Positions 1 through 64,000 of a DNA stretch of 64,000 nt are shown piece after piece; within the stretch, counting starts at the first letter, position 1, and each line of letters opens with the position of its first letter. Position numbers and translations under genes: made by a program. The notes below the pieces were generated by a model. The model was not told the DNA's origin, did no database searches, and saw only the letters and a list, made by a program, of their open reading frames with translations. The stretch comes from Dehalogenimonas sp. THU2 (GTDB lineage Bacteria; Chloroflexota; Dehalococcoidia; Dehalococcoidales; Dehalococcoidaceae): positions 1 through 64,000 of the forward strand of contig NZ_JBDLLU010000003.1 of the NCBI RefSeq assembly GCF_039749495.1. Direction: 5' to 3'.

Positions 1-35
1 ACCCACTTGCATAAGCAATAATTGCTTTTCATGTC

Positions 36-69
36 TAAAAAAGGCCCCCTTAAACGGGGGCCTTTTTTT
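36..69 (+). terminator. Rho-independent terminator
   Basis: An A-run and GGCCCCC arm, a short TTAAA-type loop, and a CGGGGGCC arm followed by a T-run form a classic intrinsic terminator. It ends a transcript entering from before the window on the plus strand, and its A-tract/T-tract symmetry could let it work in both directions. It insulates the prepilin promoter just downstream. Confidence 0.9.
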
Positions 70-88
70 GGTCCGCTACCCACTGGTC

Positions 89-116
89 TTGACACAATGA
101 CATTGCCGGGTATAAT
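89..116 (+). promoter_or_regulatory. Sigma-70 promoter of first prepilin gene
   Basis: TTGACA (89-94), a 16-base spacer and TATAAT (111-116) match the housekeeping consensus exactly in both boxes. The predicted start near 123 leaves a leader of about 45 bases before the ATG at 168. Confidence 0.8.
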
Positions 117-167
117 AATCTGGAGTTGTAGTCGTGTTTTGGGAGCAAAACCCAGGGATATGTCGAT

Positions 168-530
168 ATGAAAAAGATTGAAGAAACAAGGCAACGAGGT
201 TTTACTTTATTAGAACTATTAGTGGTTTTTGCCATATTAGGTGTAATAGTTGCTGTGGCTATTCCTAATGTCCTTGGTTATATGGCTGAATCCAATCGTA
301 CCGCCGCCCTTGAAGAAGAGCATAACGTATTAGTCGCGGTTGGCGCTGCGATGAAAGAGGGCAACGGCACAATCGTCGGTGATTATGCTTCAAGCGGGAA
401 GATACCGGCTAGTTCAAGCGCTCCTATCAATGACCCTGCCAGATATCTGGTCAACAGTTCAGAGTTTGAGTGGATAATTACAACGGGTGGCGTATTGACA
501 CCGGGCACCGGCAATCCGCTTAACGATTAA
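168..530 (+). CDS. Type IV prepilin-like protein (paralog 1)
   Basis: This 120-residue protein has a short basic leader, then the type III prepilin signal GFTLLELLVV at about residues 11-20, with Gly before Phe and Glu at position +5 of the mature protein. One hydrophobic helix to about residue 40 follows, then a small soluble domain. Family knowledge: PilD-like peptidases cleave after the Gly and the helix packs into the pilus or pseudopilus core. The tail (NDPARYL, then PGTGNPL) recurs in the prepilins at 8204 and 8909, so the three are paralogs. No assembly ATPase, platform protein or peptidase is nearby. The stop codon overlaps that of the convergent glycosyltransferase gene. Major pilin versus minor pseudopilin cannot be decided from sequence. 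Confidence 0.9.
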   Translation: MKKIEETRQRGFTLLELLVVFAILGVIVAVAIPNVLGYMAESNRTAALEEEHNVLVAVGAAMKEGNGTIVGDYASSGKIPASSSAPINDPARYLVNSSEFEWIITTGGVLTPGTGNPLND

Positions 531-1831
531 CCATTACTATCATTTCCGTGGTCAATTGACATGGGTTGCGGCGTGTTGAGTTTATCCGGAGAAAATAAGT
601 AGCGTATAAACACGTACAGCAAAACCCCGGCTGCCAATTTCCATGCATAAGGGATCGGTGCCAGGTAAACGAAAAAGCCGGTATGAACTATCAAAAACAC
701 GGTAACCGACCATTTTAACAGCCTCTTCAGAACGCTGGAGTTAAAAGCCGGATAGTTTTTGGTCAGGTCCCACAGAGATATCGCCACCGCCAGGCACAGA
801 GCGCCTATCACCGGGTAGAGGTAAAAAACATAGCTTGTCCGGTCGGTGATCAGGCTTATCGGTATCCAGATCAGATAGGTGCCGGTAAACCACGCCAGGC
901 AGAATATCGCGGCGTTGCTTCCCCTCCTGGCTTTTACTGCCATGTACGCCATAGAAGGTATGGCCACCAGCCAGATATTCGGGCTGAGCATCGCCAGATA
1001 GTGCGGGTCAGGCCAGTAAGTGATTATTTTCAGGTTCAGCAGCCACTCCCACGGCCTGCTCAGTAGTGTCGAGTCAATTTCAGCAAAGGTCGAGTAGCTG
1101 TTGAGTCGCAGCATCGTTATCGTCTCTTCTAACGGGTCGATGAATTTCCCCCAGATGATCCAGTCCAGCGCCGGCAGCATCACCATGTAGAACACCGGTA
1201 TAAGGGCAATGGACAGACCGAACCTGAACCAGTTTTTTCTATTGGTCAGAAGCCAGTGCAGGCCGATCACCGGAATCGCCAGGACACCGGTGAACTTGGC
1301 AAGCATCGAAAGCGCGATCAATCCCCCGCTGACCATATATCTGCCTTTCAAGTACAACAGGAACGCCGCCAGGGCAAATGTGACGCTGAAAACGTCCAGC
1401 ATCCCGATGCTGGATTGAACAAAGCTGAAATTCTCAAATGCCAGTAGGAAAGCGGCTATGAGGGCGAGCTGATCCGGCAGTTTCAATTCCTTGCAGATCA
1501 GGTAGATGAGGACTATGCCGGCAAGGCCGAACATGACCGGAAAGATGCGCCAGCCGAACGGATCATCCCCAAAGACCGTAATGCCTCCGGCAATTATCAA
1601 TCGGCCCAATGGCGGGTGCTGTGGGATGAAGCTGCCGGTTCCCTCAGCTATAAACCTGGCGTCTTCAACATACCAGTGCTCATCGAAAACAAGATCCGGC
1701 GGGTTGCTTATGGTGGTCAGGTGAAGAAAAAAGGTCAAAGTGACCAACACGCTCAGCCAGAAATAGGGCCAGCGCCGGGCTTTGTCCAGGTAACACTTGA
1801 AATTACTAAGGTACTCTACCATTGTTTCCAT
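527..1831 (-). CDS. GT39-type membrane mannosyltransferase (PMT family)
   Basis: This 434-residue polytopic membrane protein has about ten hydrophobic segments. After the first helix it has FDEHWYVEDA and then HPPLGRLIIAG, the pattern of GT-C enzymes of the protein O-mannosyltransferase family, where the acidic pair after the first helix is catalytic. The expected role is transfer of a sugar from a polyprenyl-phosphate carrier to a protein or glycan outside the membrane; the substrate is unknown. It lies beside prepilin and other glycosyltransferase genes, so glycosylation of pilin or another surface protein is a reasonable inference. The ATG at 1831 lies 9 bases after a -10 box with no Shine-Dalgarno; a second ATG at 1822 is possible. 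Confidence 0.8.
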   Translation of the reverse strand: METMVEYLSNFKCYLDKARRWPYFWLSVLVTLTFFLHLTTISNPPDLVFDEHWYVEDARFIAEGTGSFIPQHPPLGRLIIAGGITVFGDDPFGWRIFPVMFGLAGIVLIYLICKELKLPDQLALIAAFLLAFENFSFVQSSIGMLDVFSVTFALAAFLLYLKGRYMVSGGLIALSMLAKFTGVLAIPVIGLHWLLTNRKNWFRFGLSIALIPVFYMVMLPALDWIIWGKFIDPLEETITMLRLNSYSTFAEIDSTLLSRPWEWLLNLKIITYWPDPHYLAMLSPNIWLVAIPSMAYMAVKARRGSNAAIFCLAWFTGTYLIWIPISLITDRTSYVFYLYPVIGALCLAVAISLWDLTKNYPAFNSSVLKRLLKWSVTVFLIVHTGFFVYLAPIPYAWKLAAGVLLYVFIRYLFSPDKLNTPQPMSIDHGNDSNG

Positions 1832-1840
1832 GTCGGGGGT

Positions 1841-1871
1841 ATTATGTTAAAGTTACCCCTATATCTGTCAA
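1841..1871 (-). promoter_or_regulatory. Promoter of GT39 gene, start codon almost at +1
   Basis: On the minus strand TTGACA (1871-1866), a 19-base spacer and CATAAT (1846-1841) lie just upstream of the ATG at 1831, with only 9 bases between the -10 box and the start. The long spacer lowers confidence. If used, the mRNA has a leader of about 2-3 bases. Confidence 0.5.
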
Positions 1872-2008
1872 GGTGCGTTGCTCAAAGAGCGGATGATAGA
1901 AGCCTTTGTGTATGGCGGTTGGTAGAGCTAAAGTCCATCCAAAATTAGAAAAATCCAAGCTGAAGTACGTAATGACCCCATCATACATTTTGAGATTTCA
2001 GAGGTGGC

Positions 2009-4543
2009 GTGAAAAATAGTATATTCAGCTCCATCGAGAAACACCCCACGACGTTTGCTTTACTAATAGCGGGATCAATTGCGGCTTTAGTTTTTGGACC
2101 GCATCTTTTTGACCAGCTTGTGCCGATTGAAGGGGATGTTCGTGCGCATATTTTCAAGATTGCTCAGTATAATGAAGCGCTAACAAATGGTTCTTGGCCT
2201 GGTTGGACCCAATACTGGTACCAGGGGTTACCTTTGGGGCAGTATTATCCCCCAGGCTTTTATTTTTTAGGTGCGTTGATCGAAATTATCGTTGGGAGTT
2301 CGGTCGTAGCGTATAAATTACTGTTGTTTATAAGTCTGGTGACAAACGGTTTAGCATCCTATGTATTTGCGAAAAAAATATTAAAGTTTGATCAATTCAC
2401 GAGTCTGATATGCATGGTCGCTTACCAGACATCCACCGCTCTCTTGATTAATTATTTGTATGGTGAAGGACCAAATCTACTCGGGTGGAGTCTGTGCCTA
2501 TGGTTTATGATAATTATTTTCAACAAACTACTCGCCAACAGATTGACGTTTACAGATTCGCTTATACCTGGTTTAATGCTCGGCCTGACGATCCTTATTC
2601 ACCCATTCCCGGTGGTTTTTGCGGCGCTGGCGGTGGGTGTTTATATGATCGTCAGTATATTTGGCGGCAAGATAAGACTGGCTGATTTCCCGCGTTTACT
2701 ACGGTACCTGATTTATATCATGGCGATTTCCCTTTTAGTTGGCGCGCATTACTGGATACCAGCTGTCCTGACCTTTCATTTTGCAAGTCCGATATATGTT
2801 TACACAGTAGGTTTTTGGCCTGCCGGGGTCCCCTTCTTAGTATGGTTGATTTTGCTTGCGTTGGTATCTGGAGTCATATTCCGGAAGAGGCTGGCTGATG
2901 CGTTTTGGGTAAATGTATTAATCGGATTACTCTTGGTAAGTTTGGTTCTTGGTTTTGGTGGAACCCGTTTTATACCTGGAGATTTTGGGACTTTCCTCCA
3001 TGAGTTTCGGTTTGCCACAATGATGGCGCCTCTGTTCTCAGTCTATCTTATCGGATTCGCTCTTAATCAACGTGAAACCGCCTATGGCCTCCATTTTACT
3101 AGATCAGACGGGTGGCTTTCACTTTTAGTCATTTTGCCGGTTTATGTGGTCGGTGGCCTGATAATTTTTTCCGCTTATTACCAAGAAGAAAATTTCTGGA
3201 AAGCTATTCTTAACACTTATTTGAGTTTAGTTATTATCATAGCGCCAACCTTCATCGTCATTCATTCGATTCTATCTTCCACCATTAAAAACACTGATTC
3301 TCCATTTCGAATGGATTTGAGGCTTGTCTTGGCCTTTTCTTTAATTTTGATCACAACTGTTTTGCCTGCCGCCAGCACATGGGAATCATCCGGCTTAACC
3401 CGAATATTTCAATATGTTGAAAATTACAGACAGAGCCAATATGAAGAAATCCTTGACCAAATAGATGAGGGACGATTAATAGTACCCCCTTATGCCGGAT
3501 TTTTGGGAGAGGGTGATTCCTTTGTCACTTTTGGATGGCAGCAGGGCGTGGAAACAGTGAACGGACCGTACAATCAAGGAGACCCGAAATTTTTTTCACT
3601 GACAGTTCATTTGGAATGGGAAGAAAGATGGTTGAGTTTTCCGTATTCTTTGGAAAATTTAATGCAGGAAAGTGGTGCTAAATATCTGTTCGTGAGAGAT
3701 TCTCATTCCTTGCTCAGCTTTGGTACCGCTGAAGTAATTGATCCCATACTTGATGATTCATATGGTATTTTATATGAGATTAATGAGAGCGTCGCAAGAG
3801 CTGTTCACGTTACGCCCATTCTGTTGGATGTAAATGATCCTCAAATGGTTACGGAGATCTTCAACATCATGCTTCCGGATGGGTACAGATATGTTTTCGT
3901 CGATAAGGCCGTAGTCAGTGACGATCTGCTGGAAGAGTTTGAATACGTTTTCGTGGATGATATAGACGAATTAGAGCAATATAGCAATCACACTAGAGTA
4001 TTTCTAAATGATATTCCATATGAACAAGAATCATCTGTAACTGACTCAAATAATAATATGGTAATCAGTTTGCCGTTCACTCATATATATGAAACAAATT
4101 TTTACCTTGGTGATCAAGGTTATAGTAAAGGGTGGAATGATTTTGATTTTGATACGCCTTATTCCCAATTAGTAAGAATCTTTGATTATTTGGATGATAT
4201 CGCCCTTGATGTAGAGAGTATACTTGATAGGTTAGAATATAGTCCCGCGCAATATCAATATTCGAACAATCAAATAGAAGTTCAATCAAATCCGGGTTTC
4301 ACCCTTATTAAAGATTCCTATTTTCCGTATTGGCAAGGAGATAACCTTGTTAGCACCACCCAAGGGCTTATGCTGGTCAAATCTGATACCGGAAAAATCG
4401 AATTGACATATGACAAACCGTTGATAAACGGCATTGCAGGACTTATCACGGTGATATCCTTATTTGGGTTATCAATTGGACAAATTGTGGTGTCGTTACG
4501 TAGAAGGGCAGATCGTGTCAAACAAGCTTTATCGAAACCTTAA
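2009..4543 (+). CDS. Large polytopic membrane protein, PTPS-related/GT-C-like
   Basis: This 844-residue protein has about a dozen hydrophobic helices in residues 15-465, then a long extracytoplasmic domain of about 330 residues, then a final helix near 805-830 and a basic tail. The first loop holds GDVRAHIFKI and a Tyr/Trp/Pro-rich stretch (WTQYWYQGLPLGQYYPPG), typical of bacterial membrane proteins annotated as 6-pyruvoyl-tetrahydropterin synthase-related, a GT-C glycosyltransferase-like group. A sugar-transfer role is inferred from this resemblance and from neighbouring GT39 and GT87 genes. The GTG start has GAGG a few bases upstream. Composition is clearly AT-richer than the core genes of the window, which suggests recent acquisition. 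Confidence 0.65.
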   Translation: MKNSIFSSIEKHPTTFALLIAGSIAALVFGPHLFDQLVPIEGDVRAHIFKIAQYNEALTNGSWPGWTQYWYQGLPLGQYYPPGFYFLGALIEIIVGSSVVAYKLLLFISLVTNGLASYVFAKKILKFDQFTSLICMVAYQTSTALLINYLYGEGPNLLGWSLCLWFMIIIFNKLLANRLTFTDSLIPGLMLGLTILIHPFPVVFAALAVGVYMIVSIFGGKIRLADFPRLLRYLIYIMAISLLVGAHYWIPAVLTFHFASPIYVYTVGFWPAGVPFLVWLILLALVSGVIFRKRLADAFWVNVLIGLLLVSLVLGFGGTRFIPGDFGTFLHEFRFATMMAPLFSVYLIGFALNQRETAYGLHFTRSDGWLSLLVILPVYVVGGLIIFSAYYQEENFWKAILNTYLSLVIIIAPTFIVIHSILSSTIKNTDSPFRMDLRLVLAFSLILITTVLPAASTWESSGLTRIFQYVENYRQSQYEEILDQIDEGRLIVPPYAGFLGEGDSFVTFGWQQGVETVNGPYNQGDPKFFSLTVHLEWEERWLSFPYSLENLMQESGAKYLFVRDSHSLLSFGTAEVIDPILDDSYGILYEINESVARAVHVTPILLDVNDPQMVTEIFNIMLPDGYRYVFVDKAVVSDDLLEEFEYVFVDDIDELEQYSNHTRVFLNDIPYEQESSVTDSNNNMVISLPFTHIYETNFYLGDQGYSKGWNDFDFDTPYSQLVRIFDYLDDIALDVESILDRLEYSPAQYQYSNNQIEVQSNPGFTLIKDSYFPYWQGDNLVSTTQGLMLVKSDTGKIELTYDKPLINGIAGLITVISLFGLSIGQIVVSLRRRADRVKQALSKP

Positions 4544-4651
4544 GTTGCAGTACTATCCGACGGTTCCTTCGGATTTGTTGCATTTGTGAAGAATATCGAG
4601 TTGGCTTATTGACATAGCTTTGAAACGGCATGTGTTAGAAACAAAAATACA

Positions 4652-5690
4652 ATGAACTTAGAGAATGTGACCACAGGCCGGAGCAATAACCTTGATTCAA
4701 TCAGGCTTGTGGCAGCCTTCTTCGTCGTTCGGACATTCATTTCCGTCTGGCAGTCCTGTATTCCCGTTCTATCCGGCAATGGGATTTTTGGGCGTTGTAA
4801 TATTTTTTTTCATTAGCGGTTTTCTCATTACTCAAAGTTATGAACGATCAAATGATCCTCTCAGATTCTTGTGGGCGAGGATTTTAAGAATTGATCCTGC
4901 CCTTATAATGGTTGTTGTTGTCACCGTGTTTATTATCGGTCCGTTTGTGACAACATTATCTGTTTCAGAATATTTTTCCTCTGACGCTACATATAAATAT
5001 TTGCTCAATGGATCTCTTATAGATTTTGTGAGGCATTTACCTGGAGTGTTTGAAGGGAATGATGTGAACATCCCTTTGTGGACACTGCAATACGAGTTTC
5101 TCTTTTATTTAGTGGTCTTGTGTGTCGGCATGCTAAATATGATCAAACACAAAAAGGCGGTTTTGGGAACCTTCCTCGTTTTTGTTGTTTTATCTTTTCT
5201 TAATATATTCCAGGATTTTGATAATTTGGATTCGTTTAGTTACGCAAGACTAATTTTTCTGTTTTTGTATTTCAGTGCTGGCATGACTGCTTACCTGTAC
5301 CGGTCACATATAAACCTGTCAATTCCAATATTCGGATGTGCCGTCATTCTCTTGGTTGGTGCCTCTTTTATTGGCGGACTTCCGGATTATATTTGGGTAT
5401 TTCCGATGGGGTATTGAGTTCTGTTCCTGGGTTACTACCCTGGCATCAAGATACCGTTGGCAAAATATGGGGATTTTTCTTATGGTGTTTATCTGTGGCA
5501 TTGGCTTATTATTAGTCTGATATGGCATGCATACACTGAGATTAATCCATGGCTAGTATTGGTCGGCGCTGGGAGTTTTGCGTACTTGATGGCGGTTATC
5601 TCTTGGTTTGTTATTGAAAAACGCGCTTTAAGCTTAAAAAGCAAGGAGTTCAATATTCCAAGAATCGCATTTATTCGTTCGGATAAGTGA
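4652..5690 (+). pseudogene. Acyltransferase-3 family gene, frameshifted and interrupted
   Basis: An ATG at 4652 opens a frame encoding NNLDSIRLVAAFFVV, the usual start of acyltransferase-3 (OafA/NodX-type) membrane O-acyltransferases. The expected next residues FGHSFPSG are in another frame, so a small indel lies at about 4724-4731. That second frame continues through FFISGFLIT and several helices to a stop at 5415-5417. The family-like C-terminus (LGYYPGIKIPLAKYGDFSYG, then VYLWHW) continues in the same frame after the stop, to 5690. One frameshift plus one nonsense codon indicate a decayed gene. An intact family member of about 350 residues acylates surface sugars. Sequencing error could explain one lesion but less easily both. 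Confidence 0.75.
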
Positions 5691-5703
5691 TTATCTTGCC
5701 CGG

Positions 5704-5844
5704 TTATTGATTTATCTCCCGTTGCCGTTTTAAGTAGTTCAGTATCTCCTGCGCCACGCTGGCATGCCATTCTTCTTCCTTGGCTATTTCACGGAACTTG
5801 TCCTTGAAGCCTTCCGGTACCAGCCTGGTGGCCGCGGCGTGCAT
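5704..5844 (-). CDS. Small unknown protein (46 aa)
   Basis: A minus-strand frame from ATG 5844 to TAA 5704 encodes a 46-residue, charged, probably helical peptide with MHAAATRLVPEGFKDKFR at the start and EILNYLKRQREINQ at the end. Its composition looks protein-like rather than like a shadow frame. The frame stays open upstream of the ATG for a short distance (with a Cys-Lys-Lys stretch), so this may be the C-terminal remnant of a longer gene cut off by the neighbouring glycosyltransferase region. No family was recognised and no clear ribosome binding site is seen. Confidence 0.3.
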   Translation of the reverse strand: MHAAATRLVPEGFKDKFREIAKEEEWHASVAQEILNYLKRQREINQ

Positions 5845-5983
5845 TTCGTGGCCCTCTTGTTTTTTGCATACTCCGGTCGTGCCTGATGCTTAGCATTTGG
5901 TGGCACCTCCGCAGGCGGCGGGGGATTGCTACGGATACGGGGGGATATGGCAGCCGGGCGTGGCAAAGTGTTACCATTGGGAG

Positions 5984-7243
5984 GTGAAAGACACCTCCTC
6001 TAACCAAACTTGCCTCCGCTGGCCGGTGGCGGCGGTGTTCATGGCGGTTCATATCTTCATTTTCACCGTCGGGTTTTCCATGGGCTTCTACGAAGATTAC
6101 TCCTTCAACGCCTTCGGCATCCATTACATCTACGCCGATAACATTCTGAACGGGCAGTTGCCTTACCTGGATTTTCCTGTTGAATATCCGCCGCTGGGGC
6201 TGGTGTTCATGGTCATACCCCGGCTGTTTGCGGAGACGCTCTCCGGTTACACCGGTTGGTTCATTGCGGAGATGCTGCTGTTTGACCTGGCGGCGCTTTT
6301 GGTGCTGGGGGTTTTCTCCGCCCGGCTTAAGATCCCGCCTTGGAAGACGCTGGCGGTCTTCACCCTGCTGCTGTTAGCGGTGGGACCGATCATCACCGTG
6401 CGTTACGACATGGTGGCGGCGTTATTGTCGCTCGGGGCGGTTTACGCCTTCGCCCGGGGCCGCTACACGCTGGCCTGGGTGGCGCTGGGGCTGGGGGTGA
6501 TGACCAAGCTCTACCCGGTGATTCTGGTACCGCTGTTTTTGATCTGGCATTTCCACGGCGGGCAGTACCGGCGGATGTTCAAAGGCGGCGCGGTGTTTGC
6601 CGCGACTGTTTTGGCGTCGGCCGCGGTGCCGCTGTTGATCGACCCCGGCGGGTTTATCGATTCTTTCGCCTATCACGCCGCGCGACCGCTCCAGCTTGAG
6701 AGCCTGTATGCCTCGATTCTGCTGATGGCGGAATCGCAGGGATGGGTGACGGCAGCGCAGGAACTCAGCTTCGGCTCGATCAATCTGATTTCCCCGGAGG
6801 CGGATTTTTTCGCCTCCGCGTCGATGTGGTTTATGGCGGCCGGTCTGGGGGTGATCTACCTGGCCTGGGAACGTTTAGCCATGAAAGAGGCCTTGAACCG
6901 GGAACTGGCGCCGGGCTACGCGCTGGCGGCTTTTTCAGCGGCGGCGGTGACCGTGTTTTTAGTGTTCAACAAGGTGCTGTCGCCGCAGTTCATCATCTGG
7001 CTGTACCCGATGATTCCCCTGATGTGGCGTAACGGCCCGCTGCCGGTGGCCATGTTCGCGGCGGTGGGTTTCATGACCGCCTATATCTATCCGCTGCACT
7101 ACGATGACCTCCAGCTCGGTGATGGCGCCGCCCGGTGGGTACTCCTGGGCCGGAACGTGTTGCTATTGGTGATGGCACCGCTCTTGTTGAGATGTGTGTG
7201 GCGGGGTGGGAAATGCGTGGATTTTACGAAGACCGGGGGGTGA
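5984..7243 (+). CDS. GT87-type membrane glycosyltransferase (DUF2029-like)
   Basis: About 419 residues with roughly ten hydrophobic helices. The first extracytoplasmic loop has GQLPYLDFPVEYPPLGLVF, matching the D-F-x-x-EYPP signature of GT87 (DUF2029) enzymes, which transfer sugars from polyprenyl-phosphate donors. Later the ALGLGVMTKLYPVILVPLF stretch is also typical. The frame is open from 5897, but the first helix begins near 6020 and the region before 5984 overlaps possible minus-strand coding, so GTG 5984 is preferred and ATG 6041 would cut into the helix. GC content returns to the high level of the core genome, unlike the preceding AT-rich patch. Substrate unknown; surface glycan or pilin modification is inferred from neighbours. 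Confidence 0.75.
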   Translation: MKDTSSNQTCLRWPVAAVFMAVHIFIFTVGFSMGFYEDYSFNAFGIHYIYADNILNGQLPYLDFPVEYPPLGLVFMVIPRLFAETLSGYTGWFIAEMLLFDLAALLVLGVFSARLKIPPWKTLAVFTLLLLAVGPIITVRYDMVAALLSLGAVYAFARGRYTLAWVALGLGVMTKLYPVILVPLFLIWHFHGGQYRRMFKGGAVFAATVLASAAVPLLIDPGGFIDSFAYHAARPLQLESLYASILLMAESQGWVTAAQELSFGSINLISPEADFFASASMWFMAAGLGVIYLAWERLAMKEALNRELAPGYALAAFSAAAVTVFLVFNKVLSPQFIIWLYPMIPLMWRNGPLPVAMFAAVGFMTAYIYPLHYDDLQLGDGAARWVLLGRNVLLLVMAPLLLRCVWRGGKCVDFTKTGG

Positions 7244-7299
7244 GGGGATCGTAGGGGCGAAACACCGTATCGCCCATGGGAAGGTGGGGGTGGCTCAGC

Positions 7300-7593
7300 T
7301 TACGGGTGCGGTGTTATAGCGACAATCGTGATGCAGTCTTTAGCCGGACCGTAGAACCAGAATACGCGGTATGCCGCCGCCGTCCGCTGTTCCGCATAGG
7401 CTTCGAAGACTTTCTCGCCGCCGGGACCTCTAAGACTGGAGAATTCATGTGTTTGCAGGCTGTTGTGCCGGGGGTCGCCTGCCAGAAGCTGGAGTGTTTT
7501 CCTGACAGCTTTATAACGTTTCAGGAGGGAAGGGCTGGACTTCAGCGTCTGGTAGGTATCATGGGCTTCCGGCGTCCAGTACAGATCAAACAA
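7300..7593 (-). CDS. RelE/ParE-type toxin
   Basis: This 97-residue protein begins FDLYWTPEAHDTYQTL and ends with an aromatic and basic strand region, YRVFWFYGPAKDCITIVAIT, followed by PHP. This is the compact layout of the RelE/ParE toxin superfamily: N-terminal helical hairpin, then a beta sheet ending with I-x-I-x-x-I-x-x-H. Family members cleave mRNA in the ribosome or poison gyrase; which applies here is not visible. It lies 10 bases downstream of the antitoxin gene on the same strand, the usual antitoxin-first type II arrangement, and shares that promoter. The plus-strand frame over this locus is a shadow. Confidence 0.75.
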   Translation of the reverse strand: MFDLYWTPEAHDTYQTLKSSPSLLKRYKAVRKTLQLLAGDPRHNSLQTHEFSSLRGPGGEKVFEAYAEQRTAAAYRVFWFYGPAKDCITIVAITPHP

Positions 7594-7603
7594 TGGTCCG
7601 GCC

Positions 7604-7888
7604 TTACAGCGTGCTGGTATCGATTTTGGTGAGTTTACCGGCAGCCGCGTCTGCCAGACCGCGGCGTACCGCGGCGATGGCCTCAGGATTGGCGTACAGC
7701 CAGGCTTCCGAGGCCGGAACGGTGACCTGAGGGTCGAGGACTATCTGTCCCAGCCGGTTGGTATAGACATGATAGGTGACATCCGGCAGCACATCCACCT
7801 TTTTCAAAACGACACGGTGTTTGGCGTCGGGCTTGACACCGGCGGCTACCCGTTTGAAATCCGGATCCCTGATAATTTTAGTGGTCAT
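7604..7888 (-). CDS. Putative antitoxin of the RelE-type pair
   Basis: A 94-residue protein beginning MTTKIIRDPDFKRVAAGVKP and ending in an Ala-rich helix (AAVRRGLADAAAGKLTKID). The middle (VTYHVYTNRLGQIVLDPQVT) is beta-rich, followed by a helix that could wrap the toxin. No named antitoxin family was recognised; the call rests on position, size and the adjacent RelE-like gene. The ATG at 7888 is only 6 bases after a TACAAT box and has no Shine-Dalgarno, so the message is probably leaderless. Antitoxins usually repress their own promoter, but no operator dyad was identified here. Confidence 0.65.
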   Translation of the reverse strand: MTTKIIRDPDFKRVAAGVKPDAKHRVVLKKVDVLPDVTYHVYTNRLGQIVLDPQVTVPASEAWLYANPEAIAAVRRGLADAAAGKLTKIDTSTL

Positions 7889-7894
7889 GGAGAT

Positions 7895-7923
7895 ATTGTA
7901 ACACGGGTGGGAAACAGTAACAA
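7895..7923 (-). promoter_or_regulatory. Toxin-antitoxin promoter, leaderless geometry
   Basis: On the minus strand TTGTTA (7923-7918), a 17-base spacer and TACAAT (7900-7895) precede the antitoxin ATG at 7888 by 6 bases. Transcription would start at or within a base of the start codon. Confidence 0.7.
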
Positions 7924-7943
7924 GTGGGAAGCGCCCACTGGGG

Positions 7944-8096
7944 CGAATAATACCAATACTACCAATATTACCAAATCAAAATACTACCAATAGGGTACGA
8001 GTTACTAGGTGATAGTTACTAGTGGTGGGTTTGGAATCTTTGGTATTTGGTCATTGGAATTTGTTTAGGATTTGGTGCTTGAGATTTGGAATTTGG
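7944..8096. repeat. Degenerate TTGGTA/TTTGGAATTTGG-type dispersed repeat
   Basis: The first part (7944-7990) is a run of imperfect ACTACCAATA units; the same unit in reverse complement, TTGTAGTAT/TTGGTAGTAT, forms the tract at 12868-12937. The second part (about 8030-8096) is a run of TTTGG(A/T)ATTTGG-like words, also seen at 26653-26700 and, inverted, at 50617-50694. It carries no gene and fills most of the gap between the antitoxin promoter and the next prepilin promoter. Confidence 0.7.
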
Positions 8097-8160
8097 GCAG
8101 TGGGGGGGATGAGGGGTAAATTACGTACTCAAAATCCGAAAAATTACGTATAAATGTCCA

Positions 8161-8188
8161 TTGGCAACCGGTGGTAGAACGGTATAAT
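8161..8188 (+). promoter_or_regulatory. Promoter of second prepilin gene
   Basis: TTGGCA (8161-8166), 16 bases, TATAAT (8183-8188). The predicted start near 8195 is about 9 bases before the ATG at 8204, giving a very short leader. Confidence 0.7.
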
Positions 8189-8203
8189 GAAGATTGTATA
8201 CCG

Positions 8204-8590
8204 ATGTACGATACGGCGATGATGGACAAATTTGGTTTGAAGGAAATCTACAAAGCGCGGGAGCGGGGTTTTACCCTGCTGGAGCTGCTGTTATTGTTTG
8301 CCCTGTTCGCTTTTTTGGCGGGGGCGGGCATCACCGCCACCGTCAACGGCATCGGCAAAGGGGACAGGGAAGCCAGGGTTACTGAGTTGAACGTCGTCAT
8401 GGCGGCGGTGAGAGAAGCACGGGGGGATGACGCCGGTATCTTGCGGGCGGTGGTGGAATACGAAGACAGGGTCATTATCGCCAACGGTTCCATGCCGGTC
8501 AACGACCCGGCCCGCTATCTGTCTGAAACCACCAGGTACAAGTACACCATAATGTCGGACGGCACGGTCGAGCAGGGAAGCAAGGGGTAG
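8204..8590 (+). CDS. Type IV prepilin-like protein (paralog 2)
   Basis: About 128 residues. A leader of roughly 20 residues (rather long) ends in RERG, followed by FTLLELLLLFALFAFLAG, with the Gly/Phe cleavage point and the Glu at +5 of the prepilin family. The C-terminal half keeps the motif VNDPARYL of prepilin 1 but ends GTVEQGSKG in place of PGTGNPL. ATG 8204 fits the promoter ending at 8188; later ATGs at 8219 and 8222 would give a shorter leader, and the in-frame GTG at 8171 lies inside the promoter and is unlikely. It probably enters the same pilus or pseudopilus as its paralogs. Confidence 0.8.
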   Translation: MYDTAMMDKFGLKEIYKARERGFTLLELLLLFALFAFLAGAGITATVNGIGKGDREARVTELNVVMAAVREARGDDAGILRAVVEYEDRVIIANGSMPVNDPARYLSETTRYKYTIMSDGTVEQGSKG

Positions 8591-8595
8591 GAAAA

Positions 8596-8754
8596 TTAGT
8601 CGTCTATGATCTCGTTCAACCCATCGACAAGCTGATCCATCTGCTCGGGGGAAATCCATCGAGCCAGATCTTCAGCGATACCTTCTTCCGCCATCGCCTG
8701 CTCTTCCGCGACATCTGCCTTGGCGCACTCCAGCGCTAAACGCGAACGTTGCAT
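8596..8754 (-). CDS. Small acidic unknown protein (52 aa)
   Basis: A minus-strand frame from ATG 8754 to TAA 8596 encodes a 52-residue acidic helical peptide (AKADVAEEQAMAEEGIAEDL, then WISPEQMDQLVDGLNEIIDD). A GAGGA lies about 12 bases before the ATG, a poor spacing. The frame extends a further 15 or so codons upstream without a start (PEAEDRGTTEQ before the Met), so it could be the 3' part of a decayed gene. No family recognised. It converges on the prepilin at 8204 with 5 bases between the stops. Confidence 0.35.
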   Translation of the reverse strand: MQRSRLALECAKADVAEEQAMAEEGIAEDLARWISPEQMDQLVDGLNEIIDD

Positions 8755-8844
8755 TTGTTCCGTTGTTCCTCGATCTTCCGCCTCTGGTGTTACTGTAAAT
8801 CATATCGGGAAGGGGTGTCAACGGAGCGGGGATTATTGAACGGT

Positions 8845-8874
8845 TTGTCAATGTATTAAGAAACGTGCTAAACT
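8845..8874 (+). promoter_or_regulatory. Promoter of third prepilin gene
   Basis: TTGTCA (8845-8850), 18 bases, TAAACT (8869-8874), then a leader of about 28 bases containing ACGAGGT ahead of the ATG at 8909. Confidence 0.55.
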
Positions 8875-8908
8875 AAAGTACTATATCCTAATCAACGAGG
8901 TACGTGTA

Positions 8909-9235
8909 ATGCCCGTTTTCTTCAAGCGCTTGAACTCCGGTCAGAAGGGTTTTACTCTCATCGAACTCCTGGTCGTCGTGGCTATTTTGGGCACCGTTTC
9001 CGCCGTAGCCATGCCCAATGTGTTGGGGTTCATCGGTGAGGGTAAGGTCGAGGCTGCCATGGCGGAGCGGCATAATCTCCAGATCGCCATCACCGCTTAT
9101 TATTTTAACGAGCGTGAAATGCCGGATGACATAACTGAGGTCAGTGCCTATCTCATCAATACCCCGCAGTTCGCCTGGACCATCGAGGATGGCGCCATCG
9201 CCCCGGGCACCGGCAATCCGCTCGCCGGCGCCTGA
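8909..9235 (+). CDS. Type IV prepilin-like protein (paralog 3)
   Basis: This 108-residue protein has a 14-residue leader ending QKG, then FTLIELLVVVAILGTVSAVA, the canonical prepilin N-terminus with Glu at mature position 5. The soluble part is short (about 65 residues) and ends APGTGNPLAGA, sharing PGTGNPL with prepilin 1; the segment AYLINTPQFAWTIEDG aligns with the RYL-x-F/Y-x-W-I region of prepilin 1. A GAGGT Shine-Dalgarno lies 8-12 bases before the ATG, and a strong terminator follows, so it is monocistronic. Expression level and role cannot be told from sequence. Confidence 0.9.
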   Translation: MPVFFKRLNSGQKGFTLIELLVVVAILGTVSAVAMPNVLGFIGEGKVEAAMAERHNLQIAITAYYFNEREMPDDITEVSAYLINTPQFAWTIEDGAIAPGTGNPLAGA

Positions 9236-9262
9236 TATTCCGGTAATCTAAAAGCTTGAATT

Positions 9263-9289
9263 AAAAAACCCCCGCCAGGGGGTTTTTTT
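9263..9289 (+). terminator. Rho-independent terminator after prepilin 3
   Basis: An A-run, CCCCC, a short loop, GGGGG and seven Ts. The flanking A- and T-tracts make it a possible bidirectional terminator, serving also the opposing small gene at 9317-9478. Confidence 0.9.
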
Positions 9290-9316
9290 GTTGTCACCAG
9301 AACGACGGCTTACAGG

Positions 9317-9478
9317 TCAGTGGGATATCATGAAGGCCAGTGAGGCGAAGGTGATCACCAGGAAGGCAAAGCCGACGATGTTGAACTCCATGTAGAAGGC
9401 GGCGAACCCAGCCACCAGGGTGAAGGCGGGGGCGACGTTTCGGATTCGTTTAATTCGCATCGGGCGATTATAAGCCAT
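9317..9478 (-). CDS. Small membrane protein (53 aa)
   Basis: A minus-strand frame from ATG 9478 to TGA 9317 encodes 53 residues: a basic start (MAYNRPMRIKRIRN) then two hydrophobic stretches, VAPAFTLVAGFAAFYMEF and VGFAFLVITFASLAFMIS. The positive N-terminus followed by a helical hairpin is typical of real small membrane proteins rather than shadow frames. No family recognised. It ends next to the bidirectional-looking terminator at 9263-9289 and lies between the prepilins and the phage-type module. An in-frame ATG at 9460 is an alternative start. Confidence 0.5.
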   Translation of the reverse strand: MAYNRPMRIKRIRNVAPAFTLVAGFAAFYMEFNIVGFAFLVITFASLAFMISH

Positions 9479-9484
9479 GATATG

Positions 9485-9786
9485 TTCCGCTGGCAACGAT
9501 AACGGAAATTTATCTTCCCAAAAATATTTTCAAAACCCGCCAAAATCCTCTTGACAAAATTTATAGAACACCATTACTATACTTACACGGCCTGAACAGA
9601 CGGGTTGACGGGCGGTGCGGCGGCGGATGCGGCCGGTGGTTTTAATCCCCAGGTTTCGATAATGCCTTCAGCTTTGGCTGTGGCAGAGAACATACGTGCG
9701 GTAATAAATTGCGAGCATAGCCAAGATAGATTCGCCGGGGGCGCGGGAGAAACCCGCCCCGCTCGCGGCGGGAATGATGAGCGAGA
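9485..9786. other. Non-coding leader region of the capsid module
   Basis: About 300 bases with no convincing gene. It holds a candidate plus-strand promoter, TTGACA at 9551-9556 with TACTAT at 9575-9580 (18-base spacer). A GC-rich stretch (about 9730-9780) with GCGGG/CCCGC and CGCGGCGGG inverted repeats follows, immediately before the first gene of the phage-type block. The long structured leader could be an untranslated regulatory RNA or a packaging-type site. The plus-strand frame starting at 9605 mixes composition and overlaps the real gene out of frame, so it is not called. Confidence 0.5.
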
Positions 9787-10098
9787 ATGGAAGAAGAACT
9801 ATCCCCGGATCCGGACGAGGCGCCCCGTTACAACCAGTACCCCGACACCGGCTGTGAGCTGGCCGGAGCCTGCCTCAACTGTCCTTACCCTCTGTGCCAT
9901 TACGACGATCCCGCCCTGGCCCGCCGCCTCCGCAATATCATCATGGGCAAGCGGCTGCTGTACCAGTTGAAACGGGGGCGGACGCTGGTCGAGGCGGCCG
10001 CGGCTAAAGGCTTGACGCTCAGGACGGCGGAGCGGCGGGTGGCGGAGTACCGTGAGGCGAAAGAAAAACAACGGGGAGTGGAGTTTGACGATGTCTGA
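9787..10098 (+). CDS. HTH protein with N-terminal Cys motif, head of capsid module
   Basis: This 103-residue protein opens with an acidic stretch, then a Cys-rich patch GCELAGACLNCPYPLCHYDD (Cys spacing C-x5-C-x2-C-x4-C, possibly metal-binding). A basic helical C-terminus follows (LVEAAAAKGLTLRTAERRV) that reads as a helix-turn-helix. It stands where many phages encode a small terminase or late regulator, and the stop overlaps the portal start by 8 bases, so the two are translationally coupled. Whether it binds a packaging site or a promoter is not visible. No close family recognised. Confidence 0.6.
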   Translation: MEEELSPDPDEAPRYNQYPDTGCELAGACLNCPYPLCHYDDPALARRLRNIIMGKRLLYQLKRGRTLVEAAAAKGLTLRTAERRVAEYREAKEKQRGVEFDDV

Positions 10099-11428
10099 TA
10101 CCTTCCAGATCGATTCGACCGGCGACCGGCGCAGGCGCTACCGGGAGATGCTGGATTTCTACCGGGGACGCCAGCAATCCGGCCGGAACCGGGAGGCCAC
10201 CCGGCTCACTCTCAACTACGCCGCTGCTGTGGTGGACAAGGCTACCGCCTACCTGATGAACGGCTTGTCGGTCAAAGCCGTCGCCGCTAACGACGATGAG
10301 AGATCGATAGCGGCGGCCAAACGGGCCCAGGCGCTCCTCGACCGTGCTTACGGCGCAAGCCGCCTGGAGCTGCTGGACTACGAGACGGAGATCGACGTCG
10401 CGGTGCTGGGGGACGGCTGCTACCGGCTGGGCTGGGACGCCGCCGCCGGAACGGTACGGGTGACCGCGCCGGACGTAGCCGGCATCGACGTCGATTACGC
10501 CCTGGACGGATTGACGGCGGAACGGGTGACGACGGCTTACACCCTGGACGCCGGGGCGGCGGCCCGGGCATGGGGCGCGGCGGAATCCCACGTCGTAGGG
10601 GCGACCGGCCGGTCGCCCTCCCGGAGCCCCAGTTCGACGGGCAAAGAAGTCGAAGTCGTCGAGGCCTGGACGTCGGAGGCGTTCGAAATCTCCTGCGGTG
10701 GCGTAGTGGTAACGGCGGGGGAGAACCCTTACGGCTTTATCCCCTTCATCGTCTTCCCCAATCTGTCGCGGCCGAAAACCACCTGGGGCGCCTCCGACCT
10801 GGAGAACCTCATCGAAGTGCAGCGGGAACTGAACCGCGCGGCCGGCCAGCTTTCCCGCATCCTGGAACTATCCGGCAACCCCATCGCCGTGCTGGAGAAC
10901 GTCCAGTCATCGACGGACATCGCCGTGGCGCCGGGAGCGGTGTGGCACCTGCCGGAAGACACGCGGGCGTATCTGCTGGACCTGCTCCAGGGAGGAGGAG
11001 CGCAGCTTCACGTCAACTACATCGACCTGCTGTTCCGGGTGCTGCATGACCTGGGCGAGATGCCGCGGGCGGCCTTCGGCGGAGCGGGACGGGACATCTC
11101 CGGCGTGGCGCTGGAACTGGAACTTCAGCCGCTTTTGCACCGCGTCTGGCGTAAACGGCTCATCCGCACCGGCGTCTACCGGCGGCGGGCGGAGATGATC
11201 CTGGAGATGTCCGCCAGGTTCCTCGACGAGAACTTCGACGGCTGCCGCATCGAGGTGAACTGGTCGCCGGTGCTGCCCCGCGACACCGCGGCCATGGCGG
11301 CGGTGGAAAAAACGCTGGTAGAAACCGGCATCCACTCCCGGCGCCGGGCCATGGATGCTATGGGCGTCGATGATCCGGAGCGGGAATTCCGGGACTGGCT
11401 GGACGAAAGAATGGCTTTACAACAATAA
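10091..11428 (+). CDS. Phage portal protein (SPP1-gp6-like)
   Basis: 445 residues starting at ATG 10091, inside the end of the previous gene. The N-terminal part has RRRYREMLDFYRGRQQ and LNYAAAVVDKATAYLMNGL, then DVAVLGDGCYRLGWD. The middle has ENPYGFIPFIVFPN and WGASDLENLIEVQRELNR, and the C-terminal part IHSRRRAMDAMGVDDPEREF. This order is characteristic of dodecameric portal proteins that form the DNA gate at a capsid vertex. The length is normal for the family and the frame is intact with strong GC-rich codon use, so it looks maintained. In a normal phage it would follow the large terminase gene, which is missing here. Confidence 0.85.
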   Translation: MSDTFQIDSTGDRRRRYREMLDFYRGRQQSGRNREATRLTLNYAAAVVDKATAYLMNGLSVKAVAANDDERSIAAAKRAQALLDRAYGASRLELLDYETEIDVAVLGDGCYRLGWDAAAGTVRVTAPDVAGIDVDYALDGLTAERVTTAYTLDAGAAARAWGAAESHVVGATGRSPSRSPSSTGKEVEVVEAWTSEAFEISCGGVVVTAGENPYGFIPFIVFPNLSRPKTTWGASDLENLIEVQRELNRAAGQLSRILELSGNPIAVLENVQSSTDIAVAPGAVWHLPEDTRAYLLDLLQGGGAQLHVNYIDLLFRVLHDLGEMPRAAFGGAGRDISGVALELELQPLLHRVWRKRLIRTGVYRRRAEMILEMSARFLDENFDGCRIEVNWSPVLPRDTAAMAAVEKTLVETGIHSRRRAMDAMGVDDPEREFRDWLDERMALQQ

Positions 11429-11443
11429 AAAAGGAGGAAAACC

Positions 11444-11845
11444 ATGGAACCAACAGAAAACGGAATCGTTTCACTCGATTCCGCGACAGCAAACGAATCA
11501 CAGACAGAGGCCGAAACCCCGGTGTCACCCAGCGATGCCATCGACCGCCTGACGCAAACCCTGGCCGACCGCGAGGCCGTGATCATCCAACTGAACGCCA
11601 GCCTCGACGAGGCGGTGGCCGCCTACCGCGCTTCCGCCGCGGCGCGGAACCCCGCCATACCGGCGGAAATCATCACCGGCGATACCGTCGCCGCCGTCGA
11701 CGAATCGGTTAAAAAAGCCCGCGCCCTGGTGGAGCAGGTCAAGGCCGCGCTGAAAACCGCCCCGCCCCCCGTGATCGCCGCCCGCCGCGGCGCGACCGGA
11801 ACGATGACCGTGGAGGAGAAGATCAGGCGGGGGCTGGGGTTTTAG
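11444..11845 (+). CDS. Scaffold-like coiled-coil protein of capsid module
   Basis: 133 residues, with AAGGAGGA 8 bases upstream of the ATG. The sequence is acidic and helical: a low-complexity N-terminus, a heptad-like segment DAIDRLTQTLADREAVIIQL, a second helix (VDESVKKARALVEQVKAAL) and a basic end EKIRRGLGF. Position between portal and major capsid genes, size and helical make-up fit an internal scaffolding protein, whose basic C-terminus would bind capsid subunits. No prohead protease gene or protease motif is seen. The call is positional. Confidence 0.55.
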   Translation: MEPTENGIVSLDSATANESQTEAETPVSPSDAIDRLTQTLADREAVIIQLNASLDEAVAAYRASAAARNPAIPAEIITGDTVAAVDESVKKARALVEQVKAALKTAPPPVIAARRGATGTMTVEEKIRRGLGF

Positions 11846-11939
11846 ACCCGGGGGAATTGTTTCAATTGTTTTCACCCCTGAAATCAATTCCTAAAAATTT
11901 CCTAGCCAAACCAAAGAAAACTGAAGGAGAAAATAGAAT

Positions 11940-12860
11940 ATGGCCATCACCCTGACCGAAGCATCCAAACTATCCAATGACCTGCTGCTGCAAGGCGTCG
12001 TCGAGACGATGATCAAGGACTCGCCGGTGCTGAACCGGATGCCGTTCATCGAGATCACCGGCAACGGCCTGACCTATAACCAGGAGAAAACACTCCCGGA
12101 CATCGCCTTTTACGACGTCGGCGAGGACTGGGCGGAAAGCACGCCGACCTTCGAGCAGAAAACGGCTCACCTCAAGATCATGGGCGGCGACGCGGACCTG
12201 GACAATTTCCTGAAGACCACCCGCTCGGACCACCAGGATCTCCAGGCCGCCATCATCCAGCAGAAGGCCAAGGCGCTCAAGGACAAGTTCGAGGACATCT
12301 TCATCTACGGCAACGCGGCAGTCAACGCTAAGGAATTCGACGGCCTGCGGGCGCTTCTCGGGACCGAAACCGGCGGCAGCCAGGTCATCGCCGCTGGAAC
12401 GAACGGCGCGACCCTGACCCTCGACGCGCTCGACCAACTGATCGACGCCGTCAAGGGCGGCAAACCGGACATGCTGATGATGAGCCGCCGCACCCGGCGC
12501 AAGGTATCCACCCTCATCCGGGCTTCCGGCGGCGTGCTGGAAACCGACCGCGACGCCTACGGCAACTTCATCCAGTTCTGGAACGGCGTCGCCATCGGCG
12601 TCAACGACTGGATCAAGGACACTCACGTGGTAGCCGGCGGCGTGGAAGCGGCCGTCACCGGCGGCGACTGCTCCACTGTCTTCGCCGTCCAGTTTGGCGA
12701 GGGCGCCCTGTCCGGCCTGTCCAGCCCCGGCTTGATCCAGGTCAAGCACATGGGCTCCCTGGAAGGCAAGGACGCCGTCCGCACCCGCATCAAGTGGTAC
12801 TGCTCTTTAGCCCTGTTTTCATCGGTGAAAGCCGCCGCGCTTATCGGGGTCAAAGACTGA
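11940..12860 (+). CDS. Major capsid protein, HK97-fold type
   Basis: 306 residues. The start LTEASKLSNDLLLQGVVETM and the next blocks (SPVLNRMPFIEITGNGLTYN, then FYDVGEDWAES) match phage major capsid proteins of the HK97 fold that lack a long N-terminal delta domain. The pattern MLMMSRRTRRKVSTLIRASG followed by WNGVAIGVNDWI is the usual peripheral-domain region, and the C-terminus RTRIKWYCSLALFS is the standard A-domain strand. No Lys/Asn cross-link can be assigned. GGAG lies 10 bases upstream of the ATG. The gene is full-length and intact, and with the portal it is the strongest evidence that this block makes a particle. Confidence 0.85.
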   Translation: MAITLTEASKLSNDLLLQGVVETMIKDSPVLNRMPFIEITGNGLTYNQEKTLPDIAFYDVGEDWAESTPTFEQKTAHLKIMGGDADLDNFLKTTRSDHQDLQAAIIQQKAKALKDKFEDIFIYGNAAVNAKEFDGLRALLGTETGGSQVIAAGTNGATLTLDALDQLIDAVKGGKPDMLMMSRRTRRKVSTLIRASGGVLETDRDAYGNFIQFWNGVAIGVNDWIKDTHVVAGGVEAAVTGGDCSTVFAVQFGEGALSGLSSPGLIQVKHMGSLEGKDAVRTRIKWYCSLALFSSVKAAALIGVKD

Positions 12861-12867
12861 CGCCCCC

Positions 12868-12937
12868 GGCTATTTGTAGTATTTGCCATTGGTAGTATTG
12901 GTAGTATTTGTCATTTGTAGTATTTGTAGTATTTCCC
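12868..12937. repeat. Tandem TTTGTAGTAT/TTGGTAGTAT repeat
   Basis: Six or seven imperfect copies of a 10-13 base unit (TATTTGTAGTATTTGCC-like) fill the gap between the capsid and adaptor genes. They are AT-rich against a background of very high GC. The same unit in inverted orientation lies at 7944-7990. It does not encode protein. It leaves the adaptor's own Shine-Dalgarno (GAGGAG) intact. Confidence 0.8.
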
Positions 12938-12951
12938 CATGAGGAGCCACC

Positions 12952-13584
12952 ATGAACATATCATCGATACGCGCCCTGGTCCGCAAAGACCTCCGCGACA
13001 CCAACTCCGCCACCTACCGCTGGCCGGACGAGGTACTGGACCGCCATATCTCCCGCGCCGTCGCCGAATATTCGGCGGCGGCCCCGCGTGAAATGACCAT
13101 GACCTTCACCACCACCCACGGCAACCGTGACATCGATCTAACCCCGATCATCGACCGCGTCTGTGTCATGGCCGCGGAGTACCCTGCCGGTGAGAACCCC
13201 CGCCGCTTCCGCCGCTACTCCATCTGGGCGCACCGCCTGACGCTGGAGGGCGACCCGGCGCCGGACGGCTCTGACCTGACCGTCTATTACGGCGCTCTGC
13301 ACACTCTCGATGCCGGAACATCGACGCTGCCGGCCGGACATTACGACCTCATCGCCACCGGCGCGGCCGCCTACGCCGCCATCGAGTGGGCCGCCTTCGC
13401 CGTCAACCGGGTCAACAGCGGCGCGGACGCCGCGGGCGGCTACTTCCGCTGGGGCAAAGAGCGCCTGTCCCTCTTCCGCGACGAATTGCGGCGTTTATCG
13501 CAAAGAAGCAGCCTGCGGGTGAGCCGTTTATACGTGGCGCCCGAATCCCCGCCCGAACCCGCCTTCTTCGACGATGCCTGTTGA
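12952..13584 (+). CDS. Head-tail adaptor-like protein
   Basis: 210 residues. The opening SIRALVRKDLRDTNSATYRW, followed by PDEVLDRHISRAVAEYS, is the helix pattern of phage head-tail connector/adaptor proteins (gp6/gp15-like), which form a ring under the portal. The middle is beta-rich (MTMTFTTTHGNRDIDLTP, then LTLEGDPAPDGSDLTVYYGA), and the C-terminal helices carry YFRWGKERLSLFRDELRRL. It follows the capsid gene directly, as in many phages. GAGGAG is 6 bases upstream. Fold assignment rests on pattern and position only. Confidence 0.6.
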   Translation: MNISSIRALVRKDLRDTNSATYRWPDEVLDRHISRAVAEYSAAAPREMTMTFTTTHGNRDIDLTPIIDRVCVMAAEYPAGENPRRFRRYSIWAHRLTLEGDPAPDGSDLTVYYGALHTLDAGTSTLPAGHYDLIATGAAAYAAIEWAAFAVNRVNSGADAAGGYFRWGKERLSLFRDELRRLSQRSSLRVSRLYVAPESPPEPAFFDDAC

Positions 13585-13633
13585 TCAGAACACAAAATCA
13601 ACCACAAATATCCAAATTCAAAAAGGAGCATCA

Positions 13634-13873
13634 ATGAACCCCTACAAACAACTCTGGTCCCGCCTAGGCGGCCGCCCCTGGACCTACATCATCCGCGACC
13701 TGTGGCACCGCTTTGAATGGCTGTGGCTCATCGGGCTGCTGCTTATCGGCTACTTCATGGGCTGCAACGGCTACGAGGACATGCTCGGCTGCATGATCAC
13801 CTTCAACCTGGGCTACGTAGCCGGGCATGTCTTCTGGGGCACGCCGTACGTGCCGGGGCAGAAGGGGGAATGA
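13634..13873 (+). CDS. Small two-helix membrane protein (holin-like size)
   Basis: 79 residues from ATG 13634, preceded by AAAAGGAGC. Two hydrophobic stretches, FEWLWLIGLLLIGYFMG and DMLGCMITFNLGYVAGHVF, follow an amphipathic Trp-rich start (RPWTYIIRDLWHRF). Size and topology resemble a class II holin, but no endolysin gene is present, so a holin role is only a possibility. The N-terminal extension to 13574 seen in the open frame covers non-coding AT-rich sequence and overlaps the preceding gene; it is rejected. The stop overlaps the start of the next gene. Confidence 0.6.
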   Translation: MNPYKQLWSRLGGRPWTYIIRDLWHRFEWLWLIGLLLIGYFMGCNGYEDMLGCMITFNLGYVAGHVFWGTPYVPGQKGE

Positions 13874-15609
13874 TGCGGCCCATTTCGACGACACTGCTCG
13901 ACGCCCAGCGCTCGGACTCCCGCGCGCCTTACGTCAAAGCCGGCGTCAAACGCCGGTTCCCCGTCTGGCAATCGGTCTATACAGGCACCGAGTCCGACGC
14001 GCCCCACGCCGCCGCATTCGCCGCCGACGGCTCGATGATCCGCGCCCGCCTCACCCCGCCCGCCGATTCCCGCAAACTCTACCGGCAGCGGACGGCGGCC
14101 CCGGGCATCGGCGCCGATTTCAGCCAGTGGGTCTATACCGGCGAATCGGACGCGGTCAATGTCGCCGTCGCCGCTTATGGTTCCGCGGTCTCGATAGTCT
14201 GGATCAAGAGCGACCGCGGCATCCGGCGCATGGTCAGCGGCGATAACGGCCTCACCTGGAGCGCGCCGGAACTCATAGATTACACCCCGACCACCGCCAT
14301 CAACGGCCTGGCGGCGGCGTACGAACCAACCGGCAACCTGGCCGTCTTCTTCGCCGACCAGGCGACGCTGTATGTGAAAAGGTGCATCGATGGTGCATGG
14401 CAGACTCGTACGGTCTGGAACAAAACAACCAGTGCGCTCACCGGAGTCGCTTGCGTCTATGACGGCGATTACAACCTGATGCTGACCGGCCGGGCGGTGA
14501 ACGGGGATTATCGTCTATGGTCGCTGGTTTACGGCGGGGATGGAAGCTGGGGAAACCTGATCGAGATCGCCGCCTCGCCGTCCGGGGAGCCGTATGAGTT
14601 CCGCCAGGCTTTCCTCGACCGGACGGACGTTTACCGCTGTTCATACGTCGAAAAATACACCGGCACCGAGCCGTCCAGCCGCGTTTACCTGAATTCGACG
14701 GTGCCCGGGGCGGGGTTCGGGGAGGGGTTGTGGACGGAACCGCAGCCTTTCGATGCGTTCGGGGAATACGGCCTGGCACTGATTCACGGCGACGACGCGA
14801 TGTGGCTGGCCTCGGCTGTTTCGCTTTGGCGGGCGGCCACGGATACCGCTGAAGTCGATATCACCGCTGATATCAAGGCGGCCACCCTCGAACTCGAAGC
14901 TTTCGACGGCAAACTGACCCTCCGCCTGGACAACGCCGAAGGCAGGTATAACGAATCACTGATCGAGGCCGGCGACGAAGTCGCGCTCAGTCCCGGTTAT
15001 ATCACCGAATCTGGCATCGAGGTCAGCGGCGGGCTGGGCTTCACCGTCACTGAAACCAGCCGCCGCGGCGCGCCGGGAGAATCCATCTTCACCGTCGAAG
15101 CCGCCGATGGCTGGACAGCGATCAGGGATTGGCAAGCCCGGAGCCAGTTGCGTTGGAACGGGACTCTTTCCATCAAGGATATCCTCGCCTGGCTGCTGGG
15201 GCGGGTGGGACTGCGGCTGGAAACCGTATCGGCATCTGAGATCATTACAACTCTGTACCCGGACTTCTCGATCAATCCCGGTGGGGATGGGATGGGGGCG
15301 GTCAAACGCCTCCTGTCCGAGGTGCCGGACAAACTGTTCATCGAGGGCGGGACAGCCTGTTTGGTCAACCCGCTGCCCGATGACGCGCCAGTTTACGCGT
15401 ACGGCACAGATCACGTGATCTTTGCCGCAAACCTCGTCGAATCAGGTGAAAGCGAGATCACCACCCCGCCAAACTGCGGTCAGCAACTCCACGACATCGT
15501 CGAGATCGCAAACCTCGATACCACGCGCTACCGGATCACCGCCATAAAGCTGGATTACCAGCCGGACAAAGGCAAACACGAGATGAAACTACGCTTCAAA
15601 GGTGCGTGA
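13870..15609 (+). CDS. Tail-hub protein with sialidase-type Asp-box
   Basis: About 579 residues; ATGs at 13870 and 13873 overlap the previous stop. Residues about 30-330 look like repeated beta-propeller blades. One (MVSGDNGLTWSAPELI) is a perfect Asp-box, S-x-D-x-G-x-T-W, as in sialidases and sortilins; related weaker blades are GDGSWGNLIEIA and GLWTEPQPFD. Residues about 340-579 have KLTLRLDNAEGRYNE, IKDILAWLLGRVGL and YRITAIKLDYQPDKGKHEMK, a pattern of phage tail-hub/baseplate proteins (gp27/gpD-like). The fusion suggests a receptor- or glycan-binding hub at the particle's tail tip. The propeller's catalytic residues could not be assigned, so binding rather than cleavage is assumed. Confidence 0.6.
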   Translation: MMRPISTTLLDAQRSDSRAPYVKAGVKRRFPVWQSVYTGTESDAPHAAAFAADGSMIRARLTPPADSRKLYRQRTAAPGIGADFSQWVYTGESDAVNVAVAAYGSAVSIVWIKSDRGIRRMVSGDNGLTWSAPELIDYTPTTAINGLAAAYEPTGNLAVFFADQATLYVKRCIDGAWQTRTVWNKTTSALTGVACVYDGDYNLMLTGRAVNGDYRLWSLVYGGDGSWGNLIEIAASPSGEPYEFRQAFLDRTDVYRCSYVEKYTGTEPSSRVYLNSTVPGAGFGEGLWTEPQPFDAFGEYGLALIHGDDAMWLASAVSLWRAATDTAEVDITADIKAATLELEAFDGKLTLRLDNAEGRYNESLIEAGDEVALSPGYITESGIEVSGGLGFTVTETSRRGAPGESIFTVEAADGWTAIRDWQARSQLRWNGTLSIKDILAWLLGRVGLRLETVSASEIITTLYPDFSINPGGDGMGAVKRLLSEVPDKLFIEGGTACLVNPLPDDAPVYAYGTDHVIFAANLVESGESEITTPPNCGQQLHDIVEIANLDTTRYRITAIKLDYQPDKGKHEMKLRFKGA

Positions 15610-15777
15610 GGTCGATACTTCTCCCTTTGGAGAAAGGGAGACTAAGAGGGATTTTCTCTTCCCTGCCTCACCAAACCGCCAAGAACCCGCCACAAAACTC
15701 CCCCTCTGTCATCCTTGAGCGCAGCGAAGGATCCCGATGCCTACCGTGGGAACTACTAAGTGAATAGGGAAATAACA
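15610..15777. other. Spacer with hairpin inside the capsid module
   Basis: No gene. It begins with an inverted repeat (CTCCCTTTGG then AAAGGGAG, near 15621-15641) and later holds GTCATCCTTGAGCGCAGCGA, with an inverted GGATCCC element typical of dispersed repeats in many bacterial genomes. There is no clear T-tract, so termination is uncertain. Confidence 0.5.
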
Positions 15778-15987
15778 ATGGACATAAAACAAGCCATCTT
15801 AAAAACTTTCGACGCCGGCAGCCATACCGCCACCATCCGGCTGTCAGGCTCTGCGCACGCCTACCTGGAAGGCGTGACGGTGGACCACAACATTCCTGTC
15901 GCAGAGATGGTTCCCGGCCGCAAGCTCGCTGTCATCTTCTTCGACAGGTACCGGGTGAGTGAGGCGGTGGTGGTGGCGTCCTGGTGA
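15778..15987 (+). CDS. Small beta-barrel (OB-like) tail-associated protein
   Basis: 69 residues from ATG 15778 (AGGGA 7 bases upstream). A GTG at 15760 would add six residues. The sequence alternates strands: HTATIRLSGSAHAYLEGVTV, then a turn, then GRKLAVIFFDRYRVSEAVVV. This single small barrel resembles the short OB-fold modules found beside tail-hub genes, which could seal or tip the tail. It is the last gene of the plus-strand phage-type run. No enzymatic motif is seen. Confidence 0.55.
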   Translation: MDIKQAILKTFDAGSHTATIRLSGSAHAYLEGVTVDHNIPVAEMVPGRKLAVIFFDRYRVSEAVVVASW

Positions 15988-15990
15988 GGG

Positions 15991-16245
15991 TCAGATATCC
16001 GCTTTCGGTGCGGCGGATCTTGCCTCCGCGTTCCGATGACATCGCAGGCAGAGCATCTGGCAGTTGTGGATGTCGTCTGAACCATCCGGGTCGATGGGGT
16101 AGTAGTGAGCCTCGTGATAATGCCAGATGAAGACCATACAGCGGCCTTTAGGGTGTTCCGGACAACCCGCGACGCACTGGCACTGGAGACCGGCGTTCTG
16201 ATAGGTGCGGAGTTTGACCGCGTCGGAGAAGTATATTTCGGACAT
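15991..16245 (-). CDS. HNH-type endonuclease-like zinc protein
   Basis: 84 residues with four Cys-type ligands in two pairs (CQCVAGC, then CLRCHRN) and the block IWHYHEAHYYPIDPDGSDDI before NCQMLCLRCH. The order Cys pair, H-x-H, D..N, C-x2-C-H matches zinc-supported HNH/beta-beta-alpha nucleases. In many phages an HNH protein assists terminase, but this gene is on the opposite strand and has its own promoter. Its stop is 3 bases from the stop of the plus-strand barrel gene, so it closes off the module. Catalytic activity is not proven by sequence. Confidence 0.65.
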   Translation of the reverse strand: MSEIYFSDAVKLRTYQNAGLQCQCVAGCPEHPKGRCMVFIWHYHEAHYYPIDPDGSDDIHNCQMLCLRCHRNAEARSAAPKADI

Positions 16246-16264
16246 CGATCAACTCTCTGACATG

Positions 16265-16292
16265 ATTATAGAGAGTTATAATGACAAGTCAA
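16265..16292 (-). promoter_or_regulatory. Promoter of HNH gene
   Basis: On the minus strand TTGACT (16292-16287), 16 bases, TATAAT (16270-16265). The leader is about 12 bases and holds GAGAG 7 bases before the ATG at 16245. It is back to back with the promoter of the DUF6941 gene. Confidence 0.75.
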
Positions 16293-16314
16293 GACAATTT
16301 TTCCGGAAGTATGA

Positions 16315-16343
16315 TTGACACCGCGGCGGGGCGCTCCTACAAT
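16315..16343 (+). promoter_or_regulatory. Promoter of DUF6941 gene, leaderless geometry
   Basis: TTGACA (16315-16320), exactly 17 bases, TACAAT (16338-16343). Only 6 bases separate it from ATG 16350, so the transcript should begin at the start codon. Confidence 0.8.
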
Positions 16344-16349
16344 GGCGGC

Positions 16350-16760
16350 ATGGAAGAACAAGAAGCAACAACGGGCCAGGGCAAACCGGTTCTCGTCGCC
16401 GCGCTGATCTGCGACGTGGCGGTGAAAGAGCCGACCAGCGGCAAGATATCCCTCATCGGTATTTTCGACCGGGTTCATGTGAAGGAGTTTCCGTCCAAGC
16501 GCCCGGTTTCGATGTACGCCAAACTCACCGAGGCCGAAGGCAAATACGATTTTCAGGTCAGGTACGTCTATTCCAATACCGGTGAGAAACTGGCCGAGGC
16601 CAAGGGTAATTTCACCTCACAAGACAAGCTGGCGACGGTGGAGCTGAACCTCCAGTTCCCCCCGTTGCCCCTCCCCGGCGAAGGCCGCTACGACTTCCAG
16701 ATCTGGGTCAACGGCCAGTTCCTGGGTCAAACCTTCATCGACGCGGCGGGGATGGGGTGA
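16350..16760 (+). CDS. DUF6941 family protein
   Basis: 136 residues from ATG 16350. The core VLVAALICDVAVKEPTSGKI then SLIGIFDRVHVKEFPSK is the recognisable pattern of DUF6941, a small cytoplasmic beta-sandwich family of unknown role that is frequent in Dehalococcoidia. Strands continue to a conserved-looking end FQIWVNGQFLGQTFIDA. The frame is open from 16281, but that segment contains the promoter and has no coding character. The ATG is at the expected transcription start, with no Shine-Dalgarno. The 3' end overlaps the convergent ferritin-like gene by 34 bases, so antisense interference between the two messages is possible. Confidence 0.75.
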   Translation: MEEQEATTGQGKPVLVAALICDVAVKEPTSGKISLIGIFDRVHVKEFPSKRPVSMYAKLTEAEGKYDFQVRYVYSNTGEKLAEAKGNFTSQDKLATVELNLQFPPLPLPGEGRYDFQIWVNGQFLGQTFIDAAGMG

Positions 16761-17248
16761 GGCGGGGTCTCAGAGTTTAGCCCAAAACTCTTCAATCCCT
16801 TTTCTTTCATCATCTGTTGTATATGACCGATATGTGATTGAGTCTCCGCGGTCTGTTTGGCGAGCATCTCAGAAAACTCTTTATCAGCAGATTTGAATAT
16901 CGTGAAACAATCTTTTTCGATCAGGCTGTTCTCAAGATACAGGGCGGTGGTCAGCGCCTGTTTTTCAGTCAGGTTCTGACTTTTAGCGGCGGTAATCTCT
17001 TTGGACATGTAGGTTTTGAAGGTAGCGATCGCCGCGGGTGAAAATCGGTCAGCCAGAGCGATGGATTTATCATCGACGGCTTTCAGAGTGTTTCGTAGCC
17101 ATGAAGCATGTTGCTGTTCCTCGTTGGCCAGGTGATGCCAGAAATCAGCAAGACCCTGCAGGCGCTGCGCGTAAAGCAGATACAGATCGCTTATCAGGTT
17201 TTCGTTCTGGGCTAATAATTCTATTACATCGGCCGGATTCGTTTTCAT
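16727..17248 (-). CDS. Ferritin-like diiron-domain protein
   Basis: 173 residues from ATG 17248 with AAGGAGC 6 bases upstream. It is wholly helical with the carboxylate/His pattern of rubrerythrin-like four-helix bundles: an Asn-Glu-Asn motif in helix A (LLAQNENLISDLYLLYA), EEQQHASWL in helix B, ENSLIEKDCF in helix C and a Glu/His pair (TAETQSHIGHI) in helix D. No rubredoxin domain is attached. The likely site is a diiron centre for peroxide or oxygen handling in an anaerobe; substrate unproven. It lies 10 bases after the proS stop and shares its operon. The longer frame to 17410 is just proS read out of frame. Confidence 0.65.
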   Translation of the reverse strand: MKTNPADVIELLAQNENLISDLYLLYAQRLQGLADFWHHLANEEQQHASWLRNTLKAVDDKSIALADRFSPAAIATFKTYMSKEITAAKSQNLTEKQALTTALYLENSLIEKDCFTIFKSADKEFSEMLAKQTAETQSHIGHIQQMMKEKGLKSFGLNSETPPHPIPAASMKV

Positions 17249-17258
17249 GGTGTGCTCC

Positions 17259-18959
17259 TTAAGCCACCGCCGTCTTAACCGCCTCAACCGCATCATCGAC
17301 CGCCACCAACCCGAACGCCTTCTCGCTGCGTTTCTTGAGTTCCACCCCGCCCTTATCGAGCGACCGCGGGCTGATGGTGATCCTGAGCGGCATACCCAGC
17401 AGGTCAGCATCGTTGAATTTCACCCCGGGTGACTCCTGCCGGTCGTCGAAGAGCACTTCGATACCGGCGGCCTTCAGGTCGTCGTAGAGCTTTTCGGCTT
17501 TCTCCCTGACCGGCGAGTTCTCCAGTCCCAGGCCGCACAGGTGCACCTGGTAGGGGGCGATGGGCATCGGCCAGATGATGCCCTTGTCGTCGTGGTTCTG
17601 TTCGATAGCGGCCGCCAGCAACCGGCCGACGCCGATGCCGTAGCAGCCCATAACGCAGGGTTTCTGGTTGCCTTCCGCGTCGGTATAGACAGCGCCGAAG
17701 GTCTCCGCGAGGAAGGTGCCCAGCTTGAAGACGTGGCCGACCTCGATGCCGCGGGTGGACTGAAGCGTGCCGCCGCAGCGGGCGCAGCCGGCGCCGACGG
17801 CGGCGGAGGCGATATCGGCGGTCTTGTAGGCGTTGAAATCCCGCCCGAAGACGATGTTCCTCATGTGGCGGCCGGCGACATTGGCCCCGCCGACATAGTT
17901 GATGCCGGAGACGACCGAATCATCGGTGACCACCCTGCTCTTGAAGCCGACTGGAGAGGCAGAACCGGCCACCACACCGGCGCCGGAGACTTCCTCCGCG
18001 GTAGCCAGGCGCAGGTCGGCGGCCTTCAGGAGGTTTTTAAGTTTGATCTCGTTGACCTCCAGGTCCCCCCGAATGACGGCGATGACGAATTCTTTATCGG
18101 CGATGTAGAAAACGCACTTTAACATTTGCGATGGCGCCAGTCCCAGGAAAGCGGCCACATCCTCGATGGATTCTTTGCCCGGCGTGGCGACCTCTTCGGG
18201 CGCCAGCGCTTCCTGAGCTTCGACGGTGCCCTTGTTGAAGACCGCTTTCTCGAGGTTGGCGGAATAGCCGCACTCAGAGTTGGAGCAGAAGATGACCTCG
18301 TCCTCGCCGGATTCGGCCAGCACCATGAACTCATGCGACGCCTTACCGCCGATAGCGCCGGAATCCGCCTCGATGGCCATAGCCTTGAGGCCGCAGCGGC
18401 GGTAGATGTTCTTGTAGGCTTGCACCATCTTCTGGTAGCTGACTTCCAGCCCGGCGTCATCAGCGTCGAAGGAGTACATGTCCTTCATGATGAACTCGCG
18501 GACGCGGATGAGGCCGCCGCGGGGGCGGGGTTCGTCGCGCAGCTTGGTCTGGATCTGGTACAGGCGCTGGGGCAGGTCGCGGTAGGACTGGATGTAATGG
18601 GCGGCCAGGTCGGTGACCACTTCCTCATGGGTGGGTCCCAGGGCGAGCGTCCTTTCCTTGCGGTCATTCAACCGGAACAGGTTGTCCCCGAAGGCGGCGC
18701 CGCGCCCGGACTTCTCCCACAGCTCGATCGGCTGGAGCACCGGCATGGCGATCTCCTGGCAGCCGGCGGCGTCCATCTCATCACGGATGATGTCCATGAT
18801 CTTGCGGGCGCTGCGCCAGGCCAGCGGCATGTAGGAATAAACGCCGGCGGTAAGCTGGTTGATCATGCCGGCGCGCAGGAGCAGCCGGTGGGAAACCGTT
18901 TCCGCCTCGCCTGGGATCTCGCGCTGGGTCTTGCCGAAGAGCAGGGAAAATCTCATCAA
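17259..18959 (-). CDS. proS: Prolyl-tRNA synthetase
   Basis: 566 residues, the size of the bacterial-type enzyme with an inserted editing domain. Class II motifs are present: the motif 2 region GPTHEEVVTDLAAHY with RDEPRPRGGLIRVREFIM, and motif 3 in GIGVGRLLAAAIEQN. The region of about residues 220-390 (AAFLGLAPSQMLKCVFYIAD, then FVIAVIRGDLEVNEIKL) is the YbaK-type editing insertion that clears Ala-tRNA(Pro). The C-terminus is the anticodon-binding domain (IEVLFDDRQESPGVKFNDAD). AGAGGT lies 6-11 bases before the ATG. It is the penultimate gene of the long uppS-to-ferritin minus-strand run. Confidence 0.97.
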   Translation of the reverse strand: MMRFSLLFGKTQREIPGEAETVSHRLLLRAGMINQLTAGVYSYMPLAWRSARKIMDIIRDEMDAAGCQEIAMPVLQPIELWEKSGRGAAFGDNLFRLNDRKERTLALGPTHEEVVTDLAAHYIQSYRDLPQRLYQIQTKLRDEPRPRGGLIRVREFIMKDMYSFDADDAGLEVSYQKMVQAYKNIYRRCGLKAMAIEADSGAIGGKASHEFMVLAESGEDEVIFCSNSECGYSANLEKAVFNKGTVEAQEALAPEEVATPGKESIEDVAAFLGLAPSQMLKCVFYIADKEFVIAVIRGDLEVNEIKLKNLLKAADLRLATAEEVSGAGVVAGSASPVGFKSRVVTDDSVVSGINYVGGANVAGRHMRNIVFGRDFNAYKTADIASAAVGAGCARCGGTLQSTRGIEVGHVFKLGTFLAETFGAVYTDAEGNQKPCVMGCYGIGVGRLLAAAIEQNHDDKGIIWPMPIAPYQVHLCGLGLENSPVREKAEKLYDDLKAAGIEVLFDDRQESPGVKFNDADLLGMPLRITISPRSLDKGGVELKKRSEKAFGLVAVDDAVEAVKTAVA

Positions 18960-18969
18960 ATACCTCTGT

Positions 18970-19527
18970 TTATTTTAAGCGGATTTCTTCCATGGTCCGG
19001 GGTTTCAAGTCCGGCTGTTGCAGGTGGGATACCAGTTCCACCCGTTCCTCACCCCAGCTGAACCAGATGGGCACGCCGCGGACCTTGAAGTGGGCCAGCG
19101 AGCGGCGGGTGAAATCCTCGAAATGATCGCAATAGAAGCCGCGGCGCTCGGTTTCCTGCCTTAGGTAGGGCAGCAGCCGGTACCAGCAGCGGATGGCGGT
19201 GGGTCCGCCCAGCGTCTCGATGGCCAGGTTTTCATTGATCTCCCGGTTGCGGGTGACGGCGCCCAGCAGGTTGAACCAGTCCACCAGGTGGTCGATGCGC
19301 ACCCGCTGGTAGTCGGCCAGGGTGCTCCACTGTTCCGCCTTGACGCCGTAGATGCTGCGGATGACGGCCTTGAACTCGTCGCTGCGGAAATCCCGGAAGA
19401 GGTCGATAGCCAGCTTGGCGTCGTCGCGGCGCCGAAATTGCAGGTATTTACTGACGGCGAAAAAGAACCCGATGGTGAAGACGATGACGGTGACGGCGGT
19501 TGCCGCCTGCCAGAATGCGCTGTCCAT
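18970..19527 (-). CDS. Membrane-anchored DUF4760-like protein
   Basis: 185 residues with one N-terminal helix (AVTVIVFTIGFFFAVSKYLQF), then a basic stop-transfer (RRRDD) and a helical cytoplasmic domain (AIDLFRDFRSDEFKAVIRSI, HLVDWFNLLGAVTRNREIN). This layout resembles DUF4760-type proteins, which have no established function. It sits between ispG and proS with gaps of 31 and 10 bases, so it is co-transcribed, yet it is not part of the usual isoprenoid cluster. The C-terminal 60 residues (EDFTRRSLAHFKVRGVPIWF) were not recognised. Confidence 0.55.
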   Translation of the reverse strand: MDSAFWQAATAVTVIVFTIGFFFAVSKYLQFRRRDDAKLAIDLFRDFRSDEFKAVIRSIYGVKAEQWSTLADYQRVRIDHLVDWFNLLGAVTRNREINENLAIETLGGPTAIRCWYRLLPYLRQETERRGFYCDHFEDFTRRSLAHFKVRGVPIWFSWGEERVELVSHLQQPDLKPRTMEEIRLK

Positions 19528-19558
19528 GATTTCCCTCCGAACTGTTGGCGGCTATATT

Positions 19559-20605
19559 TTAGAAGTTTTCGACTTCATTTAAAAGCGCGGTGAAGAAATC
19601 ATTTTCAACGACCACTCTCAGCTTCTCGCCCCGGCGGAATAAAATGCCCTGTCCTTTGCCGCAGGCGATGCCGACATCCGCGTCCCGGGCCTCACCCGGA
19701 CCGTTGACGGCGCAGCCCATGACCGCTACCCTGATGGGCTTGTCGATCGATTCCAGCGCCGCGGCGACTCTCTCCGCCAAAGCGACGACGTTCACCTCGG
19801 TGCGAGAACAGGAAGGGCAGCTTATCAGCACCGGGCCCTTTTGCCGCAGGTTGAGGCTTTTCAGTATCTCGTAACCGGCGCGGACCTCTTCGACGGGATT
19901 GGCGGACAGCGAGACGCGGATGGTGTCGCCGATGCCCTCGGCAAGTAAAGCTCCGATGCCCACCGCCGATCGGATGATGCCGGTGCGCGGCGTGCCGGCT
20001 TCGGTCATGCCCAGGTGGAGGGGGTAATCGACCATACCCGCGATCATGCGGTAGGCGGCGACCGTCTCCGGCACGTCGAAGGCCTTGAGGGAAATCTTGA
20101 TCAGGTCGAAGTCCAGGCTTTCCAGCAGTCTCACCTGAGACATCGCCGAATCGGCCATCCTCTTGTGGAGCGGTTTGTCAGGCTCGAATTCTGGCGGGAG
20201 GGAGCCCCCGTTGACGCCGATGCGGATAGGGACCTGTCTAGCTTTGGCAGCGAGCGCGACCTGTTTTACCCTGTCGGTTTCGCCGATGTTGCCGGGGTTG
20301 ATTCTGAGTCCATCGACGCCGGCATCGATGGAGGTTAAAGCCAATCGGTAATCGAAGTGTATGTCGGCGATGACCGGGATAGGGCTCTGACGCTTGATCG
20401 AGCGCAGCGCCTCGGCCGCTTCGGCGTCCGGCACCCCGCAACGGATGATCTCGCAGCCGGCCGCAGCCAGTTCCTTGATCTGCGCCACCGTAGCTGCGAC
20501 GTCGCGGGTGTCGGTCTTGGTCATCGATTGGACGGTTACGCGCGCGCCGCCGCCGACCTGAGTTCCGCCAACGTTGATGACCCTGCTTTTATGACGTTCA
20601 ATCAT
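19559..20605 (-). CDS. ispG: 4-hydroxy-3-methylbut-2-enyl diphosphate synthase
   Basis: 348 residues. IspG converts MEcPP to HMBPP, the penultimate step of the non-mevalonate isoprenoid pathway, using a [4Fe-4S] cluster. The N-terminal TIM barrel is marked by MTKTDTRDVAATVAQIKEL and INPGNIGETDRVKQV. The cluster ligands are CPSCSR and, further on, the Cys in MGCAVNGPGEA, with the usual Glu. Length is that of the short bacterial form, without the inserted domain of plant enzymes. The ATG at 20605 has no clear Shine-Dalgarno and follows a dispersed repeat downstream of rseP. Confidence 0.96.
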   Translation of the reverse strand: MIERHKSRVINVGGTQVGGGARVTVQSMTKTDTRDVAATVAQIKELAAAGCEIIRCGVPDAEAAEALRSIKRQSPIPVIADIHFDYRLALTSIDAGVDGLRINPGNIGETDRVKQVALAAKARQVPIRIGVNGGSLPPEFEPDKPLHKRMADSAMSQVRLLESLDFDLIKISLKAFDVPETVAAYRMIAGMVDYPLHLGMTEAGTPRTGIIRSAVGIGALLAEGIGDTIRVSLSANPVEEVRAGYEILKSLNLRQKGPVLISCPSCSRTEVNVVALAERVAAALESIDKPIRVAVMGCAVNGPGEARDADVGIACGKGQGILFRRGEKLRVVVENDFFTALLNEVENF

Positions 20606-20616
20606 ACTTAGGCTGG

Positions 20617-20658
20617 TCTCTTATTTCGGATTTCGACATTCGTGCTTCGGATTTCGTT
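20617..20658. repeat. Short TTCGGATTTCG-type dispersed repeat
   Basis: The gap between ispG and rseP is a degenerate TATTTCGGATTTCGACATTC-like sequence followed by a second TTCGGATTTCG. It belongs to the same class of short linkers as the TTTGGAATTTGG tracts elsewhere in the window. Confidence 0.55.
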
Positions 20659-21704
20659 TATCCTCCCCCCACGATCCTCATTATATCGTTGAAGGTCACC
20701 ATGACGATAAGGGTAATCAGGATGGCGAAGCCGATGAAATGGATCTTGCCCTCGGTCTGGGGATCGATGCGCTTGCCACGGCGCGCCCATTCGACAACGA
20801 CGAAGGCGATGCGTCCGCCGTCCAGCGCCGGTATCGGCAGGATGTTGAGGATGGCCAGATTGAGAGACAACAGGGCGGTAAACTCCATGAGTGGTGACAA
20901 TCCGGCGCGGGCTACCTCTCCGGTGAGCTGAGCGATGCCCACCGGTCCGGCGACGCCGCCCTCGGCGGTACCGGTGATGAGACTCAGGATGCTGTTCTTG
21001 AACAGCACCAGCGTATCCAAGCTCTCGCTGAAACCCAGGCCGACGGCGCTGAAGAAAGGCTCGGATTCTTCCGTGATAACCACATCCTCGGTTCTGGTCT
21101 GCAGGCCGACCGCGCCCTGGCCTTCCGGAGGTTCCCAGCGCGGGGTAACGGTAACCGTGGTGGTGGTGCCGTCGGCGCGCAGGACTTCCATCTCTGCCGG
21201 CTGGCCGAGGTTTAAAAAGATGACGCGTCCCAACTCGGCGTTATTGGTTAGAGCACGTCCGTCGAAACTTACGATGATATCACCCGCCACTACGCCCGCC
21301 TCTGCAGCGGGGGAGTTCGGGGCGACTTCGATGACCGTGACGGTGCCGGTGGCCACATCGTGGGGCACCATGAAGGCGCCGGTGAAGAGGATGATCGGCA
21401 GTAGCGCGTTGATGACGGCGCCGGAGGCTAGCACGATGATGCGCTTGGCGTGGCTCTTGGAGGCCAGCGAGTTTTTAACATCCGGATCTTCCTCACCGGC
21501 CAGCTTGACGAAGCCGCCCAGCGGCAAAGCGTTAACGGAATACTCGGTGTCACCGCGTTTTACGGCGAAGAGCCGCGGCGGGTAACCGATGCCGAATTCA
21601 TTGACCTTGATCCCGAAGGCCTTGGCGGTGAAGAAGTGCCCGGCCTCATGGGCCAGCACCAGCACCCCCAATACCAGCATAAAAGCTAATAATGTGAATA
21701 ACAA
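20658..21704 (-). CDS. rseP: Site-2 membrane metalloprotease (RseP/MmpA type, M50B)
   Basis: 348 residues. The zinc motif HEAGH is in the first helix (residues 19-23) and the third ligand region ILPIPALDGGRIAF is near residue 285. Between them are GFVKLAGEED and one PDZ domain (VAPNSPAAEAGVVAGDIIVS). E. coli RseP has two PDZ domains; one is common in other phyla. The enzyme cuts membrane-spanning anti-sigma factors or signal-peptide remnants. The TTG start at 21704 directly abuts the dxr stop, as expected in the conserved uppS-cdsA-dxr-rseP-ispG-proS order. A candidate client is the anti-sigma factor at 49768, but that is speculation. Confidence 0.93.
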   Translation of the reverse strand: MLFTLLAFMLVLGVLVLAHEAGHFFTAKAFGIKVNEFGIGYPPRLFAVKRGDTEYSVNALPLGGFVKLAGEEDPDVKNSLASKSHAKRIIVLASGAVINALLPIILFTGAFMVPHDVATGTVTVIEVAPNSPAAEAGVVAGDIIVSFDGRALTNNAELGRVIFLNLGQPAEMEVLRADGTTTTVTVTPRWEPPEGQGAVGLQTRTEDVVITEESEPFFSAVGLGFSESLDTLVLFKNSILSLITGTAEGGVAGPVGIAQLTGEVARAGLSPLMEFTALLSLNLAILNILPIPALDGGRIAFVVVEWARRGKRIDPQTEGKIHFIGFAILITLIVMVTFNDIMRIVGGG

Positions 21705-22832
21705 CTAAAGACTCCTTGCCAGTTCCGAAACTTTTTGCCGCGCCCAGGTTTCAGCGGCTGCTATACTATCTAACGACGGGCTGCCCGTAGAGTTATGTTC
21801 TTCCAGCGCCCGGCCGACCAGCCGGGCGATATCGCCGAACCTGATGCGGCCGCCAAGAAAAAGGTTGACAGCTTCTTCATCCGCGGTGGACAGCACGGCG
21901 GGATAGGTGCCGTCCTTTCTGCCGGCCTCGATGGCCAGCTTCAGGCAGGGGAAACGCCCGTAATCCGGCGCCGAGAAATCCAGCCGGCCGATTTTAGTCC
22001 AGTCGGCGCGGGGGAGGTCGGGGTTGTCCCAGCGGTCGGGGTAGGAGATGGCATACTGTATCGGCAGTCTCATGTCCGGCGGCGAAAGCTGTGCCTTGAC
22101 CGCGCCGTCGCCGAATTCCACCATGGAGTGGACGATGGACTGAGGGTGGATGACCACTTCGATGCGGTCATAATCTATGCCGTAAAGCCGGTGCGCCTCG
22201 ATGACCTCCAGCCCCTTGTTCATTAGGGTGGCGGAATCGATGGTTACTTTTTTCCCCATCTTCCAGGACGGGTGGGCCAGCGCCTGCTCCGGCGTGACGG
22301 ACTCGAGCTGATCGATGGAATAATTGCGGAACGGGCCACCGGAAGCGGTGAGGATAAGCTTCTCCGGTGCGCTTGGTTCGCCAATGAGGCATTGCCAGAT
22401 GGCGGAATGCTCAGAATCCACTGGCCGGATCTGCGCGCCGTGCTTTTTGGCTTCCGCCAGGAGGATGGCGCCGGCGGCGACCAGACATTCCTTGTTAGCC
22501 AGGGCGATGATCTTTCCCGCTCGCGCTGCCGCCAGGGTGGGGGCCAGTCCCGCGCCGCCCGGCAGGGCTACGACGACGATGTCGATATCCGGGTGTAACG
22601 CCATCTGCTCCGGCGGCAGACATACCGCGTCACCACAAACAAGCTGACGATCGGCGCAGGAAACGAAACGCGGTTTGAACTCCTCCGCCTGTTTGCGCAC
22701 CAGGGCGATATTCTCTCCGGCGGCCAGGGCGACCACGCTCAAGCGCTCCGGGTGGCGGCGCGCCACGTCCAGCGTCTGCTGTCCGATGCTGCCGGTGGAG
22801 CCCAGCACGGCGAGGTGAATAGGAGATGTCAT
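21705..22832 (-). CDS. dxr: 1-deoxy-D-xylulose 5-phosphate reductoisomerase
   Basis: 375 residues. The enzyme converts DXP to MEP with NADPH and a divalent metal, the committed step of isoprenoid synthesis. The Rossmann start is LGSTGSIGQQTLDVARRHPE. The metal and substrate site is VDSEHSAIWQCL and the catalytic lid region includes SWKMGKKVTIDSATLMNKGL. The C-terminal four-helix domain is complete. It is co-transcribed with rseP, whose start follows immediately. With ispG 1 kb further on, two MEP-pathway steps are in one operon. Confidence 0.97.
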   Translation of the reverse strand: MTSPIHLAVLGSTGSIGQQTLDVARRHPERLSVVALAAGENIALVRKQAEEFKPRFVSCADRQLVCGDAVCLPPEQMALHPDIDIVVVALPGGAGLAPTLAAARAGKIIALANKECLVAAGAILLAEAKKHGAQIRPVDSEHSAIWQCLIGEPSAPEKLILTASGGPFRNYSIDQLESVTPEQALAHPSWKMGKKVTIDSATLMNKGLEVIEAHRLYGIDYDRIEVVIHPQSIVHSMVEFGDGAVKAQLSPPDMRLPIQYAISYPDRWDNPDLPRADWTKIGRLDFSAPDYGRFPCLKLAIEAGRKDGTYPAVLSTADEEAVNLFLGGRIRFGDIARLVGRALEEHNSTGSPSLDSIAAAETWARQKVSELARSL

Positions 22833-22944
22833 TACATAATAATAGCGTAAAAAGGGCGTTACAGGCTAGTGTTGGCAGTTAACCCATAACGCCCTTTGAT
22901 CGACGATTGAATGTTTTAACCACAGCATGAGGATTGAGCGGGTG

Positions 22945-24048
22945 TCAGATAACGAACTTTCCGTCCTTGTAGAACAGTTCCCCGTCCACCCGGATCTCTC
23001 CACCCTGTCGCAGGTCGCAGACCATGTCCCAATGGATGGCACTCTCGTTCTTCGCCCCGGTCTCCGGTATGCCGGCGCCGAGGGCCATATGGAAGCTGCC
23101 GCCGATCTTCTCGTCGAAGAGGATTTCCCGGGTGAAGGCCGTAATGCCCTCGTTGGTGCCGATGGCCAGTTCGCCCAGGTATCGGGCCCCGGCGTCGGTG
23201 TTGAGTATCTGGTTCAGGTAATCTTCGTTCTTCTCGGCCGTCGCCCTGACCGCCCGTCCTTTCTCGAACCACAACCGGACGCCGGTGACCTCATGGCCGC
23301 CGTGGATGGCCGGGTAGGAGAAGTACACATGGCCTTCCGCCGAGTCTTCTATTGGCCCGGTGAAGACCTCACCGTCCGGCATGTTTTTCTTGCCGTCACA
23401 GTTTTCCCAGGTGCGTCCCTTTATGTTGAAATGGATATCGGTGTCCGGTGCGGTTATGTGCACCGTCTCCTTGCCGGCCAACCAGTCGATGATCCGCTGT
23501 TGTTTAGCGGAGAAATTCTTCCAGTAACCCACCGGGTCGTTAAGGTCCGGCATGCAGGCACCGAAGAGGAAGTTGGCGTATTCGTCCAGGCTCATGTCGG
23601 CGTCCTGGGCCATGGCGTTGGTGGGGTAGGGCGCGATAGTCCAGCGAAACTCCCCTAAGGCCGATCTCCGCATCATCGTTTTCATCAGGTGGCGGCGGGC
23701 GGCGGAGTACAGCGTCATCTTTTGTGGATCGACGCGGGATAGGAAGCGGGTATTCTCCTCGGCGAGCACCGAGATGCGGACATCGTACTCTTCGGTGATA
23801 TGCGCCAGCGGCTGGTGGACGTACTCTATCTGCTCTTTGCTGCCTTGGCGGAACAGCAACTCCAGTGTTTGTTGTGGTGGGGACATGACGATGGGAAAAC
23901 CGCCGGCCTTGAGAGTTGCCAAAAACAGGGCGTCGGTGAGGGGCCGGGCGATGTCGGGGGAAAAGATAGCCACCCGGTCGCTGGGGCGCACCTCGACAGA
24001 ATAATTAACCAGTAGGTCAGCCAGTTTGCCGATACGGGGGTCATGCAT
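22945..24048 (-). CDS. M29-family aminopeptidase
   Basis: 367 residues from ATG 24048, chosen because AAGGAGAG lies 8 bases upstream; the frame is open to 24075. The body matches the thermophilic aminopeptidase T/AmpS family: VNYSVEVRPSDRVAIFSPD at the start and LWFEKGRAVRATAEKNEDYL. Then come AIGTNEGITAFTREILFDEK and GSFHMALGAGIPETGAKNES, ending IHWDMVCDLRQGGEIRVDGE. Family knowledge: the Glu/His/Asp residues of these last blocks bind two metal ions. The gene sits between cdsA and dxr, interrupting the conserved isoprenoid/lipid cluster, and has its own upstream TATAAT (near 24085), so it may restart transcription for dxr onward. Confidence 0.85.
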   Translation of the reverse strand: MHDPRIGKLADLLVNYSVEVRPSDRVAIFSPDIARPLTDALFLATLKAGGFPIVMSPPQQTLELLFRQGSKEQIEYVHQPLAHITEEYDVRISVLAEENTRFLSRVDPQKMTLYSAARRHLMKTMMRRSALGEFRWTIAPYPTNAMAQDADMSLDEYANFLFGACMPDLNDPVGYWKNFSAKQQRIIDWLAGKETVHITAPDTDIHFNIKGRTWENCDGKKNMPDGEVFTGPIEDSAEGHVYFSYPAIHGGHEVTGVRLWFEKGRAVRATAEKNEDYLNQILNTDAGARYLGELAIGTNEGITAFTREILFDEKIGGSFHMALGAGIPETGAKNESAIHWDMVCDLRQGGEIRVDGELFYKDGKFVI

Positions 24049-24154
24049 GGACGTAACTCTCCTTATTTCAGTCAATTGACGACATTATAACACCTGGGAA
24101 AATACCCCGGAGTTTATGGTGGAGAAGCGAATTCTGAAGATTGACGGTTAACCA

Positions 24155-24949
24155 CTACTGCGCGAACAAGACGACATAATAGTAGACCAGTATCGCCGCG
24201 AAGACGACACTGTCCATGCGGTCCATGAAGCCGCCATGACCAGGGATGGAATTACCGGAATCCTTCACCGCCATATTGCGCTTGAAAAGGGATTCGATAA
24301 GGTCTCCCGCCTGTCCGATGGCGCTGGCCGCCAACCCGAGCAGACCTAGGGCGATATAGCTCGACGGCAAATCGAGCACCGGTTTGAGGATCATTGCTAT
24401 GGCGATGGCGGCGATAGCTCCGGCGACGGCGCCTTCCCAGCTCTTGCCGGGGCTGATCGACGGCGCCATTTTATGCTTGCCGGTGGCCCGGCCGATGAGG
24501 TAGGCAAATGTGTCTGAGGCAACGGTAACGGCAAGTGCGAACAGTACCCACTCCCGGCCGCCATCCAGCCCGCGCAGGGCGACGATGAAGGAAAGCAGCC
24601 AGCCGATGTAGATGACTCCAGCCAGCGTCCAGCCCCAGCGGATGAAGGCCTGGGTACGGTCACCGGGCTTCAGAAGGTATAACAGAGAGATTACGGCGAA
24701 ACCAGTCAGCAGCGGCGGCAGGCTGTCCTCGACGTGGGGACTGGCGATGAAAAGCACGGTGGCCACCGTACCTATGACGATGAAAGGCTGGGCTTTTACC
24801 TGGGCGACCACGTGGTTGAACTCCCGCAGAGCCATGACGCCCCACCACGTCACCCCGATCGTCAACCACGGCAGCGGTTCGTCGAACCACACCGCCAGAA
24901 AGGCGATGACGAACAGGACGATGCCAGAGATGAAACGCTGTTTGAGCAT
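24155..24949 (-). CDS. cdsA: Phosphatidate cytidylyltransferase
   Basis: 264 residues with about eight hydrophobic helices. The family signature is near the C-terminus: SPGKSWEGAVAG, then GHGGFMDRMDSVVFAA, the usual G-x-x-DR-x-D motif. The enzyme makes CDP-diacylglycerol from phosphatidate and CTP at the inner membrane face, feeding all phospholipid synthesis. Its start lies 3 bases after the uppS stop, so the two are translationally linked. Confidence 0.93.
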   Translation of the reverse strand: MLKQRFISGIVLFVIAFLAVWFDEPLPWLTIGVTWWGVMALREFNHVVAQVKAQPFIVIGTVATVLFIASPHVEDSLPPLLTGFAVISLLYLLKPGDRTQAFIRWGWTLAGVIYIGWLLSFIVALRGLDGGREWVLFALAVTVASDTFAYLIGRATGKHKMAPSISPGKSWEGAVAGAIAAIAIAMILKPVLDLPSSYIALGLLGLAASAIGQAGDLIESLFKRNMAVKDSGNSIPGHGGFMDRMDSVVFAAILVYYYVVLFAQ

Positions 24950-24952
24950 CGG

Positions 24953-25663
24953 CTAAAGCCCCCCGAAGCGCCGCTGCCGCCGGGCATAATCGGCCAGGGC
25001 TTTTTCGATCTCGGCGCGGCCGAAGTCCGGCCATAGAGTATCGGTAAAATAAAGTTCCGCATAAGCGGACTGCCAAAGAAGAAAATTGGATAATCGTTTC
25101 TCACCGCCGGTGCGGACCAAAAGGTCCACATCAGGCAGACCTGTGGTGTTGAGGAACCCCTCGAATATCGTTTCGTCGATCTTGCCGGGTCTGATGCCGC
25201 TCTCGACAGCTTTCCGGGTAGCTTCAATTATTTCGGTCCGGCCGCCGTAGTCGAAGGCGAAACTGGCGACGGCGCCTTTGTTGCCCTTGGTCTGCTCGAC
25301 GATCCGCCCGATACCCAACCGCAGCGAAATCGGCAGCCGGTCCAGGCGTCCCAGATGGCGGATGACGATATCCTGCCTGTGCAGTTCTTTGGCTGTATCA
25401 TCGAGGGCCTCGGCGAGGAGTCTCAAAAGGCCGGCGATCTCATCTTCAGGCCGTTTCCAGTTTTCGGTGGAGAAACTGAAGAGGGTGACATAGGGGACGC
25501 CCAGTTCCACCAGGGCGCGCACCGCCTTACTCACGTTCTTCAGTCCGGCGCGGTGACCTTCCATGCGCGGCAGACCCTGACCGACAGCCCAACGCCCATT
25601 GCCGTCCATGATGATAGCGACGTGTTGGGGCAGGGCGGCGGAGGCGCCTTGTGTCTCACTCAT
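24953..25663 (-). CDS. uppS: Undecaprenyl diphosphate synthase
   Basis: 236 residues. The cis-prenyltransferase motif HVAIIMDGNGRWAVGQGLPR opens the protein (Asp binds magnesium), followed by GHRAGLKNVSKAVRALVELG. The C-terminal block is LLVRTGGEKRLSNFLLWQSA then YAELYFTDTLWPDF; the more common RTSGE/RISNF form appears here as RTGGE/RLSNF. It makes the lipid carrier for cell-wall or surface-glycan sugars, the same carrier expected by the GT39 and GT87 enzymes. ATG 25663 is 9 bases after the -10 box and has no Shine-Dalgarno. Confidence 0.96.
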   Translation of the reverse strand: MSETQGASAALPQHVAIIMDGNGRWAVGQGLPRMEGHRAGLKNVSKAVRALVELGVPYVTLFSFSTENWKRPEDEIAGLLRLLAEALDDTAKELHRQDIVIRHLGRLDRLPISLRLGIGRIVEQTKGNKGAVASFAFDYGGRTEIIEATRKAVESGIRPGKIDETIFEGFLNTTGLPDVDLLVRTGGEKRLSNFLLWQSAYAELYFTDTLWPDFGRAEIEKALADYARRQRRFGGL

Positions 25664-25672
25664 TAAGAAGCT

Positions 25673-25701
25673 ATTTTAGGCTTATATGGCGGCGGGGGCA
25701 A
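25673..25701 (-). promoter_or_regulatory. Promoter of the uppS operon
   Basis: On the minus strand TTGCCC (25701-25696), 17 bases, TAAAAT (25678-25673), with 9 bases to the uppS ATG: a leader of only 2-3 bases. It is divergent from the rplU promoter; a C-rich tract lies between them. Confidence 0.65.
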
Positions 25702-25732
25702 GGGGGAAAGGAAAATTGAAGTCCCCCCCCGC

Positions 25733-25761
25733 TTGCACCGCCCCCTTTAGATTGGTATAAT
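25733..25761 (+). promoter_or_regulatory. Promoter of rplU-rpmA-rpmE
   Basis: TTGCAC (25733-25738), 17 bases, TATAAT (25756-25761). Transcription should begin near 25768, where an in-frame TTG also lies. Confidence 0.8.
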
Positions 25762-25791
25762 GGCAAGTTGTTTTTATCTGGAGGTGCGCCC

Positions 25792-26112
25792 ATTTACGCT
25801 ATAGTTGAATCTGGTGGCAAGCAGTACAAAGTAACCGAGGGACAGGTAGTCGACGTTGACAAGCTGGATATAGAAGCCGGCAGCACTGTGGAACTGGAGC
25901 ATGTGCTCTTTTTCTCCGATGGTGAGACTTTGACCGCCGGCAAGCCCCTGGTGGAAGGTGCCAAAGTAGTGGCCAAGGCAGAGGGCAACGGCATGGGTGA
26001 GAAAGTACGCGGTCTGCGCTACAAATCCAAGACCCGCGCTCACACCCGCACCGGCGGCCGCCCCCTGTTCACCCGGCTCAAGATCGAAAGTATAGTCGCC
26101 CCGGCGAAGTAA
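25792..26112 (+). CDS. rplU: Ribosomal protein L21, probable ATT start
   Basis: L21 proteins nearly always begin M-Y-A-I-V-x-x-G-G-K-Q-Y. Here YAIVESGGKQYKVTEGQ is preceded by an ATT codon at 25792, and a strong GGAGG lies 7 bases upstream of it. The simplest reading is initiation at ATT, giving 106 residues. The alternative is the in-frame TTG at 25768, which lies at the predicted transcription start and would add eight residues unlike any L21 N-terminus. The rest is a normal L21, ending with the RNA-binding stretch RGLRYKSKTRAHTRTGGR. It is first in the rplU-rpmA-rpmE operon. Confidence 0.9.
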   Translation: MYAIVESGGKQYKVTEGQVVDVDKLDIEAGSTVELEHVLFFSDGETLTAGKPLVEGAKVVAKAEGNGMGEKVRGLRYKSKTRAHTRTGGRPLFTRLKIESIVAPAK

Positions 26113-26127
26113 TAGAGGAGATTTCAA

Positions 26128-26382
26128 ATGGCTCATAAGAAAGGCGGCGGTTCAAGCCGCAACGGACGCGATTCAAAGCCCAAGATGTTGGGCGTCAAAC
26201 GTTATGCCGGGCAGAAAGTAAGTGCAGGCACCATCCTGGTGCGCCAGCGCGGTACCCCCATCAAAGCCGGCGTCAATGTCGGTATCGGCCGGGACCACAC
26301 TCTGTTCGCCCTCACCGATGGCGTCGTGGAGTTTACCCCGACCAGCAACAACAGGAGGATGGCCAGCGTCGTCACTGGCTAA
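26128..26382 (+). CDS. rpmA: Ribosomal protein L27
   Basis: 84 residues. The start [20 protein letters not shown] is the standard L27 N-terminal extension that reaches the peptidyl-transferase centre; there is no Firmicutes-type cleavable leader. [20 protein letters not shown] and the C-terminal strand are also typical. GAGG is about 11 bases upstream of the ATG. It follows rplU by 15 bases. Confidence 0.97.
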
Positions 26383-26389
26383 CTTAATT

Positions 26390-26599
26390 ATGAAAGAAAA
26401 ATTACACCCTAAATTTTTCCCGGAAGCCAAGGTGACTTGCTCCTGCGGCAACGCCTTCCTGCTGGGTTCCACCAAGCCGGAGATCAAAGTAGAACTTTGT
26501 AACAAATGTCACCCCTTCTACACCGGCGAACGCCGCATGGTGGACACCGCCGGCCGCGTCGATCGCTTCAAGCAACGCTACGGTCTCAAGGACAAGTAA
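26390..26599 (+). CDS. rpmE: Ribosomal protein L31 (zinc-binding form)
   Basis: 69 residues from ATG 26390, seven bases after the rpmA stop and without a Shine-Dalgarno, so it probably depends on translation of rpmA. The zinc ligands CSCG and CNKCHPFYTG mark the C+ form of L31, with the usual KLHPKFF-like start and VDRFKQRYG end. A frame open from 26222 lies over rpmA and is not the start. A terminator follows. Confidence 0.96.
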   Translation: MKEKLHPKFFPEAKVTCSCGNAFLLGSTKPEIKVELCNKCHPFYTGERRMVDTAGRVDRFKQRYGLKDK

Positions 26600-26625
26600 A
26601 AAGAACACCCGAATGGCTAAAAAAA

Positions 26626-26653
26626 AGGGGCGGCTAATCACCGCCCTTTTTTA
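26626..26653 (+). terminator. Terminator of the rplU operon
   Basis: An A-run, GGGGCGG stem arm, CTAATCA loop, CCGCCC arm and a run of six or more Ts. Confidence 0.9.
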
Positions 26654-26700
26654 TTTCGGTATTTGGAATTTGGTATTATTTAGTGCTTAGGATTTAAAAT
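26653..26700. repeat. TTTGGAATTTGG-type dispersed repeat
   Basis: Directly after the terminator, ATTTCGGTATTTGGAATTTGG and a TTAGTGCTTAGGATTTAAAA-like tail form the same low-complexity linker as at 8030-8096. It runs right up to the TTG start of the DUF1385 gene, which leaves that gene without a visible Shine-Dalgarno. Confidence 0.65.
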
Positions 26701-27657
26701 TTGGCTCAAAAATTTTTTTACGGCGGCCAGGCGATCATCGAAGGGGTCATGATCCGCGGCCAAAAATCACTGGTCACTGCCGTACGCCGTCCCAAGGGTG
26801 AGATCTGCGTCGAGTCCAAGCCGGTACCCAAGATATATACTGGCAAGTTGCGGCAACTGCCTTTTCTCCGCGGTGTCATCGTGTTGCTGGAGGCGATGCT
26901 GCTGGGCGTACAAGCGCTGATGCACTCGGCGGACGTGGCTCTGGAAGAGGAAGAAGAGGAAGTTTCTCCCTGGATGATGTGGGGGATGGTCGGTTTTTCC
27001 CTGGTCGTTTCGGTTGCCATCTTCTTTATGACGCCGCTCTTTGTGACCCGCATCTTCGACCAGTGGCTTGAATCAGCTATTCTGTTTAACATCGTCGAAG
27101 GCATGATCCGCCTGCTGCTGTTTGTCGCTTATCTAAAGCTGATCGGGCGCATGCCTGATATCAAGCGAGTTTTTGCCTACCACGGCGCGGAGCACCAGAC
27201 GATAAATGCCTATGAGCATGGGGTTAAGCTGGAACCCCTGGCGGTGCGTGAGTTTTCCACCGCCCACACCCGCTGCGGTACCAGTTTCCTCTTGGCGGTG
27301 ATGGTTATCGCTATCGCTGTATTCAGTTTGCTTGGCAAGCCGGCTCTGTGGCTGATGGTAGCCTCTCGTATCCTTCTGTTGCCGCTCATCGCCGGAATCA
27401 GCTATGAATTCACCCGCTACGCAGCTGGACACGGTGATAAAGTCCTGGTCAGGGCGATGGCCCGCCCTGGTCTGTGGCTCCAGAGTATGACCACCCGGCA
27501 GCCGGAACTGGCCCAGCTTGAAGTTGGCATCGCCGCTCTCAAGAAAGCCCTGGTGATCGACCATCCGGAGTTGGAGGCTGAACTTTATCCGGTTGATGTC
27601 GCGGTCGAGATGGAAACTGGACTTAACGTCGAACCGGAGCTGGAACCGCTGACCTGA
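26701..27657 (+). CDS. DUF1385 membrane protein (YqhQ family)
   Basis: 318 residues. The opening FYGGQAIIEGVMIRGQKSL and the block FAYHGAEHQTINAYEHGVKL, with GISYEFTRYA later, are the hallmark of DUF1385 (Bacillus YqhQ). There are about four hydrophobic helices. The function is not firmly known; the H-G-A-E-H motif looks metal-binding. DUF1385 genes often follow rpmE and precede prfA; here pdxS follows. The TTG at 26701 is the only start at the right place, but it lies against a dispersed repeat and has no Shine-Dalgarno. The C-terminal 45 residues are acidic and not part of the core domain. Confidence 0.85.
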   Translation: MAQKFFYGGQAIIEGVMIRGQKSLVTAVRRPKGEICVESKPVPKIYTGKLRQLPFLRGVIVLLEAMLLGVQALMHSADVALEEEEEEVSPWMMWGMVGFSLVVSVAIFFMTPLFVTRIFDQWLESAILFNIVEGMIRLLLFVAYLKLIGRMPDIKRVFAYHGAEHQTINAYEHGVKLEPLAVREFSTAHTRCGTSFLLAVMVIAIAVFSLLGKPALWLMVASRILLLPLIAGISYEFTRYAAGHGDKVLVRAMARPGLWLQSMTTRQPELAQLEVGIAALKKALVIDHPELEAELYPVDVAVEMETGLNVEPELEPLT

Positions 27658-27683
27658 TTTGAACTCGATGATCGCGGGTCATG

Positions 27684-27712
27684 TTGCCATCGCTCGCGCT
27701 AAATTGTAGAAT
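27684..27712 (+). promoter_or_regulatory. Promoter of pdxS
   Basis: TTGCCA (27684-27689), 17 bases, TAGAAT (27707-27712). The leader is about 30 bases and holds AGAAGGG ahead of the start. Confidence 0.7.
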
Positions 27713-27750
27713 TACAGTTCACCGAATTTCTAAGAAGGGTCTTTGTGTTT

Positions 27751-28644
27751 ATGGAGAAAGAATCCACCATCGGTACGTTTAAAGTTAAAAGCGGTCTGGC
27801 GCAGATGCTTAAGGGCGGCGTCATTATGGACGTCACCACGCCGGAGCAGGCTAAGATCGCCGAGGATGCCGGCGCCTGCGCCGTTATGGCGCTGGAACGT
27901 GTCCCGTCCGATATCCGCGCCGCCGGCGGTGTCGCCCGCATGGCTGACCCTACCATCATAAAAGCTATCATGGAAGCGGTCACCATCCCCGTAATGGCCA
28001 AGTGCCGCATCGGGCATTTCGTCGAAGCCCGGGTGCTTGAGTCCATGGGCGTGGATTTCATCGACGAGTCAGAGGTTCTGACCCCCGCCGATGAGTCTTT
28101 CCACGTCTGGAAGCAGGATTTCAAGGTACCCTTCGTTTGCGGTTGCCGCGACCTGGGTGAAGCCCTCCGGCGCATTGGCGAAGGCGCCGCCATGATCCGC
28201 ACCAAGGGCGAACCGGGCACCGGCAACGTCGTCGAAGCTGTCCGCCATATGAGAGCCGTTCAGGCTGGCATCCGCCGCGTGGTGGCCGCCCCGATCGAAG
28301 AACTCATGGCTATTGCCAAGGAACTCAACGCCCCCTTTGAGTTGGTGCTTGAATTACATAATACCGGCAAACTGCCGGTGGTCAACTTCGCCGCCGGCGG
28401 CATCGCCACGCCCGCCGACGCCGCCTTGTTGATGCAGCTCGGCGCCGAGGGTGTTTTCGTTGGCTCCGGCATTTTCAAATCCGCTGACCCGTCGCTCCGG
28501 GCGAGGGCTATCGTTAAGGCCACCACCCATTACCAGGACCCGGCCATCGTCGCCGAAGTTTCCGAGAACCTGGGTGAGGCGATGCCCGGTCTGGAGATCG
28601 GGCAAATCCCCGCTGAACAGCGCATGGCGCCGCGCGGCTGGTAG
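27751..28644 (+). CDS. pdxS: Pyridoxal 5'-phosphate synthase, lyase subunit
   Basis: 297 residues from ATG 27751 (a GTG at 27745 is nearer to the AAGGG and could add two residues). PdxS joins ribose 5-phosphate, glyceraldehyde 3-phosphate and ammonia into PLP. Key features are [20 protein letters not shown] with the catalytic Lys, [20 protein letters not shown], and [20 protein letters not shown] with the second Lys region. [20 protein letters not shown] and the end [12 protein letters not shown] are also typical. The glutaminase partner pdxT is not adjacent and must lie elsewhere; purQ downstream is a different class I amidotransferase. Confidence 0.97.
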
Positions 28645-28761
28645 ACCCGGATAGCCAACACGTGCCCAATCTGGGGGCCGGAAACGGTTTGTAGGAGAGC
28701 ACGCCTCGCCCGCCGGGTGTATCACGAATGGCTGATGATCACTCACTCTGCCGGAAAACCG

Positions 28762-28791
28762 TTGGCTCCCTTGCCTGATTTTAGCTATAAT
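28762..28791 (+). promoter_or_regulatory. Promoter of purL-purQ, leaderless geometry
   Basis: TTGGCT (28762-28767), 18 bases, TATAAT (28786-28791). Eight bases follow before the TTG start of purL at 28800, so the transcript would begin at or next to the start codon. Confidence 0.7.
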
Positions 28792-28799
28792 GAGGCATA

Positions 28800-31646
28800 T
28801 TGATTTACCGCATCGACGTTTCACCCGCGCCCGGCACTCCTGACCGCCGCGGCGCTTCGCTTCTAAAGGATATCGCCGACCTCAACCTCGGTGGCGTCAC
28901 CTCAGCTCATGTCGGCGACGTTTACTGGCTCAAAGGCGATCTAGATCCAGCCACCGTCACCATGCTCGCGCGAGAACTGCTGACCGACCCGGTGACCGAG
29001 ACCTTTGCCATCGACGCGCCCGTCGAAATGACAGCGTCTGTCCGTGCAGTGCTCGTTGCCCACAACGCCGGAGTCACCGATCCCGTAGAGGAGACGATCC
29101 TCAAGGCTTCCGCCGATTTGGGTGTCACACTCGAAGGCGCCCGCACCGGGAAGCTCTATCTTTTGGGCGGAAACTTCGATAATGGTACCCTTTCGCTCAT
29201 AACCAACCGCCTGCTTTTGAACCCTATCGTTCAGCACGCCGTGACCCCGCAATCGGTGATCTTCGGTGAGAATCCGGTCTACCGCTTCGAGCTCCGTGAG
29301 GTCGAACTGCCCGGGGGCGACGCAGGGTTGTGCGACGTGGGCAGGCTCTTTTGCCTGTCACCCGCCGAAATACGCACCGCCGCCGCCTATTACAAAAAAC
29401 TAGGGCGCAAACCCACGGATGTGGAATTGGAGACGCTTGCACAGTCATGGAGCGAACACTGCGTCCATAAGACTTTTAAAGCGAAGTACAACTTTGACGG
29501 GCGGGTCGTCGATAACCTGTTGAAATCGACCATTGCCCAAGCGACGAAGCAACTCGATAAACCCTGGTGCCTGAGTGTCTTCGTGGATAATTCCGGAGTC
29601 ATCGATTTCGACGGTGAGAACGCCGTCTGTTTCAAAGTTGAGACCCACAATCATCCATCGGCCGTCGAGCCTTACGGCGGCGCCGCCACCGGCCTGGGCG
29701 GCGTCATCCGTGACGTGCTGGGCACCGGCCTGTCGGCTCGGCCAATCTTCAACACCGATGTCTTCTGCTTCGGTGAACCGGATATGCCTTACGATAGCAT
29801 GCCTCCCGGCACCCTTCACCCCCGCCGTGTTTTCAAGGGCGTCCGCGCCGGCGTGGCGGACTACGGCAACCGCATGGGCATCCCCACCGTCAACGGCGCT
29901 GTCCTCTTCGACGAACGCTACACCGGCAATCCGCTGGTATATTGCGGCACCGCCGGCATAATGCCGGTCTGGGCGGCAAAACCGGGTCAGCAAAAACCCG
30001 GCGATCTGGTCGTCCTCATGGGCGGGCGTACCGGCCGCGACGGCATCCATGGCGTCACTTTTTCTTCAGAGGCGCTGTCAGACAAGAGCACCGAGCAGTC
30101 CTTCTCATCGGTGCAGATCGGCAATCCCATCGTGGAGAAGCGCATGACCGAGGCCATTTTGAAGGCTCGTGATGAGAAGCTCATCGCCCGCATCACCGAT
30201 GTCGGCGGCGGCGGCTTGTCCTCCGCGGTCGGTGAGATGGGTGCGGATACCGGCGCCAAGGTATGGCTCGACCGGGTGCCGCTGAAATACTCCGGACTGA
30301 CTTATGCCGAGATATGGATCTCCGAATCCCAGGAGCGCATGATCCTGGCCGTGTCGCCGCGGAATATCGACCGGTTGATGGAGATCTGCCGTGGAGAGGG
30401 TGTCGAGTCCACTGTCATCGGTGAATTTACTGACGACAAGAAGTTAAAGCTTTTCTATAACGATACACAGGTTTGCGACCTGGATATGGATTTCGTGCAT
30501 GGCGGTCTGCCGCAGCTTGAACTCAAAGCGACTTCGCGAGCGTCGAACCATCCCGAGCCTTCATTCCCCTGTCCGCCACGCCTCGATGGCGACCTGCTGA
30601 CGTTATTAGGACGCTGGAATACCTGCTCCAAAGAGTGGGTTATCCGCCAGTACGACCATGAGGTGCAGGGCGCCAGTGTGCTGAAGCCGCTGGTTGGGCA
30701 ACAATCTGACGGTCCCGGTGACGCCGCTATCGTCCGGCCGGTGCCGGGTTCCAAGCGCGGTGTTATCGTCTCCTGCGGCATCAATCCGGCTTATTCCGAT
30801 GTGGATGCCTATAACATGGCCGCTTCGGCTATCGATGAGGCGGTGAGGAACGTCATCGCCGTCGGCGGTTCGCTGGACCGGCTGGCACTTCTCGATAATT
30901 TCTGCTGGGGTTCGGCCAGTGATGAAGCCGCCCTGGGTGCGCTGGTCCGCGCCGCCCAGGCCTGCGCCGACCTGTCTCTCGTCTTTGAGACGCCTTTCAT
31001 TTCTGGCAAGGACTCCCTCAACAACCAATTCCGTGTCGGCGACAAGACGGTTTCGATACCCCATACACTGCTCATTTCTGCCATCGCCGTTATGGCCGAT
31101 GTTTCCAAGGCTGTGACCATGGATCTCAAGGCGCCGGGTAACCTCATCTATATGGTCGGCCAAACTAAAGAAGAACTCGGGGGTTCGGCTTATTATGCCT
31201 CGAAAGGCTTTATCGGTAATCGCTCCCCCGGCGTCGATCCCCCGGCTGCCAAAGCGCTCTATGAAAAGCTCTCGACGGCGACCGATAAACGGCTGATTCA
31301 GGCCTGCCACGACCTGTCCGAGGGAGGGCTTGGTGTTGCCCTGGCTGAGATGGCTTTCGCCGGCGGCTTTGGTGCAGAGATTGAACTTTCCAAGATGCCG
31401 TGTGACGATACCATCGAACGCGATGACTTTAGGCTTTTCTCCGAATCCAATTCTCGCTTCCTGGTCGAGGTCGCCCCGCAAAACCACCAGGAGTTTGAAC
31501 AGGTTATGGGTATGTCCCCCGTCGTACTCATCGGCAGCGTCGCCCGGGATGAAAGACTGGTCATCAAGGGTATCGGCGGCAACGTAATTATCGATTCGTC
31601 GATCAATGATCTGAAAGACGCCTGGCAGAGGCCGTTGAAATGGTAA
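28800..31646 (+). CDS. purL: FGAM synthase, synthetase subunit with fused PurS-like repeats
   Basis: 948 residues. Residues about 1-75 (IYRIDVSPAPGTPDRRGASL) and 80-155 (RAVLVAHNAGVTDPVEETIL) both have the beta-alpha-beta pattern of PurS, so two PurS-like units precede the synthetase. The core has TLAQSWSEHCVHKTFKAKYN, CFKVETHNHPSAVEPYGGAA and TDVGGGGLSSAVGEMG, and a second half with NFCWGSASDEAALGALVRAA and CHDLSEGGLGVALAEMAF. There is no glutaminase domain; that is supplied by purQ, whose start overlaps the purL stop. The size lies between small PurL (about 740) and the large fused enzyme (about 1300). The TTG start sits at the predicted transcription start with no Shine-Dalgarno. Confidence 0.95.
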   Translation: MIYRIDVSPAPGTPDRRGASLLKDIADLNLGGVTSAHVGDVYWLKGDLDPATVTMLARELLTDPVTETFAIDAPVEMTASVRAVLVAHNAGVTDPVEETILKASADLGVTLEGARTGKLYLLGGNFDNGTLSLITNRLLLNPIVQHAVTPQSVIFGENPVYRFELREVELPGGDAGLCDVGRLFCLSPAEIRTAAAYYKKLGRKPTDVELETLAQSWSEHCVHKTFKAKYNFDGRVVDNLLKSTIAQATKQLDKPWCLSVFVDNSGVIDFDGENAVCFKVETHNHPSAVEPYGGAATGLGGVIRDVLGTGLSARPIFNTDVFCFGEPDMPYDSMPPGTLHPRRVFKGVRAGVADYGNRMGIPTVNGAVLFDERYTGNPLVYCGTAGIMPVWAAKPGQQKPGDLVVLMGGRTGRDGIHGVTFSSEALSDKSTEQSFSSVQIGNPIVEKRMTEAILKARDEKLIARITDVGGGGLSSAVGEMGADTGAKVWLDRVPLKYSGLTYAEIWISESQERMILAVSPRNIDRLMEICRGEGVESTVIGEFTDDKKLKLFYNDTQVCDLDMDFVHGGLPQLELKATSRASNHPEPSFPCPPRLDGDLLTLLGRWNTCSKEWVIRQYDHEVQGASVLKPLVGQQSDGPGDAAIVRPVPGSKRGVIVSCGINPAYSDVDAYNMAASAIDEAVRNVIAVGGSLDRLALLDNFCWGSASDEAALGALVRAAQACADLSLVFETPFISGKDSLNNQFRVGDKTVSIPHTLLISAIAVMADVSKAVTMDLKAPGNLIYMVGQTKEELGGSAYYASKGFIGNRSPGVDPPAAKALYEKLSTATDKRLIQACHDLSEGGLGVALAEMAFAGGFGAEIELSKMPCDDTIERDDFRLFSESNSRFLVEVAPQNHQEFEQVMGMSPVVLIGSVARDERLVIKGIGGNVIIDSSINDLKDAWQRPLKW

Positions 31647-32413
31647 AAGAGGTCAAGGTCTTAGTTTTGCGTGCCCCCGGCACCAACTGCGACAGGGAAA
31701 TGGCCGAGGCGTTCGAACTGGCTGGCGGTACACCACGTATCGCTCATATAAATGAACTTATTTCCGGCGCGGTCAAGCTCAAGGATTACCACATCATGGG
31801 CCTACCGGGCGGATTTTCCTACGGCGATGACCTGGGCGCCGGTAAAGTCCAAGCCAATGAGATGCGGCGGCGTATCTTCGACAGTTTGCATGCGTTTATC
31901 GAGCGCGGGGGACTGATCGTCGGCGTCTGCAATGGTTTTCAGGCGCTTATCAAAACCGGCATCCTGCCTGGTCCCCCCAGCCCCGCCCTACCCCATGTTA
32001 CCCTGACCAACAATGATTCCGGCAGGTTCGAGTGCCGCTGGGTGAAACTGGCGGCGGAACCATTGAACCGGTGCGTGTGGACGGAGGGCATCGAACATCT
32101 TGACGTTCCGGTGGCCCACGGCGAAGGGAAGCTCATCGCCGCGCCGGAAATGCTCCCCCGCCTGCGTCCGGTCTTCTATTATGCGGACGCCCTGGGTAAT
32201 CCCACCGCCGAATATCCGGCTAACCCCAACGGCGCGGTGAACAATATCGCCGGTCTCACCGACAACACCGGCCACGTTTTCGCCCTCATGCCCCACCCTG
32301 AACGCTTCATCCGCGCCTCCCAGCACCCTAAATGGACACGCCAGTCAGTTGATGAGCCGGGTGAAGGACTCAGGATTTTTCAAAATGGCGTAAGGGCCGC
32401 ACAGAAGACCTAA
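31640..32413 (+). CDS. purQ: FGAM synthase, glutaminase subunit
   Basis: 257 residues, a class I glutamine amidotransferase. The nucleophile is in GLIVGVCNGFQALIKTGIL and the His of the triad in ALMPHPERFIRAS. The opening VLVLRAPGTNCDREMAEAFE and LPGGFSYGDDLGAGKVQANE are specific for PurQ rather than PdxT or GuaA. The ATG overlaps the purL stop by 7 bases, giving strict coupling. It passes ammonia to PurL for purine step four. It is longer than Bacillus PurQ (about 227) by some 30 residues, like members paired with larger PurL proteins. Confidence 0.96.
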   Translation: MVKEVKVLVLRAPGTNCDREMAEAFELAGGTPRIAHINELISGAVKLKDYHIMGLPGGFSYGDDLGAGKVQANEMRRRIFDSLHAFIERGGLIVGVCNGFQALIKTGILPGPPSPALPHVTLTNNDSGRFECRWVKLAAEPLNRCVWTEGIEHLDVPVAHGEGKLIAAPEMLPRLRPVFYYADALGNPTAEYPANPNGAVNNIAGLTDNTGHVFALMPHPERFIRASQHPKWTRQSVDEPGEGLRIFQNGVRAAQKT

Positions 32414-32596
32414 AGAGCTCCTGACCTGCGTGCGCTGGATGCAAATCTTGTTGTCCCCCAATGTCTTCCTTAAATTTGGAGATACATTATCAAATTCTTT
32501 CATGCGAGGGTGATCAGGTACATTGTTCTTATTTTTTCCAAACTACTTGTAACCAGCATCACTGACATTTGTCCGTCGAGCACTCATAATGACATT

Positions 32597-33148
32597 ATGA
32601 AGAATTTGGTGTTATCAACTCTCAAGACAATTATGGCTGCCTTCGTTATGTTGGCATTGGTGCTGATTTCTGGTTGCGCCGTCACTGAATCATTAGCCTC
32701 TCCGCCGGACGCTGCCGAGTCTTATGTTCCTGGGAAGAACATATCCGACATTATAAATTACAGAATCTCTGTCAGCGGTCTGGTCGAACAGCCTTTGAAT
32801 TTGAGCTACGGAGATCTTGTGCATTTAGACACAACATCGGTATTTGCCTATCTGTTCTGTCCAGGTGTGTATTATGAATATAACAAATGGACAGGTGTCT
32901 CGATAACCAGCTTGCTGGATTTTGCTGGTGCGAAGGAAAATGCGGGGCATGTTATTTTCACCGCCATTGATGGCTATGAGATGATTTTCACTGTTGAACA
33001 ACTTGAAGAAAATAGCGCTATCCTAGCCTACTTGAAAGACGGGGCTGAACTAACGGATGAGGACGGATACCCTGTTAGGTTGGTCGTACCGGATCTGGAT
33101 GGGTATTACTGGGTGAGATGGCTGATTGGAGTGGACATAAGCAGTTGA
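32597..33148 (+). CDS. Lipoprotein with molybdopterin (sulfite-oxidase) fold domain
   Basis: 183 residues from ATG 32597. A signal peptide with the lipobox LISGC (Cys near residue 27) is followed by a sulfite-oxidase-type Moco-binding fold: YRISVSGLVEQPLNLSYGDL, WTGVSITSLLDFAGAKENAG, and a C-terminal VPDLDGYYWVRWLIGVDIS. A Cys at the usual place (YLFCPGV) might hold molybdenum, though many short secreted members of this fold do not bind it. The frame extends upstream to 32510 without coding character. AT-richer than its purine neighbours. No redox partner gene is adjacent. Confidence 0.7.
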   Translation: MKNLVLSTLKTIMAAFVMLALVLISGCAVTESLASPPDAAESYVPGKNISDIINYRISVSGLVEQPLNLSYGDLVHLDTTSVFAYLFCPGVYYEYNKWTGVSITSLLDFAGAKENAGHVIFTAIDGYEMIFTVEQLEENSAILAYLKDGAELTDEDGYPVRLVVPDLDGYYWVRWLIGVDISS

Positions 33149-33151
33149 AAC

Positions 33152-33490
33152 CTAATTGAACTCTTTCTCGGACATAACAATCAAAACCAATGCCGGCACA
33201 CCTAACGGAATGAATGACGCCGCAGCCGTCACCCCGCCGATCAAAGCCCATCGGTAATTCCTGCGCTTTAGAATAAAAACCCCGCCAATTATCGAAACTG
33301 CGGCAATGATCAAAGCCGGGATGGGCAAGCTGAAAATGATACTGGGTACGAAGGGCGGTATGTCTCCTTTGCCGAAGCCGCTGTGTTCAGGACCGAAGCC
33401 GATCCAGTAGTTAAGAATTCCCAGTCCGCCGATCAATCCGGCAAGAATCGATAAAATACCCCCGATCCCTGGTCTGTTCATTGTTTTCAT
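33152..33490 (-). CDS. Small membrane protein, last gene of zinc-ribbon operon
   Basis: 112 residues with three hydrophobic segments (GGILSILAGLIGGLGILNYW, IPALIIAAVSIIGGVFILK, and ALIGGVTAAASFIPLGVPAL). The short loop after the first helix is acidic and aromatic (GFGPEHSGFGKGD). No family function is known. It follows the zinc-ribbon gene at 33525 by 34 bases on the same strand and converges on the molybdopterin-fold lipoprotein with 3 bases between the stops. Confidence 0.6.
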   Translation of the reverse strand: MKTMNRPGIGGILSILAGLIGGLGILNYWIGFGPEHSGFGKGDIPPFVPSIIFSLPIPALIIAAVSIIGGVFILKRRNYRWALIGGVTAAASFIPLGVPALVLIVMSEKEFN

Positions 33491-33524
33491 CGAAAAGACC
33501 GCATGTGTTGTGACTGAATTATTA

Positions 33525-33980
33525 TCATTCGAAACTGAAATCCGAGAATGAGGGGAAACCGTCGTTCGAGATGATAAAGGAAATCACAAATACTGTGATT
33601 AGGAGCCCCAGCGCGAACATCCTCCAGGCCAGTTCGCTATCCTTTCCCTTAATCGCCGTCCAAGCGAAGATACCGCCCACCACGCCAAACAATACAGGCA
33701 ACAGCCACCATGCGCCTGATGGTTTCCCTGCTTTGGAACCCGTTGTATCACCGGTTCTTGAGTTCGTCATCGATACCCCGGCCGGATTGACTGACGCGCC
33801 GCAGGCTTCGCAAAATTTCGAACCCGCGGGATTCGTTGTCCCGCAACGCTGGCAATAGAATTGAGGCTGTGGTTGAGCGGTGATTGACGGTGCTACCCGG
33901 GTAATTGCTAATGTAGCCCCGCAGTCCCCGCAGAACCGGGCCCCGGTCTCATTCATCGCGTGGCAATTGGGACATTCCAT
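33525..33980 (-). CDS. Double zinc-ribbon membrane protein
   Basis: 151 residues. Two zinc ribbons form the N-terminus: CPNCHAMNETGARFCGDCG and CQRCGTTNPAGSKFCEACG. A Ser/Thr/Gly linker follows, then two hydrophobic helices (WWLLPVLFGVVGGIFAW, MFALGLLITVFVISFII). Ribbons of this kind usually mediate protein contacts. GAGGATAACAA precedes the ATG. It belongs to a five-gene minus-strand operon in which three successive products carry such ribbons. Confidence 0.65.
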   Translation of the reverse strand: MECPNCHAMNETGARFCGDCGATLAITRVAPSITAQPQPQFYCQRCGTTNPAGSKFCEACGASVNPAGVSMTNSRTGDTTGSKAGKPSGAWWLLPVLFGVVGGIFAWTAIKGKDSELAWRMFALGLLITVFVISFIISNDGFPSFSDFSFE

Positions 33981-33999
33981 TTGTTATCCTCCGAATCGA

Positions 34000-34680
34000 T
34001 TATGGCAAAGCCCGGCCGCAGCCATTACAAAACTTCTGTCCGGGTGCTGTCATCCGGCCGCATTGCGGGCAGGATGATGACCGGTTGTAAGCGGGGGTGG
34101 CGGTCCGGAGGGGTGAAAGCGCGATGCCGCAGCTCCGGCAGAATTTCCGGTTCGATGAATTCCGCGCGGCACAATTCGGACAGGGTACCGAAGATGTGAC
34201 CGGGGCTGTGAATGTTCCGGTAGAGACCAGCAGTCGGCGTGCCAGCAGGGTGCCGTTCATGCCGATAGCCATTCCGGTGGCCAGATAAACCGATGAAAGA
34301 CCGTAGGCGGCAATGGTATCCTGTCCCAGCATCGCCAGAGCCTGAGTGGCGCTGAACGACAATCCCCAGATTATCAGATAGACGACAGATCGTTTAGCAG
34401 TGATTTTATCACCGTTTACGTCGATCCTGGTGGTGAACCCCTGAAACGCGCCACCGAGCAACCCGGCGCCCAGCAGTCCCCAGGAAAGCAGTGTCGGCTC
34501 GCCCAAGTTGAGCAAGAATCGATATAGCACCAGGAATGCGGCGCTGAACAGCATCTGTGTTAATAGGCCGGATGCCACCAGCGGGCGTGGTTTGCCGACA
34601 GTTCGCACTATGGCAAATACCGAAAGCAGCACCAGCGGGATTGAAGCGTAACCTGCGATGACCAGGACTGTATTGAGCAC
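34000..34680 (-). CDS. Polytopic membrane protein with C-terminal double zinc ribbon
   Basis: 226 residues. About five helices (VLVIAGYASIPLVLLSVFAI first) occupy residues 1-150. The C-terminus has two ribbons, CPNCAARNSSNRKFCRSCG and CPQCGRMTAPGQKFCNGCG. The order (membrane first, ribbon last) is the reverse of the neighbour at 33525. The stop is 19 bases before the next gene and the start 1 base after the preceding stop. Function unknown. Confidence 0.6.
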   Translation of the reverse strand: MLNTVLVIAGYASIPLVLLSVFAIVRTVGKPRPLVASGLLTQMLFSAAFLVLYRFLLNLGEPTLLSWGLLGAGLLGGAFQGFTTRIDVNGDKITAKRSVVYLIIWGLSFSATQALAMLGQDTIAAYGLSSVYLATGMAIGMNGTLLARRLLVSTGTFTAPVTSSVPCPNCAARNSSNRKFCRSCGIALSPLRTATPAYNRSSSCPQCGRMTAPGQKFCNGCGRALP

Positions 34681-34681
34681 T

Positions 34682-35179
34682 CTATTGCCTCACCTTCCCA
34701 CAATTGTTGCAGAACCGGGCGCCGGATTTGAGTTCATGACCGCAGTTACGGCAATAGACACCTTTGGTAACGGGGGTGTGGGACGCGGAAGATTTCTGCG
34801 CGGGAGTGCCGCAATTCAGACAGAATCGTGACAATGCAGGCAGTTGAGCGCCGCATTTATCGCACGCCCCTGTCTGTTCCATTTTCCGTAGATAATCGTG
34901 CCAGGCACTTTGAATGGTGAAAACTATTTGGCCGGATGGTTCGTCGCGGACCCACTTGTCTCCTGCTCGCCGGTACCACTTCCCAGACCCGGCGCCGATC
35001 GTCCAAATCGCCTTGTTTTCGTCGAAAAAGCGGAGTGTTTTCAAAGCGTTGCTGTATTGCCGAAAGGAAAATTGCCCCTTGCGGTAAGCGGCACAAAGGT
35101 AATAAAACAAGGCAAAAGCCTGGGATGGGTGGTACATCGGGAGCTTGGGAACCGGTGATTGCGGGATGATTTGACCCAC
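34682..35179 (-). CDS. Soluble zinc-ribbon protein with unknown N-terminal domain
   Basis: 165 residues, no membrane helix. The N-terminal 95 residues (ALFYYLCAAYRKGQFSFRQY, then WTIGAGSGKWYRRAGDKWV) look like a small folded domain with a GKWYR-type strand pattern seen in other ribbon-bearing proteins. The C-terminus holds two ribbons, CDKCGAQLPALSRFCLNCG and CRNCGHELKSGARFCNNCG. It may be the cytoplasmic partner of the membrane proteins on either side. It follows the secreted protein gene by 2 bases. Confidence 0.6.
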   Translation of the reverse strand: MGQIIPQSPVPKLPMYHPSQAFALFYYLCAAYRKGQFSFRQYSNALKTLRFFDENKAIWTIGAGSGKWYRRAGDKWVRDEPSGQIVFTIQSAWHDYLRKMEQTGACDKCGAQLPALSRFCLNCGTPAQKSSASHTPVTKGVYCRNCGHELKSGARFCNNCGKVRQ

Positions 35180-35181
35180 GG

Positions 35182-36615
35182 TTATTTTCCTTTCATCCGG
35201 TGATAAATACTCATGAATTCTTGTACCTCCCCGGGATTGTCCGGGTTTGGTATCTTACCGTGGTTTTCATAATATTCCCGCCATGCTTGATGAGCGGCAT
35301 CGTCTTTCTGATAAACACAGCTCGCTTCGATAGCCCCACCGGCATCAGGTTCGACATAATCTCTTAAGATGTTAGCGCCGCCGGAAATATCTCTGACGTC
35401 GCCTTTGGCGTTGGTGAGTGAAGTCAAATTCATAAGACGCCTGATGATCCTGATTCCTTCGACGGCCCCTTCCTCATATTTTTCTCTGTTTACCTGTTTA
35501 ACAAATTCAGAAGGATCGTTATCGGTAAGAGCTGGGCCCAATTTACCGCCGCTTCCAAGCGGTGGATTTTCCTTTATCACATCTCCAGCATGTTCCCACT
35601 CGGCATGCTGTCTTTCACGCTCCTCCGGTGACTGTCTTTGCCCCCACCCGTATTCTCTTTTTGTTCTATCCCACCACTCTGTCCAGTTTTCATCTTCTGA
35701 CGCTGGATGACCGAAGATAGGAGGACGTTCAGCCGGTGCCTGCGGATTCATGCGTCGCCCTTCAAGAAAGGCATTCCAAAGCATTTCCAAACCTGTTTCA
35801 TCGCTGCTGGCAATCATAATGCGATCGGCTGGATCTTCCGGCGATGGAATTTCGGCTATCTCAATCGGTGGCCGGAGTTCGGGCGGCAGTAGATCCTGGC
35901 GATAACCGGCGATGTCTATATCTCCTATACTGTCACCGGCATCGGCGATGAGCGGTTCGCCGTCTTCCGCCAGGGGGGAATCCCCGTCTCTCTCAACCCG
36001 GTTCAGCAGCAGTGCCCCGCCCCCCGCCACCACGGCTGCCACCAGCCCGGCGACGGCGGTAGTGCCCAGTGCGCCGAAACCGGAGACCAGGTCTGTGGCG
36101 GTTTCATTGTTGGAGATATCGATGCCGTCGGTGTGGTGCCACACCGCCTGTTGAGCGTCGTTGCCGAAACTACCTGACCGGTTGATGTTCTGCAGTGTCT
36201 GCAGCAGACTGCCGGTGGCAAATCCGCCGGGCGTGAATATATCTGACCGGCGGGGTCCTGAATCGTGTTTTTCACCGCAGAAGGCGATGATGAGACTCTG
36301 GCTGGCGCCTGGCGGTACGGTTATGATCTCCGCCCCGGCGGTAAACATCGTCTGGGTCCCGACATTCTGCGGAACCATGGCCAGCCCGATGGGGACCTTT
36401 ATCGTAAGGGTTTCGCCGGTGGTGTTATTGAAGGTAGCCTGGAGAGACTGTCCGTAATATCCCCCGCCGGAACCGTTGACCGTAACATTGAGTCCGGAAA
36501 CCGCGCCGTTCATGACATCCTGAATTTCGTGATCGGCGGCGGAGAGGGGGGAGGGAAGGCTGCCGATGAAGACCAAGGCAAGTGTAACCAGTACTACGGG
36601 AGCCAGGCGTTTCAT
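35182..36615 (-). CDS. Secreted, membrane-anchored protein of unknown function
   Basis: 477 residues. A signal peptide (LVTLALVFIGSLPSPLSAA) is followed by a beta-sandwich-like domain of about 130 residues (ATFNNTTGETLTIKVPIGLA). Next comes a transmembrane helix near residue 200 (AVAGLVAAVVAGGGALLL), then about 260 acidic, Trp-rich, non-repetitive residues (DENWTEWWDRTKREYGWGQR). The C-terminal 100 residues (EGIRIIRRLMNLTSLTNAKG) look folded, but no family was recognised. With the ribbon proteins downstream it may form an envelope complex: an outside sensor/binder linked through one helix to inside ribbons. GGAG precedes the ATG. Confidence 0.6.
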   Translation of the reverse strand: MKRLAPVVLVTLALVFIGSLPSPLSAADHEIQDVMNGAVSGLNVTVNGSGGGYYGQSLQATFNNTTGETLTIKVPIGLAMVPQNVGTQTMFTAGAEIITVPPGASQSLIIAFCGEKHDSGPRRSDIFTPGGFATGSLLQTLQNINRSGSFGNDAQQAVWHHTDGIDISNNETATDLVSGFGALGTTAVAGLVAAVVAGGGALLLNRVERDGDSPLAEDGEPLIADAGDSIGDIDIAGYRQDLLPPELRPPIEIAEIPSPEDPADRIMIASSDETGLEMLWNAFLEGRRMNPQAPAERPPIFGHPASEDENWTEWWDRTKREYGWGQRQSPEERERQHAEWEHAGDVIKENPPLGSGGKLGPALTDNDPSEFVKQVNREKYEEGAVEGIRIIRRLMNLTSLTNAKGDVRDISGGANILRDYVEPDAGGAIEASCVYQKDDAAHQAWREYYENHGKIPNPDNPGEVQEFMSIYHRMKGK

Positions 36616-36644
36616 CTTATCGCTCCGGTTGTCGGTCCAGCATT

Positions 36645-36673
36645 ACTTTATGCTTGGTTGGTGCTGTTGTCAA
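36645..36673 (-). promoter_or_regulatory. Promoter of the zinc-ribbon operon
   Basis: On the minus strand TTGACA (36673-36668), 17 bases, TAAAGT (36650-36645). The leader of about 25 bases carries CCGGAGCG ahead of the ATG at 36615. Confidence 0.65.
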
Positions 36674-36888
36674 TGGTTTTTGCTTTACCCGCGCATGATA
36701 ACTGCTCGGAGCCGATCACCTGGGGAACTTCTGGAGGTGACGTGACTGGAGATCACGGTCATTATGCCGAAGAGAATCGGGATCAAGTCACCCCTGTTCC
36801 GGTCTTCATTCCCGGTCTCAACTCTAGATGTGCTAAAGTATAAGTGGCAACGAAATTTTTAATCCGTCGATAGGAGATACCCTGCCCC

Positions 36889-37905
36889 GTGATCGTAGAG
36901 ATGAGAAACGGCGCACCCAAAGACGAGATTGACGCCGTAACCGATAAAGCCCGTTCCCTAGGATTGAACGTGCAGCTCAACCTAGGCACCGACAAGGTCG
37001 TCGTTGCCCTTTTGGGCAGCAATACTGGACTCATACCCACAGATCAGTTCGCCGTACTGCCGGGGGTGGAGTCCGTCACCCGAATCATGAAGCCGTACAA
37101 ACTGGCCTCGCGGGAGTTCAAAAGGGCGGATACCATCGTTTCGGTGGGAGGCATCGATATCGGTACCAATCGCATTGTAATCATGGCCGGTCCGTGCGCC
37201 GTGGAAAGTGAAGAGCAGCTCACCGAGGCGGCGCGCGTGGTCAAAACTTCCGGCGCCAGCATTCTGCGCGGGGGCGCCTTCAAGCCCCGCACCTCCCCGT
37301 TTAGCTTTCAGGGTCTCAAAAAATCAGGACTGGAACTGCTGGATAAAACCCGCAAGAGCTTCGGCCTGCCGGTCATCACCGAGGTCGTCGATGCTCATGA
37401 CGTCGATATGATGTCGGATTACGTCGATATCTTGCAGGTCGGTTCGCGTAATATGCAGAATTATTCGCTGCTGACTCACCTGGGCAAGACTCGGCGTCCG
37501 GTGCTCCTCAAGCGGGGCTTCGCCTGCACTATCACCGAATGGCTGACTGCCGCCGACTACCTCCTTTCGGAAGGGAACGAGCAGGTCATCCTGTGTGAGC
37601 GCGGCATCCGCACTTTCGAGGATTCCACCCGCTTTTCCCTCGACATCTCGTCCATCCCGGTGATCAAGAAGGCCAGCCACCTGCCGCTGGTGGTCGATCC
37701 CAGCCACGCCGCGGGTCACTACTCGCTGGTCCCGGCCCTGGCCAAAGCGGCGATCGCCGCCGGCGCCGACGGTCTGCTCATCGAGATGCACCCGGATCCG
37801 CGCAAGGCGTTGGTGGATGGCATCCAGTCCCTTTCGCCTTCCGATTTCATCCGCTTGATGGAAGAGCTCAAGCCGGTGGCTGCGGCGGTGGGGCGGACGC
37901 TTTAA
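36889..37905 (+). CDS. aroF: 3-deoxy-7-phosphoheptulonate synthase (AroF, type I-beta)
   Basis: 338 residues. It condenses PEP and erythrose 4-phosphate in the first step of aromatic amino acid synthesis. The N-terminal 70 residues (MRNGAPKDEIDAVTDKARSL) are the ferredoxin-like regulatory domain of the beta form, as in Thermotoga. The barrel has IVIMAGPCAVESEEQLTEAA, LRGGAFKPRTSPFSFQGL and DPSHAAGHYSLVPALAKAAI; the metal ligands Cys, His, Glu and Asp are in these blocks and EMHPDP. The GTG at 36889 has GGAG about 12 bases upstream. Feedback control through the N-domain (by Tyr or Phe) is expected from family knowledge. It is not next to other aro genes. Confidence 0.95.
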   Translation: MIVEMRNGAPKDEIDAVTDKARSLGLNVQLNLGTDKVVVALLGSNTGLIPTDQFAVLPGVESVTRIMKPYKLASREFKRADTIVSVGGIDIGTNRIVIMAGPCAVESEEQLTEAARVVKTSGASILRGGAFKPRTSPFSFQGLKKSGLELLDKTRKSFGLPVITEVVDAHDVDMMSDYVDILQVGSRNMQNYSLLTHLGKTRRPVLLKRGFACTITEWLTAADYLLSEGNEQVILCERGIRTFEDSTRFSLDISSIPVIKKASHLPLVVDPSHAAGHYSLVPALAKAAIAAGADGLLIEMHPDPRKALVDGIQSLSPSDFIRLMEELKPVAAAVGRTL

Positions 37906-38035
37906 CCAACCGTCATCGTAGCCACAGCGTCTTGTAAACCGGTTGTTTTCTAATCCCTTTTACCGAGTTAGTGCTTTAACTCCGTAATCCACAAAAATTC
38001 CATTATTTATTCATACTATTACGATTATTCCTCAA

Positions 38036-38041
38036 TATAAT
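38036..38041 (+). promoter_or_regulatory. -10 box of polyferredoxin gene, leaderless geometry
   Basis: A perfect TATAAT ends 6 bases before ATG 38048. The -35 region is weak (TTCATA at 38010-38015 would need a 20-base spacer), which might indicate help by an activator. No Shine-Dalgarno precedes the ATG. Confidence 0.55.
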
Positions 38042-38047
38042 GGCTGG

Positions 38048-39439
38048 ATGAGTAACAAATCCTGGTTTCGGCGGTTTACAGTCTCTTTCGTCCTTGCTCT
38101 TGCTACACTCCTGTTAGTCGCAGCGCCCCTTTTTGCCTGCGAGATAACCATCAAGCCCGAAAAATCCTCCGGTCAGGTGGGGGATATTATCAAGCTGGAT
38201 ATCACCGTCGTCCTTACCCACCGCAACTGTCCAGTCCCCATGTCGGACACAAAGTTCATCACAAGTTCTAATCTGGCTATTGTGGGCCAAACTGCCTGGG
38301 TATCCGCCGGACGTGATACTTATAAAACGGTGCTCACCGTTCAGTTGTTGGCGGCGGGAACTGCTAAGTTGGAGATTGTACGGGATTGCATCAAAGAAGG
38401 CGGATATGAGGTTGTTACGTTGACGGCAGGCGGTACCGCCGTGATCGACACTCCTGTCACAACCAACATACCGCGGGAGGTTTCACCGGGTGTCGTCGTT
38501 GTACCATCGACCTCTTCCATCGGTGGCGATACAGTGGAACCCGCATCGGAGATGACATGGCTGGAAGCGTTCAAGCGAGCGTTCAGTCAGCCGTTCATCT
38601 GGGCTTACCTGGGGCTGACTTTCTTTGCGTACTTCGCCTTATTGTTCCGGCGCCGTCGCTGGCGCTATATTTCACTGGCTTTTTCTATGGTATACCTGGG
38701 ATTTTTTCTTGGGTTGTGCCCCTGTGTTATCGGCGCCATGCAGAATGTACTCCTTCATTTGGGTGACCCGAAGCAATATCTGGCGCACTTTATCATTTTG
38801 GCGGTTCCGATCCTCTCGACGGTGTTTTTGGGGAGGCTTTATTGCGGCTGGGTGTGTCCGATGGGGGCGGTGCAACAATTCCTTTACCGCCGCGACCTCA
38901 GTGTTAAACTACCTGCCTGGGTTGGCGATAAACTCAGGTGGCTTCGCTTTGGTATTCTGATAGCGATTATTTCCGCTGCCTTATATACCGGAACCGAAGT
39001 TTTTGCGGAGATCGACCCGTTCAAATCCCTATTCAATGCCCAGATTTCGCCGGTACCTACCACTTTCCTGGTAATTCTGGTGGTGGCTTCGATTTTTATA
39101 TTCACTCCCTGGTGCCGGTTTCTGTGCCCTATGGGAGCGGTGCTTTCAGTTGTGGGGCGTATTGCCCGCCGGGAACTTAGCTTTAAGCCAGAGTGCAAGA
39201 ACTGCGGGGCTTGCGCCAAGACTTTCTGTGAATACAAAGCTATCACTCCCGGCAGCGTGTTACCTAAGATAGAGCAGCATGAGTGCGCCCGTTGCGGCGA
39301 ATGCATCTCTCGCTGTCCGAAGAATGCCATGGAATATGAGATTCCGGATAGAAAGAGTAACGGTTCGGTTTCCCTGCCGCAATCCCCGGTGTTGCGACAT
39401 CCGATTCCGGAACGTGTTGTACCGGATCCTGGCGATTGA
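38048..39439 (+). CDS. NapH/NosR-like membrane polyferredoxin with secreted N-domain
   Basis: 463 residues. A signal sequence (VLALATLLLVAAPLFACEI) is followed by a beta-rich extracytoplasmic domain to about residue 155. About six helices come next, carrying the paired motifs CGWVCPMGAVQQF and CRFLCPMGAVLSV (C-x3-CP type). The C-terminus has two ferredoxin-type clusters, CKNCGACAKTFC and CARCGECISRCPKNAM. Family knowledge: NapH, NosR and the dehalogenase-associated RdhC pass electrons from the quinone pool or ferredoxin across the membrane. The N-terminal domain here is not the FMN-binding domain of NosR/RdhC and was not recognised; an extra motif GLCPCVIGAMQN is unusual. No oxidoreductase gene is adjacent. 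Confidence 0.75.
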   Translation: MSNKSWFRRFTVSFVLALATLLLVAAPLFACEITIKPEKSSGQVGDIIKLDITVVLTHRNCPVPMSDTKFITSSNLAIVGQTAWVSAGRDTYKTVLTVQLLAAGTAKLEIVRDCIKEGGYEVVTLTAGGTAVIDTPVTTNIPREVSPGVVVVPSTSSIGGDTVEPASEMTWLEAFKRAFSQPFIWAYLGLTFFAYFALLFRRRRWRYISLAFSMVYLGFFLGLCPCVIGAMQNVLLHLGDPKQYLAHFIILAVPILSTVFLGRLYCGWVCPMGAVQQFLYRRDLSVKLPAWVGDKLRWLRFGILIAIISAALYTGTEVFAEIDPFKSLFNAQISPVPTTFLVILVVASIFIFTPWCRFLCPMGAVLSVVGRIARRELSFKPECKNCGACAKTFCEYKAITPGSVLPKIEQHECARCGECISRCPKNAMEYEIPDRKSNGSVSLPQSPVLRHPIPERVVPDPGD

Positions 39440-39462
39440 CATTACCATCCATGACAAAACGA

Positions 39463-39486
39463 AAAGAGGGGCGAAAGCCCCTCTTT
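39463..39486. terminator. Bidirectional terminator between convergent genes
   Basis: AAAAGAGGGGC, a GAAA tetraloop and GCCCCTCTTTT: a perfect stem with A- and T-tracts on both sides. It serves the polyferredoxin gene (plus) and the GuaB3-type gene (minus). Confidence 0.9.
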
Positions 39487-39506
39487 TAAATCTCAGATAG
39501 ATCTTT

Positions 39507-40649
39507 CTATACGCACTTGGAAAGCTGGTAGCTCTTGCCCTCGGTGGTGATGGCCGGGGCGATGACCATTTCCGCCTGCTGCATCTCGCGGATGTTGGCC
39601 GCGCCGCAGACTCCCATGACCGTCCGGAGGGCTCCGACGAAGTTCTGGGAGCCATCGACGACGGAGGTGGGGCCGAAGAGAATTTGCTCCAGAGGCGCGG
39701 TGGTGCCTACCTTGATGCGGGTGCCGCGTGGCAGGGAAGGGTGGGGATGGCTCATGCCCCAGTGGTAACCGTGGCCTGGCGCTTCTTTAGCCTGGGCGAT
39801 GATGGAACCGAACATAGCGGCATCGGCGCCGGCGGCGATGGCTTTACAGAAATCGCCACCTTTCTTGAAGCCGCCATCGGTGATGATGGTGACATAACGG
39901 CCGGTCTCGGCCAGGTAAGCCTCACGCGCCGCGGCGCAGTCCATGGTGGCGGTGATCTGCGGCACACCCAGACCCAACACTTCGCGGGAGGTGCAAGCGG
40001 CGCCCGGGCCGACGCCTACGAACACACCGGCAACGCCCTCGCGCATCAGTTCCAGCGTGGCGGAGTAGCTGACGCAGTTACCGACGACGACCGGGATCTT
40101 GAGGCTGGAGCAAAGTTCGGAGAAGATAAGCCCGCGGTAGCTCTTGGAGATATGGCGGGCGGTGGTGACGGTGGAGGCAACTACCAGGATATCGGCGCCG
40201 GCTTCGGCGACCACCGGGGCGATGCGTTTGGCGTTGGCCGGCATGACCGCCACGGCGGCGATACCGCCGGCGGCCTTGATGGCCCTGACCCGCTCGGCGA
40301 TGATATCGTCCTTGATGGGTTCGGTATAGATCTTCTGAAGCAGCGCCGTGACCTCGGACTGGGGTGTCTCGGCGATCTGCGCAAGGACAGCCTCCGAGTC
40401 ATGGTAACGGGACTGGATGCCCTCACCGTGCAGCACGGCCAACCCGCCGAGCTGGCTCATCCGGATGGCCATGTTGACGTCGGTGACGGCGTCCATGGCG
40501 GCGGCGATGATCGGTATCTTGAAGCTGACGTCGCCGATCTTGAAGCCGACATCAGTCTGCTCGGGGTTGATGGTCACGTCCCCGGGCACGATGGCAACTT
40601 CGTCAAAACCGTAAGAACGGCGGAGTTCTTTGAACTGGGGATGGGTCAT
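39507..40649 (-). CDS. GuaB3-family IMP dehydrogenase-related protein
   Basis: 380 residues, a TIM barrel without CBS domains. IPIIAAAMDAVTDVNMAIRM and the active-site loop GVGPGAACTSREVLGLGVPQ (Cys nucleophile) match IMPDH/GMP reductase. The total length and the C-terminus (GALRTVMGVCGAANIREMQQ) match the GuaB3 class best known from Actinobacteria and Cyanobacteria, where the reaction may be GMP reduction rather than IMP oxidation. True guaB would be elsewhere. AAGGAGG lies 5 bases before the ATG, but it can pair in a hairpin in the leader. Confidence 0.85.
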   Translation of the reverse strand: MTHPQFKELRRSYGFDEVAIVPGDVTINPEQTDVGFKIGDVSFKIPIIAAAMDAVTDVNMAIRMSQLGGLAVLHGEGIQSRYHDSEAVLAQIAETPQSEVTALLQKIYTEPIKDDIIAERVRAIKAAGGIAAVAVMPANAKRIAPVVAEAGADILVVASTVTTARHISKSYRGLIFSELCSSLKIPVVVGNCVSYSATLELMREGVAGVFVGVGPGAACTSREVLGLGVPQITATMDCAAAREAYLAETGRYVTIITDGGFKKGGDFCKAIAAGADAAMFGSIIAQAKEAPGHGYHWGMSHPHPSLPRGTRIKVGTTAPLEQILFGPTSVVDGSQNFVGALRTVMGVCGAANIREMQQAEMVIAPAITTEGKSYQLSKCV

Positions 40650-40655
40650 TGAGGC

Positions 40656-40671
40656 CTCCTTGTTTAAGGAG
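40656..40671 (-). promoter_or_regulatory. Shine-Dalgarno-masking hairpin ahead of GuaB3 gene
   Basis: On the minus strand CTCCTT, loop AAAC, AAGGAG: a perfect 6-bp stem whose 3' arm is the ribosome binding site of the 39507-40649 gene. Pairing would hide the site. Confidence 0.5.
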
Positions 40672-40673
40672 TA

Positions 40674-40703
40674 ACTATATCAAAAATGACTTTCCGGGGT
40701 CAA
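40674..40703 (-). promoter_or_regulatory. Promoter of GuaB3-type gene
   Basis: On the minus strand TTGACC (40703-40698), 18 bases, TATAGT (40679-40674). The transcript would start just before the hairpin at 40656-40671. Confidence 0.65.
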
Positions 40704-40715
40704 GATTTCCTATCA

Positions 40716-43334
40716 TTATTCCGTTATTCCCGCAGTGTTGTCGCGAGGTGGCGGATTTAGTGGCAGTTCGATGATGAAGGTAGCACCGTTGCCGGGTTCG
40801 CTCTCCGCCCATATCCGCCCGTCGTGCTGTTGTACTACGCCGTGGCTGATGGATAGTCCCAGTCCGGTGCCCTGACCGACATCTTTGGTGGTGAAGAAGG
40901 GGTCGAATAGGCGCTCCAGTATCTCCGGCGGAATGCCCGGTCCGTCATCGGTAAAGGTAATGCGGACCACCCCCGGCTTCGGCCAGTAAGTTGTAGTGAT
41001 GATCAGCCGACCCCGTTTATGGGCTTTGAGCATGAAGAATTCGGCGTTAATGACGATGTTCAGAAACACCTGCTGCAACTGGAAATAGTCGGCGCCGATC
41101 TCCGGCAGTTCCGGGTCCAGTTCTGCGATCATTTCTATATTATTAAGTTTCGCCTCATACGCCCGCAGAGCCAATACCCGTCCGATAACCTCATTGACAT
41201 TCAACTGTTCACGTACCTGCGGGTGGCGGCGGGCAAAGATGAGCAGATTCTTGACCACATCAGCCGCTCTCTGGGCTTCCGAATGGATGAGACCCACATC
41301 CTCCCGGATGTTATCAGGTATGTCTTCTGAAAGCACCAGTTCGGAGAATCCCAGGACGCCGGTCAGTGGGTTGTTGATCTCATGAGCGATGCCGGCAGCC
41401 AACTCGCCGACGGAGGCCAGGCGGTTGGTTACCATGAGCTGTTCCTGAAGATGTTTGCGTTCGGTAATATCCTGGGAGACATGCACACTGGCGATCACCT
41501 CTCCCCCGGAGCCGAACATAGGGTAGGTGGATACCACGGTATAAGTGCCGTGTTCGGTATCGTGAATCTCCACCTCCGCCGGTACACCCTCTTTGAGTGT
41601 CTTGTGGTGGGGGCAGTTGTGAACCGGTTCGGAAGTCCCGTGGCTGACTTCGAAACAGGTCTTGCCGATAAGCTTATCGGGCGTAGTCTTCATGGCTTTG
41701 GCGAAGGCCTTATTGACTCGAATTATCTTGTAGTCCCGGTCCTGGATGGATATCGGCGTAGCCATGGCGTCGAAGGTTGCCCGCCATTCCTCTGCGGCGT
41801 TCCGCAGTTGGGCTTCCAGGCGTTTGCGACCGGTGACGTCACGGAAGCTCCAAACCCGTCCGACGATCTCACCTCCGAGGCGCTGCGGCCGGGAGTAACG
41901 CTCAAACATCCGACCATCCTTGAATTCGATCACGTCGGAGCTGGACATATCGGGCTGGGCGTACAATTCCTTGACCCGTTTCATGAAATTGTTTGGGTCG
42001 GCAGTTTGGCCGATCACATATTCGAGCAGTTTGCCGTCGTCGCCGGTGTCCAGTATTTCCCTGGGGATGCGCCACATTTTAGCAAATCTGCTGCTGTATC
42101 GCGCTACCCGGCCGTCCACGTCAACTACCAGGATGCCGTCGGCGGTAGCCTCAAGCGTGGCGGTCAACAGCGACAGAGACCGGTTGATTTCCGCCTCCGC
42201 TTTTTTCCGTTCGGTAATGTCCCGGGCTACCGTCATGAACATAGGGCGGTTATCCATCAGGACCTGCCGGGCGCTCAATTCGACTGGGATTCTTTGCCGG
42301 TCTTTGGTTAGGTGTACCTGTTCAAATACTGCTTCGCCGCTGGTGCCTAACTGGTGCATGATGGCCGGCTGATCGATCCTTGCCGCGGGATCGTCGATGT
42401 CACCGATCCTCATCTTCAGCAGTTCTTCCCGACTGTAAGCTAGTGAACGGCAGGCTTTTTCGTTGACCTCGACGAACCGCCCGTCCGCATCATGGAAGAA
42501 CACGGCGTCATTTGAACTGTTGAACAGCAGTCGGTACTTCTCTTCGGACTGACGCACCGTTTCCTCCACCTGCTTGCGGGCGGTGATGTCGCGGGAGACC
42601 CCCAGGATATGAGACGGGTGGCCATCGTCATAGGCTAGCCCGGCACTGACCTCGGTCCACACAGTGGTGCCGTCCTTGCGAGGTTGTTCCACCTCGTAAT
42701 AAACGCTGGCGTCCTGTTTCTCCCCGGTGGTTATTTCCTTTATCGCAAGGGCAAAACCCGCCTCGATTGCGGCAATGGACCCAGAGCAGACCGCTTCCTC
42801 TAGAGATTGTCGCAGTACCTCCTCTGGGGTATAACCGCGGAGTTCGTATACCGACGGGCTAACATAGGTGAATTTGCCCTCCAGCGACATCGTCCAGATG
42901 ACGTCCCTGGAGTTTTCGGCCAGCAGCCGGTAACGGTGTTCGCTTTCCTTTCGAGCCGCTTCGGCCTGTTTGCTCCGGGTTTTGTCCTTGATTATGCCGA
43001 AAATGATGCGTTTTTCCGGATGGTATTCGGCGACGGAATGGATATCGATGATCGCTTTATCAGTCGGGCGGCTTATCTTGAACTCTATATCGTAAGGTTT
43101 GTTGCCCGCTATCAGGTCCGCCATAGCCTGGTCGAGTAGGGGGCGGTATTCCGGGAGGGGGATGCGCTGGATATCGCGGGCAGGCCAGGATTCCCCGGTC
43201 AGACCGTAGATGCGGCGAGCGTTCTCCGAGGCTTTGAATACGCCTTCATCGAGATGCAGTTCCCAGGAGCCGATGCCCGCTACCCGTTCGGCTTGTTGGA
43301 AGAGTCGTTGGGTTTCAGTCAGCGATTTCGTCAT
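40716..43334 (-). CDS. Soluble five-PAS sensor histidine kinase
   Basis: 872 residues without membrane helices. Five PAS units can be counted by their starts and C-cap motifs: GIGSWELHLDE, YRLLAENSRDVIWTMSLEG, YRLLFNSSNDAVFFHDADG, LLTATLEATADGILVVDVDG and WRATFDAMATPISIQDRDYK. The fifth carries CFEVSHGTSEPVHNCPHHK, a Cys/His-rich loop that could bind metal or heme. HisKA has the phospho-acceptor in LAAGIAHEINNPLTGVLGFS. The ATPase domain has the N-box NIVINAEFF, FTDDGPGIPPEIL and GTGLGLSISHGVVQ. No response regulator is adjacent, so its partner is elsewhere. The architecture points to cytoplasmic redox or energy sensing. Confidence 0.92.
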   Translation of the reverse strand: MTKSLTETQRLFQQAERVAGIGSWELHLDEGVFKASENARRIYGLTGESWPARDIQRIPLPEYRPLLDQAMADLIAGNKPYDIEFKISRPTDKAIIDIHSVAEYHPEKRIIFGIIKDKTRSKQAEAARKESEHRYRLLAENSRDVIWTMSLEGKFTYVSPSVYELRGYTPEEVLRQSLEEAVCSGSIAAIEAGFALAIKEITTGEKQDASVYYEVEQPRKDGTTVWTEVSAGLAYDDGHPSHILGVSRDITARKQVEETVRQSEEKYRLLFNSSNDAVFFHDADGRFVEVNEKACRSLAYSREELLKMRIGDIDDPAARIDQPAIMHQLGTSGEAVFEQVHLTKDRQRIPVELSARQVLMDNRPMFMTVARDITERKKAEAEINRSLSLLTATLEATADGILVVDVDGRVARYSSRFAKMWRIPREILDTGDDGKLLEYVIGQTADPNNFMKRVKELYAQPDMSSSDVIEFKDGRMFERYSRPQRLGGEIVGRVWSFRDVTGRKRLEAQLRNAAEEWRATFDAMATPISIQDRDYKIIRVNKAFAKAMKTTPDKLIGKTCFEVSHGTSEPVHNCPHHKTLKEGVPAEVEIHDTEHGTYTVVSTYPMFGSGGEVIASVHVSQDITERKHLQEQLMVTNRLASVGELAAGIAHEINNPLTGVLGFSELVLSEDIPDNIREDVGLIHSEAQRAADVVKNLLIFARRHPQVREQLNVNEVIGRVLALRAYEAKLNNIEMIAELDPELPEIGADYFQLQQVFLNIVINAEFFMLKAHKRGRLIITTTYWPKPGVVRITFTDDGPGIPPEILERLFDPFFTTKDVGQGTGLGLSISHGVVQQHDGRIWAESEPGNGATFIIELPLNPPPRDNTAGITE

Positions 43335-43382
43335 ATGCTTTCGAGCCTGACGCGACCTTATTCATAAGTAAAAGTTATAAGC

Positions 43383-43411
43383 ATAATGAGCTGAAACGTC
43401 TGTTTTGTCAA
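43383..43411 (-). promoter_or_regulatory. Promoter of PAS kinase gene
   Basis: On the minus strand TTGACA (43411-43406), 17 bases, CATTAT (43388-43383). The leader is about 40 bases. Confidence 0.6.
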
Positions 43412-43436
43412 CCGGTCAGGGAGAATCCGCAATATA

Positions 43437-43470
43437 AAATGCATGGCCACGCTCTCGCGGCCATGCATTT
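43437..43470 (-). terminator. Palindromic terminator after GltB-type gene
   Basis: AAATGCATGGCC, ten-base loop, GGCCATGCATTT: a perfect 12-bp stem, followed on the minus strand by a T-rich stretch. It ends the gene at 43491 and separates it from the PAS kinase promoter. Confidence 0.7.
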
Positions 43471-43490
43471 ATCTGACCGTATTCAGCGGT

Positions 43491-45083
43491 TTAGCTGTCC
43501 AGAACGTCGATGGCTTCCTGTCGGTAAGCTTCCATTACGTAAGGAATCCCCGATACTTTAGCGCATTCCTCAGTCAGGGACATCAGTTCGTGTCGGGAGA
43601 TGGCGGGTAGACTGAAACAGCGGGCGCCGGCCATCAACTGTTGCAGACCTACCCGCAGTTTCTCGGTATAGCTGTAGAGGCCAACGGCGCCTAGCGGGAG
43701 ATTTTCGATCTCTTCCGAGCCGACCAGTTGCTTCACTTCCTCGTAATGCACGAAGATCTCTTCCACGGTCGAGCCGAACTGGCCTACGGTGCGCGGCAGC
43801 TTGCCCTCCGCCAGCCAATCCTTGATATTCTTGCCGACCATGCCGGGGATCATCAGCGCCCGGCCCATGCATACCGCCTTGGTGAAGGGCGCGCCCAATG
43901 CCAGCGCCTTAAAGACGCCGTCCTCGCTGGAGAAGCCGCCGGCAAACGCCAGGTCAGGCACTCTCTCGCCCTTGTCCTGCAGCCGCTGAGCGAACTCATA
44001 TGCGGCGGAATGGAGATAAAGGCTGGGCACACCCCACTCCTCCATCATCCGCCAGGGGCTCATGCCGGTGCCGCCGGGTGCGCCATCGATGGTGATAAGG
44101 TCGATCCTGGCCTTGGAACCCCATTTCAGGGCCATGGCCAGTTCCCGAAGGGAATAGGCGCCGGTTTTCAGGGTGATGCGGCTAAAGCCGATCTTGCGCA
44201 GCCGGTCCACTTCGTTCATGAAAGATTCTTCGCTGATGAAGCCCAGGCGGCTGTGGCGCTCGAATTCCTTGAGGGAACCGTCGTTGAAGGAGGCCACGTT
44301 AACCTCGTCAGTCGGGTCGGGGGTGACGATATAACCGCGGCGCTTGAGTTCCAGGGCGCGCTCCAGGCTGTTGACCTTGATCTCGCCGCCGATGCACTTG
44401 GCGCCCTGGCCCCATTTGAGTTCGATGGTCTCCAGGCCGTGCTTCTCATGCACGTATTCGGCTACGCCCAGCCGGGTATCTTCCACGTTCATCTGCACCA
44501 GTATCTCGCCCAGGCCGCGGTGGTAGCGGCGGTAGGTCTCGATGCGGCGGTCCATGTCCGGGGACTTGGAAACCTTGCCGTCGGCGTTAAGTTCCAGCCG
44601 CGGATCGATGCCGCAGACGTTCTCGCCGCAGACCAGGGTGATACCCGCGATGGCGGCGCCGGTGGCGAAGTGGTCCCAGTTCTTGCGGGCGATCTCGGTG
44701 GAGCCCAGCGCACCGGTGAACACCGGCAGGCGCATCTTGACCTTTTTATCCCAGCCGTATTCGGCGGTGGTATCGACGGAAGGGAAGGTAGCCGTGTCGG
44801 GGTTGGCTTCGACGCCGTTCGGCATGCCACGGCCGCCGAAGGCGTAGCCCTGGATATTGAAATGGGAATAGTCGATGGGGTAATCCTTGTCGCCGCCGGC
44901 GGTCATGTGGCCGAAGGGACCGGGATAGATCAGCTCGCGGCCGCGGAAGGTGGACTTGAAGACCTCGCAGTTACCGGTACAGTCATCGGTGCAGCGGGAG
45001 CAGATACCGCTCATGGGCACGACGCTCTTGGAACGGTTGGAGGTGAGGGTGGCTTCGTTGGCATTGGGTCGCTGTAGATTCAT
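43491..45083 (-). CDS. Glutamate synthase-type FMN domain protein
   Basis: 530 residues. The C-terminal 350 residues are the FMN-binding barrel of GltB: ELKWGQGAKCIGGEIKVNSL, LITIDGAPGGTGMSPWRMME and DLAFAGGFSSEDGVFKALAL. The N-terminus has a compact Cys cluster, CSRCTDDCTGNCEVF, probably an iron-sulfur site, in place of the class II glutaminase domain of bacterial GltB. This is like stand-alone archaeal-type GltB proteins, which need a separate amidotransferase or act on another substrate. AAGGAGAAGG precedes the ATG. It has its own promoter, an operator-like dyad in the leader, and a terminator. No gltD-like gene is adjacent. Confidence 0.85.
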   Translation of the reverse strand: MNLQRPNANEATLTSNRSKSVVPMSGICSRCTDDCTGNCEVFKSTFRGRELIYPGPFGHMTAGGDKDYPIDYSHFNIQGYAFGGRGMPNGVEANPDTATFPSVDTTAEYGWDKKVKMRLPVFTGALGSTEIARKNWDHFATGAAIAGITLVCGENVCGIDPRLELNADGKVSKSPDMDRRIETYRRYHRGLGEILVQMNVEDTRLGVAEYVHEKHGLETIELKWGQGAKCIGGEIKVNSLERALELKRRGYIVTPDPTDEVNVASFNDGSLKEFERHSRLGFISEESFMNEVDRLRKIGFSRITLKTGAYSLRELAMALKWGSKARIDLITIDGAPGGTGMSPWRMMEEWGVPSLYLHSAAYEFAQRLQDKGERVPDLAFAGGFSSEDGVFKALALGAPFTKAVCMGRALMIPGMVGKNIKDWLAEGKLPRTVGQFGSTVEEIFVHYEEVKQLVGSEEIENLPLGAVGLYSYTEKLRVGLQQLMAGARCFSLPAISRHELMSLTEECAKVSGIPYVMEAYRQEAIDVLDS

Positions 45084-45113
45084 GACCTTCTCCTTCAGAT
45101 AACCTTCTTCAGT

Positions 45114-45139
45114 TTATACGGTACTTATATGCCGTATAA
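45114..45139 (-). promoter_or_regulatory. Operator-like dyad in leader of GltB-type gene
   Basis: TTATACGG, ten bases, CCGTATAA: perfect 8-base inverted repeats. They lie just downstream of the promoter at 45151-45179, about +5 to +30 on the transcript, where a bound repressor would block elongation or the RNA would form a hairpin. Confidence 0.6.
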
Positions 45140-45150
45140 CTCCGCCGGAA

Positions 45151-45179
45151 TTATTACTAATATGTTACACGATTGTCAA
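45151..45179 (-). promoter_or_regulatory. Promoter of GltB-type gene
   Basis: On the minus strand TTGACA (45179-45174), 17 bases, TAATAA (45156-45151). The -35 is perfect and the -10 moderate. Confidence 0.6.
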
Positions 45180-45737
45180 ACGTAAAACCCTGTGTCGAAA
45201 CCAGGTCAGAATCGGAGAATGGGAGAGATATGACCGTTGATAATGATAGTATAACGGCAAGGTTAACCGCTTCTAACGGCGAAAAATGTCGTTAGTCCTG
45301 TCGCCACCGATGCCGTAGGGACCGATCGCAGGTCGGACCTGGGGTGGGGTGACTCCGGGAAAATTCAGTTGTTAAAGAGCGCCCCGCGGGTGAACCGGAA
45401 TATTGTTGAGTGTTTAGCAGTGGTTGCGGTGACATCACCGCCGCCAAAAACAAAAATTCATAAAACAATTCCGATGCTTAGCTATGGGCTAAACGTGGGA
45501 TTCGATATTTGAGTCGAATTCCGGTTCCGGAGAAAGTCGTGCCGGCGGGTTTGCCGATTCGTTTCGTGGAAACAAATGGTACATGTGTTCTTTAATAGCA
45601 CAGGTTAATGATATGGGCTGAGGGCCGGATTTGTCAATAGGATTTTGGCGGGTTTTTAAAATATGTTTTAGTTGTCAGTTAACAGTTTTCAGTTATCAGT
45701 TTATTGGGTGGGGTCACGTTTCCAAAATCCGGGTGAA
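45180..45737. other. Long intergenic region without a recognised gene
   Basis: About 560 bases with no convincing coding frame. It holds small inverted repeats (CTAACGGC with GTCGTTAG near 45270-45297; GACCGATCGC with GGTCGG near 45329-45346), a GGTACATGTGTTCT motif near 45575, and a TCAGTTAACAGTTTTCAGTT tract at 45672-45700 of a dispersed-repeat kind. A structured RNA is possible, but none of the known small RNAs (tmRNA, SRP RNA, 6S, RNase P) was recognised. Confidence 0.5.
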
Positions 45738-46109
45738 TTACTTTCCGGCGGCTTCCGGTACGAACTTGATCGACAAAGAATTGACGCAATGGCGGGTATT
45801 CTTAGGCGTGAATCTCTCACCGGTAAAAACATGCCCCAGGTGACCCCCACAGATGGCGCAGACTATCTCGGTGCGCCTTCCATCGGCGTCCGGCACGTGT
45901 TTGACCCTGCCCTGTATCTCCTCATCGAAACTGGGCCAGCCGCAACCGGAGTGAAATTTACTGTCTGACTTATAAAGCGGAGTGTTGCAGCGGCGGCAGA
46001 TGTAAGTTCCCGGTCCGGTGGTGCTTTCGTATTCGCCGGTGAACGGCGGCTCCGTACCTTTACGCACGATTACCGCTTCCTCTTCCGGAGTGAGTTTGTT
46101 GTATTCCAT
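45738..46109 (-). CDS. msrB: Peptide-methionine (R)-S-oxide reductase
   Basis: 123 residues. Zinc ligands CRRC and CAIC, the block [20 protein letters not shown], and the catalytic Cys in [13 protein letters not shown] with GGHLGHVF are complete and in order. The enzyme reduces the R-form of methionine sulfoxide in proteins. It is a single-domain form, with no MsrA fused or adjacent. GGGAGGCGTAAGGA lies before the ATG. The gene is divergent from the C-S lyase gene with a shared 79-base promoter region. Confidence 0.96.
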
Positions 46110-46188
46110 GTCCTTACGCCTCCCATGCTTTATAATTACATTATAGACCTCAATACAAGGACATCGATAAACTTATGGAGACGACACC

Positions 46189-47388
46189 GTGAAGTACGAT
46201 TTCGACCGCCTAATCGACCGCACTGGCACCAACAGCGCCAAGTGGGACATGCGGCGTGAAGTGTTCGGCACCGAGGATGTGCTGCCCATGTGGGTGGCGG
46301 ACATGGATTTCCCGGTGGCCGAACCGATCACCGAAGCTCTTCGCCGCCGCATTGAGCATCCGATATACGGCTACACCCATCCCTCCCCCTCCCTCGTCAG
46401 GGCCATAATCGAGCGTATCGAACGTAAATACAACTGGCGCGTCAAAGCCGAGTGGCTGGTGTTCACCCCCGGCGTCATCCCCGCCCTGGCCGCCGCCCTG
46501 CGCGCCTTCACCCATCCCGGCGACGCCGTGGTCATCAACGACCCGGTCTATCACCCTTTCTGGTCGTTGGTGCCGAACGCAGGCTGCCGCATCGCCGCCA
46601 GCCCGTTGAAGATGATCGATAGCAAATACGAGATGGATTTCGACGACCTGAAGCGCCGATTCGCCCCGCCCGGCCCCGGTTTCCTGGCCGCCCCCCAACC
46701 CAAGGCGATGATACTGTGCAACCCGCACAACCCTGTCGGCCGCGTGCGGACACAGGAGGAACTCGTCGAGGTCGGCCGCATCGCCATCGATGCCGGTGCT
46801 GTGGTGATCTCGGATGAGGTTCACTGCGAACTGCTTTTCGACGGGGTGAAGCATACTCCCTTTGCCGCGATTTCCGAGGAATTCGCCCAGAACTCGGTGG
46901 TGTGCATGTCGGCCAGTAAGACCTTCAACCTGGCTGGCCTGGCAGCCTCGGTCATCATCATTCCCAACCCCCGTCTCCGCGCCACCTTCCAGTCCGCCCG
47001 CAGCGGCATCATGCCCCAGCCGGACGTCATGGCCCTGGCCGCCCTGGAAGCCGCCTTCCGCGACGGCGACGAGTGGCTGGGACAGTTACTGGCCTATCTT
47101 CAGGGCAACCTCGATTTCCTCGTCGATTTCTTCGAACGCCGCATCCCGCAGATCAAAGTGATACGCCCGCAGGGAACCTATCTGGTATGGCTGGATTGTC
47201 GCGGATTGGGGCTGGACAGAAAACAGCTATGCGACTTTTTCATCCGGCAGGCAAAGATAGGTTTGGATGAGGGCAGCCGGTTTGGGGCGGGGGGTGAGGG
47301 GTTTATGCGGATGAATATTGCTTGTCCGAGGAGTACGTTGGAGGAGGCGTTGAGGAGAGTGGAGAGGGTTATCAGCCATTTGTCTTAG
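46189..47388 (+). CDS. PatB/MalY-type PLP-dependent C-S lyase
   Basis: 399 residues, fold-type I aminotransferase. The start FDRLIDRTGTNSAKWDMRRE and VLPMWVADMDFPVAEPITEA are specific for the PatB/MalY (cystathionine beta-lyase-like) subgroup. ILCNPHNPVGRVRTQEELVE, VVISDEVHCELLFDGVKHTP and MSASKTFNLAGLAASVIII (Lys binds PLP) are all intact. Likely reaction: beta-elimination of cystathionine or cysteine conjugates, giving a thiol, pyruvate and ammonia; transamination cannot be excluded. GTG start with GGAG 8 bases upstream. Confidence 0.9.
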   Translation: MKYDFDRLIDRTGTNSAKWDMRREVFGTEDVLPMWVADMDFPVAEPITEALRRRIEHPIYGYTHPSPSLVRAIIERIERKYNWRVKAEWLVFTPGVIPALAAALRAFTHPGDAVVINDPVYHPFWSLVPNAGCRIAASPLKMIDSKYEMDFDDLKRRFAPPGPGFLAAPQPKAMILCNPHNPVGRVRTQEELVEVGRIAIDAGAVVISDEVHCELLFDGVKHTPFAAISEEFAQNSVVCMSASKTFNLAGLAASVIIIPNPRLRATFQSARSGIMPQPDVMALAALEAAFRDGDEWLGQLLAYLQGNLDFLVDFFERRIPQIKVIRPQGTYLVWLDCRGLGLDRKQLCDFFIRQAKIGLDEGSRFGAGGEGFMRMNIACPRSTLEEALRRVERVISHLS

Positions 47389-47415
47389 AATGTTGGGTAG
47401 TGATACTCCGGTCGA

Positions 47416-48012
47416 TCAACCAGTGTTTCGGAGAATGATGCTCCCGTTTTCCTCCACGTCCACGGAACGGTACAACGCCAATCCCAATCCAACTCCTCCA
47501 ATAGTGTAAATAATCGTTAGTATGTGTGGCCAGACGTTAGATTGGATAAAAAATAGGATTGGAGTCGTTATCAGAAAACCGAGAGCGAAAAACAAGGCCC
47601 CATATTTAACGAGCATCAAGCGAAGATCATTTCGTTTGAGAACAAGAGAGTATAACAATCCCATCCCGGAACCCATTAAACCGTAGAGTAAAACGGTTGG
47701 CAAATAGTTAAAAATACCAGCGCTTCCTCCGAATTCGAAGACTGGCCTCAGAAAAGAGGCGATCCCCACTATACTCTGAAACAACAGGGGGAATGCAACT
47801 AGCCCCAGGAATGGAAGAAAAAACACCATTCGTTTTTCTCTTAACGCCAGTCCGAGTCCCAGTCCACCCCCGGCTCCGAATACTGCATGAGCAAGAAAAA
47901 AATTGGTATCGGTGCTTGCTCCGCTTCCGAAAGCGAGAAAGACCAGTCCGGCTAGTGTAAAACCGCCACCACAAAAGGCTATCGTCCTGATCTGCTTCAA
48001 ATTCATGGACAA
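47416..48012 (-). CDS. Hypothetical polytopic membrane protein
   Basis: 198 residues with about five hydrophobic segments (GGFTLAGLVFLAFGSG first; a Gly-rich GAGGGLGLGLAL next; TVLLYGLMGSGMGLLYSLVL later). No charged catalytic motif and no family recognised. TTG 48012 is preferred because AAGGAG is 7 bases upstream; ATG 48006 is two codons further. AT-richer than both neighbours, suggesting a separate origin. The 27-base gap to the convergent C-S lyase gene holds no obvious terminator. Confidence 0.6.
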   Translation of the reverse strand: MSMNLKQIRTIAFCGGGFTLAGLVFLAFGSGASTDTNFFLAHAVFGAGGGLGLGLALREKRMVFFLPFLGLVAFPLLFQSIVGIASFLRPVFEFGGSAGIFNYLPTVLLYGLMGSGMGLLYSLVLKRNDLRLMLVKYGALFFALGFLITTPILFFIQSNVWPHILTIIYTIGGVGLGLALYRSVDVEENGSIILRNTG

Positions 48013-48048
48013 CTTTCTTCTCCTTTCGACTGCGATATGTGTCGCAAT

Positions 48049-48993
48049 TTATATAATCACACTCAACGCCCCCGGCAGCAACGAGAACCGGAACGACCCC
48101 TCCCCGATGATCTCCCCGTCAGCCTGGAGCAGCAGTTTTTCCACCGAGGAAAGGTTGACCGTGGCGGCGCGTTCAACCCGGACTTTGGGGTGAGTGGTAT
48201 GGGTGCCCTTATATACGCGCGGGAACGCCTGCATCAGCTCGAATTTGCCGATATCGCCTATGGTCAGGACATCGAAAAGCTGATCGCCCAACAGAGCGTC
48301 CGGGGCTACTTTCATGCCACCGCCGAAATAGCAGCCGTTAGCTACGATGACCGAGAGGCTTCTGCTTAGAGTTTCATCGGCTTCGTCCAGCTTTTTGGTG
48401 ATGGGCTTGTTCCGGTAGCCAAAGAGCGTACTACCGACGCCGATGAGGTATGAAATGGGGCCGCGGAAGAATTTCGGGAGCTTGCGGCGAGCGTCGGCGG
48501 CCTCGGCGTCGAAGCCGACACCGGCGGCGTTCACGAAGTAGCGACGGTTGGCGTTTCCATTGTGTGTCCACTCGATAACGCCGACGTCCACCATCAGGCG
48601 TTTGTCGGAAAGCAGGTGATGGCAGGCGCGGTCGGGGTCGCGGGGGATACCTAGTGAGCGCACGAAGTCCGAGCCGGTACCGGTGTTGATCACACCCAGG
48701 GATATCCTCGTCACTGGTTCTCCCTTATCGAGACCCGCGAATTCAGCGGCCAGTATGCCGTTGACCACTTCGTTGATGGTGCCATCGCCCCCCACCGCCA
48801 CGATGTAACGGTAGTGCAGTGTTGCCGCCTCTCGCGCCAGCTCGATGGCATGGCTAGGCCGCTCGGTGAAAACAGCTTCGTAAAGGATACCCAGCTTTTC
48901 CAGTTCGCTCTTGATATGCGGCCAGTGCCGGATGGAACTACCGGTGCCCGCGACAGGATTGACGATTACCTTGGCGATTGTCCTATGAGTCAT
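48049..48993 (-). CDS. Diacylglycerol/lipid kinase family protein (YegS-like)
   Basis: 314 residues from ATG 48993 (GGAAGG 6 bases upstream; the frame is open to 49032). The kinase signature is TIAKVIVNPVAGTGSSIRHW then YIVAVGGDGTINEVVNGILA, followed by LGVINTGTGSDFVRSLGIP. VNAAGVGFDAEAADARR and the C-terminal beta-sandwich are also typical. Members phosphorylate diacylglycerol, sphingosine or related lipids with ATP; the substrate here is unknown. Recycling of diacylglycerol for phospholipid synthesis would fit. Confidence 0.88.
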   Translation of the reverse strand: MTHRTIAKVIVNPVAGTGSSIRHWPHIKSELEKLGILYEAVFTERPSHAIELAREAATLHYRYIVAVGGDGTINEVVNGILAAEFAGLDKGEPVTRISLGVINTGTGSDFVRSLGIPRDPDRACHHLLSDKRLMVDVGVIEWTHNGNANRRYFVNAAGVGFDAEAADARRKLPKFFRGPISYLIGVGSTLFGYRNKPITKKLDEADETLSRSLSVIVANGCYFGGGMKVAPDALLGDQLFDVLTIGDIGKFELMQAFPRVYKGTHTTHPKVRVERAATVNLSSVEKLLLQADGEIIGEGSFRFSLLPGALSVII

Positions 48994-49254
48994 TGCTGCC
49001 TTCCAGAAAGGACGACTGAGATATTTTACCATAACCTGTCGAGCCTTCGTCCCCCTGAATGCCGTTCGAATGAAACGACGGAAAAAAATAAAAAATGAAC
49101 CCTTAGGTTTCGTTCAGAGTAAATATTTCAGGCAACGCCAGAGGTTCCTGACATAATTGTTGCCCTAGCGTTACTACAGTTAGTAACAGACTTCTTGGGG
49201 GCAGTGATATTATTAACGGAGGCATCTATCAGGCAAGAGAACCCCGAGAGGCTT

Positions 49255-49767
49255 ATGGAACGACGGAAAGAATTAAAAGAAAAAGAGGTCCGGCTTGCCA
49301 GCCTGTTCGAGGAATACTATGACCGGATTGCCCGTTACGCGTTTACCCGCATCGGTGACCGCGGAGACGCCGAGGACCTCGCTTCTGACGTCTTCGTCAA
49401 GGCCCTCAAGGCGCTGGACTCCTTCGAGGAGCGGGGTTTGCCGATGGGCGCCTGGCTGTTCAAGATCGCGCACAACCTGGTCGTGGACTATCACCGGCGC
49501 AACAGTCAGCGGAGAATCACCGATATCGAAAAGATCGACATCGAGGCTGGCGGCGATCTGGCGATGGAAGTCGAAACCAGGCTGGAGATGGAACGAGTGA
49601 CGCAGGCGATGGAAATCCTCACGGAAGACCAAAGAGAGATTATCCGGCTGCGCTTCTACGGTGGGCTCTCCTCCGCCGAGGTGGGCGCAATGCTCGGCAA
49701 GAGCGACGGTGCGGTACGCGAGGCCCAGTCCACCGCCCTCAAGAAACTACGGATTAAACTAACTTAG
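49255..49767 (+). CDS. ECF-type RNA polymerase sigma factor
   Basis: About 170 residues from ATG 49255. Region 2 is LFEEYYDRIARYAFTRIGDR, EDLASDVFVKALKALDSFEE and AWLFKIAHNLVVDYHRRNSQ; region 4 is ILTEDQREIIRLRFYGGLSS then EVGAMLGKSDGAVREAQSTA. There is no sigma region 3, as in the ECF group. The start is uncertain: the frame is open from TTG 49195, and a strong GGAGG at 49218-49222 lies 5 bases before an in-frame ATC, not before any standard start. It is directly followed by its presumed anti-sigma factor. Confidence 0.9.
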   Translation: MERRKELKEKEVRLASLFEEYYDRIARYAFTRIGDRGDAEDLASDVFVKALKALDSFEERGLPMGAWLFKIAHNLVVDYHRRNSQRRITDIEKIDIEAGGDLAMEVETRLEMERVTQAMEILTEDQREIIRLRFYGGLSSAEVGAMLGKSDGAVREAQSTALKKLRIKLT

Positions 49768-50616
49768 ATGAAAACCGATATGAACGACAACTATAAAGAT
49801 ATCGACCTGGTCCTCGATGCCTGCCTCGATCGCATGCAGCGCGGCGAGAGTATCGGGACCTGCCTGGCCGAACATCCAGAGCACGCTCAGGCACTCAGGC
49901 CATTGCTCGAGGCGGTGGCGCGGCTCGACCGCTCCAACAGCTTCACTCCGTCCGATGAAGCCAAACGGCGGGCGCGGCAGCGATTATTCGCCCACATCGA
50001 CAAGAGGAAAAAGGCGCCGTTCTGGGCCAGGTTTCCGGCTTGGGCTTCGGTGGCCGGCGTATTGCTGCTGATCCTGGTCGGTGTATTCAGTTATAACGTT
50101 ATAGTGCCCATGGTGGAAGAACCCCCGGTCATCGTCGTTTCCAATCCGCCTGTAGCCGGGCAGGGCAATTTCGTCTTCCTCGTCAGCGACCAGCCCAACG
50201 ACATCGGCGATTTCACCAGTCTCATCGTGACCGTGGATCGCGTAGAACTATTGAAGCAGGGTGGCGGCGGGGATGCCCGTATCGTGTTTACGCCTGAGAT
50301 CAAGGATTTCGACCTGACGGAGCTTATCGGCGAGGCCAGCCAGGAACTCTGGCGCGGCGATGTCCCGGAGGGGGAATACACCCGGGTGGTGGTTTTCACC
50401 ACCACGATCCGTGGCACGCTGACCACCGGTGAGACCATCGATATCAAGCTGCCCAGCGACAAGCTCCAGATCGACCTCCCGTTCACCGTCGGCGGCGGCA
50501 ACGTCACAAGCTTTACCTTCGACATCACCGTCAACAAGACCGGTCAGGGTTCCGGTAAATACATCCTCAAACCGCAGACGGGTGAAAGCGGAGCCGAGTA
50601 TGAGAAGGTACAATAA
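49768..50616 (+). CDS. Anti-sigma factor with DUF4382-like sensor domain
   Basis: 282 residues, its ATG immediately after the sigma stop. The N-terminal 75 residues (LDACLDRMQRGESIGTCLAE, HPEHAQALRPLLEAVARLDR) resemble the sigma-binding region of Chloroflexota and Planctomycetes anti-sigma proteins. One helix (FPAWASVAGVLLLILVGVFS) crosses the membrane. The outer domain (FVFLVSDQPNDIGDFTSLIV, TVDRVELLKQ) is DUF4382-like. The lipoprotein encoded next has the same kind of domain, so both may respond to or bind the same ligand or each other. Release of sigma by regulated proteolysis would be the usual mechanism. Confidence 0.75.
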   Translation: MKTDMNDNYKDIDLVLDACLDRMQRGESIGTCLAEHPEHAQALRPLLEAVARLDRSNSFTPSDEAKRRARQRLFAHIDKRKKAPFWARFPAWASVAGVLLLILVGVFSYNVIVPMVEEPPVIVVSNPPVAGQGNFVFLVSDQPNDIGDFTSLIVTVDRVELLKQGGGGDARIVFTPEIKDFDLTELIGEASQELWRGDVPEGEYTRVVVFTTTIRGTLTTGETIDIKLPSDKLQIDLPFTVGGGNVTSFTFDITVNKTGQGSGKYILKPQTGESGAEYEKVQ

Positions 50617-50694
50617 CCAAGAGACAATATCCAAACAAATTCCAAATCTCAAGCTCCAAATACCAAACAAATACAAAACCCTAAATTTCAAACC
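50617..50694. repeat. Inverted TTTGGAATTTGG-type dispersed repeat
   Basis: A run of CCAAACAAATTCCAAATCTC-like words, then CCAAATACCAAACAAATAC, is the reverse complement of the linkers at 8030-8096 and 26653-26700. It lies between the anti-sigma and lipoprotein genes and breaks their spacing to about 200 bases. Confidence 0.75.
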
Positions 50695-50822
50695 AGAGGC
50701 ATGCGTGCGCGTCTCTGCTCTTTTCATCTCTAATAGTACCAACGTACGATGCCTCGACTCCTGACGAATCCGTCTGCCGCGCGTTACCATTATCGTAACC
50801 AACAACAACTAGGAGAAGAAAA

Positions 50823-51686
50823 ATGAAAAACAGATTTTTACCCGTTATCGCGGCTTTATTGATCGCGATGCTAATCATCCCGGCTGGCTGCGCCGAACTC
50901 GGTATCCCCAGTCCGGGCGACCTGATCGGTTCTCAACCGACAACCGGACGGCTGGAGGTCAGGGTAACCGACGCGCCTCCTGAAAAAGTCATCACCGCGA
51001 TCGACGTCACAGTCGCCTCGGTTGAAATAAATATAGATGGCGGAGAAACAGGTGAGGGCAGCTGGCAGTCGCTGACCGTGCTGGAAGGTAAGTCTACTTT
51101 TGATCTGCTTCAGGTTCAGGGTCTGGAAGAACTTTTGGCTACTAGCGATCTGGAACCCGGTGTCTATAATCAGATCCGCATGGAAGTTACCAAAGTGTTG
51201 GTAACCTTCGAGGGCGAAGAACCGGTTGAAGCCACGTTACCCAGCGGCAAGCTGAAGTTTATCCGGCCGTTCGAGATAGTCGCCGGTAAAACCACGGTGC
51301 TGCTCTTCGACTTCATCGCCTCCGAGTCCATCCATACCGCCGGTAACTCGGGCAAAGTAATATTCCAGCCAGTCATTAAATTGAGCGTGACCCAGGAACC
51401 CGGCGCCATTGATATAACTACAGAGACCCTGCCTGACGGCATTGTCGAAACCGCCTACACCACCGCTCTGGCTGTTATGGGCGGCACCGCCCCCTACGCC
51501 TGGAGCGTCGTTTCCGGCAATCTCCCGGCTGGTTTGATTCTCGATGCGGCCACCGGCATTATCTCAGGCATACCGACGACGGCTGGCGAATACACATTTA
51601 CCCTGACCGTTTCCGACAGTTCCTCCCCGGTATTGACCGACACCCAGGAACTCACAATCGAAGTTGACCCGGCTGCCACCACGTAG
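50823..51686 (+). CDS. DUF4382 lipoprotein with C-terminal Ig-like domain
   Basis: 287 residues. Signal peptide with lipobox (LIIPAGC, Cys near residue 23). Residues about 40-190 are a DUF4382 domain (GRLEVRVTDAPPEKVITAID, then VTVASVEINIDGG). Residues about 195-285 are an Ig-like 'putative Ig' domain with LPDGIVETAYTTALAVMGGT and ATGIISGIPTTAGEYTFTLT. GGAG precedes the ATG. The DUF4382 domain is shared with the anti-sigma factor upstream, so this may be the surface ligand, target or co-sensor of that system. A strong hairpin follows the gene. Confidence 0.75.
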   Translation: MKNRFLPVIAALLIAMLIIPAGCAELGIPSPGDLIGSQPTTGRLEVRVTDAPPEKVITAIDVTVASVEINIDGGETGEGSWQSLTVLEGKSTFDLLQVQGLEELLATSDLEPGVYNQIRMEVTKVLVTFEGEEPVEATLPSGKLKFIRPFEIVAGKTTVLLFDFIASESIHTAGNSGKVIFQPVIKLSVTQEPGAIDITTETLPDGIVETAYTTALAVMGGTAPYAWSVVSGNLPAGLILDAATGIISGIPTTAGEYTFTLTVSDSSSPVLTDTQELTIEVDPAATT

Positions 51687-51710
51687 CTTTTTAGCGACCG
51701 ATTACTGGCC

Positions 51711-51738
51711 GGAAGGGGAGTAGAAATACTCCCCTTCC
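51711..51738 (+). terminator. Hairpin after DUF4382 lipoprotein gene
   Basis: GGAAGGGGAG, loop TAGAAATA, CTCCCCTTCC: a perfect 10-bp stem. There is no T-run after it, so it may act as an mRNA 3' stabiliser as much as a terminator. Confidence 0.6.
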
Positions 51739-51744
51739 GCTATA

Positions 51745-51772
51745 TTGACACCCGCCGGTGACGCGGTATAAT
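51745..51772 (+). promoter_or_regulatory. Promoter of HIT-ABC operon
   Basis: TTGACA (51745-51750), 16 bases, TATAAT (51767-51772). Both boxes are perfect. The leader of about 37 bases includes CGGGGG ahead of the ATG at 51816. Confidence 0.8.
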
Positions 51773-51815
51773 ATTTCGGAAGTTAGCGAAATACCGAATA
51801 AAACCGGGGGTACAC

Positions 51816-52292
51816 ATGGAACAGCTCTGGGCGCCGTGGCGCGGCAAGTTCATCGAATCTTTCAAGGGCGACGGCTGTATCTTCTGCGACCTGCCAGCCC
51901 GGGGTGAAGACCGGGAGACACTGATCCTGCACCGGGGGCGGGAAGCTTTCATCATCATGAACGCCTATCCCTACGCCGCCGGGCACCTGATGGTAGCGCC
52001 TTTCCGCCATGCAGCCCGCCTGTCGGATCTGACTGATTCCGAACGCCGGGAGATCATCGATCTGGCTGCCCGCTGTGAATCGATCTTGACCACTGCCATG
52101 AGGCCGGAAGGCTTCAATGTCGGCTTCAACCTGGGCAAAGCCGCCGGCGCCGGGGTCGATCAGCACCTGCACTGCCACATCGTGCCGCGGTGGTTCGGCG
52201 ATACCAACTTCATGCCGGTGATCGGCGGGACCCGGGTCATCAACGAGGATCTGTACGCCACTTACGATAAATTGAAGGAGTATTTGCCATGA
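51816..52292 (+). CDS. HIT-family nucleotide hydrolase/phosphorylase
   Basis: 158 residues. The opening LWAPWRGKFIESFKGDGCIF and the active-site histidine triad DQHLHCHIVPRW are those of the HIT superfamily. The LWAPWR opening and the DTNFMPVIGGTRV that follows the triad are typical of the AP4A phosphorylase-like branch (as in Mycobacterium Rv2613c) rather than Hint. It acts on dinucleoside polyphosphates or adenylated compounds. CDGCIFC-like cysteines near residue 22 may bind zinc. The stop overlaps the next start (ATGA). Confidence 0.9.
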   Translation: MEQLWAPWRGKFIESFKGDGCIFCDLPARGEDRETLILHRGREAFIIMNAYPYAAGHLMVAPFRHAARLSDLTDSERREIIDLAARCESILTTAMRPEGFNVGFNLGKAAGAGVDQHLHCHIVPRWFGDTNFMPVIGGTRVINEDLYATYDKLKEYLP

Positions 52293-52546
52293 GCGATTCA
52301 GAACTGCAACTGATTAAGGATCTCCTGCCGCTGCTGATCCCGGTCATTATCATCGAGTTGGTCCTCCTGGTGATTGCCCTGATGGATCTGGTCAAGCGCA
52401 AACGGGTCAAGGGTGAAAGCAAGGTTGTCTGGGCGCTGGTTATCATCTTTATCAATCTCATCGGCCCCATCGTCTATCTGGTCTGGGGGCGCCATCCCGA
52501 CGCCGGACAGGAGGATGAGAGCAATGACTCCGGCTATAAGAACTGA
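52289..52546 (+). CDS. PLDc_N-domain small membrane protein
   Basis: 85 residues. Two helices (LLIPVIIIELVLLVIALMDL and VVWALVIIFINLIGPIVYLV), then WGR and an acidic tail. This is the PLDc_N domain alone, known from cardiolipin synthase N-termini but common as a stand-alone gene ahead of ABC transporter genes. It overlaps both neighbours (4 bases with the HIT gene, 23 with the ATPase), so all four genes are one tightly coupled unit. It may be a membrane accessory to the transporter. Confidence 0.8.
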   Translation: MSDSELQLIKDLLPLLIPVIIIELVLLVIALMDLVKRKRVKGESKVVWALVIIFINLIGPIVYLVWGRHPDAGQEDESNDSGYKN

Positions 52547-53459
52547 AGGCCTGTCCAAGCGTTTCGGTGATATCGTCGCCGTGGAACACCTGGATCTGCA
52601 GATCGCCGAACGCGCCGTGTTCGGCTTCCTGGGACCCAACGGCGCCGGCAAGACCACAACGGTCAAAATGCTTACCGGCCTGTCGCGTCCTACCGAAGGC
52701 CGCGCCTTCATCTGTGATGAGGAAGTGACCCAGTCGTCGGTGACTGTGCGCCGGAATTTCGGTTTCCTGCCGGATGTCCCGGCTTTCTACGACTGGATGA
52801 CCGGGGAGGAATACCTGTATTTTGCCGGTGAGCTTTACGGCATGGCTTATCCAAACCTTAAGAAACGCGCCGCCGAACTGCTAGAACTTGTGGAACTCAA
52901 GAAGGCAGCCCGGCGCAAGGTCGGCGGCTATTCCCGGGGCATGAAGCAGCGCCTCGGCATTGCCCAGGCCATGCTCAATCATCCCAAGGTCCTTTTTCTC
53001 GACGAACCGACCTCCGCCCTCGATCCCATCGGCCGCCGCGACGTCCTGGACCTCATCGGCAGGCTCAAAGAGGAGGCCACCGTCTTCATGTCCACCCACA
53101 TCCTTTCCGACGTGGAGCGGGTCTGCGATTCGGTCGGCATCATCAACCAGGGACGTCTGGTGGTCACCTCCACCGTCGAGGAACTGCGCACAAAATACGC
53201 GCGCTCCATCTTCGAGATTGAATTCGCCGAGGATGCCGCGCCTTTCATCGCCGCGGTCGAACCGTTGCCCTGGTTTGTCAAATCCGATTCGGTTTTGGTG
53301 AACTCCAGCCCCACCCTCCGCATCACTACCCGGGATGTGGCAGCCGCCCGCAAAGAGTTGCCGCGCCTGATCGCCGGCAGCAACCTGACGCTCCTGCGCT
53401 ATGAACTGACCCAGCCCAGCCTGGAGGACATTTTCGTCGAGGTGGTGAAAGGCTCATGA
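52524..53459 (+). CDS. ABC transporter ATP-binding protein
   Basis: 311 residues from ATG 52524, with GGAGG 10 bases upstream. Walker A GFLGPNGAGKTTTVKML, signature YSRGMKQRLGIAQAML, Walker B VLFLDEPTSALDPIGRRDVL and the His switch MSTHILSDVERV are all present. The 80-residue C-terminal extension is typical of the ABC-2 exporter group (DrrA/CcmA-like). Its permease partner follows with a 4-base overlap. Substrate unknown; candidates are lipids, drugs or peptides. Confidence 0.93.
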   Translation: MTPAIRTEGLSKRFGDIVAVEHLDLQIAERAVFGFLGPNGAGKTTTVKMLTGLSRPTEGRAFICDEEVTQSSVTVRRNFGFLPDVPAFYDWMTGEEYLYFAGELYGMAYPNLKKRAAELLELVELKKAARRKVGGYSRGMKQRLGIAQAMLNHPKVLFLDEPTSALDPIGRRDVLDLIGRLKEEATVFMSTHILSDVERVCDSVGIINQGRLVVTSTVEELRTKYARSIFEIEFAEDAAPFIAAVEPLPWFVKSDSVLVNSSPTLRITTRDVAAARKELPRLIAGSNLTLLRYELTQPSLEDIFVEVVKGS

Positions 53460-54217
53460 ACGGCTTCAATACACTGATGAAAAAAGAATGGCGGGAACAG
53501 GTCCGCACCTTCCGCCTGCTGATCGTCGGCGGAGTCTTTCTGTTCTTCGGACTATTGACCCCGGTGATGACCAGGTATCTGCCGGAGATCATCAAGCTAG
53601 CCGGTGAGGATATCAGTTTTATTGAAATACCGCCCCCCACCGCTGTCCAGGCATTGGTGGAATATTCCGCGACGGCACTCCAGATGGGGCTGCTGGTGGC
53701 TATTCTGGTCACCATGAGCGCCATCGCCGGGGAACGCAGCCGGGGTACGGCGCTGATGACCCTTTCCAAGCCGGTGAGTACAGGGGCGTTCGTCACCGCC
53801 AAGCTGATGGCCATCAGCTTCACCTTCATCATCGGCCTGGTCCTGGGCGGCATCGGCGCTTTCGGTTACACCTGGATGCTGATAGAAGAAGGCAATCTTG
53901 CCGGGTTCATCGGTCAAACGGCGTTGCTATCCGTTTATCTGATCTTTTGCATCACCACCACCCTGGTTTTTTCGGCGGTGTTCCGCAACTCCCTGGCCGC
54001 CGGCGGCGTAGCTATCGGCGTTCTGCTGGTGGGTGCCGGGCTGGGGGCGGTGCCATGGGTGGGACGGGTTATGCCCGGGTCGCTGACCAGTTGGGGAAAT
54101 CACCTGGTGGCCGGAGAGAGCGGCGGCGCGGAGTGGCTGGCGCTGGGAGTGACCCTGGTTCTGATCGTTGGAGGTGCGTACCTGGCGACACGGATCTTGA
54201 AGGGTAAGGAGATCTAG
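53456..54217 (+). CDS. ABC-2 type transporter permease
   Basis: 253 residues with six hydrophobic segments. The opening NTLMKKEWREQVRTFRLLIV, and AIAGERSRGTALMTLSKPVS with the following TGAFVTAKLMAISFTFI, are characteristic of ABC-2 permeases (YfiM/NatB-like), with the coupling helix just after the second membrane segment. It is the last gene of the HIT-PLDc_N-ABC operon. A short inverted repeat (CAGGGTATCACTGCCCT, near 54220) follows but has no T-run. Confidence 0.85.
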   Translation: MNGFNTLMKKEWREQVRTFRLLIVGGVFLFFGLLTPVMTRYLPEIIKLAGEDISFIEIPPPTAVQALVEYSATALQMGLLVAILVTMSAIAGERSRGTALMTLSKPVSTGAFVTAKLMAISFTFIIGLVLGGIGAFGYTWMLIEEGNLAGFIGQTALLSVYLIFCITTTLVFSAVFRNSLAAGGVAIGVLLVGAGLGAVPWVGRVMPGSLTSWGNHLVAGESGGAEWLALGVTLVLIVGGAYLATRILKGKEI

Positions 54218-54271
54218 AACAGGGTATCACTGCCCTCGATGAACGGCCAACTGTATGGAGTTAGAGTAAAA

Positions 54272-54694
54272 ATGAGTGTCTTTCCTGATATAATAACCAT
54301 AAAAGTGGTGGAAGAAGATTCCATGAATCCACTTTCGAATATTGCAGTAGCTATTGAGTTGTTCGCAAGCCGGAAAAATGATTATTACTTTGTTTTGCCA
54401 TCGACGGACTTGAAAGGCACAATTCAAATTACAAAAGAATGGTTAAAAAGAGAAATTGAGAAAGATATCAGTTTATTTGTTATGGATTATGCAGCACGTC
54501 TCGAAGACTGTGCCTTTGGAATAAGACTCAGTGTCTTAGATCAGGACTCAGTTAATCGCACGATCGAAGCCCGAAAATCATTCAAGAAAGTAATGGGGAC
54601 ACCGCAGGAAGATATAGATGAATTGATACGCGCGGACAATGCTCGGTACAACCGATTTCAAAAATCTTTGAGTTATCCGGCGAATCGAATATAG
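54272..54694 (+). CDS. Hypothetical protein in AT-rich patch
   Basis: 140 residues from ATG 54272 (GGAG 11 bases upstream; an ATG at 54239 would add 11 residues). Predicted mixed alpha/beta: IKVVEEDSMNPLSNIAVAIE, YYFVLPSTDLKGTIQITKEW, then helical. No membrane segment or motif recognised. Base composition is clearly AT-richer than the ABC genes before it, suggesting acquisition. Codon pattern is regular enough to be a real gene, but expression is unproven. Confidence 0.5.
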   Translation: MSVFPDIITIKVVEEDSMNPLSNIAVAIELFASRKNDYYFVLPSTDLKGTIQITKEWLKREIEKDISLFVMDYAARLEDCAFGIRLSVLDQDSVNRTIEARKSFKKVMGTPQEDIDELIRADNARYNRFQKSLSYPANRI

Positions 54695-54785
54695 AAGTTG
54701 AAATAAGAGTTGCACCTAAATATTAATAAAGCATGCGTGGGGGAGTTTTGTGGGAAAAAACAATAAACCCTAGGCTCGACCGGTA

Positions 54786-54908
54786 ATGATATTTTCTGGA
54801 GTCTTGTTGGCGGCGATGGTAACCGCAATCGCCGCTATCGAGTTATTCGCAATCTTAAGTGTAAAGTTGTATACGGGGATGGAATTCCAATATGGGCGCA
54901 TTTGCTAA
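54786..54908 (+). CDS. Small single-helix membrane protein (40 aa)
   Basis: An ATG at 54786 opens a 40-residue frame: MIFSGVLLAAMVTAIAAIEL then FAILSVKLYTGMEFQYGRIC. One clear membrane helix at the N-terminus and a short soluble tail. The two small frames that follow (35 residues from 54892, then the gene at 54996) overlap end to start, so this may be a run of tiny genes or the remains of one larger gene. No Shine-Dalgarno seen. Low confidence. Confidence 0.3.
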   Translation: MIFSGVLLAAMVTAIAAIELFAILSVKLYTGMEFQYGRIC

Positions 54909-54995
54909 ATTGCCTATTAACTTCTATTCCGAGTTCTATACCCAGATAAATCATGCTCGTTTGATTTGGTCTTCACTGACCGTTGATATTGCAGA

Positions 54996-55277
54996 ATGAT
55001 ATTATTTAATACAATAGCGATCGCCTTTATCATAATCGGTATATTGCTGGCCATTTTTGCAGAACCTATTAACAGGAGGTTGAACAAGGCAGAGGAATAC
55101 CGTAAAGAACTCCTTTTGAAGTATTTTCCAGATAAGGAATTTGTCGAGGAGTCATATCAGCGGCATAAATTTCCACCAGAACACAGCTTTGCTTGGACTG
55201 TCATTATCTGGACATGGCGTTTGGTTGCTCTTTCTTTCGCAGGAGTTGCATTGTATCTCTTAATTAGGTTCAATTAG
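54996..55277 (+). CDS. Small two-helix membrane protein
   Basis: 93 residues. First helix AIAFIIIGILLAIFAEPINR, a charged central part (LNKAEEYRKELLLKYFPDKE), a second helix WTVIIWTWRLVALSFAGVAL. No family recognised. The start overlaps a short frame upstream (ATGA). AT-rich, like the gene at 54272. Confidence 0.5.
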   Translation: MILFNTIAIAFIIIGILLAIFAEPINRRLNKAEEYRKELLLKYFPDKEFVEESYQRHKFPPEHSFAWTVIIWTWRLVALSFAGVALYLLIRFN

Positions 55278-55659
55278 CTGTCGATAAATAGCCTAATCAC
55301 AGGTCCAATTAGGTGACCAATCTTAACGAGGCTGCATATCTCAGAAGCAAGCCGCCCCAGACCTCCTTTTTACGATACCTAGCTCTATGACCGTATCATC
55401 CCAACTATCACTTGCTCCGCAAGATTGACCAGGTGGTCGATTCTCCTTTCATTACTATTGAATTCTTAGACGGATAAAATCTCATTAACTGGGTTTTTTG
55501 CAACTTCCCCATAGAAACTTTCATGCCGATATATGATTGACATAACTCGATGGCGGATCCCGAGATCAATTCGCCAATAATTTGAAAAACCTTCGGGTAT
55601 TACCAGAAGAGAGGCGGCGATGCTGATCGCCCTCGGTGCCAAATTATCCTTATAAGGAA
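55278..55659. other. Non-coding gap
   Basis: About 380 bases in which no credible gene, RNA, promoter or terminator was found. A minus-strand frame at 55466-55807 overlaps the C-terminus of the MBL gene out of frame and is a shadow. Confidence 0.5.
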
Positions 55660-57060
55660 CTAAAGCTCGAAGCTGTCCTCGTACCCGGGCGCGGTGACCG
55701 TCCAGCCGGTGCGTTTCTGCAGGGCTTTGACGAAGGCGCCGGCCGCTGATTCTTCGCCATGGGTGACGAAAACGTGCCGCGGCGCTTCGGCCAGGTGGGA
55801 GGTCCATTCCAGCAGTTCGGTGCGGTCGGCGTGTGCTGAAAGCCCCTGCAGTTGCCTGATATCGCCTTTGACCTCGAAGTGCTGTCCCAGGATGCGCACC
55901 GGGCTTTTACCTTCCACGATCAGCCGGCCCAGGGTGCCGTGAGCCTGGTAGCCGGTGAACAGGACGGTGCTTTCGGGGCGGGAGATATTCTGGACCAGAT
56001 GGTGCTTGATGCGTCCGCCGGTGACCATCCCTGATCCGGCGATGATGATACTGGAACCCTTTTGTTCGGCAATAGCCTTGGAGTCATCCACGGAACTGGT
56101 CAGTTTCAGACCCGGAAAATCGAATGGTGAGCCTTTTTTGAAGCCTTCGATATCCCCGCCCCAGAGTTCCGGATGTTGGGAGAATATGCCGGTCAGCTTG
56201 ATGGCCATCGGGCTGTCCACGAAAACCGGCAGTTGGGGTATCTTTTTCTGGCTGATGAGCAGCCGGAGGTAGTGGATCAGTTCCTGGGTCCGTTCCAGGG
56301 CGAAGGCCGGGATGACCACGTTGCCGCCGCGTTCAACTGTCTCGTTGATGATTCTGGCGAACTTTTCTTCGACCTCCTCGACCGGTTCGTGATCGCGGTC
56401 GCCGTAGGTGGACTCCACCACCAGGTAATCCGGGGTGGTCGGGGAAAGCGGTGTCTCCTCCAGCGGCCGGTCGGGGCGACCGATATCGCCGGAGAAACAG
56501 ATGCTGCGTTCATCGCCATCCCGGGATTTGAATTCCAGGAAGATCATCGCCGATCCGAGTACATGCCCGGCGTTTAACAGGGTTGCTCTTATCCCGTCGA
56601 ACTCGATGGGATCATCGTATCCGGTGGGTTTGAACAGCGGGAAACAGGCTTCGGCGTCCTCGACCGTGTACAGCGGTTCTTCCGGATGCGGTCCACGGCG
56701 GCCTTCCCGCTTATGACGGCGTTTTTTGGTTGCGGCGTCCTCTTCCTGGATGCGAGCGGAATCCAGCAGCATCACCTCGGCCAATTCCAGTGTAGCCTCG
56801 GTGGCATAGATCTTGCCCTTGAACCCGTCACGCACCAGTTTCGGCAATAGGCCGGTATGGTCGAGGTGGGCGTGGGTCAGGAGCACCGCTTCTATCTCCG
56901 GGGGTTTCAACGGGGAGGGATCCCAGTTGCGGGACAGGAATTCCCGTTCCTGGTACAGCCCGCAGTCGATCAGCAATTGGGTTTTCTTGTCCTCGAAGAG
57001 GTAGCGTGATCCGGTGACGTTACCGGCGGCGCCGAGAAAAGTTAATTTAGGCATAATCAT
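55660..57060 (-). CDS. MBL-fold beta-CASP RNA-processing nuclease
   Basis: 466 residues. KLTFLGAAGNVTGSRYLFED opens the metallo-beta-lactamase fold; zinc ligands are in LLTHAHLDHTGLLPKLV, NAGHVLGSAMIFLEF and GDIGRPDRPL. The beta-CASP region includes PAFALERTQELIHYLRLL and SPMAIKLTGIF, then SGMVTGGRIKHHLVQN and FTGYQAHGTLGRLIVEG. The RMMBL end is LSAHADRTELLEW and PRHVFVTHGEESA. This is the CPSF73-like 'YSH1' family of bacteria and archaea, which cut or trim RNA; it is not RNase J, whose N-terminus differs. ATG 57060 or 57054; no Shine-Dalgarno. Confidence 0.9.
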   Translation of the reverse strand: MIMPKLTFLGAAGNVTGSRYLFEDKKTQLLIDCGLYQEREFLSRNWDPSPLKPPEIEAVLLTHAHLDHTGLLPKLVRDGFKGKIYATEATLELAEVMLLDSARIQEEDAATKKRRHKREGRRGPHPEEPLYTVEDAEACFPLFKPTGYDDPIEFDGIRATLLNAGHVLGSAMIFLEFKSRDGDERSICFSGDIGRPDRPLEETPLSPTTPDYLVVESTYGDRDHEPVEEVEEKFARIINETVERGGNVVIPAFALERTQELIHYLRLLISQKKIPQLPVFVDSPMAIKLTGIFSQHPELWGGDIEGFKKGSPFDFPGLKLTSSVDDSKAIAEQKGSSIIIAGSGMVTGGRIKHHLVQNISRPESTVLFTGYQAHGTLGRLIVEGKSPVRILGQHFEVKGDIRQLQGLSAHADRTELLEWTSHLAEAPRHVFVTHGEESAAGAFVKALQKRTGWTVTAPGYEDSFEL

Positions 57061-57114
57061 ACGATAGCCGAAATCGAGCGATGAGGCAAATAGCCGGAAT
57101 TGCTGCGTTTGATG

Positions 57115-57402
57115 TCACGCCGATTTCCTGGGATTGGCCGGGAACCAGTCTTTTTTAACGCGCTCTTCCTGCTCGAAGAGCTCCTTGATGCTCCACAGGA
57201 AAGAAAACCCGGTGATGCCGGTGATGGCCGCCGGTACGACGCCGTCGATGAACAAGGCCGCTCCGGCGCATCCCAATCCCAGTATCAGAAAGGCCGGCCA
57301 AGCCTGGGTGCCGAAATAATACTCAGTCTTAATCACGATGGGGTGAAAAACGCCGATGATTATAAAAGTCGCCGCGCCGATGAATATGCCAGTGAAATCC
57401 AT
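57115..57402 (-). CDS. DUF4491 family small membrane protein
   Basis: 95 residues. FTGIFIGAATFIIIGVFHPI then VIKTEYYFGTQAWPAFLILG is the recognisable DUF4491 pattern, with three hydrophobic segments and a charged C-terminus (SIKELFEQEERVKKDWFPAN) that keeps the family's EQ-x-x-R-V-x-K-x-WF-P motif. Function unknown. It precedes the MBL gene on the same strand by 54 bases. Confidence 0.75.
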   Translation of the reverse strand: MDFTGIFIGAATFIIIGVFHPIVIKTEYYFGTQAWPAFLILGLGCAGAALFIDGVVPAAITGITGFSFLWSIKELFEQEERVKKDWFPANPRKSA

Positions 57403-57491
57403 GTCCTGTACTCCTGAAATCTACCTGCACAGTCCGGTCGGGCCGTGGGCGGCGTCATTTTACTACCCAGCAAATTTCCTGTAAAATGACG

Positions 57492-57520
57492 TTGACACCA
57501 TTCAGTGATTAGTATATACT
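57492..57520 (+). promoter_or_regulatory. Promoter of rpoBC
   Basis: TTGACA (57492-57497), 17 bases, TATACT (57515-57520). A T-rich leader of about 115 bases follows before the rpoB ATG, with AAGGAG 8 bases upstream of the start. The ribosomal genes that often precede rpoB (rplJL) are absent. Confidence 0.75.
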
Positions 57521-57641
57521 GAGTGGTTGTTAATTATGCCTCTTTGTCATTTTTATTTTTTCAGAGCTTTTTCCGGTCTCTTTTTTCTTTGGCCTTAATC
57601 CATCATTTTCCTTAATCGACTGTTTTATTTAAGGAGCAGAC

Positions 57642-64000
<6,359 letters not shown>

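Follow-up and report, generated by a model that had tools for sequence, protein, structure and literature searches.

A probable domesticated, gene transfer agent-like particle encoded by a capsid and tail module in Dehalogenimonas sp. THU2 and its relatives

The window analysed here, a stretch of 64,000 nucleotides from contig NZ_JBDLLU010000003.1 (C3) of Dehalogenimonas sp. THU2, holds a module of eight intact plus-strand genes (9787-15987). With a probability of roughly 0.74, these genes encode the head-and-tail part of a domesticated, headful-packaging, short-tailed particle, similar to gene transfer agents (GTAs), that packages chromosomal DNA and is vertically kept in Dehalococcoidales. 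Domestication is supported by the intactness of the genes and of the motifs of the large terminase (TerL), the co-occurrence of the components, purifying selection, and a capsid tree largely congruent with that of the host, as well as by a fixed site in several relatives, the lack of a recognised integrase in the chromosomal loci read, and a common promoter box. A first-pass annotation, made from the sequence alone, had already proposed a domesticated particle, either GTA-like or a short-tailed vehicle for cargo or proteins, and synteny, tree congruence, and dN/dS values now back this proposal.

The host genome has a size of 1.84 Mb in 35 contigs and is 99.8% complete. All frames of the module are open and were scored as coding by a self-trained gene caller, several of the products match phage profiles (Table 1), and the GC content of the region is 61-64%; the earlier description of eight intact, GC-rich capsid-module genes is therefore sound. 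The interval initially delimited (9551-16245) begins with the -35 hexamer belonging to a promoter (9534-9580) that precedes the module, and at its 3' end it takes in a minus-strand HNH gene that is probably a neighbour of the module. This HNH gene is kept beside the module in several genomes of the same genus. From 5 kb onward, the ORFs listed for the window include no recognised integrase or terminase, no lysis or replication genes were identified within the module, and Rfam yielded no match near it.

Table 1. Features of the module and its surroundings in the window.
Feature	Position	Strand	Evidence
Promoter box AACCCGCCAAAATCCTCTTGACAAA; -35 TTGACA at 9551, -10 TACTAT ending 9580	9534..9558	+	Same box before unlinked terS-terL copies
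Four-Cys and helix-turn-helix (HTH) protein encoded at the start of the operon; candidate late-gene activator	9787..10098	+	Motif and profile matches
Portal protein	10091..11428	+	SPP1_portal 1.3e-15, phrog_64 2e-32
Scaffold-like protein	11444..11845	+	Position and weak scaffold match (phrog_233 0.018)
HK97-type major capsid protein (MCP)	11940..12860	+	phrog_212 9.4e-68
Head-tail adaptor, SU10-type	12952..13584	+	Pfam SU10_adaptor 9.3e-10
Two-helix membrane protein, 79 aa	13634..13873	+	Kept in 12 loci (first gene clustering)
Predicted tail hub, 579 aa: N-terminal lectin/sialidase-like beta-propeller and gp27/Mu gp44-like central hub	13870..15609	+	AlphaFold2 and Foldseek
OB-fold protein, 69 aa, resembling the OB domain of tail-spike proteins	15778..15987	+	AlphaFold2 pLDDT 93
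HNH protein; module membership uncertain	15991..16245	-	Pfam HNH 9.4e-6

The identities of the portal, the capsid, and the adaptor are secure as judged by profile matches, with SU10_MCP, GP7, and Phage_capsid all exceeding the Pfam cut-off for the MCP. The scaffold-like protein of the first-pass annotation is weakly matched by sequence, and its gene holds a fixed position in relatives, lying between the portal and capsid genes in intact order-level loci. The product of the first gene bears a DxGCExxxxCLxCPxxxC motif and an HTH, both kept in 18 loci, and an orthologue matches HTH_28 (5.8e-7) and a late-transcriptional-activator PHROG (3e-5), so that a role as a late-gene activator is possible. 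No family match was obtained with the Pfam and PHROG profiles for the two-helix membrane protein, which is at most holin-like by its shape.

The 579-residue protein has no family match by sequence profile either. In its AlphaFold2 model (pLDDT 91.2), a lectin-like propeller is followed by a tail hub of the gp27/Mu gp44 type, with Foldseek matches to 1wru, 3cdd, 8eon, and 9ndy, and to PLL-type lectins and sialidase-like propellers. The Asp-box tail hub of the first-pass annotation has to be corrected to a lectin/sialidase-like propeller joined to a gp27-type hub. The hubs Mu gp44 and T4 gp27 share this fold, but the protein of the module differs from them in its fusion to the propeller. Similarly, the OB protein has a fold like that of the P2 gpV-type OB domains, although it comprises only 69 residues and lacks the spike helix; its structural matches are all weak (E 0.003-0.04), and include P2 gpV (3qr8), Mu 9ki1_V, and the R2 pyocin spike (4s37).

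Profile searches of the genome with Terminase_6N (PF03237) and phrog_2 returned no terminase. However, terL was first read in the loci of relatives and then used as a query, revealing two copies, on contigs C19 and C2, and none on the contig of the module. The C19 copy is intact, preceded by terS, and located near ATP-synthase genes, while the C2 copy (G000 C2:114553-115896, L086) lies between gyrA/lexA/ilvE and gyrB. The latter is broken by a single in-frame TGA at a position where relatives have a tryptophan codon. The TerL encoded on C19 holds intact motifs (RQGGKNELS, DEAQD, and the nuclease aspartates), which are conserved across 15 sequences; it matches Terminase_6C (2.7e-7) and terL PHROGs, and its profile weakly matches the solved nuclease domains of phage TerL proteins (5m1q, 5tge). 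In several relatives terL adjoins the module, with no integrase recognised in those chromosomal loci, and in several genomes terS-terL is unlinked from it. Extra copies of the terS-terL pair have also been observed. The absence of a terminase from the surroundings, as first reported, is confirmed, and the immediate flanks of the module contain no set of terminase and integrase genes, terS-terL being found elsewhere among gyr, atp, and ilvE genes. Of the two options considered at that time for the packaging ATPase, elsewhere or absent, the former is correct.

The promoter box of the capsid operon matches the box preceding terS within each genome in all seven same-genus genomes (7/7), and its sequence differs between species groups. 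This genome has 26 copies and four relatives have 19, 21, 39, and 37; a reversed control gave none. Solo terS-like ORFs or remnants of terS lie downstream of some of these boxes. An exact copy is present on the minus strand of the window (45630-45654), approximately 550 bp before a glutamate-synthase-like gene. The idea that the box is specific to the particle system was rejected on the basis of this genome-wide count (26 copies, in a family of 19-39 copies per genome). The box family is suggestive of a co-expression of the capsid operon and terS-terL, and would also fit a dispersed repeat. It is doubtful that the 19-39 dispersed boxes are parts of the system, either as a regulon co-switched with particle production or as packaging-start sites; in the latter case, they would let the particle sample the chromosome.

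Among 393 genomes of Dehalococcoidia, the MCP was detected in 169, the portal in 185, the hub in 187, and TerL in 222, with the four proteins present together in 125 and none of them in 137. The odds ratios for co-occurrence in this set are 30 for MCP-portal and 36 for MCP-hub, and the joint occurrence of portal, MCP, and terL extends to cases in which they are unlinked. Most order-level loci have a rigid gene order; the decoration genes after the capsid gene vary. Several relatives have a common site, in which terS-terL and the module are flanked by pheT-pheS on one side, and by rpsU-yqeY and a radical SAM gene on the other. At this same site, genomes of the sister genus, where the capsid has been lost, keep terS-terL and hold the module decayed to fragments. 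One MAG (L160) exhibits a capsid gene interrupted by an insertion of ~7 kb. A gene for a surface protein with IPT/TIG-like repeats (cluster 7) often adjoins the module or terS-terL (L034, L038-L045, L088).

The MCP and rpoB trees have 18 of 26 splits in common, and their distances are strongly correlated (Mantel r 0.81, 0/2000 permutations), those of the MCP being about two thirds of those of rpoB. Values of dN/dS in the module are mostly 0.03-0.3 (0.03-0.1 for most MCP comparisons), with a maximum of 0.49 for the adaptor in one pair, and dS is similar to that of neighbouring housekeeping genes. Accordingly, neither the sporadic distribution nor the dN/dS near 1 that the first-pass annotation had named as refuting its proposal was observed. 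In family f52, the portal gene is located near dnaE/alr/rpmH or pyrG, the hub and OB genes near thrB/folP/ispH, the MCP gene (with or without terL) elsewhere, and the adaptor gene also apart from the other parts among housekeeping genes, a layout in which the parts cannot be mobilised together as a single element. From these sequence comparisons, the module looks to be inherited vertically with the chromosome across Dehalococcoidales, and further families of the class have a parallel set.

Regarding its origin, Streptomyces phage Rowa and Gordonia phage Nyceirae, SU10-type/actinophage relatives, have capsids of the same family, but the identity to them, as to the INPHARED phages overall, does not exceed ~40%. 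The nearest named capsid relatives are carried by MAGs of Dehalococcoidales. When the order-level capsid is searched against IMG/VR, the matches are fragments of the module's own locus, 4-16 kb long and in some cases with chromosomal flanks. IMG/VR also holds separate contigs of ~17-18 kb with a tyrosine integrase, terS-terL, and a full structural set. The nearest free relatives are temperate phages of ~17 kb (L327, L339), in which the hub gene is split over the contig ends, as expected of circular genomes. They share the order TerS-TerL-portal-scaffold-capsid-adaptor-hub, and their MCPs have ~50-75% identity to their closest relative within the set; they differ from the chromosomal module in having a tyrosine integrase and additional phage genes. 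These integrase-bearing small phages possibly constitute an undescribed phage group. In the capsid tree, they branch between two mainly chromosomal groups, one formed by the Dehalococcoidales loci and the other by the f35, f52, f53, f72, and f78 loci, a topology that would be compatible with two domestications, or with one followed by escapes. A few loci of the class, such as L059, nest among the phages and may be ordinary prophages. Capsid-portal-terL loci are also present in other classes of Chloroflexota (L371-L378).

A domesticated particle could also serve a purpose other than DNA transfer, such as receptor-targeted killing, protein delivery, or simply an empty shell. The lectin-like propeller would provide the targeting, and several genomes have terS-terL away from the module; nevertheless, this is an improbable reading, as the catalytic motifs of TerL are kept, terL evolves with a dN/dS of 0.10-0.30, portal, MCP, and terL are retained together despite being unlinked, and no obvious cargo gene is found in the module. 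The presence of the packaging ATPase also makes a protein-only cargo less likely. Still less probable is the repeated reacquisition of a mobile phage or satellite whose genome is split, since the congruence with rpoB, the fixed sites, the f52 parts among housekeeping genes, and the short same-locus IMG/VR matches outweigh the existence of integrase-bearing phage relatives and extra terS-terL copies. A slowly decaying defective prophage, already disfavoured, is the remotest of these options: the lack of integrase and replication genes in the module and the evident decay of the sister-genus loci L096-L098 would fit it, but the intact frames, the order-wide dN/dS values well under 1, the persistence at one site in several relatives, and the joint retention of scattered parts do not. 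As for an active temperate prophage, in which an integrase would accompany the structural genes, none was recognised among the listed ORFs of the window or in the module of chromosomal relatives, and neither a sporadic distribution nor a host-incongruent tree was found.

Several observations have been counted against the preferred reading, a domesticated GTA-like particle: the lack of an identified lysis gene, the 137 genomes with none of the four proteins, a same-genus genome (G200) where only terL is present among them, the capsid loss in the sister genus, the phages between the capsid clades, the L059-like loci, and the non-specific promoter box.

GTAs have been defined by six criteria, i.e., proteins derived from Caudoviricetes, genes endogenised, often at multiple loci, vertical inheritance with host co-diversification, a gene set that one particle cannot package in full, mostly random host DNA as content, and delivery of the DNA to other cells (Kogay et al. 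2022, PMC9662315). Profile and structure matches point to a Caudoviricete derivation, the genes are endogenised at multiple loci (the module on C3, terS-terL on C19 and C2, and scattered parts in f52), and MCP/rpoB congruence and common flanks indicate vertical inheritance, with some losses and a few class loci among phages. These are three of the six criteria, and the particle is consequently called GTA-like rather than a proven GTA. From the genes, it may be inferred that particles form, contain host DNA, and deliver it. In the proposed mechanism, scaffold and capsid proteins would build a procapsid on the portal, into which TerS-TerL, encoded elsewhere and apparently co-expressed through the same promoter type, would pump chromosomal DNA in a headful mode, and the adaptor, the propeller-hub, and the OB protein would close the head as a minimal receptor-binding tail.

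Like RcGTA (Rhodogtaviriformidae), BaGTA, and VSH-1/BhGTA from Brachyspira, this system derives from tailed phages, occupies multiple loci, is vertically inherited, and keeps packaging genes, with no replication genes recognised. In contrast to them, the module has another phage ancestor, belongs to another phylum (Chloroflexota), and combines a minimal tail bearing the propeller-hub fusion with an unlinked terS-terL. No earlier description of such a system in Dehalococcoidia or Chloroflexota appeared among the hits listed from open-access PMC, and the GTA-like particle looks undescribed in the literature searched. If this reading is true, Chloroflexota would gain an independently domesticated system, distributed across a class to which organohalide-respiring and deep-subsurface lineages belong and in which it could offer a route of gene exchange, while f52, with capsid parts among its housekeeping genes, would represent an extreme case of viral domestication.
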